From Telopea speciosissima (taxonomy: Eukaryota; Streptophyta; Magnoliopsida; Proteales; Proteaceae), in contig NC_057925.1 of the NCBI RefSeq assembly GCF_018873765.1, forward strand, positions 19,727,568-19,791,567: DNA of 64,000 nt, in the 5' to 3' direction. Positions within the stretch are counted from its first letter, which is position 1. Each line of letters starts with the position of its first letter. The position numbers and the translations under genes are program-made. The notes under the pieces were generated by a model. The model saw nothing but the letters and a program-made list of their open reading frames with translations. It was not told where the DNA came from and made no database searches. Shown here in pieces: positions 1-64,000 of the stretch.

Positions 1-1280
1 TTAATTCATTGCTTTCCATTAACACAAAAAACTCAAAAGGTTAGGATTCCTTTAAAATTCACTTTCAATCAACTCTCCACCAATGTTGTTAACCAAAACA
101 CCAACAAAAAAACCCAGAGAGAAAAAGTTTCTAGCCAAACGAACATCATAATCTAGTACTCCTTCCAATAAAATACTTCATCACCTTTGCTCTCCACATT
201 GCAGATCAGGAACATCATAATCTAATCCTCCTTCCAATTTTCATCCTTTCGAATTTCATAGTTGGAACTTTCTAGCTTCTAACTTCATTGCACCTGAAGG
301 AAACATAGATGAACAAATTACACATAAGTTAAAATCCTTTGAAGGACTAAAAGCAACAAAAATGGATCATCTTGATAAGTCATCATCTTCACACTAAGAA
401 GTGGCAAACCATATCCAACCTGCCAAGTCATCATCTTGACACTTTAATTTCATTGATAATGCCAAACCAAACTAAACTACCATTTTTAATCACTAACACT
501 ACATTTAAGTAAATATAGGTTGTATTTCCGACATCAATTCCATAAAGTTCAAACAACATGACCAGAAAAATGAAAAAAAAAAGGAATCATGATATATATT
601 CCAACAGTAAAAAGGAAACAAACACTTCTATACAAGTGTGAAAACCTACTTACCAAGGAAGACTCCAACAGCTGCTGAGATAGCTATTGCATCCCATTCA
701 AATCTAATAATATCTTAATTAACCTGTCTCAAGCTAACTCAATGGGTACTAAGGCTGCTGAGGAGAATATGAAATGTTGAATAAAAACTAAAGTTGGCCT
801 ACAAAGATACTGATACTCAATTTCACTTTCTCAAAAGGATTTAGTGCATGGATTTATACCCCAATTGAAAGCTTTCCAACTCACATTCCCCCACTTGGAT
901 CCCATAAAAAGAAACTAATGGGGGAGAAGGGGAGCATGGTTGTCTTCTTTTCACTTTCAGATAGTGCCATTGCAAGCTTGCATCCTCCATCCAAGGAGTG
1001 GAGATCACAAAAGGGTCATATGTTTAATCATCAAAGAAAAATTCAAAATTTTCATATTAATCTCTTTCTTTCTTCCTCTTTCATGTGATAATCAATTATA
1101 TAATGCCAAATCCATACACTATTAATGCCAATTGCTTAAAACTGTTAAAGAACTCATTCATGGATTGCAAGAAGGGTGAGGAACCTTCTTAATAAAAGTA
1201 GTATATTAGATTTTCTAAGCTGATCAATTCCCTGTTGGGAAGATAAGAGAACAGGTAGGACCCCAAGAAAAGGGAGTGCT
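1..1280. other. intergenic DNA, no gene seen apart from the possible exons
   Basis: Apart from the two candidate exons at 256-293 and 654-704, the stretch is AT-rich and shows no long open frame with family resemblance, no repeat and no RNA gene that I can support. The 61-codon open frame near 940-1125 has no recognisable content. Confidence 0.5.
256..704 (-). CDS. possible last two exons of an unrecognised spliced gene
   Basis: Two short minus-strand stretches behave like coding exons joined by a 360-bp intron. The upstream exon (704 down to 654) follows an AG acceptor and reads EWDAIAISAAVGVFL in its open frame. It ends at a perfect GTAAGT donor (653-648). The second exon (293 down to 256) follows a TTTCCTTCAG acceptor. 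The splice keeps phase: one base plus two make a glycine codon, then AMKLEARKFQL and a TGA stop. The first peptide is small and hydrophobic, as in a membrane segment. I do not recognise the family and found no convincing further exons upstream (705-960). It could be a relic or chance, since the open stretch is under 30 codons. Confidence 0.3.
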
Positions 1281-1289
1281 ACTAAGCCC

Positions 1290-1540
1290 TATAACTGAGC
1301 ACACCTCCCCCCCTTTGCTGCCCAATACCTGAGCACACACACCCCTTGCTGCCCAATTTGACCTGAACATACATCCCCCCTTGCTGCCCTACACCTGAGC
1401 ACACACATCCCCCTTGCTGCCCAATACTTGAGCACATACCCCCTTGCTGCCCTACACTTGAGCACACACCCCCTCCCCCTTCCTGCCCAATACTTGAGCA
1501 TACAACCCCTTGCTGCCCAATACCTGAGCACACACCTGAA
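1290..1540. repeat. 30-bp minisatellite, about 8 imperfect copies
   Basis: A unit of roughly 28-34 bp built on TGCTGCCCAATACCTGAGCA followed by a C-rich tail (CACACACCCC) is repeated about eight times, with substitutions such as AATACC/TACACC and variable C runs. On the minus strand all three frames stay open because the unit lacks stops, so the glycine/cysteine-rich open frames here are by-products of the repeat and not genes. Confidence 0.85.
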
Positions 1541-3256
1541 CTGCCTTTGTTAGTGTCCTATTCTACTTTTCAAACAGACAAAATCCCCCAAATCTCATCA
1601 AGGATGCTCTTGATGGGGGGTTTTAGTAATCCAACTTGGATCTCCTTGTGGAGGGAAGCAGCTCTTCAGTCTATCCCTTCTTTGGGCTTTGAAAAAGAAG
1701 TTCATTTTCAGGCAACTTGGTTTAATCCTCAGTTTCATGAGTTTCTAGTTTCTAAATGGTAAGGTCTTGGTAACCAAAATTTGATTGTTCAGCTAAATGG
1801 AGTAGTTATGATGTACTTTAAGCAGTGGAATAGAGAAGTGTTTGGAATTTTATTTCCTCTAAAAGAATCTCTCTTTAAGAAATACCAGGAATTGGAACAC
1901 AAGGAGTCTTTCCCTGATTCTGCAACTAAGCTAACAGAGATTTCCAACAACAGATGCATGTGAACCAAATAGGCAATCACTCAAGAGATGCGCTACAGAT
2001 CCGAATTTCCCACAAATCTAAAAAACTATGACACACTGCAGTACTAAATCAAATAGCAAATTAATTAGCAATTTGTCCACATAGCAATAATATGGTATTG
2101 AAATACTATGAGGATCCTGTAACATCAAAGCAATTGTATATTCCAATGAGGATGGGAATAAACGTAGGCAATGAAGGAGGAGTTTAGGGATTTGAGAACA
2201 AGGGCATGTAGGTTTCTTGCGCATGTTCCAAGGGGGTGGTGGTTCGAATCCACCAAGGCCCTTTTTATTCAACTGTTCATAGCATAGTCAGTTATGGCAC
2301 TAATCTACACAAGAACCCAATTTTAATGGCATTTTTGAAATTTGGCATATTTTTATAATAACTTTGGTTATGTTACTGAGCCGCTATAGCCGCTCAGTAA
2401 TACCTGTTTTTGATTCACGATGTCGCACTCTTTGCGGCGTCGCAGAAAGATATTTCTTCTTTCCGCAGTGCCATCGAAGCATGGCCCAGGCTTTGCAGCT
2501 AAATCTTCCTGACTGAGGGGTATTTTAGGTTTTTTGAACATGTTTTGAGACTTCAGGGTCTCCTTCGAGAGACGTTGCCAATCATCTGTGTCCTGTTGTC
2601 ATCATTGTCAGGGGGTGGAAAAAATACAACATTTACAACATCCTAAAATGGTTGCTCTGACATTCTGGAAGCATGCTGCCTTCACGTCTTCAACAGCCCT
2701 TGACTTCTACATGGAATGGATTATATTTCATGTATTGGGTGTTTGGCCTATCTTTAAATGTACACTATAACATTCAAGCATAAATTTATATATTTCGCTT
2801 CTTCTCCACCAAGCACGGAAGTTTAAAAATAACTGTAGGTCGGTGGCTACCTAAGGAAACTCCAATTTGATGAGCCCTCGGACTGGGAGGCATCTATCTC
2901 ATCTCGATCATAAGGAGAGGTTCACCCTCAAAAATGACAATTGCATAACATATATATATATATTTTTTTTACCAAGGATAAGTTTTGTCGTTTCACATTT
3001 GTACTCGAGGTGTGTGCAAAACAATGACAACTCTTGAGAATGAAATAATGATAAATCACTTTCAATCTATTTTGGAAACCCTTCTTTGTTCTTGATTTTT
3101 AAATTTTTTTTTTTTGAGAATAGGACAGATGGCATTCAAAAGAAGGTTATATGTTTTAAGGGAATAATAACACTTCTTGCTTGCGTGGCTCCTACGCCCA
3201 GATCCAGGAGCACATGAAATTACCACCCAGCCCCTTCAGAAATCAAATATCCCATC
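1541..3256. other. intergenic DNA with a (TA)n tract, no gene seen
   Basis: No protein-coding content was recognised. There is a short (TA)n/T tract at about 2948-2970, a T run near 3104-3116, and a small hairpin with 8-bp arms TTACTGAG/CTCAGTAA around 2373-2401. A tRNA-like T arm is discussed under the rejected items. Confidence 0.5.
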
Positions 3257-3537
3257 CATGTCGATGCCCTTGTGTGCGCTCTCATTGCCACTTATTCAAG
3301 GGCTACACAACCAATCAACGATCTCTTGCCCATGTTTTAAATACACCTATAGAGGTGTCATTCAGGCAGCCCCAAGTTTAATACTACAGCCATTCATGTT
3401 GATGCCTTGTGCGCGCTCTCATTGCCCCTCGTGCTAATGTAGGGGCTACACGATCAATCAACGATCTCTTGCCCATGTTTTAAATACACCTATAGAGGTG
3501 TCATTCAGGCAGCCCCAACTTTAATACTACAACCATT
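3257..3537. repeat. two-copy tandem duplication of a 140-bp unit
   Basis: 3257-3394 and 3395-3537 are two head-to-tail copies. Both begin CATGT(C/T)GATGCC, run through a CAACGATCTCTTGCCCATG stretch and end with a TTTAATACTACA block and CCATT. Divergence is a few per cent plus small indels. No coding content is evident. The overlapping plus-strand open frames reflect the duplication. Confidence 0.85.
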
Positions 3538-4524
3538 ATCATAAGTTAGTTAACACTTGTTCTTCTAGGGTATACTTATGCACCCCTAAAGCAATCCGTT
3601 CTGGGGCAGGGTGGTGATTGCTGATCCTAATACAGTTATTTCACTATTGAAGTGAAGTTTGAATTATATTCTACAAGTGGCAAGGAATAACTGAGATGGC
3701 TTCCATCCCATCCTATTAATAAATCATCACCCGTTAGGGTGTTACCTGAATGGAGATGGGAATGCAGCGAAAGAGGATCTCATACAGGTTTGGTTACGAG
3801 CTTCATGGACTCGAGCAATCTCCTTCACATCTTCGAATATCTGGAAAGGTTTCTCCACGAAGAAGAGCTCCACATCACAAATCCCTGGGAAGAGATGGAA
3901 TCCCAAAGAGAACACAAAAAACTGGAGAGAGCGAGAATTTGGTTTCTCAGATGATGTGGTCTTAAGGTTATAGGCTTTCTATTTAAAGCCAAAACCCTAA
4001 GACTCCTGCCCCTATTTAGGCTCCCACTAGGAATCGATCTAAGAGGGGGGGAAGAGACCCAGCCACTTAAGTGGCTGGTTCTCTCCACGCGAAGCGGGTC
4101 GGGTCGGGTCCGGCCTGCCCCTTGTGGATGGCTTGGACCTGGCCTGCCCCGTTTTCTATTTACACATCCAAACGTCAATAAAGCTCTAGCGTGCAAGATT
4201 CCATTATACGGCACTGGTTTGTATATCATTTCCCCAAAAAAAATTATTCCAAATTTTGCTTGAATTTGTTTTGCTAATTTGAGAATTTGATAAAAAGAGG
4301 GGGGGGGGGGGGAGGGGAGAAAGTTTTCCTTCACCCATGGAGACCCATGGAGAAGGGTTCACCCAAAAACTTACCGTCATCATTACTCCCCCTAGTAGTT
4401 GAAGGATCAAAATGCCCTTCACTGTTGCCAAACACCCATCCAAGTGCAATGATGGTGGTGGCTTAAGAGATACCTCATTCAACCATAGTAAAAGAAAACT
4501 TGGTCCAAACACAAAATAAAAATT
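3538..4524. other. intergenic DNA, possible old LTR-like sequence, G-run
   Basis: About 3595-4160 has the look of an old LTR or leader: a short AAAGCCAAAACCCTAAGACT stretch and a GGGTC-rich segment near 4095-4120. I could not find a partner copy, primer site or target duplication, so no call is made. A G-rich run lies at about 4297-4318. No gene is recognised; open frames on both strands lack family features. Confidence 0.4.
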
Positions 4525-4715
4525 GGGAAAGAGAATGCTACTTGGGCGCTTGTGGTGTGCTGCCCCTATGCCTAGGCACAGTGGCATGCGAAATGACCAT
4601 CACACCCCTGAGAAATTCCACCTTTCCATGGGTGTGCAGCAATCATTTCGCAAGCCATTGTATTTGGGCGCAGGGGCAGCACACTGTACGTGCCCAAGTA
4701 GCATTCTTTTCTCCC
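4525..4715. mobile_element. Mutator-type MITE with perfect 9-bp target duplication
   Basis: A 191-bp non-autonomous DNA element. Its ends are long inverted repeats: the left begins GGGAAAGAGAATGCTACTTG, and the right, read in reverse complement, begins GGGAGAAAAGAATGCTACTT. Both continue for about 55 bp through a shared GTGTGCTGCCCCT block. It is flanked by an exact 9-bp direct repeat, ATAAAAATT, at 4516-4524 and 4716-4724. Long inverted ends with a 9-bp duplication are the mark of Mutator-like elements. It encodes no transposase, so it must have been moved by one supplied in trans. The element at 55610-55799 is of the same type and size. Confidence 0.9.
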
Positions 4716-5169
4716 ATAAAAATTATACAAAGCATAAATTTGATTGTAACCGAGGTGATTACAACTTAAATTGTAACCTTTCTTTTGTACCCTATGTCAA
4801 GGCTATCGCTTCGTGGCTCCTGCAATGATGGGGATTAAAATTTCATTTCATTATAATATACAATCATAAAAAAAAAATTTAAAAACACATCCTTAACCAT
4901 CCTAGGAGGGTAATAGGGTCATTGTGTTCTTAGAGTTCACATCTCCAAATGAAATGGTCTAGCAGAGCCTCCCAGGGAACCCAAGATCCTGTCTGGTGAA
5001 CAATTAATAGAAAAATTGAAATCTTGAAAATTCAAGAGTTAAATATACCGCCACTCAATTCTATTATATGTTTTGGACATGTCTAACTTAAAAGCAACAC
5101 CACCACCCATATCGTCAACGGTGGTGTGACATGATTTGTTATCTCATTTCCTCTTGCACCTTCTCGATT
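4716..5169. other. intergenic DNA, nothing recognised
   Basis: After the MITE's target duplication the sequence is AT-rich with an A-run near 4870 and no recognisable coding, repeat or RNA content before the LINE fragment begins. Confidence 0.5.
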
Positions 5170-5925
5170 AAGTTGGAATGGAGTTGTTTTGAGTTCATTG
5201 AGCCCTCTAGAGGGCTTTGACAAGGTTGTCCTCGTAACCCTTGTTTATTTATAGTTGCTATGGAATGTTTATCTAAGTTGGTTAATGTTTACAGAGATAT
5301 GTCTCTTTTTAAAGGTATTCAGTTGAGGAGGACGGGCCCTGAAATCACTCATCTTTTGTTTGCTAACGATACCTTTCTTTTTTTTTTCTTTTTTTCTTTT
5401 TGTAGTGTCAAAGAAGATGATGTTAATAATGTGATGGCTATCCTTGATTTATTTTAGGATCTGTCAAGTCAACAAATAAATTATTATAAAAGTAGTGTTT
5501 TGTATGGTAAATCTATCCCTTTGGGTTTTCAGAATTTTGTTTTTCGTCACTTTGGTGCTAAATCTTTATGCCGTGATGCTGCTTACTTATGTTCTATTGT
5601 CTCGTTTTCTAGAAGTAGATCTAAGGTTTGGGGTTTTGTAGTTAATAGGATTCGTGCTAAGCTGGGTGGGTGGAAGATTCTATTGTTAGCTCAATCTGGA
5701 AGATCAGTTTTAATTAAATCTGTTTTGAACTTTGTACCTACCTACTAGATGAGGCGTTTCTTTTCCCAAAAACTATGTCAATCCATTTTTTTTTTTTTTG
5801 GGTAATAAACTATGCTAATCTCTTGATTCTATTAGTACTGCTTTTTGGAAAGGTGTGGTTTCTGGTGGTTGTAAGTGGTCGTTATGCTCTTGAGATAGTT
5901 TGAGTAAGCGTAGGGAGTGTATTTT
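5170..5925 (+). mobile_element. LINE (L1-type) reverse transcriptase fragment
   Basis: Plus-strand fragment of a plant L1-like LINE covering the C-terminal half of the reverse transcriptase. It reads RGL.QGCP near 5205-5235 and the catalytic block as ITHLLFANDTFLFF near 5345-5390. The second Asp of the usual FADD is still present, but the first Ala-Asp is changed to Ala-Asn. The thumb block KLGGWKILLLAQSGR..LIKSVL lies at about 5655-5735, and an FWKG..K block follows near 5840-5880. The frames are interrupted by stops, shifts and T-runs, and the EN and RNase H domains are missing. It is a dead, 5'- and 3'-truncated copy. Confidence 0.8.
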
Positions 5926-6095
5926 TTCTTTTTTTTGTTTGGTGAACCCGAAATATATTAAGAAGAAAGAAGGATACATACAAAGCAACCCCACAAGGGA
6001 TCAAGGAGAGGAGGGACCATCTCTGAAACAAAGATAAACTGCAAAAGGATAGAAGGAGCCAATTCTGGAGGCCCCAAGCAGAAATAATTAAGGGA
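5926..6095 (-). mobile_element. LINE 3'-end tail in opposite orientation
   Basis: Read on the minus strand, this stretch ends in a TTCGGGTTCACCAAAC motif followed by an A-rich tail (the T-rich run at about 5920-5940 on the plus strand). That is the usual 3' terminus of plant L1-like elements. It lies directly against the plus-strand LINE fragment, so two LINE pieces meet tail-to-tail. No target duplication was found. Assignment rests on the 3'-end motif only. Confidence 0.5.
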
Positions 6096-6469
6096 GTTAC
6101 TTGATATAGTTTTTTGTTTTTTGTCTACTCAACTCAACAATACAATATGAATGAAAATCTCCACCTTGATGCAGTTATTCTTAAAAAATGCAACCATTAT
6201 ATTATCATTATGAAGCTGAAACTTCAAACAAAATCTTATGCACCATGTCTAGTAAAACAGAATACAGAAATTCAAACCTTTTCAACTCAAACTTTGGCTT
6301 ATTCTAGGTTTTTCAAACACTAAAAGAAATTTAAAATACACGCAATCCAAGCAAGAAAGAAGATAAAGAAGCGGTTCCAATGGTTGGAGAAAGTTTCAAA
6401 CAGACCTAAGCCAAGAGCACATCATATGGAGAGAGCTTGAGAATTTTATTTTGTATTGACCAAAATATA
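6096..6469. other. 3' flank of the DUF247 gene, no gene seen
   Basis: AT-rich DNA downstream of the minus-strand DUF247 stop codon; it should contain that gene's 3' UTR and polyadenylation site. No separate coding, repeat or RNA signal was recognised. Confidence 0.5.
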
Positions 6470-7945
6470 CTAGTCAAAGAAGGAGTGAAGTTTCCTTGAG
6501 GGAATTGGAGCTTTCCGTTCTCCTTCCCCTCCACCTCCTCTGGGGAATATGGAAAAGTAGGTCTGCGCAAAGGTGAGAATGATGATACTTCCTGCAACAA
6601 AGAAGGCAAAAACAGTCCAGGGGCTACTGAAATGTGTACTCCAAAGGTCTGTCATCCATTTAGGAACAATCTTGTTGCAGTGGGTCTCAATCCCTTTCTT
6701 AATGTCAAGATATTCGGAAGAGCTTGGCACCAAGTTGTTTGCCAATTCATTGAAAAGATCAGCCACTTGTTGGTCACTTCCAAGTAAATTATGGATTATG
6801 CCTTTAGATCTCAGCTCCTTCACATCTTCAGCATGATCAATAAGTGCATCCAGGAAAACAATGAATGAGGCAACCACATAGTCACTGGGACCATCAGGGC
6901 TTGCTTCATATGCTACCAAGTTCAAGAGTATTGACTTAGTAAAATCATCAACGACGAGTTGAGGAAGGAAGAGATTAGCACGAACATGGCCATCTTTGAA
7001 ACTAACATCTCTAAAGCTCCCACCCTTGATCTTCTTGCACTTGATCCCTGCTTCTTTAAGCTCAATGACTGAACGAAATGACTGCCAATCATCATAGGGC
7101 ATTTTTGAACCTTCAGACAACTTCCTCTGTTGATCAGTATTACAAATGAGCTTCATGTGGAGTAGGTCAAGGAGGTGTTTCCATTCAACCTTCTCTTTAG
7201 GAATTTTCCTTTCGAGCGAAAGTGGCTTCAGTACAAATTTGTGGATGAGTTCTTCCCATTCACTTTTACTGGGTTTGAAGCTCATCAATGCCTCAAGAAC
7301 CAGAAAGGGCAATTGGTTCTCCAGCAAGAACAAGTCCCTTAACACAAAAGCTGTCTGATCAGTCTTCATCCTTGTATTATAGGACTTATTTAAGATACAA
7401 TCAATGGAATGAAGAACAAAGCAACCATCAAGGAACATCATTCTTGTGAATTGATCATTACTTAAATTTGCTGTCGAAGTCTTATCATAAAATGCCTTCG
7501 CCTTGTGAGCCACCTCCTCAAATTTCACTAATTCTTCAGTCTTTCCACCAATGAACTCCTTTGCTATTGAAGCCTTGAGTTTCTCCACTCTGGCAAACTT
7601 TGGGTTGCCTTCTTTATCTTTGTCCTGATTGTGATAAGGACCAATGGAGACCACCATGGGATTAAAGCAATCCTTGCGTTTTTCAGTGCCCTGCCGAATT
7701 GTGATTGGAACCTTATCAATTGCATTTTTTTCAGAAGTGGTTTCTTGCTCACATAATATGGGCAGCAACCACTGTGGACAGGACCCTGATGGCTTTGTGA
7801 TCGTCGTAGACCATTCACGTTGATCGGCTATAATATCAGGCTCGGTACTGCTTCTGCTATCTTCATTTGATCTTTCTATGACCATTTTCCTCTTCTCCGA
7901 CCTATCAATTGAAACAGAAAAACTTCTTTCATCAGTGCTGGCCAT
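6470..7945 (-). CDS. intact DUF247 (PF03140) membrane-anchored protein
   Basis: Single-exon gene of 491 codons. Start chosen at ATG 7945-7943; an upstream GTG at 7948 is not a credible plant start. Family marks, in order: VVSIGPYH at residues 98-105, MMFLDGCFVLH at 169-179, LLENQLPF at 207-214, LNLVAYEA at 341-348 and one C-terminal membrane segment at about 443-467 (WTVFAFFVAGSIIILTF). A short basic, glycine-rich tail follows. No signal peptide is seen, so it is probably tail-anchored with the bulk in the cytosol. Length is usual for the family (about 400-550). The N-terminal 75 residues are hydrophilic and poorly conserved. DUF247 proteins have no known biochemical activity; grass members at the S and Z loci are self-incompatibility determinants. 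This copy stands about 34 kb from the array further right and is the most divergent of the five. Confidence 0.93.
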   Translation of the reverse strand: MASTDERSFSVSIDRSEKRKMVIERSNEDSRSSTEPDIIADQREWSTTITKPSGSCPQWLLPILCEQETTSEKNAIDKVPITIRQGTEKRKDCFNPMVVSIGPYHNQDKDKEGNPKFARVEKLKASIAKEFIGGKTEELVKFEEVAHKAKAFYDKTSTANLSNDQFTRMMFLDGCFVLHSIDCILNKSYNTRMKTDQTAFVLRDLFLLENQLPFLVLEALMSFKPSKSEWEELIHKFVLKPLSLERKIPKEKVEWKHLLDLLHMKLICNTDQQRKLSEGSKMPYDDWQSFRSVIELKEAGIKCKKIKGGSFRDVSFKDGHVRANLFLPQLVVDDFTKSILLNLVAYEASPDGPSDYVVASFIVFLDALIDHAEDVKELRSKGIIHNLLGSDQQVADLFNELANNLVPSSSEYLDIKKGIETHCNKIVPKWMTDLWSTHFSSPWTVFAFFVAGSIIILTFAQTYFSIFPRGGGGEGERKAPIPSRKLHSFFD

Positions 7946-9229
7946 CACTGAAACACTCCAACAAAAATTGCAGCTAATTTGAACTGTAATGGTACATTTA
8001 CATTTTGCATTTTATATGATGACTGAAAGTAGAAAGCTCTTTTACCTTGCTCACTTATCAAGCTTGGTATTACATAGTAATTCATCTTTGTTGAACTCAT
8101 TAATTTGGTCTTGTCCATGGCAGATTTTAGAGGGATGTAGTTCCAAGAAAAGTATAAAGAGTCACTCTAGTTGTTCTTGATTAGGGGGGGCTCCACAAAC
8201 TTCAAACACCCAGCATCCTTCTCCAGGAATTGATATTACTCTTTCTGTAACAGAGACTTGAGCTGCAATACGGGAATCCTTTTTTCTGCCTCTCCATTTT
8301 TCCAAAGCTTCTTATATTGAAACAGCTTTACTCATGGTGGGTCCATAGAGAATCCTATTACTTACAGATTGTTGAAAATCATGATCATAGGCCAGAAGAC
8401 TGGTCTCTAATTAGATGACACTTTAGCATTCAGTCAATTTTAAATTAAGTATATAAAGAAGATTACATTGTTGGAATCAAAGTCCATTACATTCATTTAT
8501 AGCTAATCCCTTTCATACTACTATTAGGCTTCAGCTTTTTCTTTTTTGTCAAGACAAATATTCTCTAAGTAGAACTTTTTTTTATTCCTCTGCTTTAAAA
8601 CCCAAAATGACCACTAAAGGAACATTTAATCACTTTACTCTTCCCTAGTACCCAAACAGAACAAAGGGCAAATTAAAGATAATATTTAACTTCAATTCAT
8701 TTTACTTCTTCTCTTAATTGTCTATCTTATTAACCCACTTAGGTAAAGAAGCTCTTGATCATTTCATAGTAAGACATATGGCATGTTTTTTGCTTCTCCA
8801 AGGTCAGAACCCTTGTACATGAACATGCTATTGTGTGTTTAAAATGAAGTTAGTGAATACATTGTAACTTTTACATTTGATTGTGTTTTGAAAGCCCCAT
8901 TATGAGTTTGAGGTCCTCTAATGATGAGAATGATGAGAGCGACTCATACACTTGGATATGTGAGTTCTCAAGAGACCCAGGGTAAAGTGGTTCTCTTAGA
9001 CTCTCATTATATATCCTACACTTGGTTCTTCATTTACAATAGAACTTTCTCCATTTTGAACCGTATTATGCAATTTCACATTGAATGCCATCAACTTGGT
9101 CTTAGAGTAAATTCTGAATCTTGATCACTATGCTTAGAGGTAAAGCAAAACAGCCCCGAATGGCATCTTTTAAAGATGCTTCTCTTCGTGACAAGGTACA
9201 TGAGTTACGGAAAACAAATGACAACCTTC
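7946..9229. other. upstream region of the first DUF247 gene
   Basis: The first few hundred bases above 7945 should hold the promoter and 5' UTR of the minus-strand DUF247 gene. No TATA box or motif could be placed with confidence. The rest is AT-rich with no recognised gene. A plus-strand open frame at 9121-9309 has a basic, helix-rich start (RDKVHELRKTNDNLQRTMEK) but no family match. Confidence 0.4.
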
Positions 9230-9406
9230 AAAGAACCATGGAGAAAATCTCAGGGAGAATATTTTCATCTAGTGATCCACCTCCTCCACCTCCTTGTGTC
9301 TTATTTTGAATTTTTTAAAAGAACCATGGAGAAAATATCGGGGAGAATATCTTCATCTAGGGATCCATCGCCTCCACCGCCTTGTGTCTTACTTGAAATT
9401 TGTAGT
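9230..9406. repeat. two-copy 88-bp tandem duplication with proline codons
   Basis: 9230-9317 and 9318-9406 are head-to-tail copies beginning AAAGAACCATGGAGAAAAT and ending in a CCTCC(A/G)CC-rich block plus CTTGTGTCTTA. In one frame each copy reads TMEKISGRI(F/S)SS.DP followed by prolines. The duplicated segment lies at the end of a 60-80-codon open frame of unknown nature. Confidence 0.75.
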
Positions 9407-11145
9407 TTGGATGAATAACATGACATGGGGTATTACCGTCTTAGGCATCCAAATTTGATATTTGTAGATGAGGGCGTTTAACGCCTTGTCTTTTCTTTCT
9501 TTCCAGCTATGTTGCAAGAAATCCAAGAATTTCTCGGGGCACTAGCATGAGCAAAAATGGTTGATAAGTCTACTGTTTGAAAGAGAGTAAAATGACCGGG
9601 AAATCCTAGGAGTAGATCCAAAATAGCCTACTCGATTGACAGGCATAGCTTTTGTAGCTATCGTCGAGCTCTACATCAATCGGGTCACGCCCATCGTTAC
9701 GGTTGTTGACATACCCTCCGTCACCACCACATGAAAAACTCACTTAGGCAATGCAATGTCTTACTCGTCCACTAGAAAATATCGACAAGAGTATTCATGC
9801 GGATGTTTCCTATTTATAGTAAAAATTCAACCCCGACTTTGATGTTGATTGAGTTGCTTCTCTTGAAACTTTTTTTTGAGTAAAAAAGAAATGGTGGATG
9901 GAAGAAAAGTTGATTTTGTTGCTTCCAAACTTAAAAGTGTTGAGAAAATACCCACATGGGACCTTATTCTGCTAAATTGATCACAATTGGTTATAATGAT
10001 AACAAACACTTGAAGATATCTAACAAGTACTTTCAAAATATGATGTATTGTAGTAATCCAAATTGGAGAAGTAGAGCCAAAGAATGTAACACCATTGAAC
10101 ATCTCCATTGTGAAGAAAACAGAAGACTGAAGTCAATTGAAGCTTAAGGAAGCGTGAAGTTCCGACAAGTTCAAGGAAGATTTTGGAGTGCACTTAGTTT
10201 AGAATAGGACACTCACATTGCATTTATAATTGTATAACATATCATTGTTCACACTTTCCATGACTTAGAAGGACCTTGGGTGATAGGTTGGTAAAAAGCC
10301 CTGGGAAAACAAAATGAAAAATTCAAGTCCGGAGGCTACTGGTTGATCCTGTCGGTTGACCAGAGAACTCAGAAAACTATTGACCGACAGAGTGTGATGC
10401 CCCGCATCTTGAGCTTATAATTAATAATATTTTACTATGGTGTCGGCATGGTGATCCCATGTGTTGCAGGCCTCTTGATAGACTACTAAAACCAGGATCG
10501 GGAGAGTGATAGAACAAATAATTATAAAAGGTTAAACAAGATAGATTCACACTCTATCAGTAAAATGCTAATAACACTTAACTCACAACTCGGTTTGGGG
10601 TGATTCAATTTGCAGATTCGATATAACAGAATGGGCTACAACTTTGATGAAGAAGAATTCTTCATAAAATAAATGTAAGATTCTAAAAATCTCTCATGAA
10701 GTTAGTGCACGAATTCTAGAAAATAAAATTAAAATTAAACAAAAACGAATGATAGAAATAGAATTGTTATGGGCTGAAACTCAACTTTTCTAAGATGTGT
10801 TTGCAGCTCCAAGGTCTTGTGACTCTTCTAGGATGCAAAGAGGATAGGGAAAGCTCCTACTCTTCAAGGAATGAGTGAAACTCTTCAAGGTTTCAAGTAG
10901 ATATAGAAAACACCCACTCTTCAAGGTTTTTAAGAGATGAACTTAACTTGTTTCAAAGAGATGCCAAAGACACTGTCATTCAAAATTACCAAAATTCACT
11001 ACTCAAGTACAAGAAGTTGATGGCCTTTTAGGCATTACACTGGTTGAAAAAAAGACAATCTTACACTTACAATCCAACTATCCAAGTGTTCAGGATATAA
11101 ACTTAATCCCTAAGAAAGAAGACTCTAGAAATATAAATAAATGAA
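9407..11145. other. intergenic DNA, no gene seen
   Basis: No family-level coding content was recognised. Several stretches (about 9600-9760, 10300-10560) have the mixed GC content of old transposon DNA, but no ends or duplications could be assigned. Confidence 0.4.
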
Positions 11146-11268
11146 GAGTAAATATCATCCCCCTCCCCTCTAAGTATCCATAATATCAAACCCCTTCCTC
11201 GGGTTTTGAATAATGATACTGCCTTCCTCTTCTTTTGAAAGATTGTATCAACTGTACCCTAAATGGCT
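11146..11268 (+). repeat. left inverted end of the Mutator-like element
   Basis: Runs from GAGTAAATATCATCCCCCTC through a CTAAGTATCCATAATATC block to TATCAACTGTACC. It pairs with the reverse complement of 22106-22052 plus 17827-17762. Because this arm is uninterrupted it shows the state of the right arm before the hAT-like insertion. Confidence 0.85.
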
Positions 11269-11995
11269 AACAGTAATCAAGAGAAAAAAGAAGGCGCCAT
11301 TGATGACTTGCAAGCATCCTCCGCCATTAAAAAGAAAAGACAAAGAGAAAAGCTGATGAACCGACATTATAATAGGCATGGCTATCTCTGCAAATTCAGC
11401 ATCCAGCATCGGATTCAACAAAAATTACACAAAAAATCCCCCAGAGAGAGACAAAGTGTGACAGACCGATGTTGGACATTGGCCATCTCAAAATTCAATA
11501 ATTAAGAAACTGAATGTGTGAATGACCAACTAACACCAAGACACCTCCAATCTCTGCAAATCCGGCATTGAGCATTGGTTTCAATTGGAAAACCCCCAAA
11601 TATCCAAGATTGAAAGAGAAAAAGAGAGAGATACTAACTTGCCTATCACCTTTGACTGCTTGGCTCCAATCATCTGGAATTGGTTCGATGCATATCGATA
11701 TCGAGCAACCACCGCTGCTGTTGATGGAGCATATGGCGCCACACATCTCATCTCTTTCTTGTTCTTTTTATGCTTCACGAACTCCTTTGAAATCCCCAAA
11801 CAGAAAAAAAGATTAAATAGGTGAAAAATGGAATTGATTTTGTTTTTGGATCTGAGACATTAGTCACGAACTCCTTTGAAATCCCCACACAGAAAAGAAA
11901 AGCACTGCAATTTCTTCTCTGATCATCAAGCTCCTACCATTCTTTGGTACTTCCTTGATCAGTGGTACTTTGGTACTGCCTTGATCAGTGGTAAC
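11269..11995. other. left interior of the Mutator-like element
   Basis: About 0.7 kb without a recognised gene. Two similar blocks, CTCTGCAAATTCAGCATCCA near 11391 and CTCTGCAAATCCGGCATTGA near 11552, suggest an internal duplication. A second short duplication, built on CCTTGATCAGTGGTA, ends at the copia target site. Open frames of 70-80 codons exist on both strands but resemble nothing I know. Confidence 0.4.
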
Positions 11996-12313
11996 TAATG
12001 GAGACTCCACTTTAACCTCCACTTCAGCTTCAATGTCAGCATCTACAACACATCTGTATCAGTCTACATCTCTCCCATTTCCAGCACAACGGCTTTCACG
12101 TGATACAAGCTGACACCCACTCTACAGCTAATGGAGAACCACCCATTCCTTTGTTTATTGTAACTAACAAATATTCCTTTAACTTTAGATCTGACCCTTC
12201 ATTGTAAGCATAGATCTAACCATTCATTGTATGAACAGTCCTATAAATAAAATTCATTCTGGGCATCTCACTATTGAGAAAGCCTACCAAATATCTGTTT
12301 CTCTGTTTCTTTA
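11996..12313 (+). repeat. 5' LTR of the copia element
   Basis: 318 bp starting TAATGGAGACTCC and ending TGTTTCTTTA, directly followed by the initiator-Met primer site. A TATA-like CTATAAATAAAATTC lies at about 12240, a plausible promoter position within the LTR. Confidence 0.9.
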
Positions 12314-15300
12314 TGGTATCAGAGAAAACCAAGGGAGACCTTTCTCTTGCCCTAACCATGGCTTTCTCATATTCGTCAACCCTAAACGTTGCCAATTTTG
12401 TTACTCTAAAACTTAGTCCTACTAATTACCTACTCTGGAAGACTCAGATGAGCTCTCTCCTTGAAAGCCAGGATCTCCACGATTTCATCACTGGTGAAAC
12501 CAAAGCTCCAGCAGAAGAAATCTCTTTCGATGATGGAAAGAAGGTCCCTAACCCAAATTATACATCTTGGGTTCGAACAGATAGGCTCGTGAAAGCTTGG
12601 ATCACTGCAACCCTGTCGGAGGAAGTTCTCGGCTATGCAGTTGGACTGAAATCCTCCAAAGATCTTTGGGAAGCTCTTGTTGCAGCATTTTTGCAAACAT
12701 CTGAGGCTCGTGAATTCGAACTTCTATCTCAGCTTCAATTCCTCTAGAGGGAAAACTTCCCCACTCTTGCTGAGTATCTCTCACAGTTCAAATCAATTTG
12801 TGATCAACTAAATGCCATTGGAAAACCTGTTCCGGATCAGCGTAAGGTATTTTCCCTACTCACCAATCTTGGTTCTGGTTATGAAGCTTTTGCTACTACT
12901 ATGCTCAAACCCCCTGTCCCTAGCTATTGTGAAATTGTTCCTCTGCTACAAAGCCACGAGCTGCGTAACAAGAGCAACCAGCCATCGTCTGATCTAAATT
13001 CCCATCTGGCCTTCTATGGTGCCAAAACCTCTTATATTCGCACTTCTTCGAAGTCAAAGGGAGATAGTAATTTTAACTCAAAGGGAAGGGGTTTCACTCA
13101 GATCACTAATACTCCAACTCATTCTTCTACATCTCCACCTGCGTCAGCCAATAGATCTACCAAACCTGGGTCACAACCCTCTAGACGTTCAGGGGGAACT
13201 AACCCCTCATATTACTAGAATAGGTCCTCTGGATCTTTTCAAAATCGCAGTTCTGGGAATCGTGTGATTACATGTCAGATCTGCAAGAAGCCTGGACACG
13301 GAGCTTTGAGATGTTATGAACGTTTCAACCATACTTTTTAGTCTGAAGCTATTCCAACTGCCCTTGCGGCCATGACACTTGCGGATACCCAGGATGCAGC
13401 ATGGTTTCCTGATTCTGGGGTAAATTCCCATATAACCAATTCTCCAGGTAAACTCCATGGTCTCCTCCCCTATACTGGTTTAGATAAAGTTATGGTTGGA
13501 AATGGTTCTTTACTTCCTATTACTCATTGTGGTGATGGTATTCTTGGTCATGGATTATCTTCTTTTCCATTAAAGGATGTTTTAGTGGTACCTTCCATTC
13601 AGCAAAACTTACTTTCAATATCCAAGTTAACTACAGACTGTCCTTGCTCTGTTGAATTTGATTCTTCTGGATTTGTGATTAAGGATCAGCTGACCAAGAG
13701 AGTTCTGGCATCGGGGAGTAAGCAGGATGGAGGTTTATATGTTCTTAGAGGATCCTCATTTGCTGCAAATTTTTCCAATCGATTTTGGACTACGAATGTT
13801 GATGTTTGGCATAGCAGATTGGGTCATCCTCAAAGAAGAGTTACAGAGTTTTTGATTTCCAATGGAGCTATCTCTGTTTCTAATAAGTAGTTACACTTTT
13901 GTCCTAGCTGTCAGCTCAGCAAAAGTTCTAAACTACCTTTTATTTCTTCCTTTACTAGGAGTACAGCACGTTACAATGTATACACTGTGATCTATGGGGC
14001 CCAACCCCCATTACATCTATTCAGCATTTTCGTTATTATATATTGTTTGTTGATGACTTCTCCAGATACAACTGGATTTATCCTATTAAGAAAATGTCCG
14101 ATTTCTTTCACTATTTTGTTATTTTCCAACGAATGGTTGAAAAGCAACTTAATGGATCAATTAAAGTATTCCAATCCGATGGAGGGGGTGAGTTTATTGA
14201 TAATAAGTTTCAAGCTCACCTTAAGTCACATAGAATCTTGCATCAGCTCTCTTGTCCTGCTACACCTGAGCAAAATAGCGTGGTTGAGAGAAAACACAGA
14301 CACATAGTTGAGTTGGGATTGGCTAAGTTATATCATGCCTCTGTTCCACGACATTTTTGGGTTGAGGCCTTTACCACTTCAGTCTTTTTGATCAATCATT
14401 TGCCGTCCCCACTGCTCTAAATGGATTCACCTTTACACACCCTGTTTGGCCATGCCCCGGATTACTCGATGTTACGTACGTTTGGGTCTTAGTGCTTCCC
14501 TTACCTACGCCACACTACTTCCAACAAGCTTGAGCCTCGCTCTCTACCATGTGTATTTTTGGGCTACAACGACCACCATAAGGGGTATCGGTGTCTCCAT
14601 CCACAGACTGGTCGTGTTTTTATATCTCAGCACGTGGTCTTCAATGAGACTTTATTTCCTTTTCAACGTGCTGGTTCTACTAATGGCTTCACTGCTTCTG
14701 TTATAGGTGATCTTGGCACATTTAGTGCATGGATATCTCTTACTGATGCATCACCAGGCCCATCCTCTGGCCCATCTGCAGCCCAAGCTAATTCATCTCA
14801 CCCAATTGTGGTACCATTTGAGCCCACTCCACTTTGGCCTAGCCCACAGCTTGCAGTCATCCCTAATGCTACGCTCCCTATTGTGGAGCCCACGCAGGCC
14901 CAATCACCTACGGTGCTGCCCCTATTGGAGACTCTACTTCAAGTTCAGGCTTCTGACATTGAGCTCACTCAGTCGTCCACTCAGGCCCAGCCCACTACAC
15001 TTCAAGATGGTGGTGTGTCTTCTTCAGGTGTAGCTCCACCCATTTCGGCTCCTCAGGCCCAGCCCCACTCTACTTCAAGATAGTGGAGTGTCTTCTTCAG
15101 GTGCAGCTCCACCCATTTTGGCTTCTACTCCAGCCTCACCTTGCACTGGTATTGTCACACGCAGCAAGCATGGCATTGTCAAGCCTAATCCCAAGTATGC
15201 CCTTATTTCTTCCAGCATTCCTACGGAGCCTAAATCAGTCAAATTTGCCCTTCGTCACAGTGGCTGGAAATATGCTATGGATGATGAAATGCATGCTCTT

Positions 15301-16773
15301 CACCTCAATAATACTTGGGTTCTAGTTCCTCCTTCACCTGATCAAAATGTAGTTGGCTGCCGTTGGGTCTTTAAGACCAAGCTTTGTGCTGATGGTTCCC
15401 TTGAGCGCCTCAAGGCTCGACTCGTCGCCAAGGGATTCCACCAACAACAAGGGGTTAATTTCTTGGAGACATTCAGTCCAGTGATAAAAACCCAGCTCCA
15501 TTTGGCTTGTGCTTACTATTGCAACTATCAAAGGCTGGCCACTGCGGCAACTAGATGTTAAAAACGCCTTTCTTCATGGGCATCTTTCAACACCGGTTTT
15601 CATGGCTCAACCACCTAGTTATGTTGATCCCACTCGCCCCAATCATGTTTGTTTGCTCAAGAGGGCTCTCTATGGTTTTAAATAGGCACCACGTGCCTGG
15701 TTCGATCGGTTTAGTCACTTCTTGTTGGATTGTGGCTTCACCTGCAGCACCTATGATACTTCTTTGTTTGTCTATCACAACTCGGGGCACACCCTCCTCT
15801 TATTACTCTATGTGGATGACATTGTGCTCACCGGCAGTGACCACACCCTACTCTCTACCCTTATCACTCAGCTGAGTTCGACCTTCTCTATGTCTGACCT
15901 GGGACATCTCCACTATTTTTTGGGGATCGAGGTATCCTATACTCCTCACGGATTGTTTCTATCTCAATCTAAATATGCCCAGGACCTGCTGGAACGATGT
16001 CATATGTCCAATATTATGCCTATTTCCACGCCACTAGCTGTGAAGACCTCTCCATCTGTTGATGATCTTGACCTCTTTCCCGACCCATCTCTTTTCCGCA
16101 GCATTGTAGGCACCCTTCAGTTTCTCACCTTGACCCGTTCAAATTTATCTTATGCCGCCAACTCGGTATGTCAGCATATGCATCGTCCCACTCAGGCTCA
16201 TTTTCGTATGGTTAAGCGGATTCTCCGCTTCATTCGTGGCTCCCTTCGTCATGGTCTTCACACTCTCCGCCATAGCTCTCTCCAACTCTATGCCTTCTCG
16301 GACTCGGACTGGGCTGGTTACCCTGTTACCCGTCGCTCTACATCTGGTTTTTGTACCTTCTTGGGCTCCAACTATATTTCTTGGAGTGCCAAGAAGCAAC
16401 CCATTGTGGCCCGGTCTAGTACGGAGGCTGAATACCGGGCCATGGCCACTGCTACTGCTGAACTCACTTGGATTTCTTTCTTGCTTCGTGATATTGGTGT
16501 GGCCCAGCCTCACCCTCCTATCTTACTCTGTGATAATCTCAGTGCCCTACATCTTACTGTTAATCCTATCTTTCACTCCAGGACGAAACATATTGAACTG
16601 GACTATCACTTTGTCAAAGAGAAAGTAGCCCTTGGGTCCTTGGTGACTAAGTATGTTCTTGCTTCAAAGCAACTGGCTGATCTCTTTACTAAGCCTTTGC
16701 CGCATGCCACCTTTACCAGCCTTTGTTCCAAACTGGGTATGTCCTCCAAGCCCATACTCAGTTTGAGGGGGAA

Positions 16774-17091
16774 TAATGGAGACTCCACTTCAACCTCTAC
16801 ATCAGCTTTAATGTCAGCATCTACAACACATCTGTATCAGCCTACATCTCTCCCATTTCCAGCACAACGGCTTTCACGTGATACAGGCTGACACCCACTC
16901 TACAGCTAATGGAGAACCACCCATTCCTTTGTTTATTGTAACTAACAAATATTCCTTTAACTTTAGATCTGACTCTTCATTGTAAGCATAGATCTAACCA
17001 TTCATTGTATGAACAGTCCTATAAATAAAATTCATTCTGGGCATCTCACTATTGAGAAAGCCTACCAAATATCTATTTCTCTGTTTCTTTA
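16774..17091 (+). repeat. 3' LTR of the copia element
   Basis: 318 bp, same ends as the 5' copy, about 8 substitutions and no indels between them. Preceded by the polypurine tract and followed by the GTAAC target duplication. Confidence 0.9.
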
Positions 17092-17096
17092 GTAAC

Positions 17097-17761
17097 TAAG
17101 TGTAACCCAAATACAGAAGGAACCAAGAAAAAAAAAAAAAGAACCCATGAAGAATTGTAGTCTGGAAGAGAGAATTCTGTGAGAATTTTGTAAAATGGAA
17201 CTGTATCTAAGCTCAATGGAGACCATTTGTACAAAAGAAGTTGCAACAGAAGAGAAGCTCGATCGATTAGGGAATGGAATAAGTCCATGAAGAATAAGAC
17301 AAACAGGATTTAAAAAGGAAAAAGCAAGACAATGAAGACGGCTTGCAAAGAAAGAGGGATAGAGATTGAGAATTCACGTGGGTTCCAGAAGGGCTGAGGG
17401 GGTAGTGACGTACTGGATCGTGAATTATCTGGGTTTCTTCTTATTTCTTTATGCTTTGACTGTTTGCATCACTGAAACTTCTTCCAACACCACTGCCCTC
17501 CTCCCTTCACTCGCCGCCCATCCCACTCATCCCTCCATAACTTCTGCCTATCACTTTCTCTCTTTGTAATTGACCCCAAAGAGTTAGTAACTAGCAGAAG
17601 AGAAGAAAAAGAAGAAGAAATGCAGAGGGATTTTTGGGGGAAGAAGACGTAAAAGGGGTTTTGGGGTTCAAGTGGGCAAAATTGGCATAAAATTACATTA
17701 ACGGTATTATGGGATTTTAGAAAATTTGTAAATGCCCACATCATCACTTAATGACGTTTTT
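17097..17761. other. right interior of the Mutator-like element
   Basis: About 0.66 kb between the copia element and the split right arm. No gene recognised. A-run at about 17128-17141. Together with 11269-11990 it is what remains of the element's own interior. Confidence 0.4.
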
Positions 17762-17827
17762 TAACGATTAGGTACGGTTGATAGAATCTTTCAAAAGTAG
17801 GGGATGGCATTATCATTATTCAAAACT

Positions 17828-20800
17828 AGAGATGTAAATGGTTCGAATTCGATCAGATAATGGCATTATCTTTTTTTTTTTTTTTTTGGTAGAAAGGATT
17901 TCAAGCTTTATTATTCCGTGTAAAGTTCAAGATGTCCAAGTTACATAACTCCGACAACCAAGTGGTGGATATGGGCCATTCTATCCTACACAAACAAGAC
18001 AGAGCCCTCAGGGCTAGGGAGTCAGCAATGCTGTTAATCTCCCTGGGTACATAAGAAAAGGAGCAGGAGTCCAGGTAAGAGCAAAGGTGTCTAATATCCT
18101 GGACTATATTGGTTATCTCTAGATCAGGTTGCTGGTTGTTTTGGTTAAGTTAGAGGCCAGGGTGCTGTTGTCGACTTCAACTTCAATGCAATAGAAACCC
18201 TCCGAGATACACTGTAGTAGACCTTCCCTCACTACCATCGCTTCACCTTGCAGTACTGATGAGCATATAATGGGACTAGAAACTGCTGCCACCGGATTAT
18301 CATGTGAATCTTTGATGATGAACCTGGCTCCCTCCTTCCCGTTCTTCATAGCTACATCAAAATTCAGCTTATACGTTGGGAGGATTGGTGGGGACCAGTG
18401 TTGTTATTGTTGATATCTTCCTGTTTCCCTTATAGGCTCCGGGTGGGTCATGAACTTAGGACCTGCTGCCTTGAATTCATAGAACTCCTTTTCTTCTTGT
18501 CGGATCACCTCAGTAGGAGACCAATTACGGTTGTTAAAAACCAAATCATTCCTCAATGTCCACAAATTCCATCATAAGAAAGCCCCATGCCCAATCACCT
18601 CTCTTTTTGCTTCTTTGCTTCTCTGTAGAGGTCCATTCTAGCTTTGCAAGACCTGTGAGAGCTGAGGCTCGTTTTGAGGAGGAATGTATGACGGGCAAGA
18701 GCCAAACCACATTGCTCTTGCAAAAGAGCAGTCAAACAAAAGATGTTCGGCAGATTCTACTTTATCACTGCACCTGGGGCACATCAGGTCCATCGGAATT
18801 TACCTTCGGTGGAGGCCTTTAGTCGTTACAATTCCCCCAGCCAATGTTCTCCATAGAAAGTTCCAAATCTTCGGCAAAGTGTGGCACCCCCAAATGGATT
18901 TCCAAACTAACTCAGGAATTTGGTTAGTAGGGCTTGATGAAGCTTCTTCCATCGATCTGTTCTCCTCCTAGTCCTTTTGATTGCACAATAGGTGATATGC
19001 TAATTTAGTGGAGAAGACCCCATTCCTACTTGCTCCCCATACTTGGCGGTCTTGTTGTGGAAATAAACCCGACTTAATCTACAATATCATTCTGACATCA
19101 TCCTGGTGAAACAATGAATGTAGTAGATCCACTTTTCAAGTTCTATTTTGATGATCGATGAGCTCAGAAAAATAGGTGACTTGATTGCTAGACAATGGAT
19201 GTTTTAAGAACCGATCTCCCTTCAATAATACTCCTCCATGCCCACGATGGAGAGGATCCTAGAGAAGCTTCAAGAAATTCCTTGTGGGGAAAATAAATTT
19301 CTTTCATAAATTTTGCCCAATAGGAGTGAGGGTCCTGCCATAATCACCAAGCAAGTTTGCATAGGAGTACCCTATTCTGCATAGCTGGGTCCCTAAATCC
19401 CAACCCCCCTTTATTCTGGGATTTACACATCCTGCTCCAAGAGATCCAGTGAATGGGCTTCTTACTGTCATTTTTGCCCCAAAAGAAGTTGGTTGTTGCT
19501 CGTTTCATCTTAGAGTGATGTGTTGCCAGTAGCTTGAAGTGTGAGGACGCGTATGAACTCATAGAAGTCACCACTGATTTTAGAAGCACCTCCTTTCCTA
19601 CTTGACTCAGAAGTTGCTGCTTCCATCCTTGCATTTTATTTGTAGCCTTCTTAGTTATCTCCTTGAAGAGGTCTCGCTTGGAGGTACCAAATATGGTTGG
19701 AATGCGTAAATACTTCTTTGGAGCAGCACCGTGGGGAACCTTAAGAATCCGAGAAAACCATCGCTTGAACTTTGACGTTGTATTGGGACTAAAAGTAAAA
19801 CTGGGTTTTGATAGGTTGATGCTTTGCCCACTAGCCTTGCAGTACAATTCCAAGCATGTTCTGAGATTGTGGATGTCTTAGAGGTTCACTTCAGAGAAAA
19901 TAATGTTGTCATCGACAAACAAGAGATGCGACAAAGGAGTAGTTCTGTTTCTGACTCTGATCCCATGTATGAAGCCCTCCCTTTCTGCTTGATTCAATAT
20001 GGAACTCAACGCTTGCGAGCATAGCACAAACAATGCTGGAGAACGAGGTTCGCCCTGTTTAATTCCCCTGGATGGGATAAGTAATTTCCTCATTGGGCCA
20101 TTTATTAAGAGTTGATAGGACACTGGAGATACACATGCCATAACCAATGACACCCATTTATTACGGAATCCCATTTTGAGCAACATCCACTTAATGAATT
20201 ACCACTCCAATCGATTATAAGCTTTCCTCATATCCAGCTTGAGTGCTAGCAGCTTCTTCTTGCCTTTCTTCTTTCGAGCGATATAGTGTAAAGCTTCGTG
20301 TGCGATAAGCACATTATCTGAAATAGCTCTATTGGGGATGAAGGCTGATTTCATTGGGGATATCACTTGATCCAGAACTCCTTTAAGGCGTGATGCCATT
20401 ATCTTCGTGCTTGTCTTGGCAGTGACATTACTAAGGCTTATGGGCATACTGATCAGCCTTCTCAGGGTGCGCCATCTTGGGAATCAGATAGATCATGGAG
20501 GCATTGAAAGATGTTGGATAGACTCTGGTTCTAAAGAATTCTTGAACGAAATTACAAACCTTGTCTTTGACTAAGTCCCAATAATGCTAGAAGAACGTTG
20601 GAGGGAGCCCGTCTGGCCACAGAGATTTGAGAGATGCCATGGCAAACACTGTTTGCTTAATCTCATCATTGTCTGCGATTCTACAAAGCATCTCATTTGT
20701 TGCGTTGTCCACTAATGGGCTTATAGTCAGCAGCACCATCTGCAGAACTTCATTATCAATTTGCTTCGATGTGAAAATATCCTTATAATGGTTGCTGATT

Positions 20801-22051
20801 TCAGTAATTACTTCCCTTTCTGATTCTGTCCACTTCCCAGTCAAAGTTCTGAGCTTAAGGATCTTGTTTCTATGCCGCCTTTGGAGAGTGGAAGCATGGA
20901 AGAATCTCGTGTTGCGATCTCCACTGGTTAGCCAATGTATCCTTGACTTCTGATGCCAGTGCATTTCCTCCCTCTGATATTCTACTTTGAGTAGGTCCTC
21001 AATCTCCTTCATTTGGGCTTGATTTGAAGTGGATGGTGGGCAATCCTGCAAGATCTCCAATTCTCTAAGGCACTTCTCAATTTCACGTGGATATTCTTGA
21101 ATGCTTCCTGGTTCCATTTAAAAAACGTGGGCTTGCAGTTGGACATCTTCTGGTGAAGGATATCGCTGGCTCGGCCTCGTAGGGATCGTCCATGCCTTCT
21201 CCGCAGTCTTTCTACAATCTTCGTGGGAGAACCACATACTTTCGAACCAGAAAGGGCGCTTCCCGGTTGGTTTACCCCCCGTCGTTTCCACTAAAATTGG
21301 TAGATGATCTGACTCAATTAAAGGGCGCACTATTACTACAACATCAATGAAAAACTTCCTCCATTCTTGATTAGAGAAGGCATGATCGAGCTTAATCTTT
21401 ATATTAGCACTCCCTACTCTCCTATTACTCCAGGTGTGTAAAGGCCCATGAGCCTCCAGCTCCATAAGGTTGCATATATCCAGCATGTTCCTGAAGGTGG
21501 CATTATCATATTCGTATCCTTTTATATTCGGACGGATTTAGATAGTTTCTGTATAGTGATTTTTTGAATACGGATTCTCCTAAATGGATATGAACATGGA
21601 TCAAATACGAATTTTTGACTATTTGTTGACATCTTTACCGTTTTTATGATGAGGGTTAGGGTTGAGACTTGAGAGTTCAACAACTACCCTTTCTTCTACT
21701 CTTCTTAGTCTTTGAATTTCTTACATAGATATGTGATTCCATATATCACATTGCATAAACAATATAAATAAACCAATAGAAAATATAGAAAAAAAATTAC
21801 ATTATCTTAACTTATAAAATTAGAAAAATAAGATAACAAAATCCAATAAGGTAACTTAAAAGGATAGACGGACACAAAGATATATTTTAGATATTTTATT
21901 ACCGTCGGATTGCTAAACAAATCGGATAATAATCGGTTGGATAGGGGGATTATCATATTCGTATCCGATTAGTTTCGGATGAATTCGGATTCTCTTAAAT
22001 GGATACGAACGCAGATCGAATATGGATTTTTGAATATCCATTTACATCCCT
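17828..22051. mobile_element. hAT-like non-autonomous element split by a LINE
   Basis: Ends are short inverted repeats: AGAGATGTAAATGG at 17828 and, in reverse complement, AGGGATGTAAATGG at 22051. The element's own DNA is 17828-17870 plus 21508-22051, about 590 bp, AT-rich and with no open frame. Its interior repeats a motif, ATTATCATATTCGTATCC, at two places (21502 and 21949). It sits inside the right arm of the Mutator-like element; the uninterrupted left arm gives the empty site. I could not fix a clean 8-bp target duplication, so hAT membership rests on the terminal motif and is provisional. Confidence 0.6.
17871..21497 (-). mobile_element. L1-type LINE, 5'-truncated, with 10-bp target duplication
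   Basis: A 3.6-kb minus-strand LINE. The poly(A) tail is the T run at 17871-17887. Reading 5' to 3': C-terminal part of the endonuclease (21486-21118, with HTWSNRR and SDHLPI), linker, reverse transcriptase (about 20900-19400, with fingers RAISDNVLIAHE, the catalytic block as LLFVDDNIIF, and thumb KMQGWKQQLLSQVGKEVLLKS), then RNase H near 18350-17950 ending VPREINSIADSLALRAL. The frame is cut by several stops and shifts, so it is inactive. It is flanked by TGGCATTATC at 17861-17870 and 21498-21507, a 10-bp target duplication. The start is lost, as is common when L1 reverse transcription stops early. Confidence 0.9.
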
Positions 22052-22106
22052 CGAGGGAGGGGTTTGATATTATGGATACTTAGAGGGGAGGGGATGATAT
22101 TTACTC

Positions 22107-25100
22107 ATAAATAAAAAGCACTTCCAAGATCTTGATGCAAGCCCCAATGTTTCGATGCAAACTTCAATGTCTTGATGTTAGCTGCCCGAGAAAGTGTATG
22201 GAGAAGGTGGAGTGCTTCAAGTTTTAAGGAGAACCAAAGAAGTAATTTTGAATGATTTGCCTTTTGGGGCTAGGGTAATTGAGGTAATTGTTAATTTTTA
22301 AGAACTATCATGCATGGGTTCAATTATACTTCTAGAAAGTTCTCTGTAGTTACTTGTAACAGATTTGTGTCACCTATGGTTTCATTATTTGCATTAGAAT
22401 ATCAAATTAGGAAACAACTTGTTGTCACCAAAGTTGTGAACTAAGAAGTTGTAATCTTCTTTTAATTTCCCCTTATCTTATTCCTAAAAGTAATTTAATG
22501 TAGGGTAAAAATAGGGTTTTCAAAATGTTGAAAGTTATATAATGCAGCAATTAATGTTGTTTTTATGTGAAATAACAAGATTTACCCACATTGGAAAAAA
22601 TAAGTGCTATTCTAAATGAGCAAAAAAGTAAGGTTACAATATTATTGTAACCAATAAGATGTTCCTATCAAATTATTCCTAAAATGAAGGATGTACAAAA
22701 TGAACCTAGATAGAACTTGTACTACAAGAAGAATGCATGTCTATTTAATTAGTCACATTGCTCCTCATGAATGAACTCCCATCCCCCCCCCCCTTTTTTG
22801 TTGGGGGGAGGGCGGGGGGGGAGGGGTGAGGGGAGGGTTCCATTTCTATTTTCTCATTGATGGATCACTATTCACTTGTAAGCAAAATATTTAGATGAAC
22901 AATGAATTAGTAACATATACAAGAGAAGCTTCAAGAAATTTCTACCACCTTTCAAGGAAAAATAACAAATTCATTGATGTGTTTTTTTTCACTAATTTAT
23001 AAATATTTATTGTATTTAAAAATAAGAAAAATTTTGGTCACTCTAACTAGTTTTGATTAGACCGAGTAACCCGATTTCCTGAAAAGTGAGTCAAGTCAAA
23101 AAATCTGGTTTTCCAACTATCATAAGAACTCAAAAAGAATGTACAACAATATTTTTTTTTGGTACCTACAATAACATCTATTCAGAATGACATAATGATG
23201 AACCATTTTCAAAATTATTTTGAATTTGTTATAACCCTTGAGACTTGAGAACTTCAGACAATAAAACAAGGACTAAGTTTCCCTCCACCCATAGAGGACG
23301 GTTCACCTACTATCCTAGGGTTCACAAACCTCTCCTAGGGTTTTAGTATGTTCCAAAAGGGCAATCAACAGAAAGTTCACCACTTTGCTTATTACTTATT
23401 AGTACGTATGTTTTACCCTTTCATGGATAGGGTTTGATTGAATTGCAAGAGTATAGAGGCCTTGACACCAATTTCTAATGAGGCCTACACTAGCGTTCAA
23501 TGGTCAATCAATTCAGATGGCTCTGATTGATTCGAATGGTCTCAAGGCAGATATGGTCTATACTACAATCATAAGATTTCATATAAACTCCTAGCCATTC
23601 AATGGTTGGACTTTTGGCTACACTTTTGAATTATAAATGACCTAAACCATCCAAAAATTAATTTTGTTGTTCTAGAATCTTGGAAGTCCATAATTGGGAC
23701 AAAACATGTTGCCGAAGATCAGTAGTTTTTTGATTGTGTTGTAAACTTGTAACTTTTCCGACGTCCAATGTGAGAATAACATTCACATCTTGTTGTGAAA
23801 CCATTCCAACTCAGGAGCAATAAAAGACATTGTATATTTTATTCCATACCTCAAAGCCACCAAATTGAAGAACTCAAGCTAACATTGAGCTCAGTTAACT
23901 TTTTCGAGGGAGAGAATCATATGGAAATTAAAGTCTTAGGGAGATTTTTTCTAATATTTCTGAGGCAGGTTTTTACCTCTTCCTTTGATTGAACCTTGTC
24001 AATCATAGACAAAACTTAGGATTTTATACAACCAATTTAGAAAAGAAATGAAATTGAAGAGTGAGAAAGACACATTAATTAATTACTATCTCACCATGAT
24101 TTTTGTTTTATTATGACTGTTCTTTTCTTTTCTTGGCTTCCAAACACAACTTAGCAAATCTTTTAATTTCTCCATTCCTTTTCTGGGTAAAGAATAATAA
24201 GTATAAGAGTGTCACCTTGGTCTTGTGCCACTATTCAAACCCCTCACTTCTCCATAGAAAGGTGTCAACAAAAGTCTGATCCTATAAGCGTAAGAGTGAA
24301 TGAATGATACGAACAAACCCACTCTTGAAGTCGAACTTAAAGTCTCATTATCATGAGTGAGGAGTTGACACATATATAATCTATCCTCAATTTGCCCCTA
24401 ACAAATTGATAATCATTGAAATTTCACTCGAGAGTTGAGCTAGCCGTTAAATTTGTAAGTCCACGAGAAGAGAAATTGACTGATTAGTAAGTGGGAGATC
24501 ACTTGAAACCTGGCTACAATTAGAGAGGGAGAGAAGACAATGCCTAATGGGCTACAACTAGAAGGGTTGGGAGAGTGTGAATCCATCCGGAGACAACATC
24601 GTCCAGCTGCCTTTACTGAAGTAGGTTTTAAAGTCAAAAAAAACAAAAAAGGAATAAGTGTTGGGTATGGTGGTTTTTATCTAGATCGGTTAAAGGTTTG
24701 TTTAATGATCTAATTGAAGGTTTGACTCAATGATGAAGATGGGCTAGTGGAGGAGTTGGAGTCTTCAACAATTATGAGTCTTCCAAGAAAGAGGAAGATG
24801 TGGACTTTTCCAAGGTGGTGAAGTCTTTAAGAATGTGGAATCTTTCAAGTAAGTAGAAGAGTGAAATTTTCAATAAGATTGGGTCTTCTAAGGGAGTGGA
24901 AGTGGATTGGTGGTTGAAGACATTAAGCAAAGTAGAGGAGAGAGAGAGAGTCAGTGGGTTTCATCTAAGGAGAGAGAAAGTGATATCTTGCTCAACAAGA
25001 TAAGAGGAGAGAGAGTTAGTGAATTTTCTTTAAGAAAAGAGAAAACCAAAAGGTAGAGAATGAGTTTTATAAAAGAAGAGAGGTGTCTACCAAAGAGAGT

Positions 25101-26279
25101 AGTGTTGATCCAAGTGAATAGCCAATATGTGAGGATCTAAGTGAAAGTTCAAGAAGTACAACGTGGGTGCAACGTGTGTACAAGGACTAAGCGATGAACC
25201 AAGGTGAAGGTATGTAGAGTGAATGGAAGATGAGAGAATGGTGTACATGGGTACTTGGGTTTGGGTATCAAATCACAAGAGTTATATTATTTTGTCTTCT
25301 CTTCATTCATAGTGGAAGTTGGATCGCACTCTGTGCACGTAGGCGGTTTTTCCAAATCACATAAATCTCTTGCCTCTTCTTTGTGTATGTGCTTGTTTTC
25401 TTTTGTGTTTTTGTTGATTTGCATATACTGTTTTCATGTCTGGCTCACATCAATACAAAAGACTGTTTCCCAACCCCCAACTATATGAGCACATGACAAA
25501 GGCCTCATCGATGATTTGTCAAATATAGGGTGGTTCAAACATTTCAATGGGATTTTTGTCCCCATCTAATGGTTTTGTGTGCGATTGTGTCATCCTTGCA
25601 TAAGGCCATTTTGAAACCTATAGCATCTCTAGGTTGTGGGTTCTCGAGAGTTCGTAGTTTTGTACCTTATAACAATTAACCTTGTGATACTGTCTTAATT
25701 GTAATTGACATGACGTGAGGTGGAGTCCATCTGCTTCTTTTATGGGTTTAAATTATTGAAATTTTAGCTGAATATGAAGATTATATAACCCTCTCAGGTT
25801 CATAGAGTTGAGGATTTGTGTCTGTCCATATCGGCCAACAAGTAAGTTGATGACATCTACTAATTAAAGCAGGGCAACTAATACTGATAAGTTTTTGTAT
25901 GTCCATTAACAATACTTGTAGTTTGTTGTCATTGTTGGCACCCAAGTGCAAACCAATTCTGAGGTGATTTAGGAAGTTCAGGTAATGTTCACAGGAATTT
26001 GGTCCATTTGCAGTACTTAGGGCAGTCTAGTAATTTGGCACAGCTAATAGTCCAATGATAGTAGCTCAGTGGTGGTCATTTTGTGTTTGTTCTTTCAAAA
26101 TTTGAGGAGAGAGAAAATAAGTGGTGGACCCCATACCCTGTGGATCCCATAGTGGCACCTAGCATGACTGAGGTGGCACGATAGCAAAATTTTTGAGGTG
26201 ATGTGGCCTACAAATGGCCTAGCAAGGTTTAATGGTAGTTTGATCTTTTGCAACACTTTAAAAGTCAATCACATATGAG
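22107..26279. other. AT-rich intergenic DNA, no gene seen
   Basis: Four kilobases without recognisable coding content. Noted: a C-run/G-rich tract at 22786-22842; a TTTCCCTCCACCCATAGAGG motif near 23279 like the ends of some plant MITEs; a purine-rich stretch (GAGAGAGAG) near 24930-25020; and a 77-codon open frame at 25255-25488 without resemblance. No paired repeats or target duplications were found. Confidence 0.45.
22786..22842. repeat. C-run followed by G-rich tract, possible hairpin or G-quadruplex
   Basis: About 11-12 C, then TTTTTTGTT, then runs of G (GGGGGGAGGGCGGGGGGGGA and onward). The C run can pair with the G runs as a hairpin, and the plus strand has more than four G-tracts suited to a quadruplex. 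Confidence 0.6.
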
Positions 26280-26830
26280 AGAAGGTGTCAATTGGTTTGG
26301 TTTTGATTATTCGATTCGATTCAATATATAAAATGTGGAAACCAAAATCAAACCGAACCTATAATAGGAACACATTTTTAGAACCAAAATCGAACTGACT
26401 CGGATCGGTTCAGTTTTTTTTACTTGGTTTCATAGTTGGTTCCTTATTCGGTTTTAATTCGGTTTCATATTCGATTTAGGTTATGTTTTAGGTGTTTGGA
26501 CCAACTATTTATATCTTTACTAGCAAAAAAAAATACCCTTATTTGTTAGGATCATAATCTATCAAACCTTTTCAAAACATTAAAAAGGAATATAATTTAT
26601 CATCCACATTTAATTGCAATATTAAAAAAGAATATAACGTTACTCGGCTCTTTACTTGGTTTGAAAATAGATAATTTGGTTCGGTTTAATAATTTTAGTC
26701 ATGAAATCGAAATTAAATCGAACCGAGAAAAGATTCTGTCTTTCAAAATCAAAACGAACCAAATTAATTTGTTCGACTCGATTCGATTTTAAACGGCCAA
26801 TTTCGATTTCGATTCTAAATTGACACCTTT
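26280..26830. mobile_element. 0.55-kb MITE with 8-9-bp target duplication
   Basis: Inverted ends AGAAGGTGTCAATTGG (left) and, in reverse complement, AAAGGTGTCAATTTAG (right). Flanks are ACATATGAG (26271-26279) and ACATATAAG (26831-26839), one mismatch in nine. The interior is rich in GGTTCGGTTT/AAACCGAAC-like words on both strands, and no open frame is present. The AAGGTGTCAA terminus and duplication size fit a non-autonomous hAT-like element; a Mutator origin is not excluded. Confidence 0.7.
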
Positions 26831-26839
26831 ACATATAAG

Positions 26840-29378
26840 GGGTTCCGATACTTAAGCCAATTTTTGGCCTCATTTCCTTATGAAGCTAGTGTGAGTGCAT
26901 TGTGCAACAATGTCCTTTAAATTGCAATTCTCACATACTTGTGGTTACAAGGGCATAACCATTTGGGGCGAAGGGCCTGGTGGCAAATACCAAAAATGAG
27001 AAGAATTTTAGTCATGATTTTTTGAGGTTTTGTTTTAATTTTTTTAAGATTCCATATTCTAGTTCCCCATTGGCCCAAGAGTTCGTAGTATCATGCGAGG
27101 CTCTGCACATTCTCAAGTCCCAAAGACTTAAGTTGTAATGGTTTTTTAAATTTCTTCGTGAGATTCTAAATGTTGGAATCTAGTTGGATGCTCAAAAGCA
27201 TGGTCATAGGACGTGCCACTCATTTATCTCAAGCTTAGAAAAGGTGAGTCTATGTAGCGCGTGTACCAAAGTTGCTGCCTAGATCCAAAAAATCTGTTTG
27301 TAGTTCGCTGAAATGAACTAGAGAAGTCAGAGATTCCAATCCAAAGGTTGAGCATCATGACAGGATGTTCATTACGCACATTTGCTTCGACGCTTTGCGT
27401 GTGCAACGTATACTTTCTCGAGATGCTATGCCGTGTGCTCCCATTGGCCCGCTGATTTTCGACTTGACGTCTGACATGGTGAGACAAGTGATCTAACGTG
27501 CGATCTGACGCCTCTTTATGTTGCCAAGCTTTTAGATTACAATCTGATGGCTTTCAGATCTTAAAGATTGTGCACCCTCCGTGGTCCTTAGATCATCTGC
27601 ACCGTCAGTACTTGGTACATCATCTCCGAAGATTCCAAATGAAATTACCTGGTTGGCCGAATTTTGAATCTCCATATCTTGGTCGTCCAATCCCCGACTG
27701 GGGCGTGCCGCCTATCAAAATTCTCAGAATTGCCCTCTTCATCCCAATTACATCAGAACAGTATAGTTATGCTTGAAAATTAAAAGAAATAGGGAAAGAA
27801 ATATTTGTGAGAGTGTGTGTGACGACTGAAGGCCATTGAAGCACCCAACTACATTGTGAGAATGCTTTGAAGGCATATCGAAGTGCATACGTTGGTGGTT
27901 GTGCTCCATTGAAGAAGAAGAACTCAACATCATCAGTTGAGAATGTGTGCTTGAGTTAGAAGATGATGATAATGGTGGTTTTTATTGTGGTTTGATGCTC
28001 TTCTCCATTTGGGATTCCGGATTGTGACGATTGTGCATTGATTTCACGTCTCGGTCTTCCAAGAGCATAGGTTTCAAGTGGCTTAGTCTTTGGTAATCTC
28101 TAAACCATTTCTTTTGTGTTGTGAGTAGCTTATGTGGGTTAATTGAAATGAAATGCATTAGGTACATGTGATAGGTGTTGAGAATGGTAGTTTTGATTTT
28201 ATTTTATCAATTGTAACATTGTTGAGTGGGTGCTCAACAAGTATTTGTAAAATAGTTTCTTACATAGTTAGAACTATTGTAAAGGGGGGGGGGGGTTGTT
28301 GTCCTAGATAGTGTTGGGACGCTATCAGAAGCAGAGTAGAGGCTCTTGGACTGTTGTTGTTATCGAATTGTAATATTAGTGTTGAATGTTGGGTAATACA
28401 CAAAGCTCAGGGCTAGACATTACCCCGTGGATATAGGCATACTGTTGAATCATGTAAATTGCATTTTGTATTGTGTGCCTATGCACAGAAGAGTAATTTG
28501 TTTTGCAAGATGGGTATGCAACCCTTGGTAGGTCTGACCTCTTTTTGTTGAAGACATGGACGCATACGAACTGTAATCGATAATTATAGAGTGCTCCGGC
28601 CGATGATGTTAATTGATAATAAAAGTACAATGATAGCGAATTTCTACTGAAGAGATGAAATAGGGAGAGAAGTAGAAGAAATTTTGGGGAGAGAAGGAAG
28701 GAATTTAATTGGCTTTATCTGTGTCTTCTCTTCATTTCCCTCTTGCTATTTGTAATAGAGAGTACATATTCGTTTTCTAATAGATCCCTATCCCAAGCTC
28801 ATATCTCGCTACATTACATATTCCCTCTAACAGGTCAGTATCAACTGAGGTGTGGCCACGTAAATTTACCTAGCTAAATGAGTTCTCTTTTGGCCTTGTC
28901 TGCGCCCATCCCTATCCTTAGTCTATCATACATAATGGTGACGTTACCCCTACTCTTATCTCCTTTAATTATGAGGAAATATCAAGGAACCACTACCCAG
29001 GTGGACCATCGAGGAATATGGAGGTTGCCGCGAATTGAAGGTGATAATTATTCGTGGACAGGGCAGTGATAGTTGTGCTAGTGTTTTGTTCGTATAGTTG
29101 AGGGAAGATTTTTGTTAAACACTGTTCACCCCCTCTCAGTTTTTATCAAAAAAATAAAAAATTCACCTCCTCTCAGTGTCAATTTAGGAACATCAGTTTT
29201 ATCTGCAGAGACATTTTATTGGAGGATAAGAAACAGAAACTAGGACGCCCTTTAGGAACAGTTACTTGCAAAAAAACAAAACAAAGCGGAAAACTTCCAG
29301 CCAACTAGCCTTTGTTGTCCAGGCTACATGTAGAACCAGATGATGTAGAAGAAGAACAGTTATGACTTACGAGAGCAC
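26840..29378. other. intergenic DNA with a possible LTR relic
   Basis: 27000-28100 has no recognised content. About 28180-28600 reads like part of an LTR (a CATGTAAATTGCATTTTGTA block followed by a tail), but no partner, primer site or duplication was found. The region upstream of the PPR start (29100-29378) should hold its promoter and 5' UTR; no element could be placed. Confidence 0.4.
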
Positions 29379-31055
29379 ATGAACAGTGTCTACAAGCTCC
29401 ACACTCGCCTCATAAAAACCGGCCTTCATAAGGACCCTGTCTCTGTCCGTCAGTTCCTCCTTGCCTGCGTCCCACTCGTTCCTGAGAGCTTACCTTACGC
29501 ACGCTCCGTCTTCGACCTCATCCCAAACCCTGACACCTTCTCATGGAACACCCTCATCAGGGCTCACTCACGAGCTTCTCCCTCGGTAGCCCTCTCCCTC
29601 TTCTATGCGATGCACAGGAATGGCGTCTCTCCAGATCACTTCACCTTTCCGTTTGTTCTCAAGGCCTGCGCTCTCCTGCAGAGAGGCCAAGAACTTCATG
29701 CTCTCATTTTAAAGCTGGGTCTTTATACAGATATATTTGTGATGAACGCTTTGATTCATATGTTCGGTTGTTGTGGTTTAGTCAATATTGCCTTGAAGGT
29801 GTTCGATGAGATTCCCAGAAGAGACTTGGTTTCTTGGTCTTCGCTAATCACTTGTTTTGCGAACAATGGTTTTGGACACGAGGCTTTAGCTGTGTTTCGA
29901 GAAATGCAGGTTACCACGAGCATAACACCTGATGAGGTTACGATGGTTAGTCTAATATCCACGGTGTCGAGTTTAGGGGCCTTGGAATTGGGTAGATGGC
30001 TTCGTGTTTTTATGTACAGAAATGGATTTGATCTTTCAGTTCTGTTAGGTACCTCGTTAATAGATATGTTCTCTAGATGTGGATCCATTGCGGAGGCACG
30101 GGCAGTGTTTGATGAAATGCCAACAAGAAATGCATACACATGGACTGCGTTGATTAATGGGCTTGCCGTGCATGGGCAGAGTGGAGAAGCGCTGAGAATG
30201 TTCCATGAAATGAAGAAGTCAGGGTTACGACCAGATTGTGTCACATTTATTGGAGTTTTACTGGCTTGTAGTCATGGGGGTCTTGTAGAGTATGGTTGGC
30301 AGGTTTTTGCAAGCATTAAAAATGAATATGATATGGAGCCGATGCCCGAACACTATGGATGTATGGTTGATCTACTTGGCCGTGCCGGTTTGCTGACTGA
30401 AGCTTATGAGTTCCTCGTGAAAATGCCAATTAGGCCAAATTCCATTCTGTGGAGGACTCTACTTGGAGCTTGTGCTTATCATGGTAATCTCGAGTTGGCG
30501 AAGCAAGTAAAGGAGAAGATCTCTGCGCTTGATCCTAATCATGATGGTGATTATGTGCTTCTATCAAATATCTATGGTTGTTCTGGTCGATGGGCAGAGA
30601 AGGCAGGGCTAAGGAATTTAATGAAAGTGCAAATGATCGAAAAGAAACCTGGCTGTAGTTTGATTGAGGTTGATCAAATGATTCATGAATTTGTTGCAGG
30701 GGACAATTTGCACTCCCAATCTAAGGAGATTAGAGAATTCTTATTTTCAATCATAGAAAGATTGAGGGTAATGGGTTATGTCCCTGATACATCTAATGTT
30801 TTATTTGACATTGAAGAAGAGGAGAAAGAATACAATCTTAATTTTCATAGTGAAAAACTAGCTGTTGCATTTGGGCTCCTTAATGCTGGTGGTAGAAGGA
30901 CAATAAAGGTCATGAAGAATCTTCGGATTTGTCAAGATTGTCATTCGTTCATGAAGCTTGTCTCAAACATTTATGACAAAGATATAATTATCAGGGACCG
31001 AAACCGCTTCCATCATTTCAGTAAGGGAATCTGCTCTTGTAAGGATTACTGGTGA
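29379..31055 (+). CDS. PLS-class pentatricopeptide repeat protein with DYW domain
   Basis: Intronless, 558 codons. Tandem PPR motifs fill about residues 1-395; clear ones read FSWNTLIRAH, FVMNALIHMFG, LVSWSSLITCF, YTWTALINGLAVHG and HYGCMVDLLGRAG. E and E+ motifs follow (about 395-465), then a complete DYW deaminase domain. That domain has HSE (490-492) supplying the zinc and catalytic Glu, CQDC (518-521), HH (545-546), CSC (552-554) and the terminal DYW tripeptide. Such proteins bind single organelle transcripts and convert C to U; the DYW domain is the deaminase. Target and organelle cannot be told from sequence. The protein starts almost directly in a PPR motif with no clear transit peptide. 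The stop-bounded frame offers no better upstream ATG, so either the 5' end was shortened or targeting lies in the first repeat. Otherwise it looks whole. Confidence 0.95.
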   Translation: MNSVYKLHTRLIKTGLHKDPVSVRQFLLACVPLVPESLPYARSVFDLIPNPDTFSWNTLIRAHSRASPSVALSLFYAMHRNGVSPDHFTFPFVLKACALLQRGQELHALILKLGLYTDIFVMNALIHMFGCCGLVNIALKVFDEIPRRDLVSWSSLITCFANNGFGHEALAVFREMQVTTSITPDEVTMVSLISTVSSLGALELGRWLRVFMYRNGFDLSVLLGTSLIDMFSRCGSIAEARAVFDEMPTRNAYTWTALINGLAVHGQSGEALRMFHEMKKSGLRPDCVTFIGVLLACSHGGLVEYGWQVFASIKNEYDMEPMPEHYGCMVDLLGRAGLLTEAYEFLVKMPIRPNSILWRTLLGACAYHGNLELAKQVKEKISALDPNHDGDYVLLSNIYGCSGRWAEKAGLRNLMKVQMIEKKPGCSLIEVDQMIHEFVAGDNLHSQSKEIREFLFSIIERLRVMGYVPDTSNVLFDIEEEEKEYNLNFHSEKLAVAFGLLNAGGRRTIKVMKNLRICQDCHSFMKLVSNIYDKDIIIRDRNRFHHFSKGICSCKDYW

Positions 31056-31439
31056 CTTCTGATTAACCTCTGTCTCTTACCTTCTTGTATCTTATTTTTG
31101 TGGCTGTATATTCATTGATTACTCCTTGATCTAATAGTAGACCCATTACTTTCCAGTTGTACTCTCTGCTTATTTGTTTTCTCCCCATGCATTACGGTTT
31201 ACACATGTTGTTAGCTTTTTGACACTATCACTGTTTTATTCTAGGAAAAGTCACTGAAATGCATGATGTGTACCAATCATGAATTTAACCAGCATTGGAA
31301 AGAAATTCTTTACATTTGTTCTTTATTATCTGTCTTCAATGTTGTAACATTTGAGCTTATTTCTTCTGTACAAATGATCCTTCTTTTCAGTGAATTCATT
31401 TAAAAAGGATACTAGTTTCTAACAATAATAGCATCTTCC
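31056..31439. other. 3' flank of the PPR gene
   Basis: AT-rich sequence after the stop, expected to hold the 3' UTR and poly(A) site. Nothing else seen before the LTR-like sequence starts near 31440. Confidence 0.5.
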
Positions 31440-32756
31440 TGATGCAATATCCCTTCTGTGGACTGGGCTGAACCTGATTTGAAAACAGAACTGAGGATCG
31501 GGTTCAAATTTGGGTTTTTAGTCTTGTAGGATATTTAGGATTTTATTTATTTCTTTGTTGGGATAGATAACATGTAATCTTTTATTTTATTGGGTATGAA
31601 ATAGGAGATAGCTACTTAGGATTTATTTTCCTAATTGTTTTGAGTTTCCAACATAGAATATGTGTCTTTTTCAGTTGTTTTTTTCTTCTTTTATATGAGC
31701 ATGTAACTGCCAATGGAGAAAATGGAGGATGGATTGTGTTTTGTTTTAGTTGAAGCCTGCATGGCCAAGGGCAGCTTGCTGTCGTCCCCCCCCCCCCCTT
31801 CCTTTTGCTTCTGGTATGACTTTCTTCTTCTCTTCCTTATCCTTCTTTCTCTTCTTCCATTCTTCTTTTATGTTCTGCTCTCACACAGCCTGTTTTGGGA
31901 TCTGGGATCAGCAAAGAGACGTTGATCTCTCTCGAGCCTTCCCCATTCATCTACAAACTTAAGGGTTAGGTTAAACACCCCTGGGTGACCCTACCTGCAA
32001 GACCCCTACTCCAATCCTGCTAGAATAATGAGATCCATGCCAAAACCAGCACTGGTTTGCTCTTTTACCGCCAACCTTGAATTCCATGTTTCCCTTTTGA
32101 TTGGTGATTACTATTTGGGGTTTTTCTTAGTTGGAATCAAAAGACCATCATGCTAGCAACCTGTCCCTAACACCTTTCATCAATTGGGGTCCCTATCGTG
32201 TGAGTTCCCTCCACCCCCCCTGCGTCGAGAGGTTGAAGACATCATATCGTGAAGTGTCTTTAACCCCTTATTCCCTTCTTTCCATATTACCTCATTCGAT
32301 AGCTGGGATAAAAGGGTTCTTTCTTTGCTTTAAGCTTAACATTTGGAATTCATTCCCGGATAGGAAGGGACATTGAAAGACTCCTACTCTGCTGACCTTG
32401 GAAGAGAAATTTCCTTATCTTATCCTTATCGTCTACCGTTATATACGCAATTGGGTAGGGTGGTAGTTCAGTCACGTAATCTATCCCTCATGCTGAACCA
32501 TCCAGTTGAAGTAAGGAGACACCACTTGGAGGTAACCAAGCTTCCTTTGCCGCATCGTTTGGAAGGGATTTGAATTTCGTGTGTGAAGGTGGTTAATTTG
32601 ACGAGTCAATTCTCAATGCGATGCTTTTATCCATTTGAAGATCCGACTTCTGATGTCATCCCTACCTCTCCCTCCTAGTTGAATAGCCCAACTATTCTCT
32701 CTCCAGATGGTACATGACTCTCTTTTGTCATATTTTATAAACCTTCCAAGTGTATT
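31440..32756 (+). repeat. left LTR-like copy of the gypsy-like pair
   Basis: About 1.3 kb. Contains a 13-14 base C-run near 31786-31799 and a segment at about 32270-32735 missing from the right copy. Directly followed by sequence including TCTGGCGACGGGG, which resembles a decayed primer site of gypsy type. Confidence 0.6.
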
Positions 32757-33382
32757 GTGGGTACCACGGTTCGAATCGGTTTCCGGGGTCCCTCTGGCGA
32801 CGGGGATTATGGCGGTTTTCAACTAAGATTCTTCATTAAGATGGGGGTTTGGGATTATACCACATACATATTGAAATAAAAGAAGTCGCCACCTAGGATT
32901 TGGGCCTAGGACCCAATGGGTATAGCCCCGCCCAGGATAAGTGGACAGGGCTGTGCATGATTCCATATGGTATGTTCAGAAGTCTGGGTAAGTGGTCAGG
33001 TTATGAGGATGGGAAGGTGTTAGCATTCCACCTCGCTTGGGTAAACATATCTTTCTACTAGATGCTAGATTTTGAAAATTCTCCCTTAATAATATGTCCT
33101 ATACCAACATGCAAGGTTAGATTATGATGTACCAAACATACGAAAGAAAAGAATAAGTGTCATTTACTATATACACTAAAATGAATAACTTTAATGATCT
33201 ACATTGTACTGTAATAAACGGAAAGTGAAGATATATACTTGCGCGCAACAATACCGAATCACACGAAATGCAAGTTGTCTCCAGGCTTAGTTGGAGACGG
33301 ACTGCCGACTCACCTTCCTCTTATTGGACAGGGTAAGGGCTATATAAGATGGATTTCGTTACGTAGACTTCGGGCTGAGCAA

Positions 33383-34299
33383 TTGATGCAGATTTATCAC
33401 CAAACTGGGCTTCTTTTATTAGGAATAAGTCTAGGGTTGGGTTACATACATGTTGGGCCTTTGATCCCATGGGTTTCTAATGTAATAGGCCACTTTTATG
33501 GGCCTAAAATATGGGTAAATAGGTTGCATACGGGATTAGCTCCCATACTTAGCTTTTTATTTGGTGTTTTAAATTGAACCGGTTAAACCAATGGTTCAAT
33601 TTAAGTGATTTTATTAGTTTTTCTTTTAGTTGTTTAGTTGGGCTGGATTAGGACTCTATTTTGAGTCTATTTCAGTTTCCTAGTCAGTTTAAGTTAGCTA
33701 ATAGGTTAAGGATTGGGTTAGGCCATTCCTTTTTAGTGTCTAAGTCTATTTTTGAGTCTTCTATATAAGTTTGTAAGGGAGGCCAGCATTGAATACGAAT
33801 TTTGATTAATAAAACTCAGCTTTATGCTTGCTGCCTTTGCTCCATCGTGAGTGTGCCTTGTGAGTAATATCAAGGTGAAGGGATTAGTGGATCTCCAATC
33901 GACTCCTTGCATCTTGTAGATCGGGAGGTCCTCTCTTAGCTTTTCTTCAATCTGTTACTATTGGAGATCAATGTTAATTCAAGTAAGTAGTTTTATAATT
34001 CTGCAATTTCATTCCTCTTCTTAATCCACCCCTAAACCCTAGATCTTGAAAACTCTCCATTTTCACAAGGCCTCTAACCCGAAACCCTAGATTTCCAACT
34101 TTATCCAAATCAATCCAAACCTACACCAATAGACTCATAAAAACCTGCACATCATTACCAAATAAAACCCTAGCTCAAACTCCTAGTCCTAACCCTAATT
34201 TCTGCCCTATTTAGCCTAAGCTGTCCCAATCAGCTAGCCTTGTTAGGTGAACCCATTACCCTAGTTCCTAGTGGGATCACTCCTACCTAGGAGTACATT
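33383..34299 (+). repeat. 5' LTR of the GAG-bearing element
   Basis: Begins TTGATGCAGATTTATCACC and ends GGAGTACATT. Contains a TCTATATAAGTTTG promoter-like site near 33760 and an AATAAAACTC polyadenylation-like site near 33807. A strip of CCCTAAACCCTAG-like words lies toward its 3' end. Confidence 0.85.
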
Positions 34300-35792
34300 A
34301 AATTGGTATCAGAGCTATGACGAAGGGAAGCTCCAAATCCAATTATTTTTATCCCATAATAACCCCTTAGACCTGCATACTAAAGCCATATATGACCCAT
34401 TCCCAAATTCCCATCCTAAACCCTAGAATTAACCTAAATCCTAGTGCTGTCCATTTGAACCAACAACCCCTTTTGCGATTGATCCTGTTGCCTGGCTCCT
34501 AGTGGGACTACTCCTACCCAGGACTACATTAAATTGGTATTAGAGCCATGGATGTACATGGCAATCTAGTTCTGCCTCCTCCACCTGATCCTATGGCTGC
34601 TATAATGGAGATGCTACAGAAGTTGAATGAAAAGGTGACACGATTGGAAGAGAAGAGGACTACCCCTCATAGGGACAACAACATTCTCCTAGAAAAGGAC
34701 AGATATCAAGTTAATTCGGTTGTACAAAGAGCCCCAAGGAGAGATCAATACAGAGAAGACAGAGAAAGGTACAGAGATCATAGTGAAGATAGAAACAGAG
34801 GATACAGAGACTACAGGAGACGCCGTAGACCTCCAGAAGCGTATGAGTTGAGAGGCTATAATGGCAGACCAGATCCACAGGTATTTTATGATTGGTTAGC
34901 TGCTTTAGATGATTATTTTAATTGGTATAATTTGCTTGAACAAAGGAAAATGAGACTAGCACATACCAAGCTAGTGGGACCAGCACATAATTGGTGGAGA
35001 ACCTAGATGGATTATCCTGATTATCGTGGTAGAGAACCTGTTACATGGGCAGAGATGAAAGAAGATTTGAGCAAGAAATATTTCCCACGGACGTTCAGAG
35101 CTCTACATCAAGGTAACTTAAATTCCCATTGACAACATCACCACCAAAAGGCCTTCAAATCTGAAGACAACTTGAAGCCTCCATCAATGAGATTCCGTTT
35201 GCAAGTTGAAGAGTGTTGGAAATTTGACATCACCAGTGTTAAATCAGCGGCTGAATACAAATGTACATTGCCAACGGAAATTGAGAGAGCACAAGTTGAA
35301 GACAAAGCTGAAGTGATCACAGTGAATTGTGATGAAAAGAAAGAGACAATGCCTGGAGCTTCAAAGATGGAAAGTCAACATGTGGAAGATTTTACTGAAG
35401 AGGTCTACGTTGAAGAAGTCAAAGTAGACAAAGCTGAAACAGCAGAAGATGAAGAGGTGGTTGAGAATATTCCACAGGAGATCAATGATATTCAAGATGT
35501 TGTTCTTGAAGAGGTGGAGCTTGTATCTCAAGTATTATATGAGAAGGTTGCTAACACTGAAGACTCTATGGATAGGGCATTCACAGTTGGTGCTGATTCA
35601 GAGGTAGAGCACATGGATTTTGTTATGCCACCATGGTTCTTCGAAGAGAAAGCTCCGCGCCTTGAAGACTATATTCCTAATGTTCCTGTTTCACCGGAAT
35701 TCTGTTTGAGGATGGTCAAAGCTGCTGATCACATGTTGATTTCCCCTCATCACTACAAAATTCGAGGACGAATTTTTTCAAGCTGGGGAGAG

Positions 35793-36731
35793 TTGATGCA
35801 GATTTATCACCAAACTGGGCTTCTTTTATTAGGAATAAGTCTAGGGTTGGGTTACACACAAGTTGGGCCTTTGATCCCATGTGTTTCTAATGGAATAGGC
35901 CACTTTTATGGGCCTAAAATATGTGTAAATAGGTTGCATACGGGATTAGCTCCCATGGTTAGCTTTTTATTTGGTGTTTTAAATTGAACCGGTTAAACCA
36001 ATGTTTATATTTAAGTGATTTTATTAGTTTTTCTTTTAGTTGTTTAGTTGGGCTGGATTAGGACTCTATTTTGAGTCTATTTCAGTTTCCTAGTCAGTTT
36101 AAGTTAGCTAATAGGTTAAGGATTGGGTTAGGCCATTCCTTTTTAGTGTCTAAGTCTATTTTGAGTTTTCTATATAAGTTTGTAAGGGAGGCTAGCATTG
36201 AATACGAATTTTGATTAATAAAACTCAGCTTTATGCTTGCTGCCTTTGCTCCATCGTGAGTGTGCCTTGTGAGTAATATCAAGGTTGCCTTGTGAGTAAT
36301 ATCAAGGTGAAGGGATTGGTGGATCTCCAATCGACTCCTTGCATCTTGTAGATCGGGAGGTCCTCTCTTAGCTTTTCTTCAATCTGCTACTGTTGGAGAT
36401 CAGTGTTAATTCAAGTAAGTAGTTTTATAATTCTGCAATTTCATTCCTCTTCTTAATCCACCCCTAAACCCTAGATCCTGAAAACTCTCCATTTTCACAA
36501 GGCCTCTAACCCGAAACCCTAGATTTCCAACTTCATCCAAATCAATCTAAACCTACACCAATAGACTTATAAAAATCTGCACATCATTACCAAATAAAAC
36601 CTTAGCTCAAACTCCTAGTCCTAACCCTAATTTCTGCCCTATTTAGCCTAAGCTGTCCCAATCAGCCAGCCTTGTTAGGTGAACCCATTACCCTGGCTCC
36701 TAGTGGGAATACTCCTACCTAGGACTACATT
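35793..36731 (+). repeat. 3' LTR of the GAG-bearing element
   Basis: Same ends as the 5' LTR. Slightly longer because a GCCTTGTGAGTAATATCAAG unit near 36263 is present twice in tandem here and once in the 5' copy. Confidence 0.85.
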
Positions 36732-36736
36732 AGCAA

Positions 36737-38331
36737 CAGTTGAGAACGGAGCTCGCTACTAAGACTTCAGGAAGAGTAACGGCTGGAAACAGAGCTTTCG
36801 AGTAGGAGTGAGGTAGAATCCAAAGTAGGCAAAGGGAGTGTCTTGGGCATTGAAATGGGCAGAGAGACCATCAGGGGCGTGCTTCCCGAGAAAATGGATA
36901 GAGTATCTATCCGTCGCAGTCTGCGCAGCCAGTGCCTTCGGAGGGGTTTTCAGGGTTCTGGGAAGTCCTTGAGAAGGGCCGACACCCATCCGTGTCCAAT
37001 CATCGTCATAGCTGGAAGGGGTGACAAAAAGTAGCATCTACAGTATACCTACTTAATAAATAAGAATTCTGATGTAGATCAAAACATGAAGAAGAGACAA
37101 AACCATTGTTCACGTTACTATTCATGCGAACAACATCATTGCCCCATATTTGACTTGGTGAGAATATTCCTAGAAGACCGTGGGGGCCAGAATAGTCTTT
37201 TAATTATTAGTGATTCAAGTCTTTAAGTGAAGGGTAAAATTGTCCTACTGCCAGCAACAATTGAACTTGGATAACTCTGAAGATTGAGCTCTGTTTCCAG
37301 CAGGGTTTTGAGGACTGGATCACACCCATAAGGAGTCCACTCGATCCCAGTTTGAGCCTTTGTGGCTGGCTTGTTTGCTCTACAGCCTCTACCTTTTAAT
37401 TTCATCATCAACTCAAATCTCCTCACCTGTTCATCAGATCTGACTCAAACTTGCAGCAAGACATCACCTCCATAGGTCCTACACTCAATCCTCTGGTTTG
37501 GCCTGCAGCACATAACCTCCTAATTTTGGTGTTGCTGCCATAACTCCCAACTCAACCATCGGAATTGGATGAAACTTTCAGCTGTGTTTTCCCTCCATAC
37601 AAGCATCCCTTCGATCCAACTTTGGTGGTATTCCCATGGCTGGTTTGGCTTAGAACACGAACCTGCTAATTCTGACTTTGTTTCTAATTTTGGTTGTGGG
37701 TTATTTTGGGACTAGTACTCTAGTCTTACATATTGACCTACTTAGGAACTTGGGTGGGGGCCCATAGCAAATTAGCAATCCAAAATGGATTTTTCGAACT
37801 GGGATTGGATTAATTGCATTAAGTGATGGTGCTTATTGTGAGGTGTTTGATTCATCAAAACACATCATCAGAGTTGGTCGACAATGGTTGGAAGCATGAA
37901 AGGGTGTAGTTGATCGTGATAATAATGTGTATCCTAAAACTTCTTAGCTACGGCAAACATTTCTTTTAAAGGGATTCGTTGATGACGTCTGCTTGTTGTC
38001 AAAGAAGAACATCGATACTGCAACCACAAGAAGAGCCAAAAGGGTTAAAAAAGAGGAAGACCCTGATTTGGAATAATAAGTAATGGTCAAGAGAGACAAG
38101 ATGGTTATTGTGGATGAGGTAATAATAGACTCTACTGTAGCAACAGGTGTTCGTATTGAATTTTTTATTCTCCATACATTTCAAGACATGGATTCAACGT
38201 CAAAGCTTCATTTTTGGATTTTGTCCAAGTTGCAGACAAGGAGCAGTAAGCCCCTGTTAGAGTTTTTTTTTCTCTAAAATTTGCACCCTTCAACAAAACT
38301 CAAGGGCAAGTTTTTCTTGACACTAGGGGAG
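36737..38331. other. interior of the gypsy-like host element, no gene seen
   Basis: About 1.6 kb of the host element right of the nested element. Open frames (for example 92 codons on the minus strand near 36759-37037) have no recognisable family. A block at about 37713-37825 (TTACATATTGACC..GGGCCCATAG) recurs at about 39400-39490, just past the right LTR. Confidence 0.4.
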
Positions 38332-39312
38332 TTGATGCAGTATTACTTCTGTGGACCGGGCCGAACCCGAGTGGAGACCCAGACTGAGAACCGGGTTCAA
38401 ATTTGGGTTTTTGGTCTATTAGGATTTTACTTATTTTTTTATTGGGATAGATGACATATAATCTTTTATTTTATTGGGTAGATTAAATAGGAGATAGTTG
38501 AGTTGGGATAAGGCTGAGTTGTTATTGTTGTATTAAATAGGAGATAGCTACACACCATTTAATTTTCTAATTGTTTTGAGTTTCCAACATAGAATATGTT
38601 TCTTTGTCAGTGGGGTTTCTTCTTTTATAAAAGCATGTTACTGCCGATGGAGATACTGGGTAATGAATTAAGTTGCTTTTCTTTTAGTTGAAGCCTGTGT
38701 GGCCTGGGGCAGCTTAGCTGCCCCTTATCCTTCTTTCTCTTCTTCCATTGTTCTTTTAAGTTCTGTTCTCACACAGCCTGTTTTGGGCATGAATCTAGGA
38801 TCAGCAAAGAGACGTTGATCTCTCTCGTGCTTTCCCCATTCATCTACAAACTTATGGGTTAGGTTTAACACCCCTGGGTGACCCTACCTGCAAGACCCTT
38901 ACTCCAATCCTGCTAGAATAAAAAGATCCATATCAAAACCAGCACTGGTTTGCTGTTTTACCACCAACCTTAAATTGCAGGTTTTCCTTTTGATCCGTGA
39001 TTATTATTTGGAGTGTTTCTTGGTTGGAATCAAGAGGCCATCGTGTTTGCAACCTGTCCCTAAAATCTCCCATCAATTGGGTCCCTATCGTGTGAGTTCT
39101 CTCTCACAAGCCAGCAACTTACCACTAGGTTTTCCCCCGTTGAGAGGTTGAAGACAACCTCATATCGTGAAATGTCTTTAACCCCTTTCGAGAGGTTGAA
39201 GACAACCTTATATGATGAGGTGTCTTTAACCCCTTATTTCCTTCTTTCTCATATTGCCCTCATCTTCTTCCGTTACGCTCTTCTCCATATTTTATAAACT
39301 CTTTCAAGTGTA
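38332..39312 (+). repeat. right LTR-like copy of the gypsy-like pair
   Basis: About 1.0 kb, homologous to 31440-32756, preceded by a purine tract. Carries a local duplication of TTAAATAGGAGATAG near 38483 and 38533, and a partial duplication of the AGAGGTTGAAGACAACCT block near 39137 and 39190. Confidence 0.6.
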
Positions 39313-39672
39313 TCCCTATTCCCTACTCTATAAATAAGTATATCCATTCTCTTTAACTACCAAGTAACCCCTTGAAAGTTTTTGGTTAATTATTAGATTG
39401 CTACTCCCATTACATATTGACCAATTTAGGCACTTGTCTAGGGCCCATAGTGATCCAAAATTGGTTTTACAAACCCGGGATTGCATTAGTACCTTAACCA
39501 TAAGCATATTTTCCAGAGAGTTGGGAACACCAACAAAAACTTTATAGGAAATTTCTTCAGATATCCAGGTGTGCCCTTAGTCCCTTACATGGGGTGTTTG
39601 GTTTGTTAGAGATGTACCAACCATCAACCAAAACATCCTTTGCAAGGATTTTGTTAGATTAAGATTGGTCTT

Positions 39673-41398
39673 TGTTGGAACTAAAAGATTCCATTTATTT
39701 ATTACGTGTTTTGGATATGAAAACCATTGTGTGATGTGTGTTTTGGATATGACAACCATTGTGTGATGTGTGTTTTGGGTATACTAATGTGTGTGCTAAA
39801 TGTGCAAAGAGATAGATGATACCCAAGCTACTGAAGAAGTATAGTTGAAGGAAGAACAAAACATGTTGATTGGAAGAAAAAGTATTGAAGACGATCTTCC
39901 GTGTGCTTGAAGAATCAAGGAGCTGAATGCTACATTAAGTGGAAGATTCCTTCAAGTTAAGCATTAGGATTTGATTAAAATTGGAATATCCTTGTAATCC
40001 TAATGTAGATGATCAATAAGATGCGAAATAACCTAGAAATGACATTAAAAATGACTTAAATGGAAAAATCAAGAAACTAGGTGGTTTGACTTAGAAGAGA
40101 GTCTAAGTCTGTTGTCCATGGTCTTTCGTGAACAAGGATGGATGACTGAGCTATATTGGTATATTTAAAAAGTCTAAGTTTCAATTCACAGACAACCGAG
40201 CTTTTATTGATCAAGTGTCCTCGGACGACCACTGCAGTCTTTCGTGTGATTTTTCGTCAATGTTCGAGAGTTTAAGAGATTAAGTCATCTCAGACGGGCA
40301 ATGCCGCGATCTTCCGTGCATCTTCGAGAGTGACCATCTTCAGTCCCTGCAGCCGCGATCTTCCGTGACTGTCACGCGGTCTTCCGTGCGATAATAACTT
40401 AATGTTGTATGATCAAGAAGTCGGAAAAAAATTGACTATATATTAATAACCACTTGGATTATAACCACTTGAGTGGAACTCTTAAATATCTTCACTGATG
40501 TTGAAGAGCTCCAACACCTAGTTTTCTTGGAAATCATTAGTTGAATGTTGGAGCCTAAAATGGACTTAATGCTTCTAGCTATTTTGATGTTTTAGTGGTT
40601 CTACAACAGCTAGTATCTCTTGGGAATGGTAAATGATTTCAAATGTTTAAAGGAGAAGCTAAGCTTATCTCTAGCGGCTAGTTCATTTGCCTATAAAAGA
40701 ATGGAGACTTGATGTCATCAGTCAATAACTCAATACAATCTACATGAAGCTACAAAGTGCTCAAATCGTCCTAATCATCTTGAGAAGAGCGAAGTGCTAC
40801 ATTGACAACATCATTTTGAAGAAGAGCTGTTGTGATTGTGCTCAAGTGTCATATCATCTTGAGAAGGGCTGTAAATTGTGCTTTAATGTGTAAAGTGCTA
40901 AAGAAAAACATCTTGTATTGATTATAGTGAACTTAAATGGTTAAGTTATCAGGCTTGAAAGAAGCTATATTTGTTGTAAAAGGAAGCCTCACTGGCTTGA
41001 GGTGAAATCCTTGGTCTGTGTGAGCTGGGTAGAAAATCCTTTTGAGTCTGTGTGGCTTGGGTACTCAGCCAATGGTTGAGTGTATAAGGGAGCTTGGGAA
41101 AAGAATCAGTTAGTGGAGAAATCCTTGATCCGTGATCAAGGTAATGGACGTAGGACAGGTTGGTCCAAACCACTATAAATCCTTGTGGTGCTTGTTTGTG
41201 TGCATTGTTTCTCTCCCTCTCTCTTGCATCTACATCAAGCAAATCGGTAAAATCTTCTATGGCACATTACCTTTGCTTGTTGCATATTTGTTTTATGTTT
41301 GATGCTATTGTGTGATGTACTTAGGATTTGTTTTAGGTTTGTGTTTTATTTGACCACAACCCAATTCACCCCCCCTCTTGGGTTGCATTCGATCCACA
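39673..41398. mobile_element. solo LTR, 1.73 kb, perfect 5-bp target duplication
   Basis: Begins TGTTGGAACTAAAAG and ends TTGCATTCGATCCACA (TG...CA), flanked by GTCTT at 39668-39672 and 41399-41403. The near-terminal stretch AATTCACCCCCCCTCTTGGG resembles what is seen near LTR ends of large copia (SIRE-like) elements. No primer site, interior or second LTR adjoins it, so it is a solo LTR left by recombination between the two LTRs of an element. It contains a 32-bp tandem repeat (39705-39785, nearly three copies) and a cluster of CGATCTTCCGTG words near 40300-40390. Family placement is tentative. Confidence 0.8.
39705..39785. repeat. 32-bp tandem repeat inside the solo LTR
   Basis: Unit TGTGTTTTGGATATGA followed by (A/C)AACCATTGTGTGATG, two full copies and a partial third. 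Spacing without variable spacers rules out a CRISPR-like arrangement. Confidence 0.75.
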
Positions 41399-42975
41399 GT
41401 CTTCAATGAAATCTCATAAAGGTTCTTTATATTAAATTCGTAATTGATCCAATATACTTGGAGGGTCATTCTGCATTGCTGCATATTTGGTTATGTTTTA
41501 CAAGATGCTGACAATCAAATTCCATTGTAGCCCATAGTATCATCAAGGTCATTAAAAAAAAATTTGAACCAAGGTATCACAAAAAAATCAAGCATGTGAT
41601 TATTTGATTTGTGAGGTACCATTACCAGGAAGCTGAATCTTATTACTGCCTGAACTAGAAAGGGTAGTTGGTTCTCCAGCATGAGTCCCTCAAAACAGGC
41701 TATTTGATAATTCTTCACATTCGTATTCTGGGGCTTCTCATTCACCACAACACAATGAAGATGGAGAACGAAACAATCATCCAGGAACATCGTGTATGAG
41801 GATTCTTCATCAGTGAACTTTTCCATTGAAATCTCATTGTAATATCCTTGACATCATTAACCAACTTGTCAAATTTGTTTAATTCTTTAATATTGACTAA
41901 CTGCTATCATTGAAGTCTTAAGCTTCTCCATCCGTGCAAGCATTGTGCTCCCAACTTCCAGTAGGTGGCAAGGATCGGTGAAGACCCTCCATGGGATCAG
42001 AGCATCCCTTTTATCGGTCGTTGTCGACATAATCGTTGGAACCTAATGTTTTTGGGCCTTCATTGCAGTTTGTTGGGGTTCTCCTCATTAAAGAGGGGCA
42101 GCCACCGTCCTTGACAAAATGGCTTGGACGGTGGAGTAGTTTACAAATCTATGAACTTGAGTGAAATGCTATAAATGAGAAGAAGAATAAAAGACAAAAA
42201 GGAGAGAAGTGAATAGTAAAATTTAATGCATGAAGACACACCTTACTATTTGCATTAATGAATGGGAAGACAATTCCCATTGCATTCCCATTGTCGGTTG
42301 CATTGAACAAATGAAGAAGAAAGGAGAGGGGCGCCTGTCAAGGTTGGCACCGACTTCATCTATCACACGGCTTTGACGCGGATGCGGAGAAAACGAGGAA
42401 GTCCTTTGCTCTCCTCCATTTCCTATAAATAGGGACGAGGGGGAGAGATTGAAACACAGATTGAACATACAAGTTCAAGAGCTGTGAAGGTGAGAGGTTT
42501 TTTTTTTTTTTGGAGTTGTTGGGTTTAGTGCAATCTCTTCAGATGATCCATGAGGTTAGTTCCTTCTTCCATCCTCAATTGATATAATTGTTTTTTCAAG
42601 AATAATTTATTTGTGAGGGATTTTGACATATATAAATTTTCAAGTTTTAACCACAATTTAGGAGCAGAGGTTTCATTCAACACATTATACTTTACCTCAG
42701 ATGCGAGACATAAGCGGATGGGACTTACTGTCTTCATTTCAAGTTCTTCCTAGTCATCATCAGATATGGATTGTGGTTTCTTAACTTTGCCAGACAATGC
42801 TTTGAACAACCCTTGTTGCATCAAGATGTCTTTGACCGTGCTTTACCACAAACTGAAGTTATTTTTGTCATAAAAAACTCCATGTCGAACTTACCCATCG
42901 AGATTCCTTTTTCAATCATCGTACTACAATTAAGCTGTTACATACGTTTACGCGAACCAAGGCTTTGATACCACT

Positions 42976-43838
42976 TGTTGGGAAAAGTGCGGAAATCCTT
43001 TTCCACCTGTGTGCAAAGAAAACTGGAGAAAATACGGTAGTACATGAATGGTATCACATGAATAGTGATACATGAATAGTAAACGTGAATAGTAACCACG
43101 TGTGGGACCCACATTAACACAAAGTGAGAACGTACAAAGAGTTTATAAAAATGATAAAAGCAAACAAACTCACAGACACAAGTGTTTACGTGGTTCGGCA
43201 ATGCCTACATCCACGTGCGTAATTGGGACTTCTTCAATATGAGAGAACTGAGACAATAATCGTACAAGTAATAACACTTGGATTTAAACCAAACCCAACC
43301 CTGTATCCAAAGCCGGATACCCCTTGTACACCCTCTCTCAACTCACACTCTCAAACCCCTGAAGAGATTGCACTAAACCCAATAACTCCAAAAAAAGAAA
43401 AAACCTCTTACCTTCACAGCTCTTGAACTTGTATGTTCAATCTGTGTTTCAGCCTCTCCCCCTCGTCCTTATTTATAGGAAATGGAGGAGAGCTAAGGAC
43501 TTCCTCATTTTCTTCGCACCTGCGTCAAAGCCGCGTGATAGATGAAGTCGGTGCTAACCTTAACAGGTGCCCCTCTCCTTTCTTCTTCATTTGTTCAATG
43601 CAATTGACAATGGGAATGCAATGGGAATTGTCTTCCCATTCATTAATGCAAATAGTAAGGTGAGTCTTCATGCATTAAATTTTACTATTCACTTCTCTCC
43701 TTCTTGTCTTTTCTTTTTTATTTTATTCTTCTCATTTATAGCATTTCACTCAAGTTCATAGATTTGCAAACTACTCCACCGTCCAAGCCATTTGTCAAGG
43801 ACGGTGGCTGCCCCTCTTTAATGAGGAGGACCCCAACA
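42976..43838 (-). repeat. complete LTR shared by two tandem copia copies
   Basis: Plus-strand ends TGTTGGGAAAAGTGCGG and GGACCCCAACA. A primer-site-like TTTGATACCA lies just left, and a GAGAGGGAG purine tract (read on the minus strand) lies just right. Both sides therefore look like element interior, as expected for an LTR between two tandem copies. Confidence 0.85.
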
Positions 43839-46680
43839 AACTCCCTCTCAGACTCACAAGGGGGGACCTGCCATGCCTGCAATGCTTTTGTAAAAATTGT
43901 GCTTTACTTTGGGTAAAGCCTTGATCATCATATCTGCTCCGTTCTTGTCAGTATGAATCTTTTCAAACTGCAAATGTTTCTGCTCTAGTACATTTCATAT
44001 CCAGTGATACCTTACATTGATGTGCTTGGTCTTGTAATGGAAACTTGAATTCTTAGTTATGTGGATAGCACTTTGACTGTCGACGTACTTGTCTTGCTTT
44101 AGACCTAGTTCTTGAGTGAACCGCTTCATCCATAACATCTCCTTACAAGCTTCTACAATAACTATGTACTCAGCTTCTGTGGTTGATAAGGCCACACATT
44201 TCTGTAACTTGGATTGCCATGACACTGCTCCCCCTACAAAAGTAAAGAGGTATCCTGATGTGGATTTCCTCGAGTCAATATCTCCTCCCATATCTGCATC
44301 TGTGTATCCCTGCAACACAGGTTTTCCACCTCCAAAGCACAAACAAGAATTAGTTGGACCTTTAAGATATCTTGTAACCCATTTCACTGCTTCTCAATGC
44401 TCTTTGCCTGGGTTAACAAGAAATCTACTTACAACTCCAACTGCATGTGCAATGTCCGGTCTTGTACATACCATGGCATACATCAAGCTCCCTACTGTTG
44501 ACGAGTAGGGTATATTCTTCATTCCAATTCTTCCTTCTTCAGTTGAGGGGCTCTGGTCACTGCTCAACTTGAAGTGGCATGCAAGTGGAGTACTTACATG
44601 CTTTGCTTTGTCCATATTGAACCTTTCAAGTACCTTCTGCACGTACGTTTCTTGTGATAGCCATAGCTTGCCGGCTTTTCGATCACGGGAAATCTTCATC
44701 CCTAAGATTTGTCGTGCGTGCCCCAAATCCTTCATGGCAAAGGACTTGCTCAATTCTTGCTTTAACATGTCAAAAACATAGAGCAAAAGAATAATAAAGT
44801 TATTTTCTGAAAAGTTCTTAACAAATACACAATGGTCTGATGTTGTTTTTGTATACCCATGATCCATCATGAATGAATCAAATTTCTTGTACCATTACCT
44901 TGGTGCTTGTTTCAAACCATATAAGCTTTTTCTTAACCTGCAGACCATGTGTTCCTTACCCTTGACTTTGAAGCTTTCTGGTTGCTCCGTGTAAATTTCT
45001 TCCTCTAGATCACCGTGGAGAAAGGTTGTTTTTACATTAAGTTGATGAACTTCCAAGTTCATACTTGCAGCCAGACTTAACATTACTCGTATGGATGACA
45101 TTTTTATTACGGATGAAAAAATTTCATCAAAGTCAATACTTTTCTTTTGCCCAAAACCTTTCACAACCAACCTTGCTTTGTACCTTGGTTGTGGGTTGTT
45201 CTCTTCAGTCTTTAATTTGAACAACCATTTGTTCTTGAGTGTCTTCTTACCCTTAGGTAAACTTACCAGGTCATAGGTATGGTTCTTATGCAGGGAGTCC
45301 ATCTCCCGCATAGCTTTTAACCATTCAGCCTTGTGCTTATCAGCTTTTGGATCTTCGAAGCACTCTGGTTCACCAACATCTGTTAGTGTAATATATTGAT
45401 GAGGTGGATACCTGGTAGATTGTTGTCGCTCCCTGGTGGATCTTCTTAACTGGGACTCAACTGGTGGCTCTTAAGTCACCTGCTCCTCCTGTTCACCATC
45501 ATTGGTACCATCTGTAGGAGCATCATTTTCACCATCGACATCACCGGTTGCATCTTCAACGCCATCTTGCGCATCTACCCCATCATCATGTGCCATGGAT
45601 GGAGAATCTGGATCAAAATCCATAAGGTCATCAATGAACGACTGAGATTTTTCAATCTTGTCAAAGTCTTCAATTGTTTGGTCTTTAAGAAAGACCACAT
45701 CTCTGCTTTTGATTACCTTCTTCTCAACCGGATCCCAAACCTGTAACCAAACTTATCATTAGCATATCTTAAGAAAATGCATTGTTTAGATTTGTCATCA
45801 AGTTTGGACCGTTTGTCTCCTGGAACGTGCACGAACGCTCTGCAACCGACCACCTTCAGATGGTTGTAGGATAGGTCTTTTCCGCTCCATACCCGATCAG
45901 GAATATCTCCATTCAAAGGAGATGATGGAGATAAATTAATCAAGCAAACGGCTGTCCGCATGGCTTCTCCCCAGTATCATCGTGCCAATTTTGCATGTGA
46001 AAGCATGCATCGGATTCTTTCTATAATGGTGCGGTTCATCCTTTCAGCTACACCAGTATGCCGTGGGGTCTTGGGAACTGTTTGTTCATGTCGAATTCCA
46101 TGGTCTTTGCAGTACTCTTCAAATGGACCAATGTCCTCACCACCATTATCAGTATGAATGCATTTGAGAGGTTTTCCTGTTTCTCTTTCAACAGTAACAT
46201 GAAATTGTTTAAATACACCAAAAACTTGATCTTTAGTTTTTAATGCAAATGCCTACACTTTTCTAGATGCATCATCTATGAAAGTAACAAAATAAGACGC
46301 ATCACCAACTGATTTTACTTTCATAGGTCCACAGACATCAAAATGTACCAATTCTAAGACGTCTCTTTTCCTTTGGGGAGAACTTTTGTTGAAGGTAACT
46401 CGGTGTTGTTTACCAACTAAACAATGAACACAGCGGTTTAGGGACGTACCTTTAATGTTTGGTAAAAGATTACCTTTTGTGAGAATTTGCATCCCTTTCT
46501 CACTCATGTGGCCAAGTTGCCGATGCCACACGTCCGTAGTGGATTCATCCTCCGTTGTGTTTATTTCAACCTTGCAAATTTGCACTTTTGTTTTGTACAA
46601 AGTGCAACACTTACTTCCCTTTGCCATCACAAGAGATCCTTTGGTAAGCTTCCATCGACCGTTACCAAAGTGATTGTGAT

Positions 46681-47393
46681 AAAGGTTCTAAGACTTGGGT
46701 CTCGGTGGCATCTCAGCCAAGCCAGAAACCGAGTCGAGTCGAGATCTGTCCGAGATCTTGGCGAGTTGCTGCATTTTATTTTTTTTTTTACTCGGACCCC
46801 CAACTCGGTGGGTTTTACACATATTTTGGGTCTGAAACTTGGTTTTCAGCCTATTTCAGGCCATTTAAACATAATGACATGCCCAGATTTGCCAAAAAAC
46901 AAGTCCAAAAATGAGTTTTACTTTGGAATCCTATAAATAGGTGATGATTCTTATTCTTGGACTGTTGGAGTTGAATCCTCACTGTAGCACTTGAATCTCA
47001 CTTCAAACAATGCAATCCACCTAAGATTTGAAAGAAAGAGGAAGAAATTTGAGGGAGAGAGTTGTTTGAGTGTTTTCCCCTTTGTTTAGAGAGCTATGGA
47101 CAGAACTATTGACATTTTCGAGTTCTGTCCGTTGGCCTCTTTTAATAAAAATGGGCACATGGATGGGTAATTAAAATGGGTAAAAACCATGTTCTAACCC
47201 GATACCGAGATCTCGGCGAGATGTTGAACTTTTAAAACTAAAAAAAAAACTGGAAAAAATGTGTATCGAGACAATACCAAGATCTCGCCGAGAAAGTGTA
47301 ATTTTAGAATGCGTATGGCGTCTCGTCTCGGGATCTCATGAAACCGAGAAAATCGGCGAGATCTTGGCGAGATCTCGCGAGTTCTCGAACCAT
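46681..47393. mobile_element. 713-bp non-autonomous DNA element inside the copia interior
   Basis: Ends AAAGGTTCTAAGACTTGGG (left) and, in reverse complement, ATGGTTCGAGAACTCGCGAG (right). Flanks are GATTGTGAT (46672-46680) and GATTGGGAT (47394-47402), one mismatch in nine, and copia protein similarity continues on both sides. The element is studded with GAGATCTCGGCGAG-type words in both halves. The 9-bp duplication suggests a Mutator-type MITE. It landed after the copia element did. Confidence 0.8.
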
Positions 47394-48578
47394 GATTGGG
47401 ATATCCTTCTTCATCTAATTTTCCTGTAGAGATTAAATTTAAACGGACGTCTGGTATATACCTCACGTCCTTGAGAACCAATTTACAGCCAACATTTGTT
47501 TCAATGCTTACATCACCCATCCCCATAAGTTTTGAGGTGCCACTGTTGCCCATTTTTACAACACCAAAATTACCCATTTTAAGAGAAGTAAAAAATTCTT
47601 TGTGAGGGGTAACATGGTAAGATGCACCTGAATCGATGACCCAGCTTGAGTCATTGCATGCGAGGGTGAGACAAGATTTTTCACAGCTCGAGATGATGAC
47701 AATGTCTCCATCTAAGCTCACGGCAGTGGTGTCGTTTTCTTCTTTCTTGTCATCCTAGTTCTCTCTTTTTGCTTTGAGCTTTCTGTAGTCCTTTTTCATA
47801 TGTCCTACCTTTTTGCAGTAGTAACATGTGATCCTTCCTTTTGACTTGGATCTTCTCTGTGACTTCTCACGATCTTGTGGTCTTCTGGTTCTGCTTCTCC
47901 CTCGGCTTTCCGTGACAAGTGCCTCTTGCTGAGACAACCTCAAAGATTTTCTCCTTGTCTCATTTTCCAATAAAGCCGTTGTCACCTCATCAACTTCGAG
48001 AGTGTCTTTTCTAATCAATAGGGTAATCACTAGTGTATCAAATGAAGATGGAAGAGAAGCCAAAAGAAGAAGAGCTTTATCCTCATCTTCAATTTTTATT
48101 TCAAGGTTTAACAGTTGAGTAACAATTCTATTAAAAACATTTAGATGATCCATGAGGTTAGTTCCTTCTTTCATCCTCAATTGATATAATTGTTTTTTCA
48201 AAAACAATTTATTTGTGAGGGATTTTGACATATATAAACTTTCAATTTTTAACCACAATTTAAGAGCAGAGGTTTCATTCAACACATTATACTTTACCTC
48301 AAGTACGAGACATAAGCGGATGGTACTTACTGTCTTCATTTCATGTTCTTCCCAGTCATCATCAGACATGGATTGTGGTTTATTGGCTTTGCCAGACAAT
48401 GCTTTGAACAACCCTTGTTGCACCAAGATGTCTTTGACCGTGCTTTGCCACAAACTGAAGTTATTTTTGCTATAAAAAAGCTCCATGTCGAACTTATCCA
48501 TTGAGATTCCTTTTCCAGTCATCGTATTGCAATCAAGCTTTTACACATGTTCACGCGAGCCAAGGTTCTGATACCACT

Positions 48579-48986
48579 TGTTGGGAAAAGTGCGGAAATC
48601 CTTTTCCACCTGTGTGCAAAGAAAATTGGAGAAAATACGGCAGTACTTGAATAGTAATTGTGAATAGTGTTATGTGAATAGTAAACGTGAATAGTGACCA
48701 CGTGTGGAACCCACGTTAACACAAAGTGAGAGCGTACAAAGAGCGTATAAAAATGATAAAAGCAAACAAACTCACAGACACAAGTGCTTACGTGGTTCGA
48801 CAATGCCTACATCCACGGGCGTAATTAGGACTTCTTCAATATGAGAGAATTGAGACAATAATCGTATAAGTAATGACACTTGGATTTAAACCAAACCCAA
48901 CACTATATCCAAAGCCGGATACCCCTTGTACACCCTCTCTCAACTCATACTCTCAAACCCCTGAAGAGATTGCACTAAACCCAATA
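48579..48986 (-). repeat. partial LTR at the right end of the copia complex
   Basis: Matches the first 408 or so bases (plus-strand order) of the full LTR at about 94 per cent and stops abruptly at AACCCAATA, where DUF247 pseudogene sequence resumes. TCTGATACCA, the complement of the initiator-Met primer site, adjoins its left end. Confidence 0.85.
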
Positions 48987-49150
48987 GTTTGATGGATTTT
49001 TTCTGATCCAAAATCACTAGCAATCACTCTGGACCTCATTGGAACCTAATGTTTTTGGGCCTTCATTTCAGTTTGATGGATTTTTTCCTGATCCAAAATC
49101 ACTAGCAATCACTCTGGACTGGAGCTTGGTCTCTTTGTGATCGTAGTACT

Positions 49151-49785
49151 CAATCTTTGTTCCTCATCTATCAGTCATAGTTGTCAAAGCGTTGTCTATG
49201 CGTCACTTAGGTGTCCAGGCAGAAAATCTGGGCCAAAGCAAGCTGTTGCATTATTGCCCATGACACTTTGGTGTCGGCAGCACATGCTCACCCCTGCGAC
49301 TCGACAGTTGACTCCCCTACTCCTGAGAAGAAACCAACAACGGAAATACTGCCACTGCCATAGCAGCAGTGGCAGCAACGTAATACTAGAAGAAGATGAA
49401 GATGGAAGGAGGGGGAGGTGGAAGAATGGAAGATTGAAGAAGCAGTAGTAATGGCAGCCAAACAATTGCCGCTAATGAAGAGCTGTTGCCGGGGCCACTG
49501 CCACATCATCATTGCTATCATAAAAGAAAAAAAGAAGAAGAAGAAAGAGGAGGGAGCATACCTGTTTGAGTTTCCAGTGCCGCTGCCACTCCATTCAATG
49601 TTGTCGCAGCCTTGTCGAGAACATGCAGCCATAGAGTCGCAATTATGCATATAAGCACATTTCAGTGAGGATGAATGGTTTTTGCTCCGCTATTCCCTTG
49701 GACCTTCGGTCCCGCTTCTAGAATTGATCGAGAATGCCCTCAACTCCCCCCTTCTTTAAGATGATGTTTGTTTATCTTATTTTAT
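49151..49785. other. intergenic DNA between DUF247 pseudogene and Pack-MULE
   Basis: Purine-rich AAGAAGAAGAAG tract at about 49530-49555. A CCCTCAACTCCCCCCTTCTTT block near 49737 recurs near 51573, and less well near 51528, on the far side of the Pack-MULE. No gene recognised. Confidence 0.45.
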
Positions 49786-49902
49786 AGTGAAAATTATGTG
49801 TACACCCCTGTACTTTGCCTAAAACATTAATAAATCCGAGGTTTCCAATAACCACCTTGTACACCCCCTCATTTAGAAAAAAAAAAAAAAACACAAAAGA
49901 AG

Positions 49903-50083
49903 GATCCAGATCCTCTACTGCCGAGCTGCCCGGCAGGACTGTGCTGCCTAGATACGGTGCTGCGCGCAATGACCGCATTATCCCTACTCGGACAAAGCAT
50001 TTGGGCAGGGGTAAGGCAGACATTGCGCTCAACACCATGTCTGGGCAGCACGATCCTGCTGGGCAGCTCGGCAGTAGAGGATC
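49903..50083. mobile_element. foldback MITE inside the left arm of the Pack-MULE
   Basis: Inverted ends: GATCCTCTACTGCCGAGCTG near 49909, and its near-perfect complement ending at about 50081 (CAGCTCGGCAGTAGAGGATC). The inverted match extends for about 40 bp. Comparison with the Pack-MULE's right arm shows the insert is absent there, between an A-rich ACACACAAACAA stretch and TAACAGTCC. A target duplication could not be fixed because the site is A-rich. Confidence 0.7.
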
Positions 50084-50282
50084 CAAATTGCAAAAATAAC
50101 AGTCCATTAGCAACTCAACGTTAAGACATGACGTGGAGGATAATTTGGACATGAAATGGCTCTTATACCCTCCTGTGTCTGAGTCTCCTCCCCCACTTTG
50201 GCAACCGACCTTCTCCCTCTCCGGCTCTGCAACTCTCTCCTTCCCCTCTGGCCCCCTCTCAGTTTCTCTCACTCTCCAACCG

Positions 50283-50475
50283 GCAAAAGCAGAACCGGCA
50301 TTCCTTCTCCAAGACGAGGCCAATAAGGCCCTCCTCCTCGACCCAAAAGACTCCACCGCTCACATCCTCAAAGCCCTACCTCTTGATCCGCAGGGCCACG
50401 AATCTTCTCAGATCAATCGGTATCGCTCTCTCTGCACCAGCCGTCAAGACTCTCTCCGAAATATCAGACTCACAC
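50283..50475 (+). pseudogene. captured fragment of a TPR-like host gene
   Basis: In one frame (50283-50409) the peptide reads KAEPAFLLQDEANKALLLDP and continues KDSTAHILKALPLDPQGHES. After a one-base shift it continues SIGIALSAPAVKTLSE. This matches a helical repeat pattern (A...L..DP.D..AH.LKALALD.QGH, then a next helix ending SAPAVKTLSE) that I recall from plant tetratricopeptide-like proteins. Only about 64 codons are present and the frame is shifted, so it codes for nothing useful. The parent gene is not in this window. Family recognition is from memory and moderate. Confidence 0.5.
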
Positions 50476-51162
50476 TTCCTCTGGTGTTCTTGAATTGGCT
50501 CCTCAAAGCTTCTGCTCTGATTTTAAAACATCTTGTGGCTGAACATCGATGAATATGGGAAAAACGGTTTGACCATTGGATAAATGGCATTCCCCTATCT
50601 CAGAAAGTTCCAATAGGCAATATATGCTATCTGCGTAGTGTTCAGATAAGACAGGAATCAAGATTCTGGACCCTCGGATTGCTCTTAGAAGCGATGGGAA
50701 AATCTCTTCTCCTTCCCAAAGTTCTTTGCTCTCTATGAAGGCTAAATTCCTTCTCTTGTTAAAGAATCGTAAAAGTTTTCGCGAGTATCTACAGCTCTGA
50801 AATTAATAAACACATCGTAAGAAGAAGGCTGGCGGGAGAAAGCAGATGAAGACGTAGCCCGTGATGATGAAGCCATGAACTTGCAGTTGCAGAGATATTG
50901 GGGAATGGGCAGCCCTCTTCTTTTTTCTTGTTAGACTTGAGGAGCTTCATTGCTACAAAAAGTGAATTTGAAAGTCTAATCTGTGCATGTGAAGGTGTTT
51001 TCTTTTTATCTCCTTGCCAGAAAAGGATGCGTTTCTTCTGGAAGCTGCATGAAGACAAACACAGTTAACCTTTTAATGGTACTAATGCCGTGCCATAGCT
51101 AAACAGTTGTCCTATAGCAGTTCTGCTACTTGTCTGTCTCATTTTCTCTTCCTTTGTTGGAT

Positions 51163-51243
51163 ATGGCGGAAGAAACGAAATTTTGGGTCGTCCGTTGCCC
51201 TAAGTGTGAGAATCTGCTGCCGGAGCTACCAGATTACACGGTC
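51163..51243 (+). pseudogene. captured N-terminus of an EDR4-like gene
   Basis: Starting at an ATG, the peptide reads MAEETKFWVVRCPKCENLLP then ELPDYTV. The VRCPKCENLLPELPDY block is the conserved N-terminus of plant ENHANCED DISEASE RESISTANCE 4 and its relatives, where it continues YQCGGCG to complete a zinc-ribbon-like site. Here similarity stops after PDYTV, so the second Cys pair is missing. The open frame runs on into unrelated sequence and then into the right inverted arm (113 codons from an upstream ATG at 51130). In whole genes the protein restrains clathrin-linked EDR1 defence signalling; this fragment is far too short for that. Confidence 0.65.
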
Positions 51244-51663
51244 CTATGCTTGATTGAAGCTTTTTGGGTAGAACAGAGACACAGATTTGGGGAAGACGAT
51301 GGTTATTGGTTTGTTAAGGGTGTTATGAAAGGGTATAATAGTCATTTCATGTACAAAGTATACTCCATGTCATCACTTAATGTTGAGTTGCTAACGGACT
51401 GTTATTGTTTGTGTGTTTTTAAAAAACAAGGGGGTGTACAAGGTGGTTATTGGAAACCTCGGCTGTATTAATGTTTTAGCAAAGTACATGGGAAGTATAA
51501 TTTTCCCTATCTATTATATTAATTCCCTCAACCCTCTCCCCTTTCTTTAATTAATATTTGTGGCAGAGTCTATTGAGGATACCCTCAATCCCCCCTTTCT
51601 TTAATAAGAGATTTGTTTATCTTATTTAAATATTAATATTCTATTTTATTATAACCAAAAGGA

Positions 51664-51821
51664 CCTCGGCGCAATGTTAAGGCTGCTCCATGCGACCTAG
51701 TGGACGCGGGTTTGAGCTTGGAAACAGCCTCTCGGCGAAGCAGGGGTAAAGCTGTGTACGTTATGACCCTCCCCAGACCTCGCAGTGGCAGGAGCCTCCT
51801 GAACTTGGTACGCCCTTTTTT
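51664..51821 (+). mobile_element. Au-like tRNA-derived SINE with 31-bp target duplication
   Basis: The left part is tRNA-like: CTCGGCGCAATGTTAAGG (A box) and GCGGGTTTGAGCTTGG (B box, one change from GGTTCGAG). The body GAAGCAGGGGTAAAGCTGTG and CCCTCCCCAGACCTCGCAGT is typical of the Au SINE family, and it ends in a T-run. It is flanked by two identical 31-bp direct repeats, 51633-51663 and 51822-51852. The duplication is unusually long but exact. Confidence 0.9.
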
Positions 51822-51852
51822 TTAATATTCTATTTTATTATAACCAAAAGGA

Positions 51853-52329
51853 ACAAGAGTAAAAATTAATGTATAAGTAAGGCTTCCAAAGTCTTTCTGG
51901 ACAATTTAAGATTGAGATGATGACAAAGCTTATGAGAATACATTAAAAACATACTAAAGCACCTAGGCTGGCGCCTTGTCTCCTAAGCACTTAGCTGGTC
52001 CTCGAGCACCTTGGATTGCCTTGCACTTTGACAACTATGATAACAGTAGCCTTGGTATTGCATCTGCAACCTTCTTTTTCTTTCCTCATTCTAATGAAAT
52101 TAACTTCATTGCCATTAACAGCTTCAGTTCACAACTACTGCCTCTGCTAGCTTCATGGGCTTTTTCTATGACTGCCTGCCTTTTCTCTGATCACTTAGAC
52201 TATGGGAACAGGATATCTTTCATTTATGCCGGTTGTCGCTAAATGCACAGCTAATTGCAATTGTAAATTTGCATTTGTATTTTATAAGATGGCTGAAAGT
52301 AGGGCAATATTTACTTTGCCCTTGTATCA
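51853..52329. other. 3' flank of DUF247 copy 3, no gene seen
   Basis: Between the SINE and the last DUF247 similarity. An 88-codon plus-strand open frame (51976-52242) has no recognised family. Nothing else found. Confidence 0.45.
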
Positions 52330-54329
<2,000 letters not shown>

Positions 54330-55609
54330 GATCTTCTTGTCTTGGGCATCTTTAATGCAGAAACTAAATGGCTTTCTCTAATGCCAGCCAGGAATCGGTG
54401 GCTTCTCTTTTGCTAGGGAAGTAGTTCCACTTCCAAGGCAGGTATAAGGATTAGACTTTAAAGGATCAATTGCAATGTACTTACTTCTTGATGGTTCTTT
54501 TATGGGTTCTGCGTTTTCCAAAATTCACATTGGCTTCCTTTCTCTGAAATGTGCCTTACGTGTCCTCGCTGCTTAACAGTTATATAAAATTAGGAGACAT
54601 CATCTCCACTAGGAGTAAAGGAGAGTTTAGGAAGAGAGCAGCCATTAAGTTTCTGCCGCAAAGAGGGATGGTCTGGTCATTCTGAACTCTTGAATCTTAT
54701 CATTACATTTTCAGGGGAGTTTGTTCTGGTCAGTTCCTTGATCTCCCTCATTAGGAAACTTACTATCCTAATTAACTTTCATAAAAAGCATTATCCTAAA
54801 ACTAACTAAAATCTCTCAACTTTGACACAGTTAATTATGAGACTAAAGGAAAGCCAGATAATTACGACAACGCCAATTCCTTCTTATGGTTATGTTGATG
54901 GGTGTTAGATTTTGAAATCACTCATTTTAACTTTGTGTACTGACACTAATAGCTAAAAATTAAAAAGAAAAGAAAGAAAACAATTAATATAATTGAAATT
55001 CATTCCACCAGCAAACTACTTAATAAACATATGGGAAAAAAGGCTCTCTGAGCCTAAGGCATATGCCTAATTAAAAGATCAGTGTAAGAGGATCTAGAGG
55101 ACCCTGCTTGCTCAGAGAAGAACCCTCTCCCTAAACATATTTGAATGCTGTTTTAAACTTTGAATAGTAATGATGTATGAAATAGAAAATGGCAAAAATG
55201 GAAATTGGAACACATTAACCCAACCTTTGTAAGGGGAGATGCAGGTGATTTCTTTTAGACTCTTAATAAATCATTGTAAGGGGAGGTTGATCTAATTAAT
55301 GTACGTTGTGAAGAAATGTTCTAGAAATACAATGTGGAAGTGCTATGGATGAAATTGCAGGCTGTCAAAGTAGCACCCTCTTGCAAAATACAGACCATTC
55401 TATGCAAAAGGAGCTGCTCATTTGGAGGACATTGGACTCCAAATGAACAGGCTTTTTTGTTCCCGTTATACCCTCATTCAACCACATATTATTGGCTCTT
55501 TCAATGGATACCTATAATATTATGCTGGAGGCATATGGAAATTGCTAATCTTGCAGAGTCGGTGATTTCACATTCCAATCACAGGCAGGAATAAAATCAT
55601 TTCTTATTT
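54330..55609. other. upstream segment of DUF247 copy 3 (duplicated block)
   Basis: Shares long stretches with the upstream regions of copies 4 (57662-58950) and 5 (62742-64000), for example CCATTCCACCAGCAAACTAC and AAATACAGACCATTCTATGC. It is the most divergent of the three. It lacks the short SINE insertion found in the other two: near 55283 the site reads GGTTGATCTAATTAATGTAC with no insert. Confidence 0.75.
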
Positions 55610-55799
55610 AGGGTACGAGAACGCTAACCGGTCGTGTAGTCCCTGCACTAGTGCAGGAGCCAATGAGAGTACGCGTAGAGGTATTGGTTTGGATGGGATT
55701 TTCGATTTCACTAGAGGTTGAATGGTCTTTTTGTGCACTGTTGTGTCGGTGCAGTAACTACACGACCGGTTAGCTTTTTTTTTTCTTTCAATTTATCCT
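55610..55799. mobile_element. Mutator-type MITE, 190 bp
   Basis: Inverted ends built on GCTAACCGGTCGTGTAGT (55623 onward) and its complement ending at 55774, with the outermost bases AGGGTA and, in reverse complement, AGGATA. Probable 9-bp flanks TTCTTATTT (55601-55609) and TTCTATTTT (55800-55808) agree at seven of nine. The homologous spot beside copy 4 (about 58945) has no insert. Size and the AGAA(C/T)GCTA start resemble the MITE at 4525-4715. Confidence 0.75.
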
Positions 55800-56275
55800 T
55801 TCTATTTTATGATGCAGCAAACCCAAATCGCTTCATTTTCCCAAACTTTTTTAATGGGGAAACCAGGAGGGTAATTTTTAGGAAAAAACTTAGATTATTC
55901 TTTGAAGGAAGAGGGTTTTTGGGGACAGAAATATATATATATATATATATTTTGAAGGACAATCCTAATCAAGAGCCAATGGCTACAGCCTACAGTTAAG
56001 AGTGGGAAGGGAAGGGAAGGGAAGGGGCTAAGACAAGCTAACAGATCTCCTCGGGAACAGAATCTCAATAGAGGGAGGATAAATATGAAACGATATTATT
56101 ATCCAACAAAGACATTCAGAAAACAAGATCAATAACACGCCTGAAATATAGATAAAAATATGGTCCCAATTTCATCTTTGGGCCGGGAGGGGAAGGGAAG
56201 ACATCGACTTTATTATCAAGTTCAGATTAAGTGTAGTCAATCATCATCTAACACTAGTAGTGAGAGGGTGATCAA
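55800..56275. other. 3' flank of DUF247 copy 4 with simple repeats
   Basis: (AT)n at about 55930-55951 and (GGGAA)n at about 56005-56027, then the gene's 3' UTR. Homologous to 59000-59663 plus 61346-61411 beside copy 5. No separate gene. Confidence 0.6.
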
Positions 56276-57661
56276 TTAGGGCTTCTTGGAGCTGTCTTTG
56301 TTGTTGTTGTTGCGAGGGAAGACTGTGTAATATGTTTGAACCATGGTAAGCAGGAGAGCCAATGCAGTAGCAACTAAGGCAATGACAGTCCATGGGTTAC
56401 GGAAATATTTCTCTCGCAAATTAGTCATGCAAGAAGTCCTTGCAATGACATTTCGCCATTGGTTGTAGTACATCTCAATGCTGCAGTAAACATCTCGATA
56501 CTCATTTGGATTTGGAACCAAGTTGGTAGCCAAACCATTGAAGTGATCAGCCACCTCTTCGTCGTTTCTAACTAAGTTAAGGAGTATGCCCTTTGATCTC
56601 AGCTCTTTCACATCTTCGGCATCATCAATAAGTCCATCCATGAAACAGATGTAAGAGTTAACTGTTAAGTCATTAGGGAAATCAGGGCATGCTTCATAGG
56701 CAGCAAAGTTCAAGAGCATAGTCATAGTTAAGTCATCCCCAACAATTGGAGGAAGGAACAGATCTCCATTCAAGTTGTTGAACCTAACATCCTTCAAGCT
56801 TGAACTATTCCCTTTATTGAATTTAATCCGCCCAGCCCTAAGTTCTGTGACTGAACGGAACGTATACCACGTATACAAGCTGCCTGATGTCTGTGGAGAT
56901 TTCGGCTGTAGTACTGTGCCAACAAGCTCGTTCCGAAGAAGGTCAAGGATATGAGGGGGATGATCACGTTTCTCCATGGAATGTCGGTAATAGAGAATAC
57001 TTTGCATCTTGATGAATTTGTGGACCACCTCTTCTCCGTCATTTCCAGGAATGTTCAAGCTCATCAATGCCTGGAGAACTACAAAGGGGATTTGGTTCTC
57101 CAACAAGAATATGTCTCTTATTACAAAAGCTATTTGGTAGTTATGCATCTTTGTATCCTCGAGCTTGTTTTTCATCAGGCAATCAATGAAATGGAGGAGA
57201 AAACAACTGTCCAGGAACATCATGCTAATGAATTCTGCGTTGCTGAACCGAGCGATTGATTCCTCATCATAACACTCCCTCGCATCATGAGCCACCTCAT
57301 CGAATTTGTAGAAATCTTTAAGGTCTCTCCCCATGACCAACTGCTTTGCTATTGTGATCTTGAGCTTCTCCAACATTGCAAGCTTCGGGTTGCCATGGTG
57401 ATAAGGACCAAATGTGACCACCATAGGATCAAAGTGTTCCTTGTTTTTCTTGATGTCACGCAGAATTGCTGGAACCTTGTGCATTCGGGGCTTTCTCGGA
57501 GATTGATGTGTTTCTTGCTGGCCACTGTCGGCCAATACCATCAGCAAACACTCAGGCTGGGAGCTCGATATCTCCATGTTAATAGGAGTCGTTCTCTCAC
57601 ACCCATCAGCCATAATGGCAGGTTTGATGTTGCCTCTGCTTTCTTGTTGGATTTCTTCCAT
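56276..57661 (-). CDS. intact DUF247 (PF03140) membrane-anchored protein
   Basis: Single-exon gene, 461 codons; start ATG at 57661-57659 conserved in copies 3 and 5. Marks: PMVVTFGPYHHGNPKL at residues 79-94, MMFLDSCFLLHFIDCL at 147-162, LLENQIPFVVLQALMSLN at 186-203, LLNFAAYEACPD at 316-327, CFMDGLIDDAEDVKELRSKG at 339-358, and a C-terminal membrane segment at about 423-446 (WTVIALVATALALLLTMV) with a short polar tail (FPRNNNNKDSSKKP). No signal peptide; probably tail-anchored. Biochemical role unknown for the family. It is the only intact member of the right-hand array, so it may retain the function its neighbours lost. Upstream 1.2 kb is shared with copies 3 and 5, so the promoters were duplicated with the genes. 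Confidence 0.93.
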   Translation of the reverse strand: MEEIQQESRGNIKPAIMADGCERTTPINMEISSSQPECLLMVLADSGQQETHQSPRKPRMHKVPAILRDIKKNKEHFDPMVVTFGPYHHGNPKLAMLEKLKITIAKQLVMGRDLKDFYKFDEVAHDARECYDEESIARFSNAEFISMMFLDSCFLLHFIDCLMKNKLEDTKMHNYQIAFVIRDIFLLENQIPFVVLQALMSLNIPGNDGEEVVHKFIKMQSILYYRHSMEKRDHPPHILDLLRNELVGTVLQPKSPQTSGSLYTWYTFRSVTELRAGRIKFNKGNSSSLKDVRFNNLNGDLFLPPIVGDDLTMTMLLNFAAYEACPDFPNDLTVNSYICFMDGLIDDAEDVKELRSKGILLNLVRNDEEVADHFNGLATNLVPNPNEYRDVYCSIEMYYNQWRNVIARTSCMTNLREKYFRNPWTVIALVATALALLLTMVQTYYTVFPRNNNNKDSSKKP

Positions 57662-59663
57662 GATCTTCTTGTCTTGGGCATCTTTAATATAGAAACTAAA
57701 TGGCTTTCTTTAATGCTAGCCAGGAATCTGTGGCTTTCTCTTTTGCTAGGGAAGTAGTTTCAAGGCAGGGATAAAGATATTATTCCAATGGACACTTCTT
57801 TATGCGTTCTGCATTTTAAAAATTTACATTTGCTTCATTCCTTCCTTTTGAAATGTGTACTCGCACTGTGAAGGGTGACTCAGACTTAGTTTGGAAAATC
57901 CTTGCATCACCAACAGTTAAAAAATTATGAGGAAGATTTCCTCCAGTAGGAGTTAAAGGATATTTAAGAACAGAGCAACCTTTTCTGCCCCAAAGAGGGA
58001 TGATTTGGTCATTCTGAACTTTGGGTTGACACTGGATGGGGAATGCTCTTGGTTTGTCAGTCCAATTTAATGGCCCATACCAAATTTTTTGTGCTCCATG
58101 CAGTGGATTCTTTATATTATACTTTCAATATTCCAAAACTTTCAAGAAATTCCATGATCTCTCTCATTAGGAAACTAATTATCCTAATCAAATTTCATAA
58201 AAAAATTATACTAATTAAGTAATTAACAATTCCATTCTTATGGTTATGTTGATGAATGTTAAATACTGTAACTTTTCAACATCACTCATTTTATCAGTGT
58301 ACTGACATTAAGAGCTAAAAATTAGGAAGAAAAGAAAGAAATCAATTAATATAATTGAAATCCATTCCACCAGCAAACTACTTAATGAACATATTTAGCT
58401 ATGATGAAAGAAATGTACCTATTGTTTAAATGTTGTTTATAAACTTTGAATTATTGATGTGTGAAATAGAAAATGCATGGCAAAATGGAAATTGGAACAC
58501 ATTAACCCAACCTTTACAAAGGGGAGATGCAGGTGATTTTTTTTTTTTTACTCTTCATGAATCTTAATATAGCGAGATTGATCTAATGTACTTTGACCCT
58601 ATAAACAGGGGTAAGGCTGCGTACATTTGACCCTCCCCAGACCCTGCTAAACGCGGGATCCTTGTGCACTGAGTACTGCCTTTGATCTAATGTACTTTGT
58701 GAAGAAATTATCTAGAAATACAGTATGGAAGTCCCAGGGATGAAATTGCATGCTGTCAAAAATTCGGAACCAAGGTAGCATCCTAATGCAAAATACAGAC
58801 CATTCTATGCAAAAAGGAGCTGGCATTCCATTTGGAGGACATTGGATACCCATCATATATTATGCTAGAGGAATATGGAAATGCTAACCTTGTAGATTCT
58901 ATGATGTCACATTCCAACCACATGCATGCAGGGATGAAATCATTTTATTTTCTATTTCTTCTATTCTATGAGAAGATCTCTTGTGACATATCTAGGTAGG
59001 TAAGATGGTCACAGTCATTTATTTGAAGTTAGCAAAACCCAGATCTCTACATTTTCCTCAACTTTTTTGATGGGGAAATCAAGGTAGTTTTTAGGAAAAA
59101 AATTTAGATATATCTTTGAATAATGTTTCGAAGGAAGAGGGTTTTCGATGCTGCCTATGAAGGGGGAATCTCCCACGACAATTGAGGTAGATGAAATTGT
59201 TTGGGCTATAAGAACCCACATGGTTAAGGAGGAAAGATAGTGTAGGGAATGTGAGAGGGCATGGAAAACCATTCCCCCACTTATAGTATTAGCTGACTGG
59301 ATTATTGATCGTTGTACAGAGACCATCCATGGTGCTTTGGTTATGAATGGATGAAGGGTGCCTGTTCTTTTTACCACCCCCTACCCCTCCTCTTTTCACC
59401 ATGCGGACCTGATCCACGAGGATCAATCCTCAATCTTCAAAACTCATCTCTCTCATGCTTTCAAATGCCCTCCTTCCCTTCAGTTGCTCTGAATCCAAAC
59501 ACAAATGGGAGCAGAATCACAATATAGGATAAATATGAAAAATATATTATCCAAGACATTCATACAGCAAGATCAAAACACCTGAATTATAGGTAAAAAA
59601 ATTATCCCAATTTCATTTTGGGCCGGGAGGAGAAGACATATTTTCTAAGATGAAATTGTAGTT
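57662..59663. other. upstream segment of DUF247 copy 4 and flank of copy 5
   Basis: 57662-58950 is the duplicated upstream block; it is closest to 62742-64000 (about 95 per cent by eye). 58950-59663 is the downstream flank of copy 5, matching 55785-56230. No gene recognised; open frames are on decayed duplicated DNA. Confidence 0.7.
58596..58681 (+). mobile_element. 5'-truncated Au-like SINE with 18-bp target duplication
   Basis: 86 bp matching only the 3' half of the Au-like SINE (CAGGGGTAAGGCTGCGTAC, CCCTCCCCAGACC, GTGCACTGAGTAC). Flanked by TTGATCTAATGTACTTTG at 58578-58595 and 58682-58699. The tRNA-like half is absent, so it was truncated on insertion. Confidence 0.85.
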
Positions 59664-59673
59664 CTTACAAACA

Positions 59674-61345
59674 TAGTTGTCACGGCGCCATCGGCGATCC
59701 AAGTCGGTGGAAGGGTGTCACGTCGATATATCGACATGTCGACCATGTTTAATTTTTTATTTTCTCTATTTTTAATGTCATTGAGTATGCAATAATATAT
59801 GTCCTATAACATCAAAAAGCAACATGAAAGTGTACTACACTACTCCTAATAAACTATGCCACTATGGTTTAATTCATGAAAGTGTAACTAATATCCATTA
59901 GCGTATATGAAAGTATGAAAAATTGAAAATATAGATGACCTATCAAATAATTGAAAGCAATAGTAAAAATCAAATGATAGTGGACAAACTATCAAAGTAC
60001 TAGTTTTTCGCTATAACATTAAGTTGAAGGGGGAAAAGAAAAACAATCGAATTATGGACTAATGGAGTTGAATATGTGCGATGTTGTGTGTGGTCGTGTG
60101 GGGCAAGAAGAAGAAAAATAAAACACCTTCTCTCATTCTCTGTCTATGTGGAAGCCTGCAATTGCAAGGCAAGAAGCGAAAAGCTCAAAACCGAGAGGTT
60201 GTGTGCAAGCACGCAAGGCCGCAAGTGCAAGGCAACAAGAAGAAAAAAGGAAAAAAAAAAACGAGAGGTTCTGCTGTAAGCAAGCCGCAATCGCAAGGCA
60301 AGAAGAAGAAAAAGAAAAAAAAAGCAGTAATTGTGGTCATGTAATCGGAATAAATCCTCCCCCTCTCTGTCTCTCGACTATCTCCTCGTACAAGCATTGC
60401 GAAGAAGAAAAATAAAAAGAAAACCGAGAGGCTCTCCTCTCTGTCTCTCGAGTCTCGACTATCTCCCCGAGTCCCTGTTCACAGAGCGAACAAAGAGGTT
60501 GCGAAGAAGAAAAAAAAAAAAAAACCAAGAGGACCCCCTCTCTCGACTATCTCCCACTCGTACAAGTAGTTGCAACTTGCGAAGAAGAAAAGAGAAAAAT
60601 AAAAATAAAAAACCGAGAGGACTACTACCCCCCCTTACGTCTCTCAACTCTCTCCCTATCTCTCGTGTGTAACACTCAGAATCGCGTATGTGTGGCTATG
60701 CAAGACAAGAAGGGGAAAAAAAAAAAAAAAAACGATACTACTACTACTGTGGGAGGAGAAGAAGCTGAAGAAGAAGAAGTTAAGATTAGAAGAAGAAGAG
60801 GATCTTGGGAGGAGAAGAACTCGAACTAAAAATCGAGTTGCAGAGGACTCGGGAGGAGGAAGAAGAACCAATTTAGACAAAAATACAAATTACAAAATAA
60901 TAAAACCTTAGGAATGGAGTCCTAGAGGTTGCGACTTCCCGGAGATGTTCGTAACTTCGAAGGAGTGAAGAACTCGTTGCCTAGGAGTTGCAGGAAGCTT
61001 GCCGAGAATCTCGTCTCAACTCTCACGAGCTCTTCCTCACTTCCTCTCGTCTCGACTCTCCGAGGAGAACCTTGAAGTCTTGAACTGTTTAGGCGTTTAG
61101 CCTTTTGCGATTTCTATTTCCCCAAATTATTAGGGTAATATGTTTATTGCGGTGTATACTTTTAAGTTACACCTCCAATAGACATTAATAAAAAAGCATC
61201 TAAGCTATTAAATGGTTTAAAAAAAAATTTTAAATCTAACTTTTATATGTACAAATATCGACCGATATGCCAACATATCGTGGTATGGCGTCCATGGCGA
61301 CGCCATGGAAGCCATATCGAACGATATATTTACATCCACCATGGC
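59674..61345. mobile_element. 1.67-kb insertion with 9-10-bp target duplication past DUF247 copy 5
   Basis: Flanked by CTTACAAACA at 59664-59673 and 61346-61355. Comparison with copy 4's 3' flank confirms the DNA between is extra. It starts TAGTTGTCACGGCGCCATCG, a start common to a plant repeat family. Its right part carries mirror-like words (CCATGGCGACGCCATGG, ATATCGACCGATATG), with weak inverted ends only. The interior is AT-rich at both sides with a purine-rich degenerate repeat in the middle. No transposase seen. The 9-10-bp duplication suggests a Mutator-type non-autonomous element. It lies about 60 bp beyond the DUF247 stop. Confidence 0.7.
60070..60900. repeat. degenerate purine-rich tandem repeat inside the insertion
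   Basis: Four to six decayed copies of a unit of about 90-120 bp joining a GCGAAGAAGAAAA-type A/G block, an ACCGAGAGG motif and a CTCTCTGTCTCTCGACTATC block. Lysine/arginine-rich open frames on the plus strand and phenylalanine/serine-rich ones on the minus strand are products of this composition and not genes. Confidence 0.7.
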
Positions 61346-61411
61346 CTTACAAACACAAAAATAAGCAGAAAAACTAGTAGTCAATCATGTAACACTTGTA
61401 GTGAGAATGAA

Positions 61412-62741
61412 TTAGTGCTTCTTGGAGCTGTCATTGTTGTTGCTAGGGAAGATTGCGTAATACGTTTGAACCATGGTAAGCAGGAGAGCCAATGCAGCAG
61501 CAACTAAGGCAATTACAGACCATGGGTTACGGAAATATGTCTGATGCATTTCAGCCATCCAGGTCCCTACATTGCTGTTGTAGTGCTTTTCAATGCCACT
61601 CTTAACATCTCGATAAAGCTCAGGGTCCGGCACCAAGTCATTTGTCAAGTCATTAAAGAGATCAGCAACTTGCTGGTCGCTGCCAAGTACATTGTGAAGT
61701 ATTCCTTTTAATCTCAGCTCTTTCACATCCTCTGCGCTATCGATGAGAGAATCCAGGAAACAGATGTAAGAGGCAACGGTGAAGTCGTCGGAAGCATCAG
61801 GACATGTTTCATATGTTACCAAGTTTAACAACTTGGGCTTGGTTGAGTCATCTATGACAATAGGAGGTAGTAGCAGATATCCCTTGAAGATTCCACTTTA
61901 GAAACTGATATCCTTTAGGCTACAAGTAGTACTTCTCTTGCACACAATACGCGATGCTTTAAGCTCAGTGACTGCACGAAATGAATCCCAACCTTCCAAA
62001 TCTGTGTTGGTGGCGGTGTCGCCATCTCTTGCTCGAGACACAGGCCAAATGTGGGAGAAAAGTGGCCTCTTGGAAGGTGCAGCACGGACTAGTTCGTTCC
62101 GAAGTAGGTCGAGGAGATGAAGGGGTTGACTGTCTTCATGTGATGGAGGATTGCTGGGGAAGATTGTTTGCCTTTGAATGAATTTGGTGATCAATTCTTT
62201 TGAATTGTCTTCACCGTATCTCAAGTTCATCTTTGTATCCTCGAGCTTGTTTTTCATCAGGCAATCAATGAAATGGAGGAGAACAACCGTCCAGGAACAT
62301 CATGCTAATGAATTCTGCGTTGCTGAACCGAGCGGTTGATTCCTCGTCATAACACTCCCTCGCATCACGAGCCACCTCATCGAATTTGTAGAAATCTTTA
62401 AGGTCTCTCCCCATGACCAACTGCTTTGCTATTGTGATCTTGAGCTTCTCCAACATTGCAAGCTTGGGGTTGCCATGGTGATAAGGACCAAATGAGACCA
62501 CCATGGGATCAAAGTGTTCCTTGTTTTTGTTGATGTCACGCAGAGATGCTGGAACCTTGTGCATTCGGGGTTTTCTCGGAGCTTGAAGTGTTTCTTGCTG
62601 GCCACTGTCGGCCAATACCATCAGCAAACACTCAGGCTGGGAGCTCGATCTCTCCATGTTAATAGGAGTCATTCTCTCACACCCCTCAACCATAATGACA
62701 GATTTGATATTGGCTATGCTTTCTTGTTGGATTTCTTCCAT
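61412..62741 (-). pseudogene. DUF247 pseudogene, tandem copy 5
   Basis: Start ATG at 62741-62739 (MEEIQQESIANIKSV). The first 150 codons match copy 4 closely. A 2-bp deletion near 62282 then shifts the frame inside MMFLDGC. About 30 residues containing the LLENQxPF motif are deleted after LEDTKM (near 62230), and a stop codon falls near 61898. The rest is well kept, with LLNLVTYETCPDA, CFLDSLIDSAEDVKELRLKG, VADLFNDL and a C-terminal membrane segment WSVIALVAAALALLLTMVQT ending SSKKH at 61412. Apart from the three lesions the gene is close to copy 4 in its first half but clearly more diverged in the second half, where it is nearer to copy 1 in places (LGSDQQVADLFN), hinting at past exchange between copies. 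Confidence 0.88.
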
Positions 62742-64000
62742 GATTGATCTTCTTGTCTTGGGCATCTTTAATATAGAAACTAAATGGCTTTCTTTAATGC
62801 TAGCAATGAATCTGTGGCTTTTCTCTTTTGCTAGGGAAGTAGTTTCAAGGCAGGGATAAAGATATGATTCCAATGGACACTTCTTTATGGGTTCTGCATT
62901 TTTTAAATTTACATTAGCTTCATTCCTTCCTTTTGAAATGTGTACTCGCACTGTGAAGGGTGACTCAGACTTAGTTTGGAAAAGTATCCTTGCATCATCA
63001 ACAATTATAAAATTTTGAGGAAGATTTCCTCCAGTAGGAGTTAAGGAATATTTAAGAACAGAGCAACCTTTTCTGCCCCAAAGGGGGATGATATGGTCAT
63101 TCTGAACTTTGGGTTGACACTGGATGGGGAATGCTCTTGGTTTGTCAGTCCAATTTAATGGCCCATCCCAAATTTTTTATGTTCAATGTAGCGGATTCTT
63201 TCTATTATACTTTCAATATTCCAAAAATTTCAAGAATTTTCATGTTCTCTCTCATTAGGAAACTAATTATCCTAATCAAATTTCATAAAAAAATTATACT
63301 AATTAAGTAATTAACAATTCCATTCTTATGGTTATGTTGATGAATGTTAAATACTGCAACTTTGCAACATAACTCATTTTATCAGTGTACTGACATTAAG
63401 AGCTAAAAATTAGGAAGAAAAGAAAGAAATCAATTAATATAATTGAAATCCATTCCACCAGCAAACTACTTAATGAACACATTTATCTATGATGAAAGAA
63501 ATGTACCTATTGTTTGAATGTTGTTTATAAACTTTGAATTATGATGTGTGAAATAGAAAATGCATGGCAAAATGGAAATTGGAACACATTAACCCAACCT
63601 TTACAAAGGGGAGATGCAAGTGATTTTTTTTTTACTCTTCATGAATCTTAATATAGCGAGATTGATGTAATGTACTTTGACCCTATAAACAGGGGTAAGG
63701 CTGCGTACATTTGACCCTCCCTAGACCCTGCTAAGCGCGGGAGCCTTGTGCACTGGGTACGGCTTTTGATCTAATGTACTTTGTGAAGAAATTATCTAGA
63801 AATACAGTATGGAAGTCCCAGGGATGAAATTGCAGGCTGTCAAAAATTTGGAACCAAAGTAGCATCCTCTTGCAAAATACAGACCATTCTATGCAAAAAG
63901 GAGCAGACATTCCATTTGGAGGACATTGGATAGCCATCATATATTATGGTAGAGGAATATGGAAATGCTAACCTTGCAGATTCTATGATGTCACATTCCA
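62742..64000. other. upstream segment of DUF247 copy 5 (duplicated block)
   Basis: Nearly the same sequence as 57700-58950, in the same order and orientation, running off the window end. It contains its own copy of the truncated SINE. Another array member may lie beyond the window's right edge; nothing in view shows it. Confidence 0.75.
63680..63765 (+). mobile_element. truncated Au-like SINE, duplicated copy
   Basis: Same 86-bp SINE remnant as at 58596-58681, with flanks TTGATGTAATGTACTTTG (63662-63679) and TTGATCTAATGTACTTTG (63766-63783). Identical position shows one insertion event copied by segmental duplication. Confidence 0.85.

Follow-up and report, generated by a model that had tools for sequence, protein, structure and literature searches.

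An old, decayed Pack-MULE carrying pieces of three host genes in Telopea speciosissima

Pack-MULEs of rice, maize, Arabidopsis, and tomato have long inverted ends, family-level 9-bp duplications, and no transposase within. They hold fragments of unlinked host genes and are 1-2 kb in size (definition and tomato sizes, PMC3310237). The terminal inverted repeats of MULEs are typically 100-500 bp long (PMC3310237). Gap filling and template switching are among the models discussed for such capture (PMC8277862), and effects of these elements on expression and small RNAs are reported in other species (PMC13317346; PMC4858842). In the open-access collection searched, no paper links Mutator-like elements with EDR4, although published work may lie outside that collection.

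The tomato PM-ZIBP family is a comparable case from a dicot. It is made up of several copies and carries a fragment of a zinc-ion-binding gene. In PMC3310237, tandem inverted repeats are described for 13 of the 14 PM-ZIBP members, and one captured gene is named. Multi-locus Pack-TYPE elements are also alike in having interiors drawn from several loci, conserved ends, and changing middles, although the examples in PMC8903248 are of the CACTA, hAT, PIF, and Mariner types and come from rice and maize.

The element described here lies in a 64-kb stretch of the Telopea speciosissima assembly (C10:19727568-19791567; 822.9 Mb in 1287 contigs). This whole stretch is called the window, and positions are those of the window unless a contig (C) or locus (L) is named. 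The element shares the features of the Pack-MULEs above and differs from them in nothing of kind. It stands out in packing three gene pieces, one of them antisense, into 1.7 kb, in having a MITE in its left end, and, compared with PM-ZIBP, in having single ends. The locus is an ordinary, old, decayed Pack-MULE; the kind is well known and the copy is new.

Limits, inverted ends, and family

The Pack-MULE, a non-autonomous Mutator-like element, occupies 49787-51507 (unstranded) and is 1721 bp long with the nested MITE counted. It is defined by paired inverted ends with the terminus GTGAAAATT/AATTTTCCC and by a family sharing similar ends. Both limits are set by the family terminus. An earlier note on this DNA had placed a single 1.7-kb unit at 49786-51512, and the single unit stands with slightly narrower limits.

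By arm comparison, the left terminal inverted repeat is composed of an outer part at 49787-49899 (+) and an inner part at 50092-50171 (+), and the right terminal inverted repeat lies at 51330-51507 (-). The repeats are ~180 bp long, with left and right arms ~82-83% alike. The pair 50092-50171/51330-51409 matches at 86% and the pair 49819-49899/51399-51479 at 83%; further outer pieces also pair. The inverted repeat is continuous once the nested MITE is left out of the left end. The long inverted ends seen in the earlier note are one pair, split by this insertion. Arm identity is 81.7% in the window copy. Of nine other elements measured, eight are higher (84.5-91.2%) and L052 is lower (78.3%), with the arms of L052 and L062 aligned over part of their length only.

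The MITE is palindromic and lies at 49900-50091 (unstranded; limits approximate), with 77-bp arms that are 84% complementary. Elsewhere in the genome, at least 16 near-full-length copies and one partial copy are present among the 40 of 2460 candidates that were scored. Three sister elements, S1 (L009), S2 (L010), and S3 (L011), are without the MITE at the corresponding point. MITE-related sequence is also seen near TIR-domain matches on C9, at L016 699-1024 and at C9:46470941, ~460 bp before the TIR match.

Inside the inverted repeats are sequences of the element itself. The left sub-terminal sequence (50172-50283, +) is common to sisters without the TPR piece described below; it is delimited by left-end matches and by the S1 and S2 matches, which run to element positions 498 and 492. 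The right sub-terminal sequence lies at 51244-51329 (+) and, from 51283 on, is also present in elements where no EDR4 piece was found.

The family is large. Used as a DNA query of the genome, the right inverted repeat gives at least 41 matches (40 of 177 candidates scored). The 34-base family terminus, searched with at most three mismatches, gives 45 forward and 40 reverse matches, 85 in all, and a reversed control gives 0 and 0. The two ends of the window copy are absent from these 85 matches, being too diverged for a limit of three mismatches. Many family ends come in closely spaced pairs that face inward and enclose other interiors, which marks the ends of the window copy as one pair too.

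MULEs make target-site duplications of 9-11 bp. These were sampled in 20 end pairs including the window copy, ten taken from the end-match lists and ten already in hand. With the terminus fixed, at least eight of nine flanking bases are identical in 8 of the 20 pairs, compared with 3 of 380 mismatched pairs; a 1-base shift raises these counts to 10 of 20 and 8 of 380. One of the eight well-matching pairs consists of T only. Two rows of the sample are S1 and S2, seemingly a single insertion that was duplicated along with its flanks, and the rows of L074 and C11:34918451 are badly anchored; none of these four rows is among the eight. Flanks match poorly at C3:27912 (3/9), C7:2236840 (5/9), and C3:470856 (6/9). 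The 9-bp target duplication of the Mutator superfamily is present at the family level. The window copy is not among the eight: its flanks, TATTTTATA and TATCTATTA, are identical at 6 of 9 bases. Because 66 of the 380 mismatched pairs equal or beat this value, its own target duplication is not recognisable.

A transposase-bearing element with the family ends was not found. By eye, no MULE domain among the 150 scored (from 828 candidates) lies inside a found pair of ends, in a search that covered 40 of the 177 end candidates. In three longer copies, L073 (9.6 kb), L074 (3.8 kb), and L095 (5 kb), no transposase frame was recognised by eye at minimum frame lengths of 100, 70, and 80 aa, respectively. 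The frames of L073, and some of those of L095, look by eye like parts of retroelements, presumably of Copia type in L073; two L095 frames have no Pfam match above the cut-off. A 266-aa frame in L074, which we take to be F-box-like from its appearance, gives only kelch matches in Pfam, all sub-threshold.

Several features adjoin the element. A 76-bp direct repeat, 75% alike, is found in both flanks (49720-49795 and 51565-51640) and is possibly a tandem repeat that predates the insertion. Frames judged by eye to be of Copia type lie at 44394-48540 (-), where 44895-45470 has an RVT_2 domain. A DUF247 cluster adjoins the element, with three frames on the minus strand (52877-53329, 56276-57709, and 61412-61897), one of them near full length (E 8e-93).

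Captured pieces of three host genes

The earlier note proposed a Pack-MULE with pieces of two unrelated genes, EDR4-like and TPR-like. Both pieces are borne out, with unrelated parents, and a third piece on the minus strand, from a TIR-domain gene, had been missed. The closest parents lie on C5 (TPR), C9 (TIR), and C1 (EDR4). Paired ends, a family with the same ends, and host-gene pieces with parents uphold the Pack-MULE identity.

The TPR-gene fragment (50313-50459, +) is made up of coding sequence only, has one 5-bp deletion, and is 83.6% identical to its parent at C5:4587425-4587576. The parent is a single open frame of 228 aa with TPR domains in Pfam. The window piece is frameshifted relative to this parent, and the 150-aa frame of the region has no Pfam match. 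Four genome-wide candidates match the piece, all scored: the window copy, S3, L031, and the C5 gene. The piece lies beside family ends at three places, one of which is the window copy. At L031, which is one of these TPR-piece loci, a frame at 3285-3794 sits just inside another family end and has only sub-threshold Pfam matches, of coiled-coil type.

The TIR-domain piece (50460-51009, -, including 50503-50930) is the 5' end of its gene, with the first ~430 bp of coding sequence and ~140 bp upstream of the first ATG. It is 82% identical to C9:54149137 (L016) and antisense to the TPR and EDR4 pieces. The Pfam TIR domain is matched at 50503-50802 (-) with E 1.5e-19 and in the L016 parent frame with E 2.6e-41. 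The C9 gene reads through this stretch in a single frame; the window piece is spread over two. The parent is probably a TNL gene, judged from the TIR-encoding stretch, which is the only part of the C9 gene seen. The boundary between the TPR and TIR alignments is at ~50459/50460, with an overlap of nine bases (50451-50459). Further upstream sequence of the TIR gene may be present at 51070-51099 (-), beyond ~60 bp that are inserted compared with L016. There, from L016 1137 on, three exact matches of 11-12 bp follow one another closely and almost collinearly, each with E 0.14-0.55 when taken singly. They do no more than suggest that the TIR piece continues to about 51099. Within an element, the TIR piece is seen in the window copy alone.

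The EDR4-like piece begins ~15 bp past this possible end. It is composed of 5'UTR or upstream sequence at 51115-51162 (+), identified by alignment to the parent, and the first 27 codons of the gene at 51163-51243 (+). The whole piece (51115-51243) is 86.7% identical to the C1 gene (C1:84477818), which has a paralogue at C6:66403423. The Pfam domain EDR4-like_1st is matched above the cut-off (E 6.4e-8), and the downstream frame of the C1 parent holds the EDR4 zinc ribbon (E 3.6e-21). Six genome-wide candidates match the piece, all scored: the window copy, S1, S2, L015, and two genes. It lies beside family ends at four places, including the window copy.

The EDR4 start opens a frame of 102 codons (51163-51471, +; stop at 51469-51471) that continues into the element's sub-terminal and inverted-repeat sequence. 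From stop to stop the same frame has 117 codons. The ATG, the in-frame fusion, and the run into the inverted end are as first described in the note, which gave 113 codons for the frame.

Sister elements and formation of the unit

The sister elements that the earlier note asked for were found; they share the ends and vary in their interiors. S1 and S2 are single units of 1.3-1.6 kb in which the EDR4 piece is enclosed by the left and right ends known from the window copy, and their interior has other sequence where the window copy has its TPR and TIR pieces. A 218-aa minus-strand frame in this interior (L009 774-1430) has no significant Pfam match. The two lie on C6 at 60.14 and 62.05 Mb, 1.9 Mb apart and in opposite orientation, with flanks 92-94% alike and element lengths ~280 bp apart. 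They are apparently an inverted segmental duplication of one Pack-MULE insertion. Both pieces, TPR and EDR4, are present in the window copy only; EDR4 alone is found in S1, S2, and L015, TPR alone in S3 and L031, and neither in the others. L015 and L031 have a single family end in the stretches examined. Among the genome matches to the window element and its pieces, the exact three-gene unit was seen nowhere else. Other members carry other genes: leucine-rich-repeat pieces are present in L045 1904-2590 (-), above the Pfam cut-off, and in L062 1922-2110 (-), just below it, and a piece of an auxin-responsive gene is present in L052 2040-2282 (+).

The locus is very probably an old, immobile Pack-MULE that gained its host-gene pieces stepwise, then decayed, and now most likely has no host function. 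The element would once have been mobilised by a transposase supplied from elsewhere. Genomic DNA would have been taken up between its ends in steps, as a TPR piece, the 5' end of an EDR4-like gene, and the 5' end of a TIR-receptor gene. The likely route is that unlinked DNA was copied, either in gap repair or by template switching: the closest parents are on C5, C9, and C1, all of them chromosome-size contigs different from that of the element, and non-coding upstream DNA is included; both the TIR and the EDR4 pieces carry sequence upstream of the ATG. Later decay would account for the diverged ends, the MITE in the left end, and the lost frames of the TPR and TIR pieces.

The pieces may also have been brought together by exchange between TPR-bearing and EDR4-bearing elements, following the model in which Pack-TYPE insertions that lie side by side fuse (PMC8903248). 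In favour of it, all four combinations of the two pieces are seen, with a single family end found at L015 and at L031. Against it, the left and right ends of the window copy both match S1 best among the 27 loci compared. This match leans weakly toward one lineage with both pieces, in which TPR was later replaced in S1 and S2; the test is weak because the four best left-end scores are close (320, 305, 302, and 299 bits). Exchange is possible but rather unlikely. The idea of two separate solo inverted repeats around ordinary gene debris, with no single element, draws on the unrecognisable target duplication of the window copy. It is rejected as having next to no probability: in the sisters, a single unit contains the EDR4 piece together with both ends, and many family members are close, inward-facing pairs. 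The ends are thus not two solo repeats, and the parent genes exist.

The earlier note suggested a chimeric peptide or small RNAs against a defence gene; all that speaks for either is the open frame of the window copy and a number of shared 21-mers. In favour of a short protein of 102 codons, transcribed and kept by selection, the ATG and the 27 EDR4 codons are intact, and both S1 and S2 keep these 27 codons, and the fused frame as far as codon 39, free of stops. Silent and replacement codon differences from the parent EDR4a stand at 5:1 in the window copy and 3:0 in S1. Past codon 39, a 2-bp indel separates the S1 and S2 frame from that of the window, and the L015 frame is shifted. Counted from the EDR4 ATG, a stop is reached after 50 codons in both S1 and S2 and after 23 in L015, so the frame is not conserved among the EDR4-carrying copies. 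S2 has three silent and two replacement differences from EDR4a, and the silent changes may belong to the parent's own branch. The L015 counts (5 silent, 6 replacement) are set aside because its frameshift inflates them. With 26 codons, too few changes, and problematic branch assignment, a case for coding selection on the EDR4 piece was rejected; the codon counts decide nothing on selection, as 26 codons are too few. A selected chimeric protein is highly doubtful.

Element transcripts could instead give rise to small RNAs on EDR4 and, by way of the antisense piece, on TIR-type receptor genes. The TIR piece is antisense to the other two, and captured sequences, Pack-MULEs included, are reported as siRNA reservoirs in maize (PMC13317346). 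Exact 21-mers shared with the parents number 25 of 526 for TIR (L016), 6 of 109 for EDR4a, and 4 of 140 for TPR. Identity to the parents is only 82-87%, however, and perfect small-RNA sites are therefore few. Such a role is improbable. A wider form of the idea, in which a TE-borne chimeric locus linking three host genes, two of them immunity-related, acts in trans and its antisense TIR and sense EDR4 small RNAs tune both families, is very unlikely. The family may repeatedly sample immune-receptor DNA, since two further members hold leucine-rich-repeat pieces.

Meaning for the family

An old Pack-MULE that most likely does nothing for its host now is the favoured account, and the element gives no grounds for proposing a novel gene or regulator. 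Its close parents and partly overlapping sisters lie in the same assembly, which makes the order of capture, and the choice between gap repair and neighbour fusion, testable. The locus offers a clear illustration, from a Proteaceae genome, of how a Mutator-like element can take up several genes step by step.
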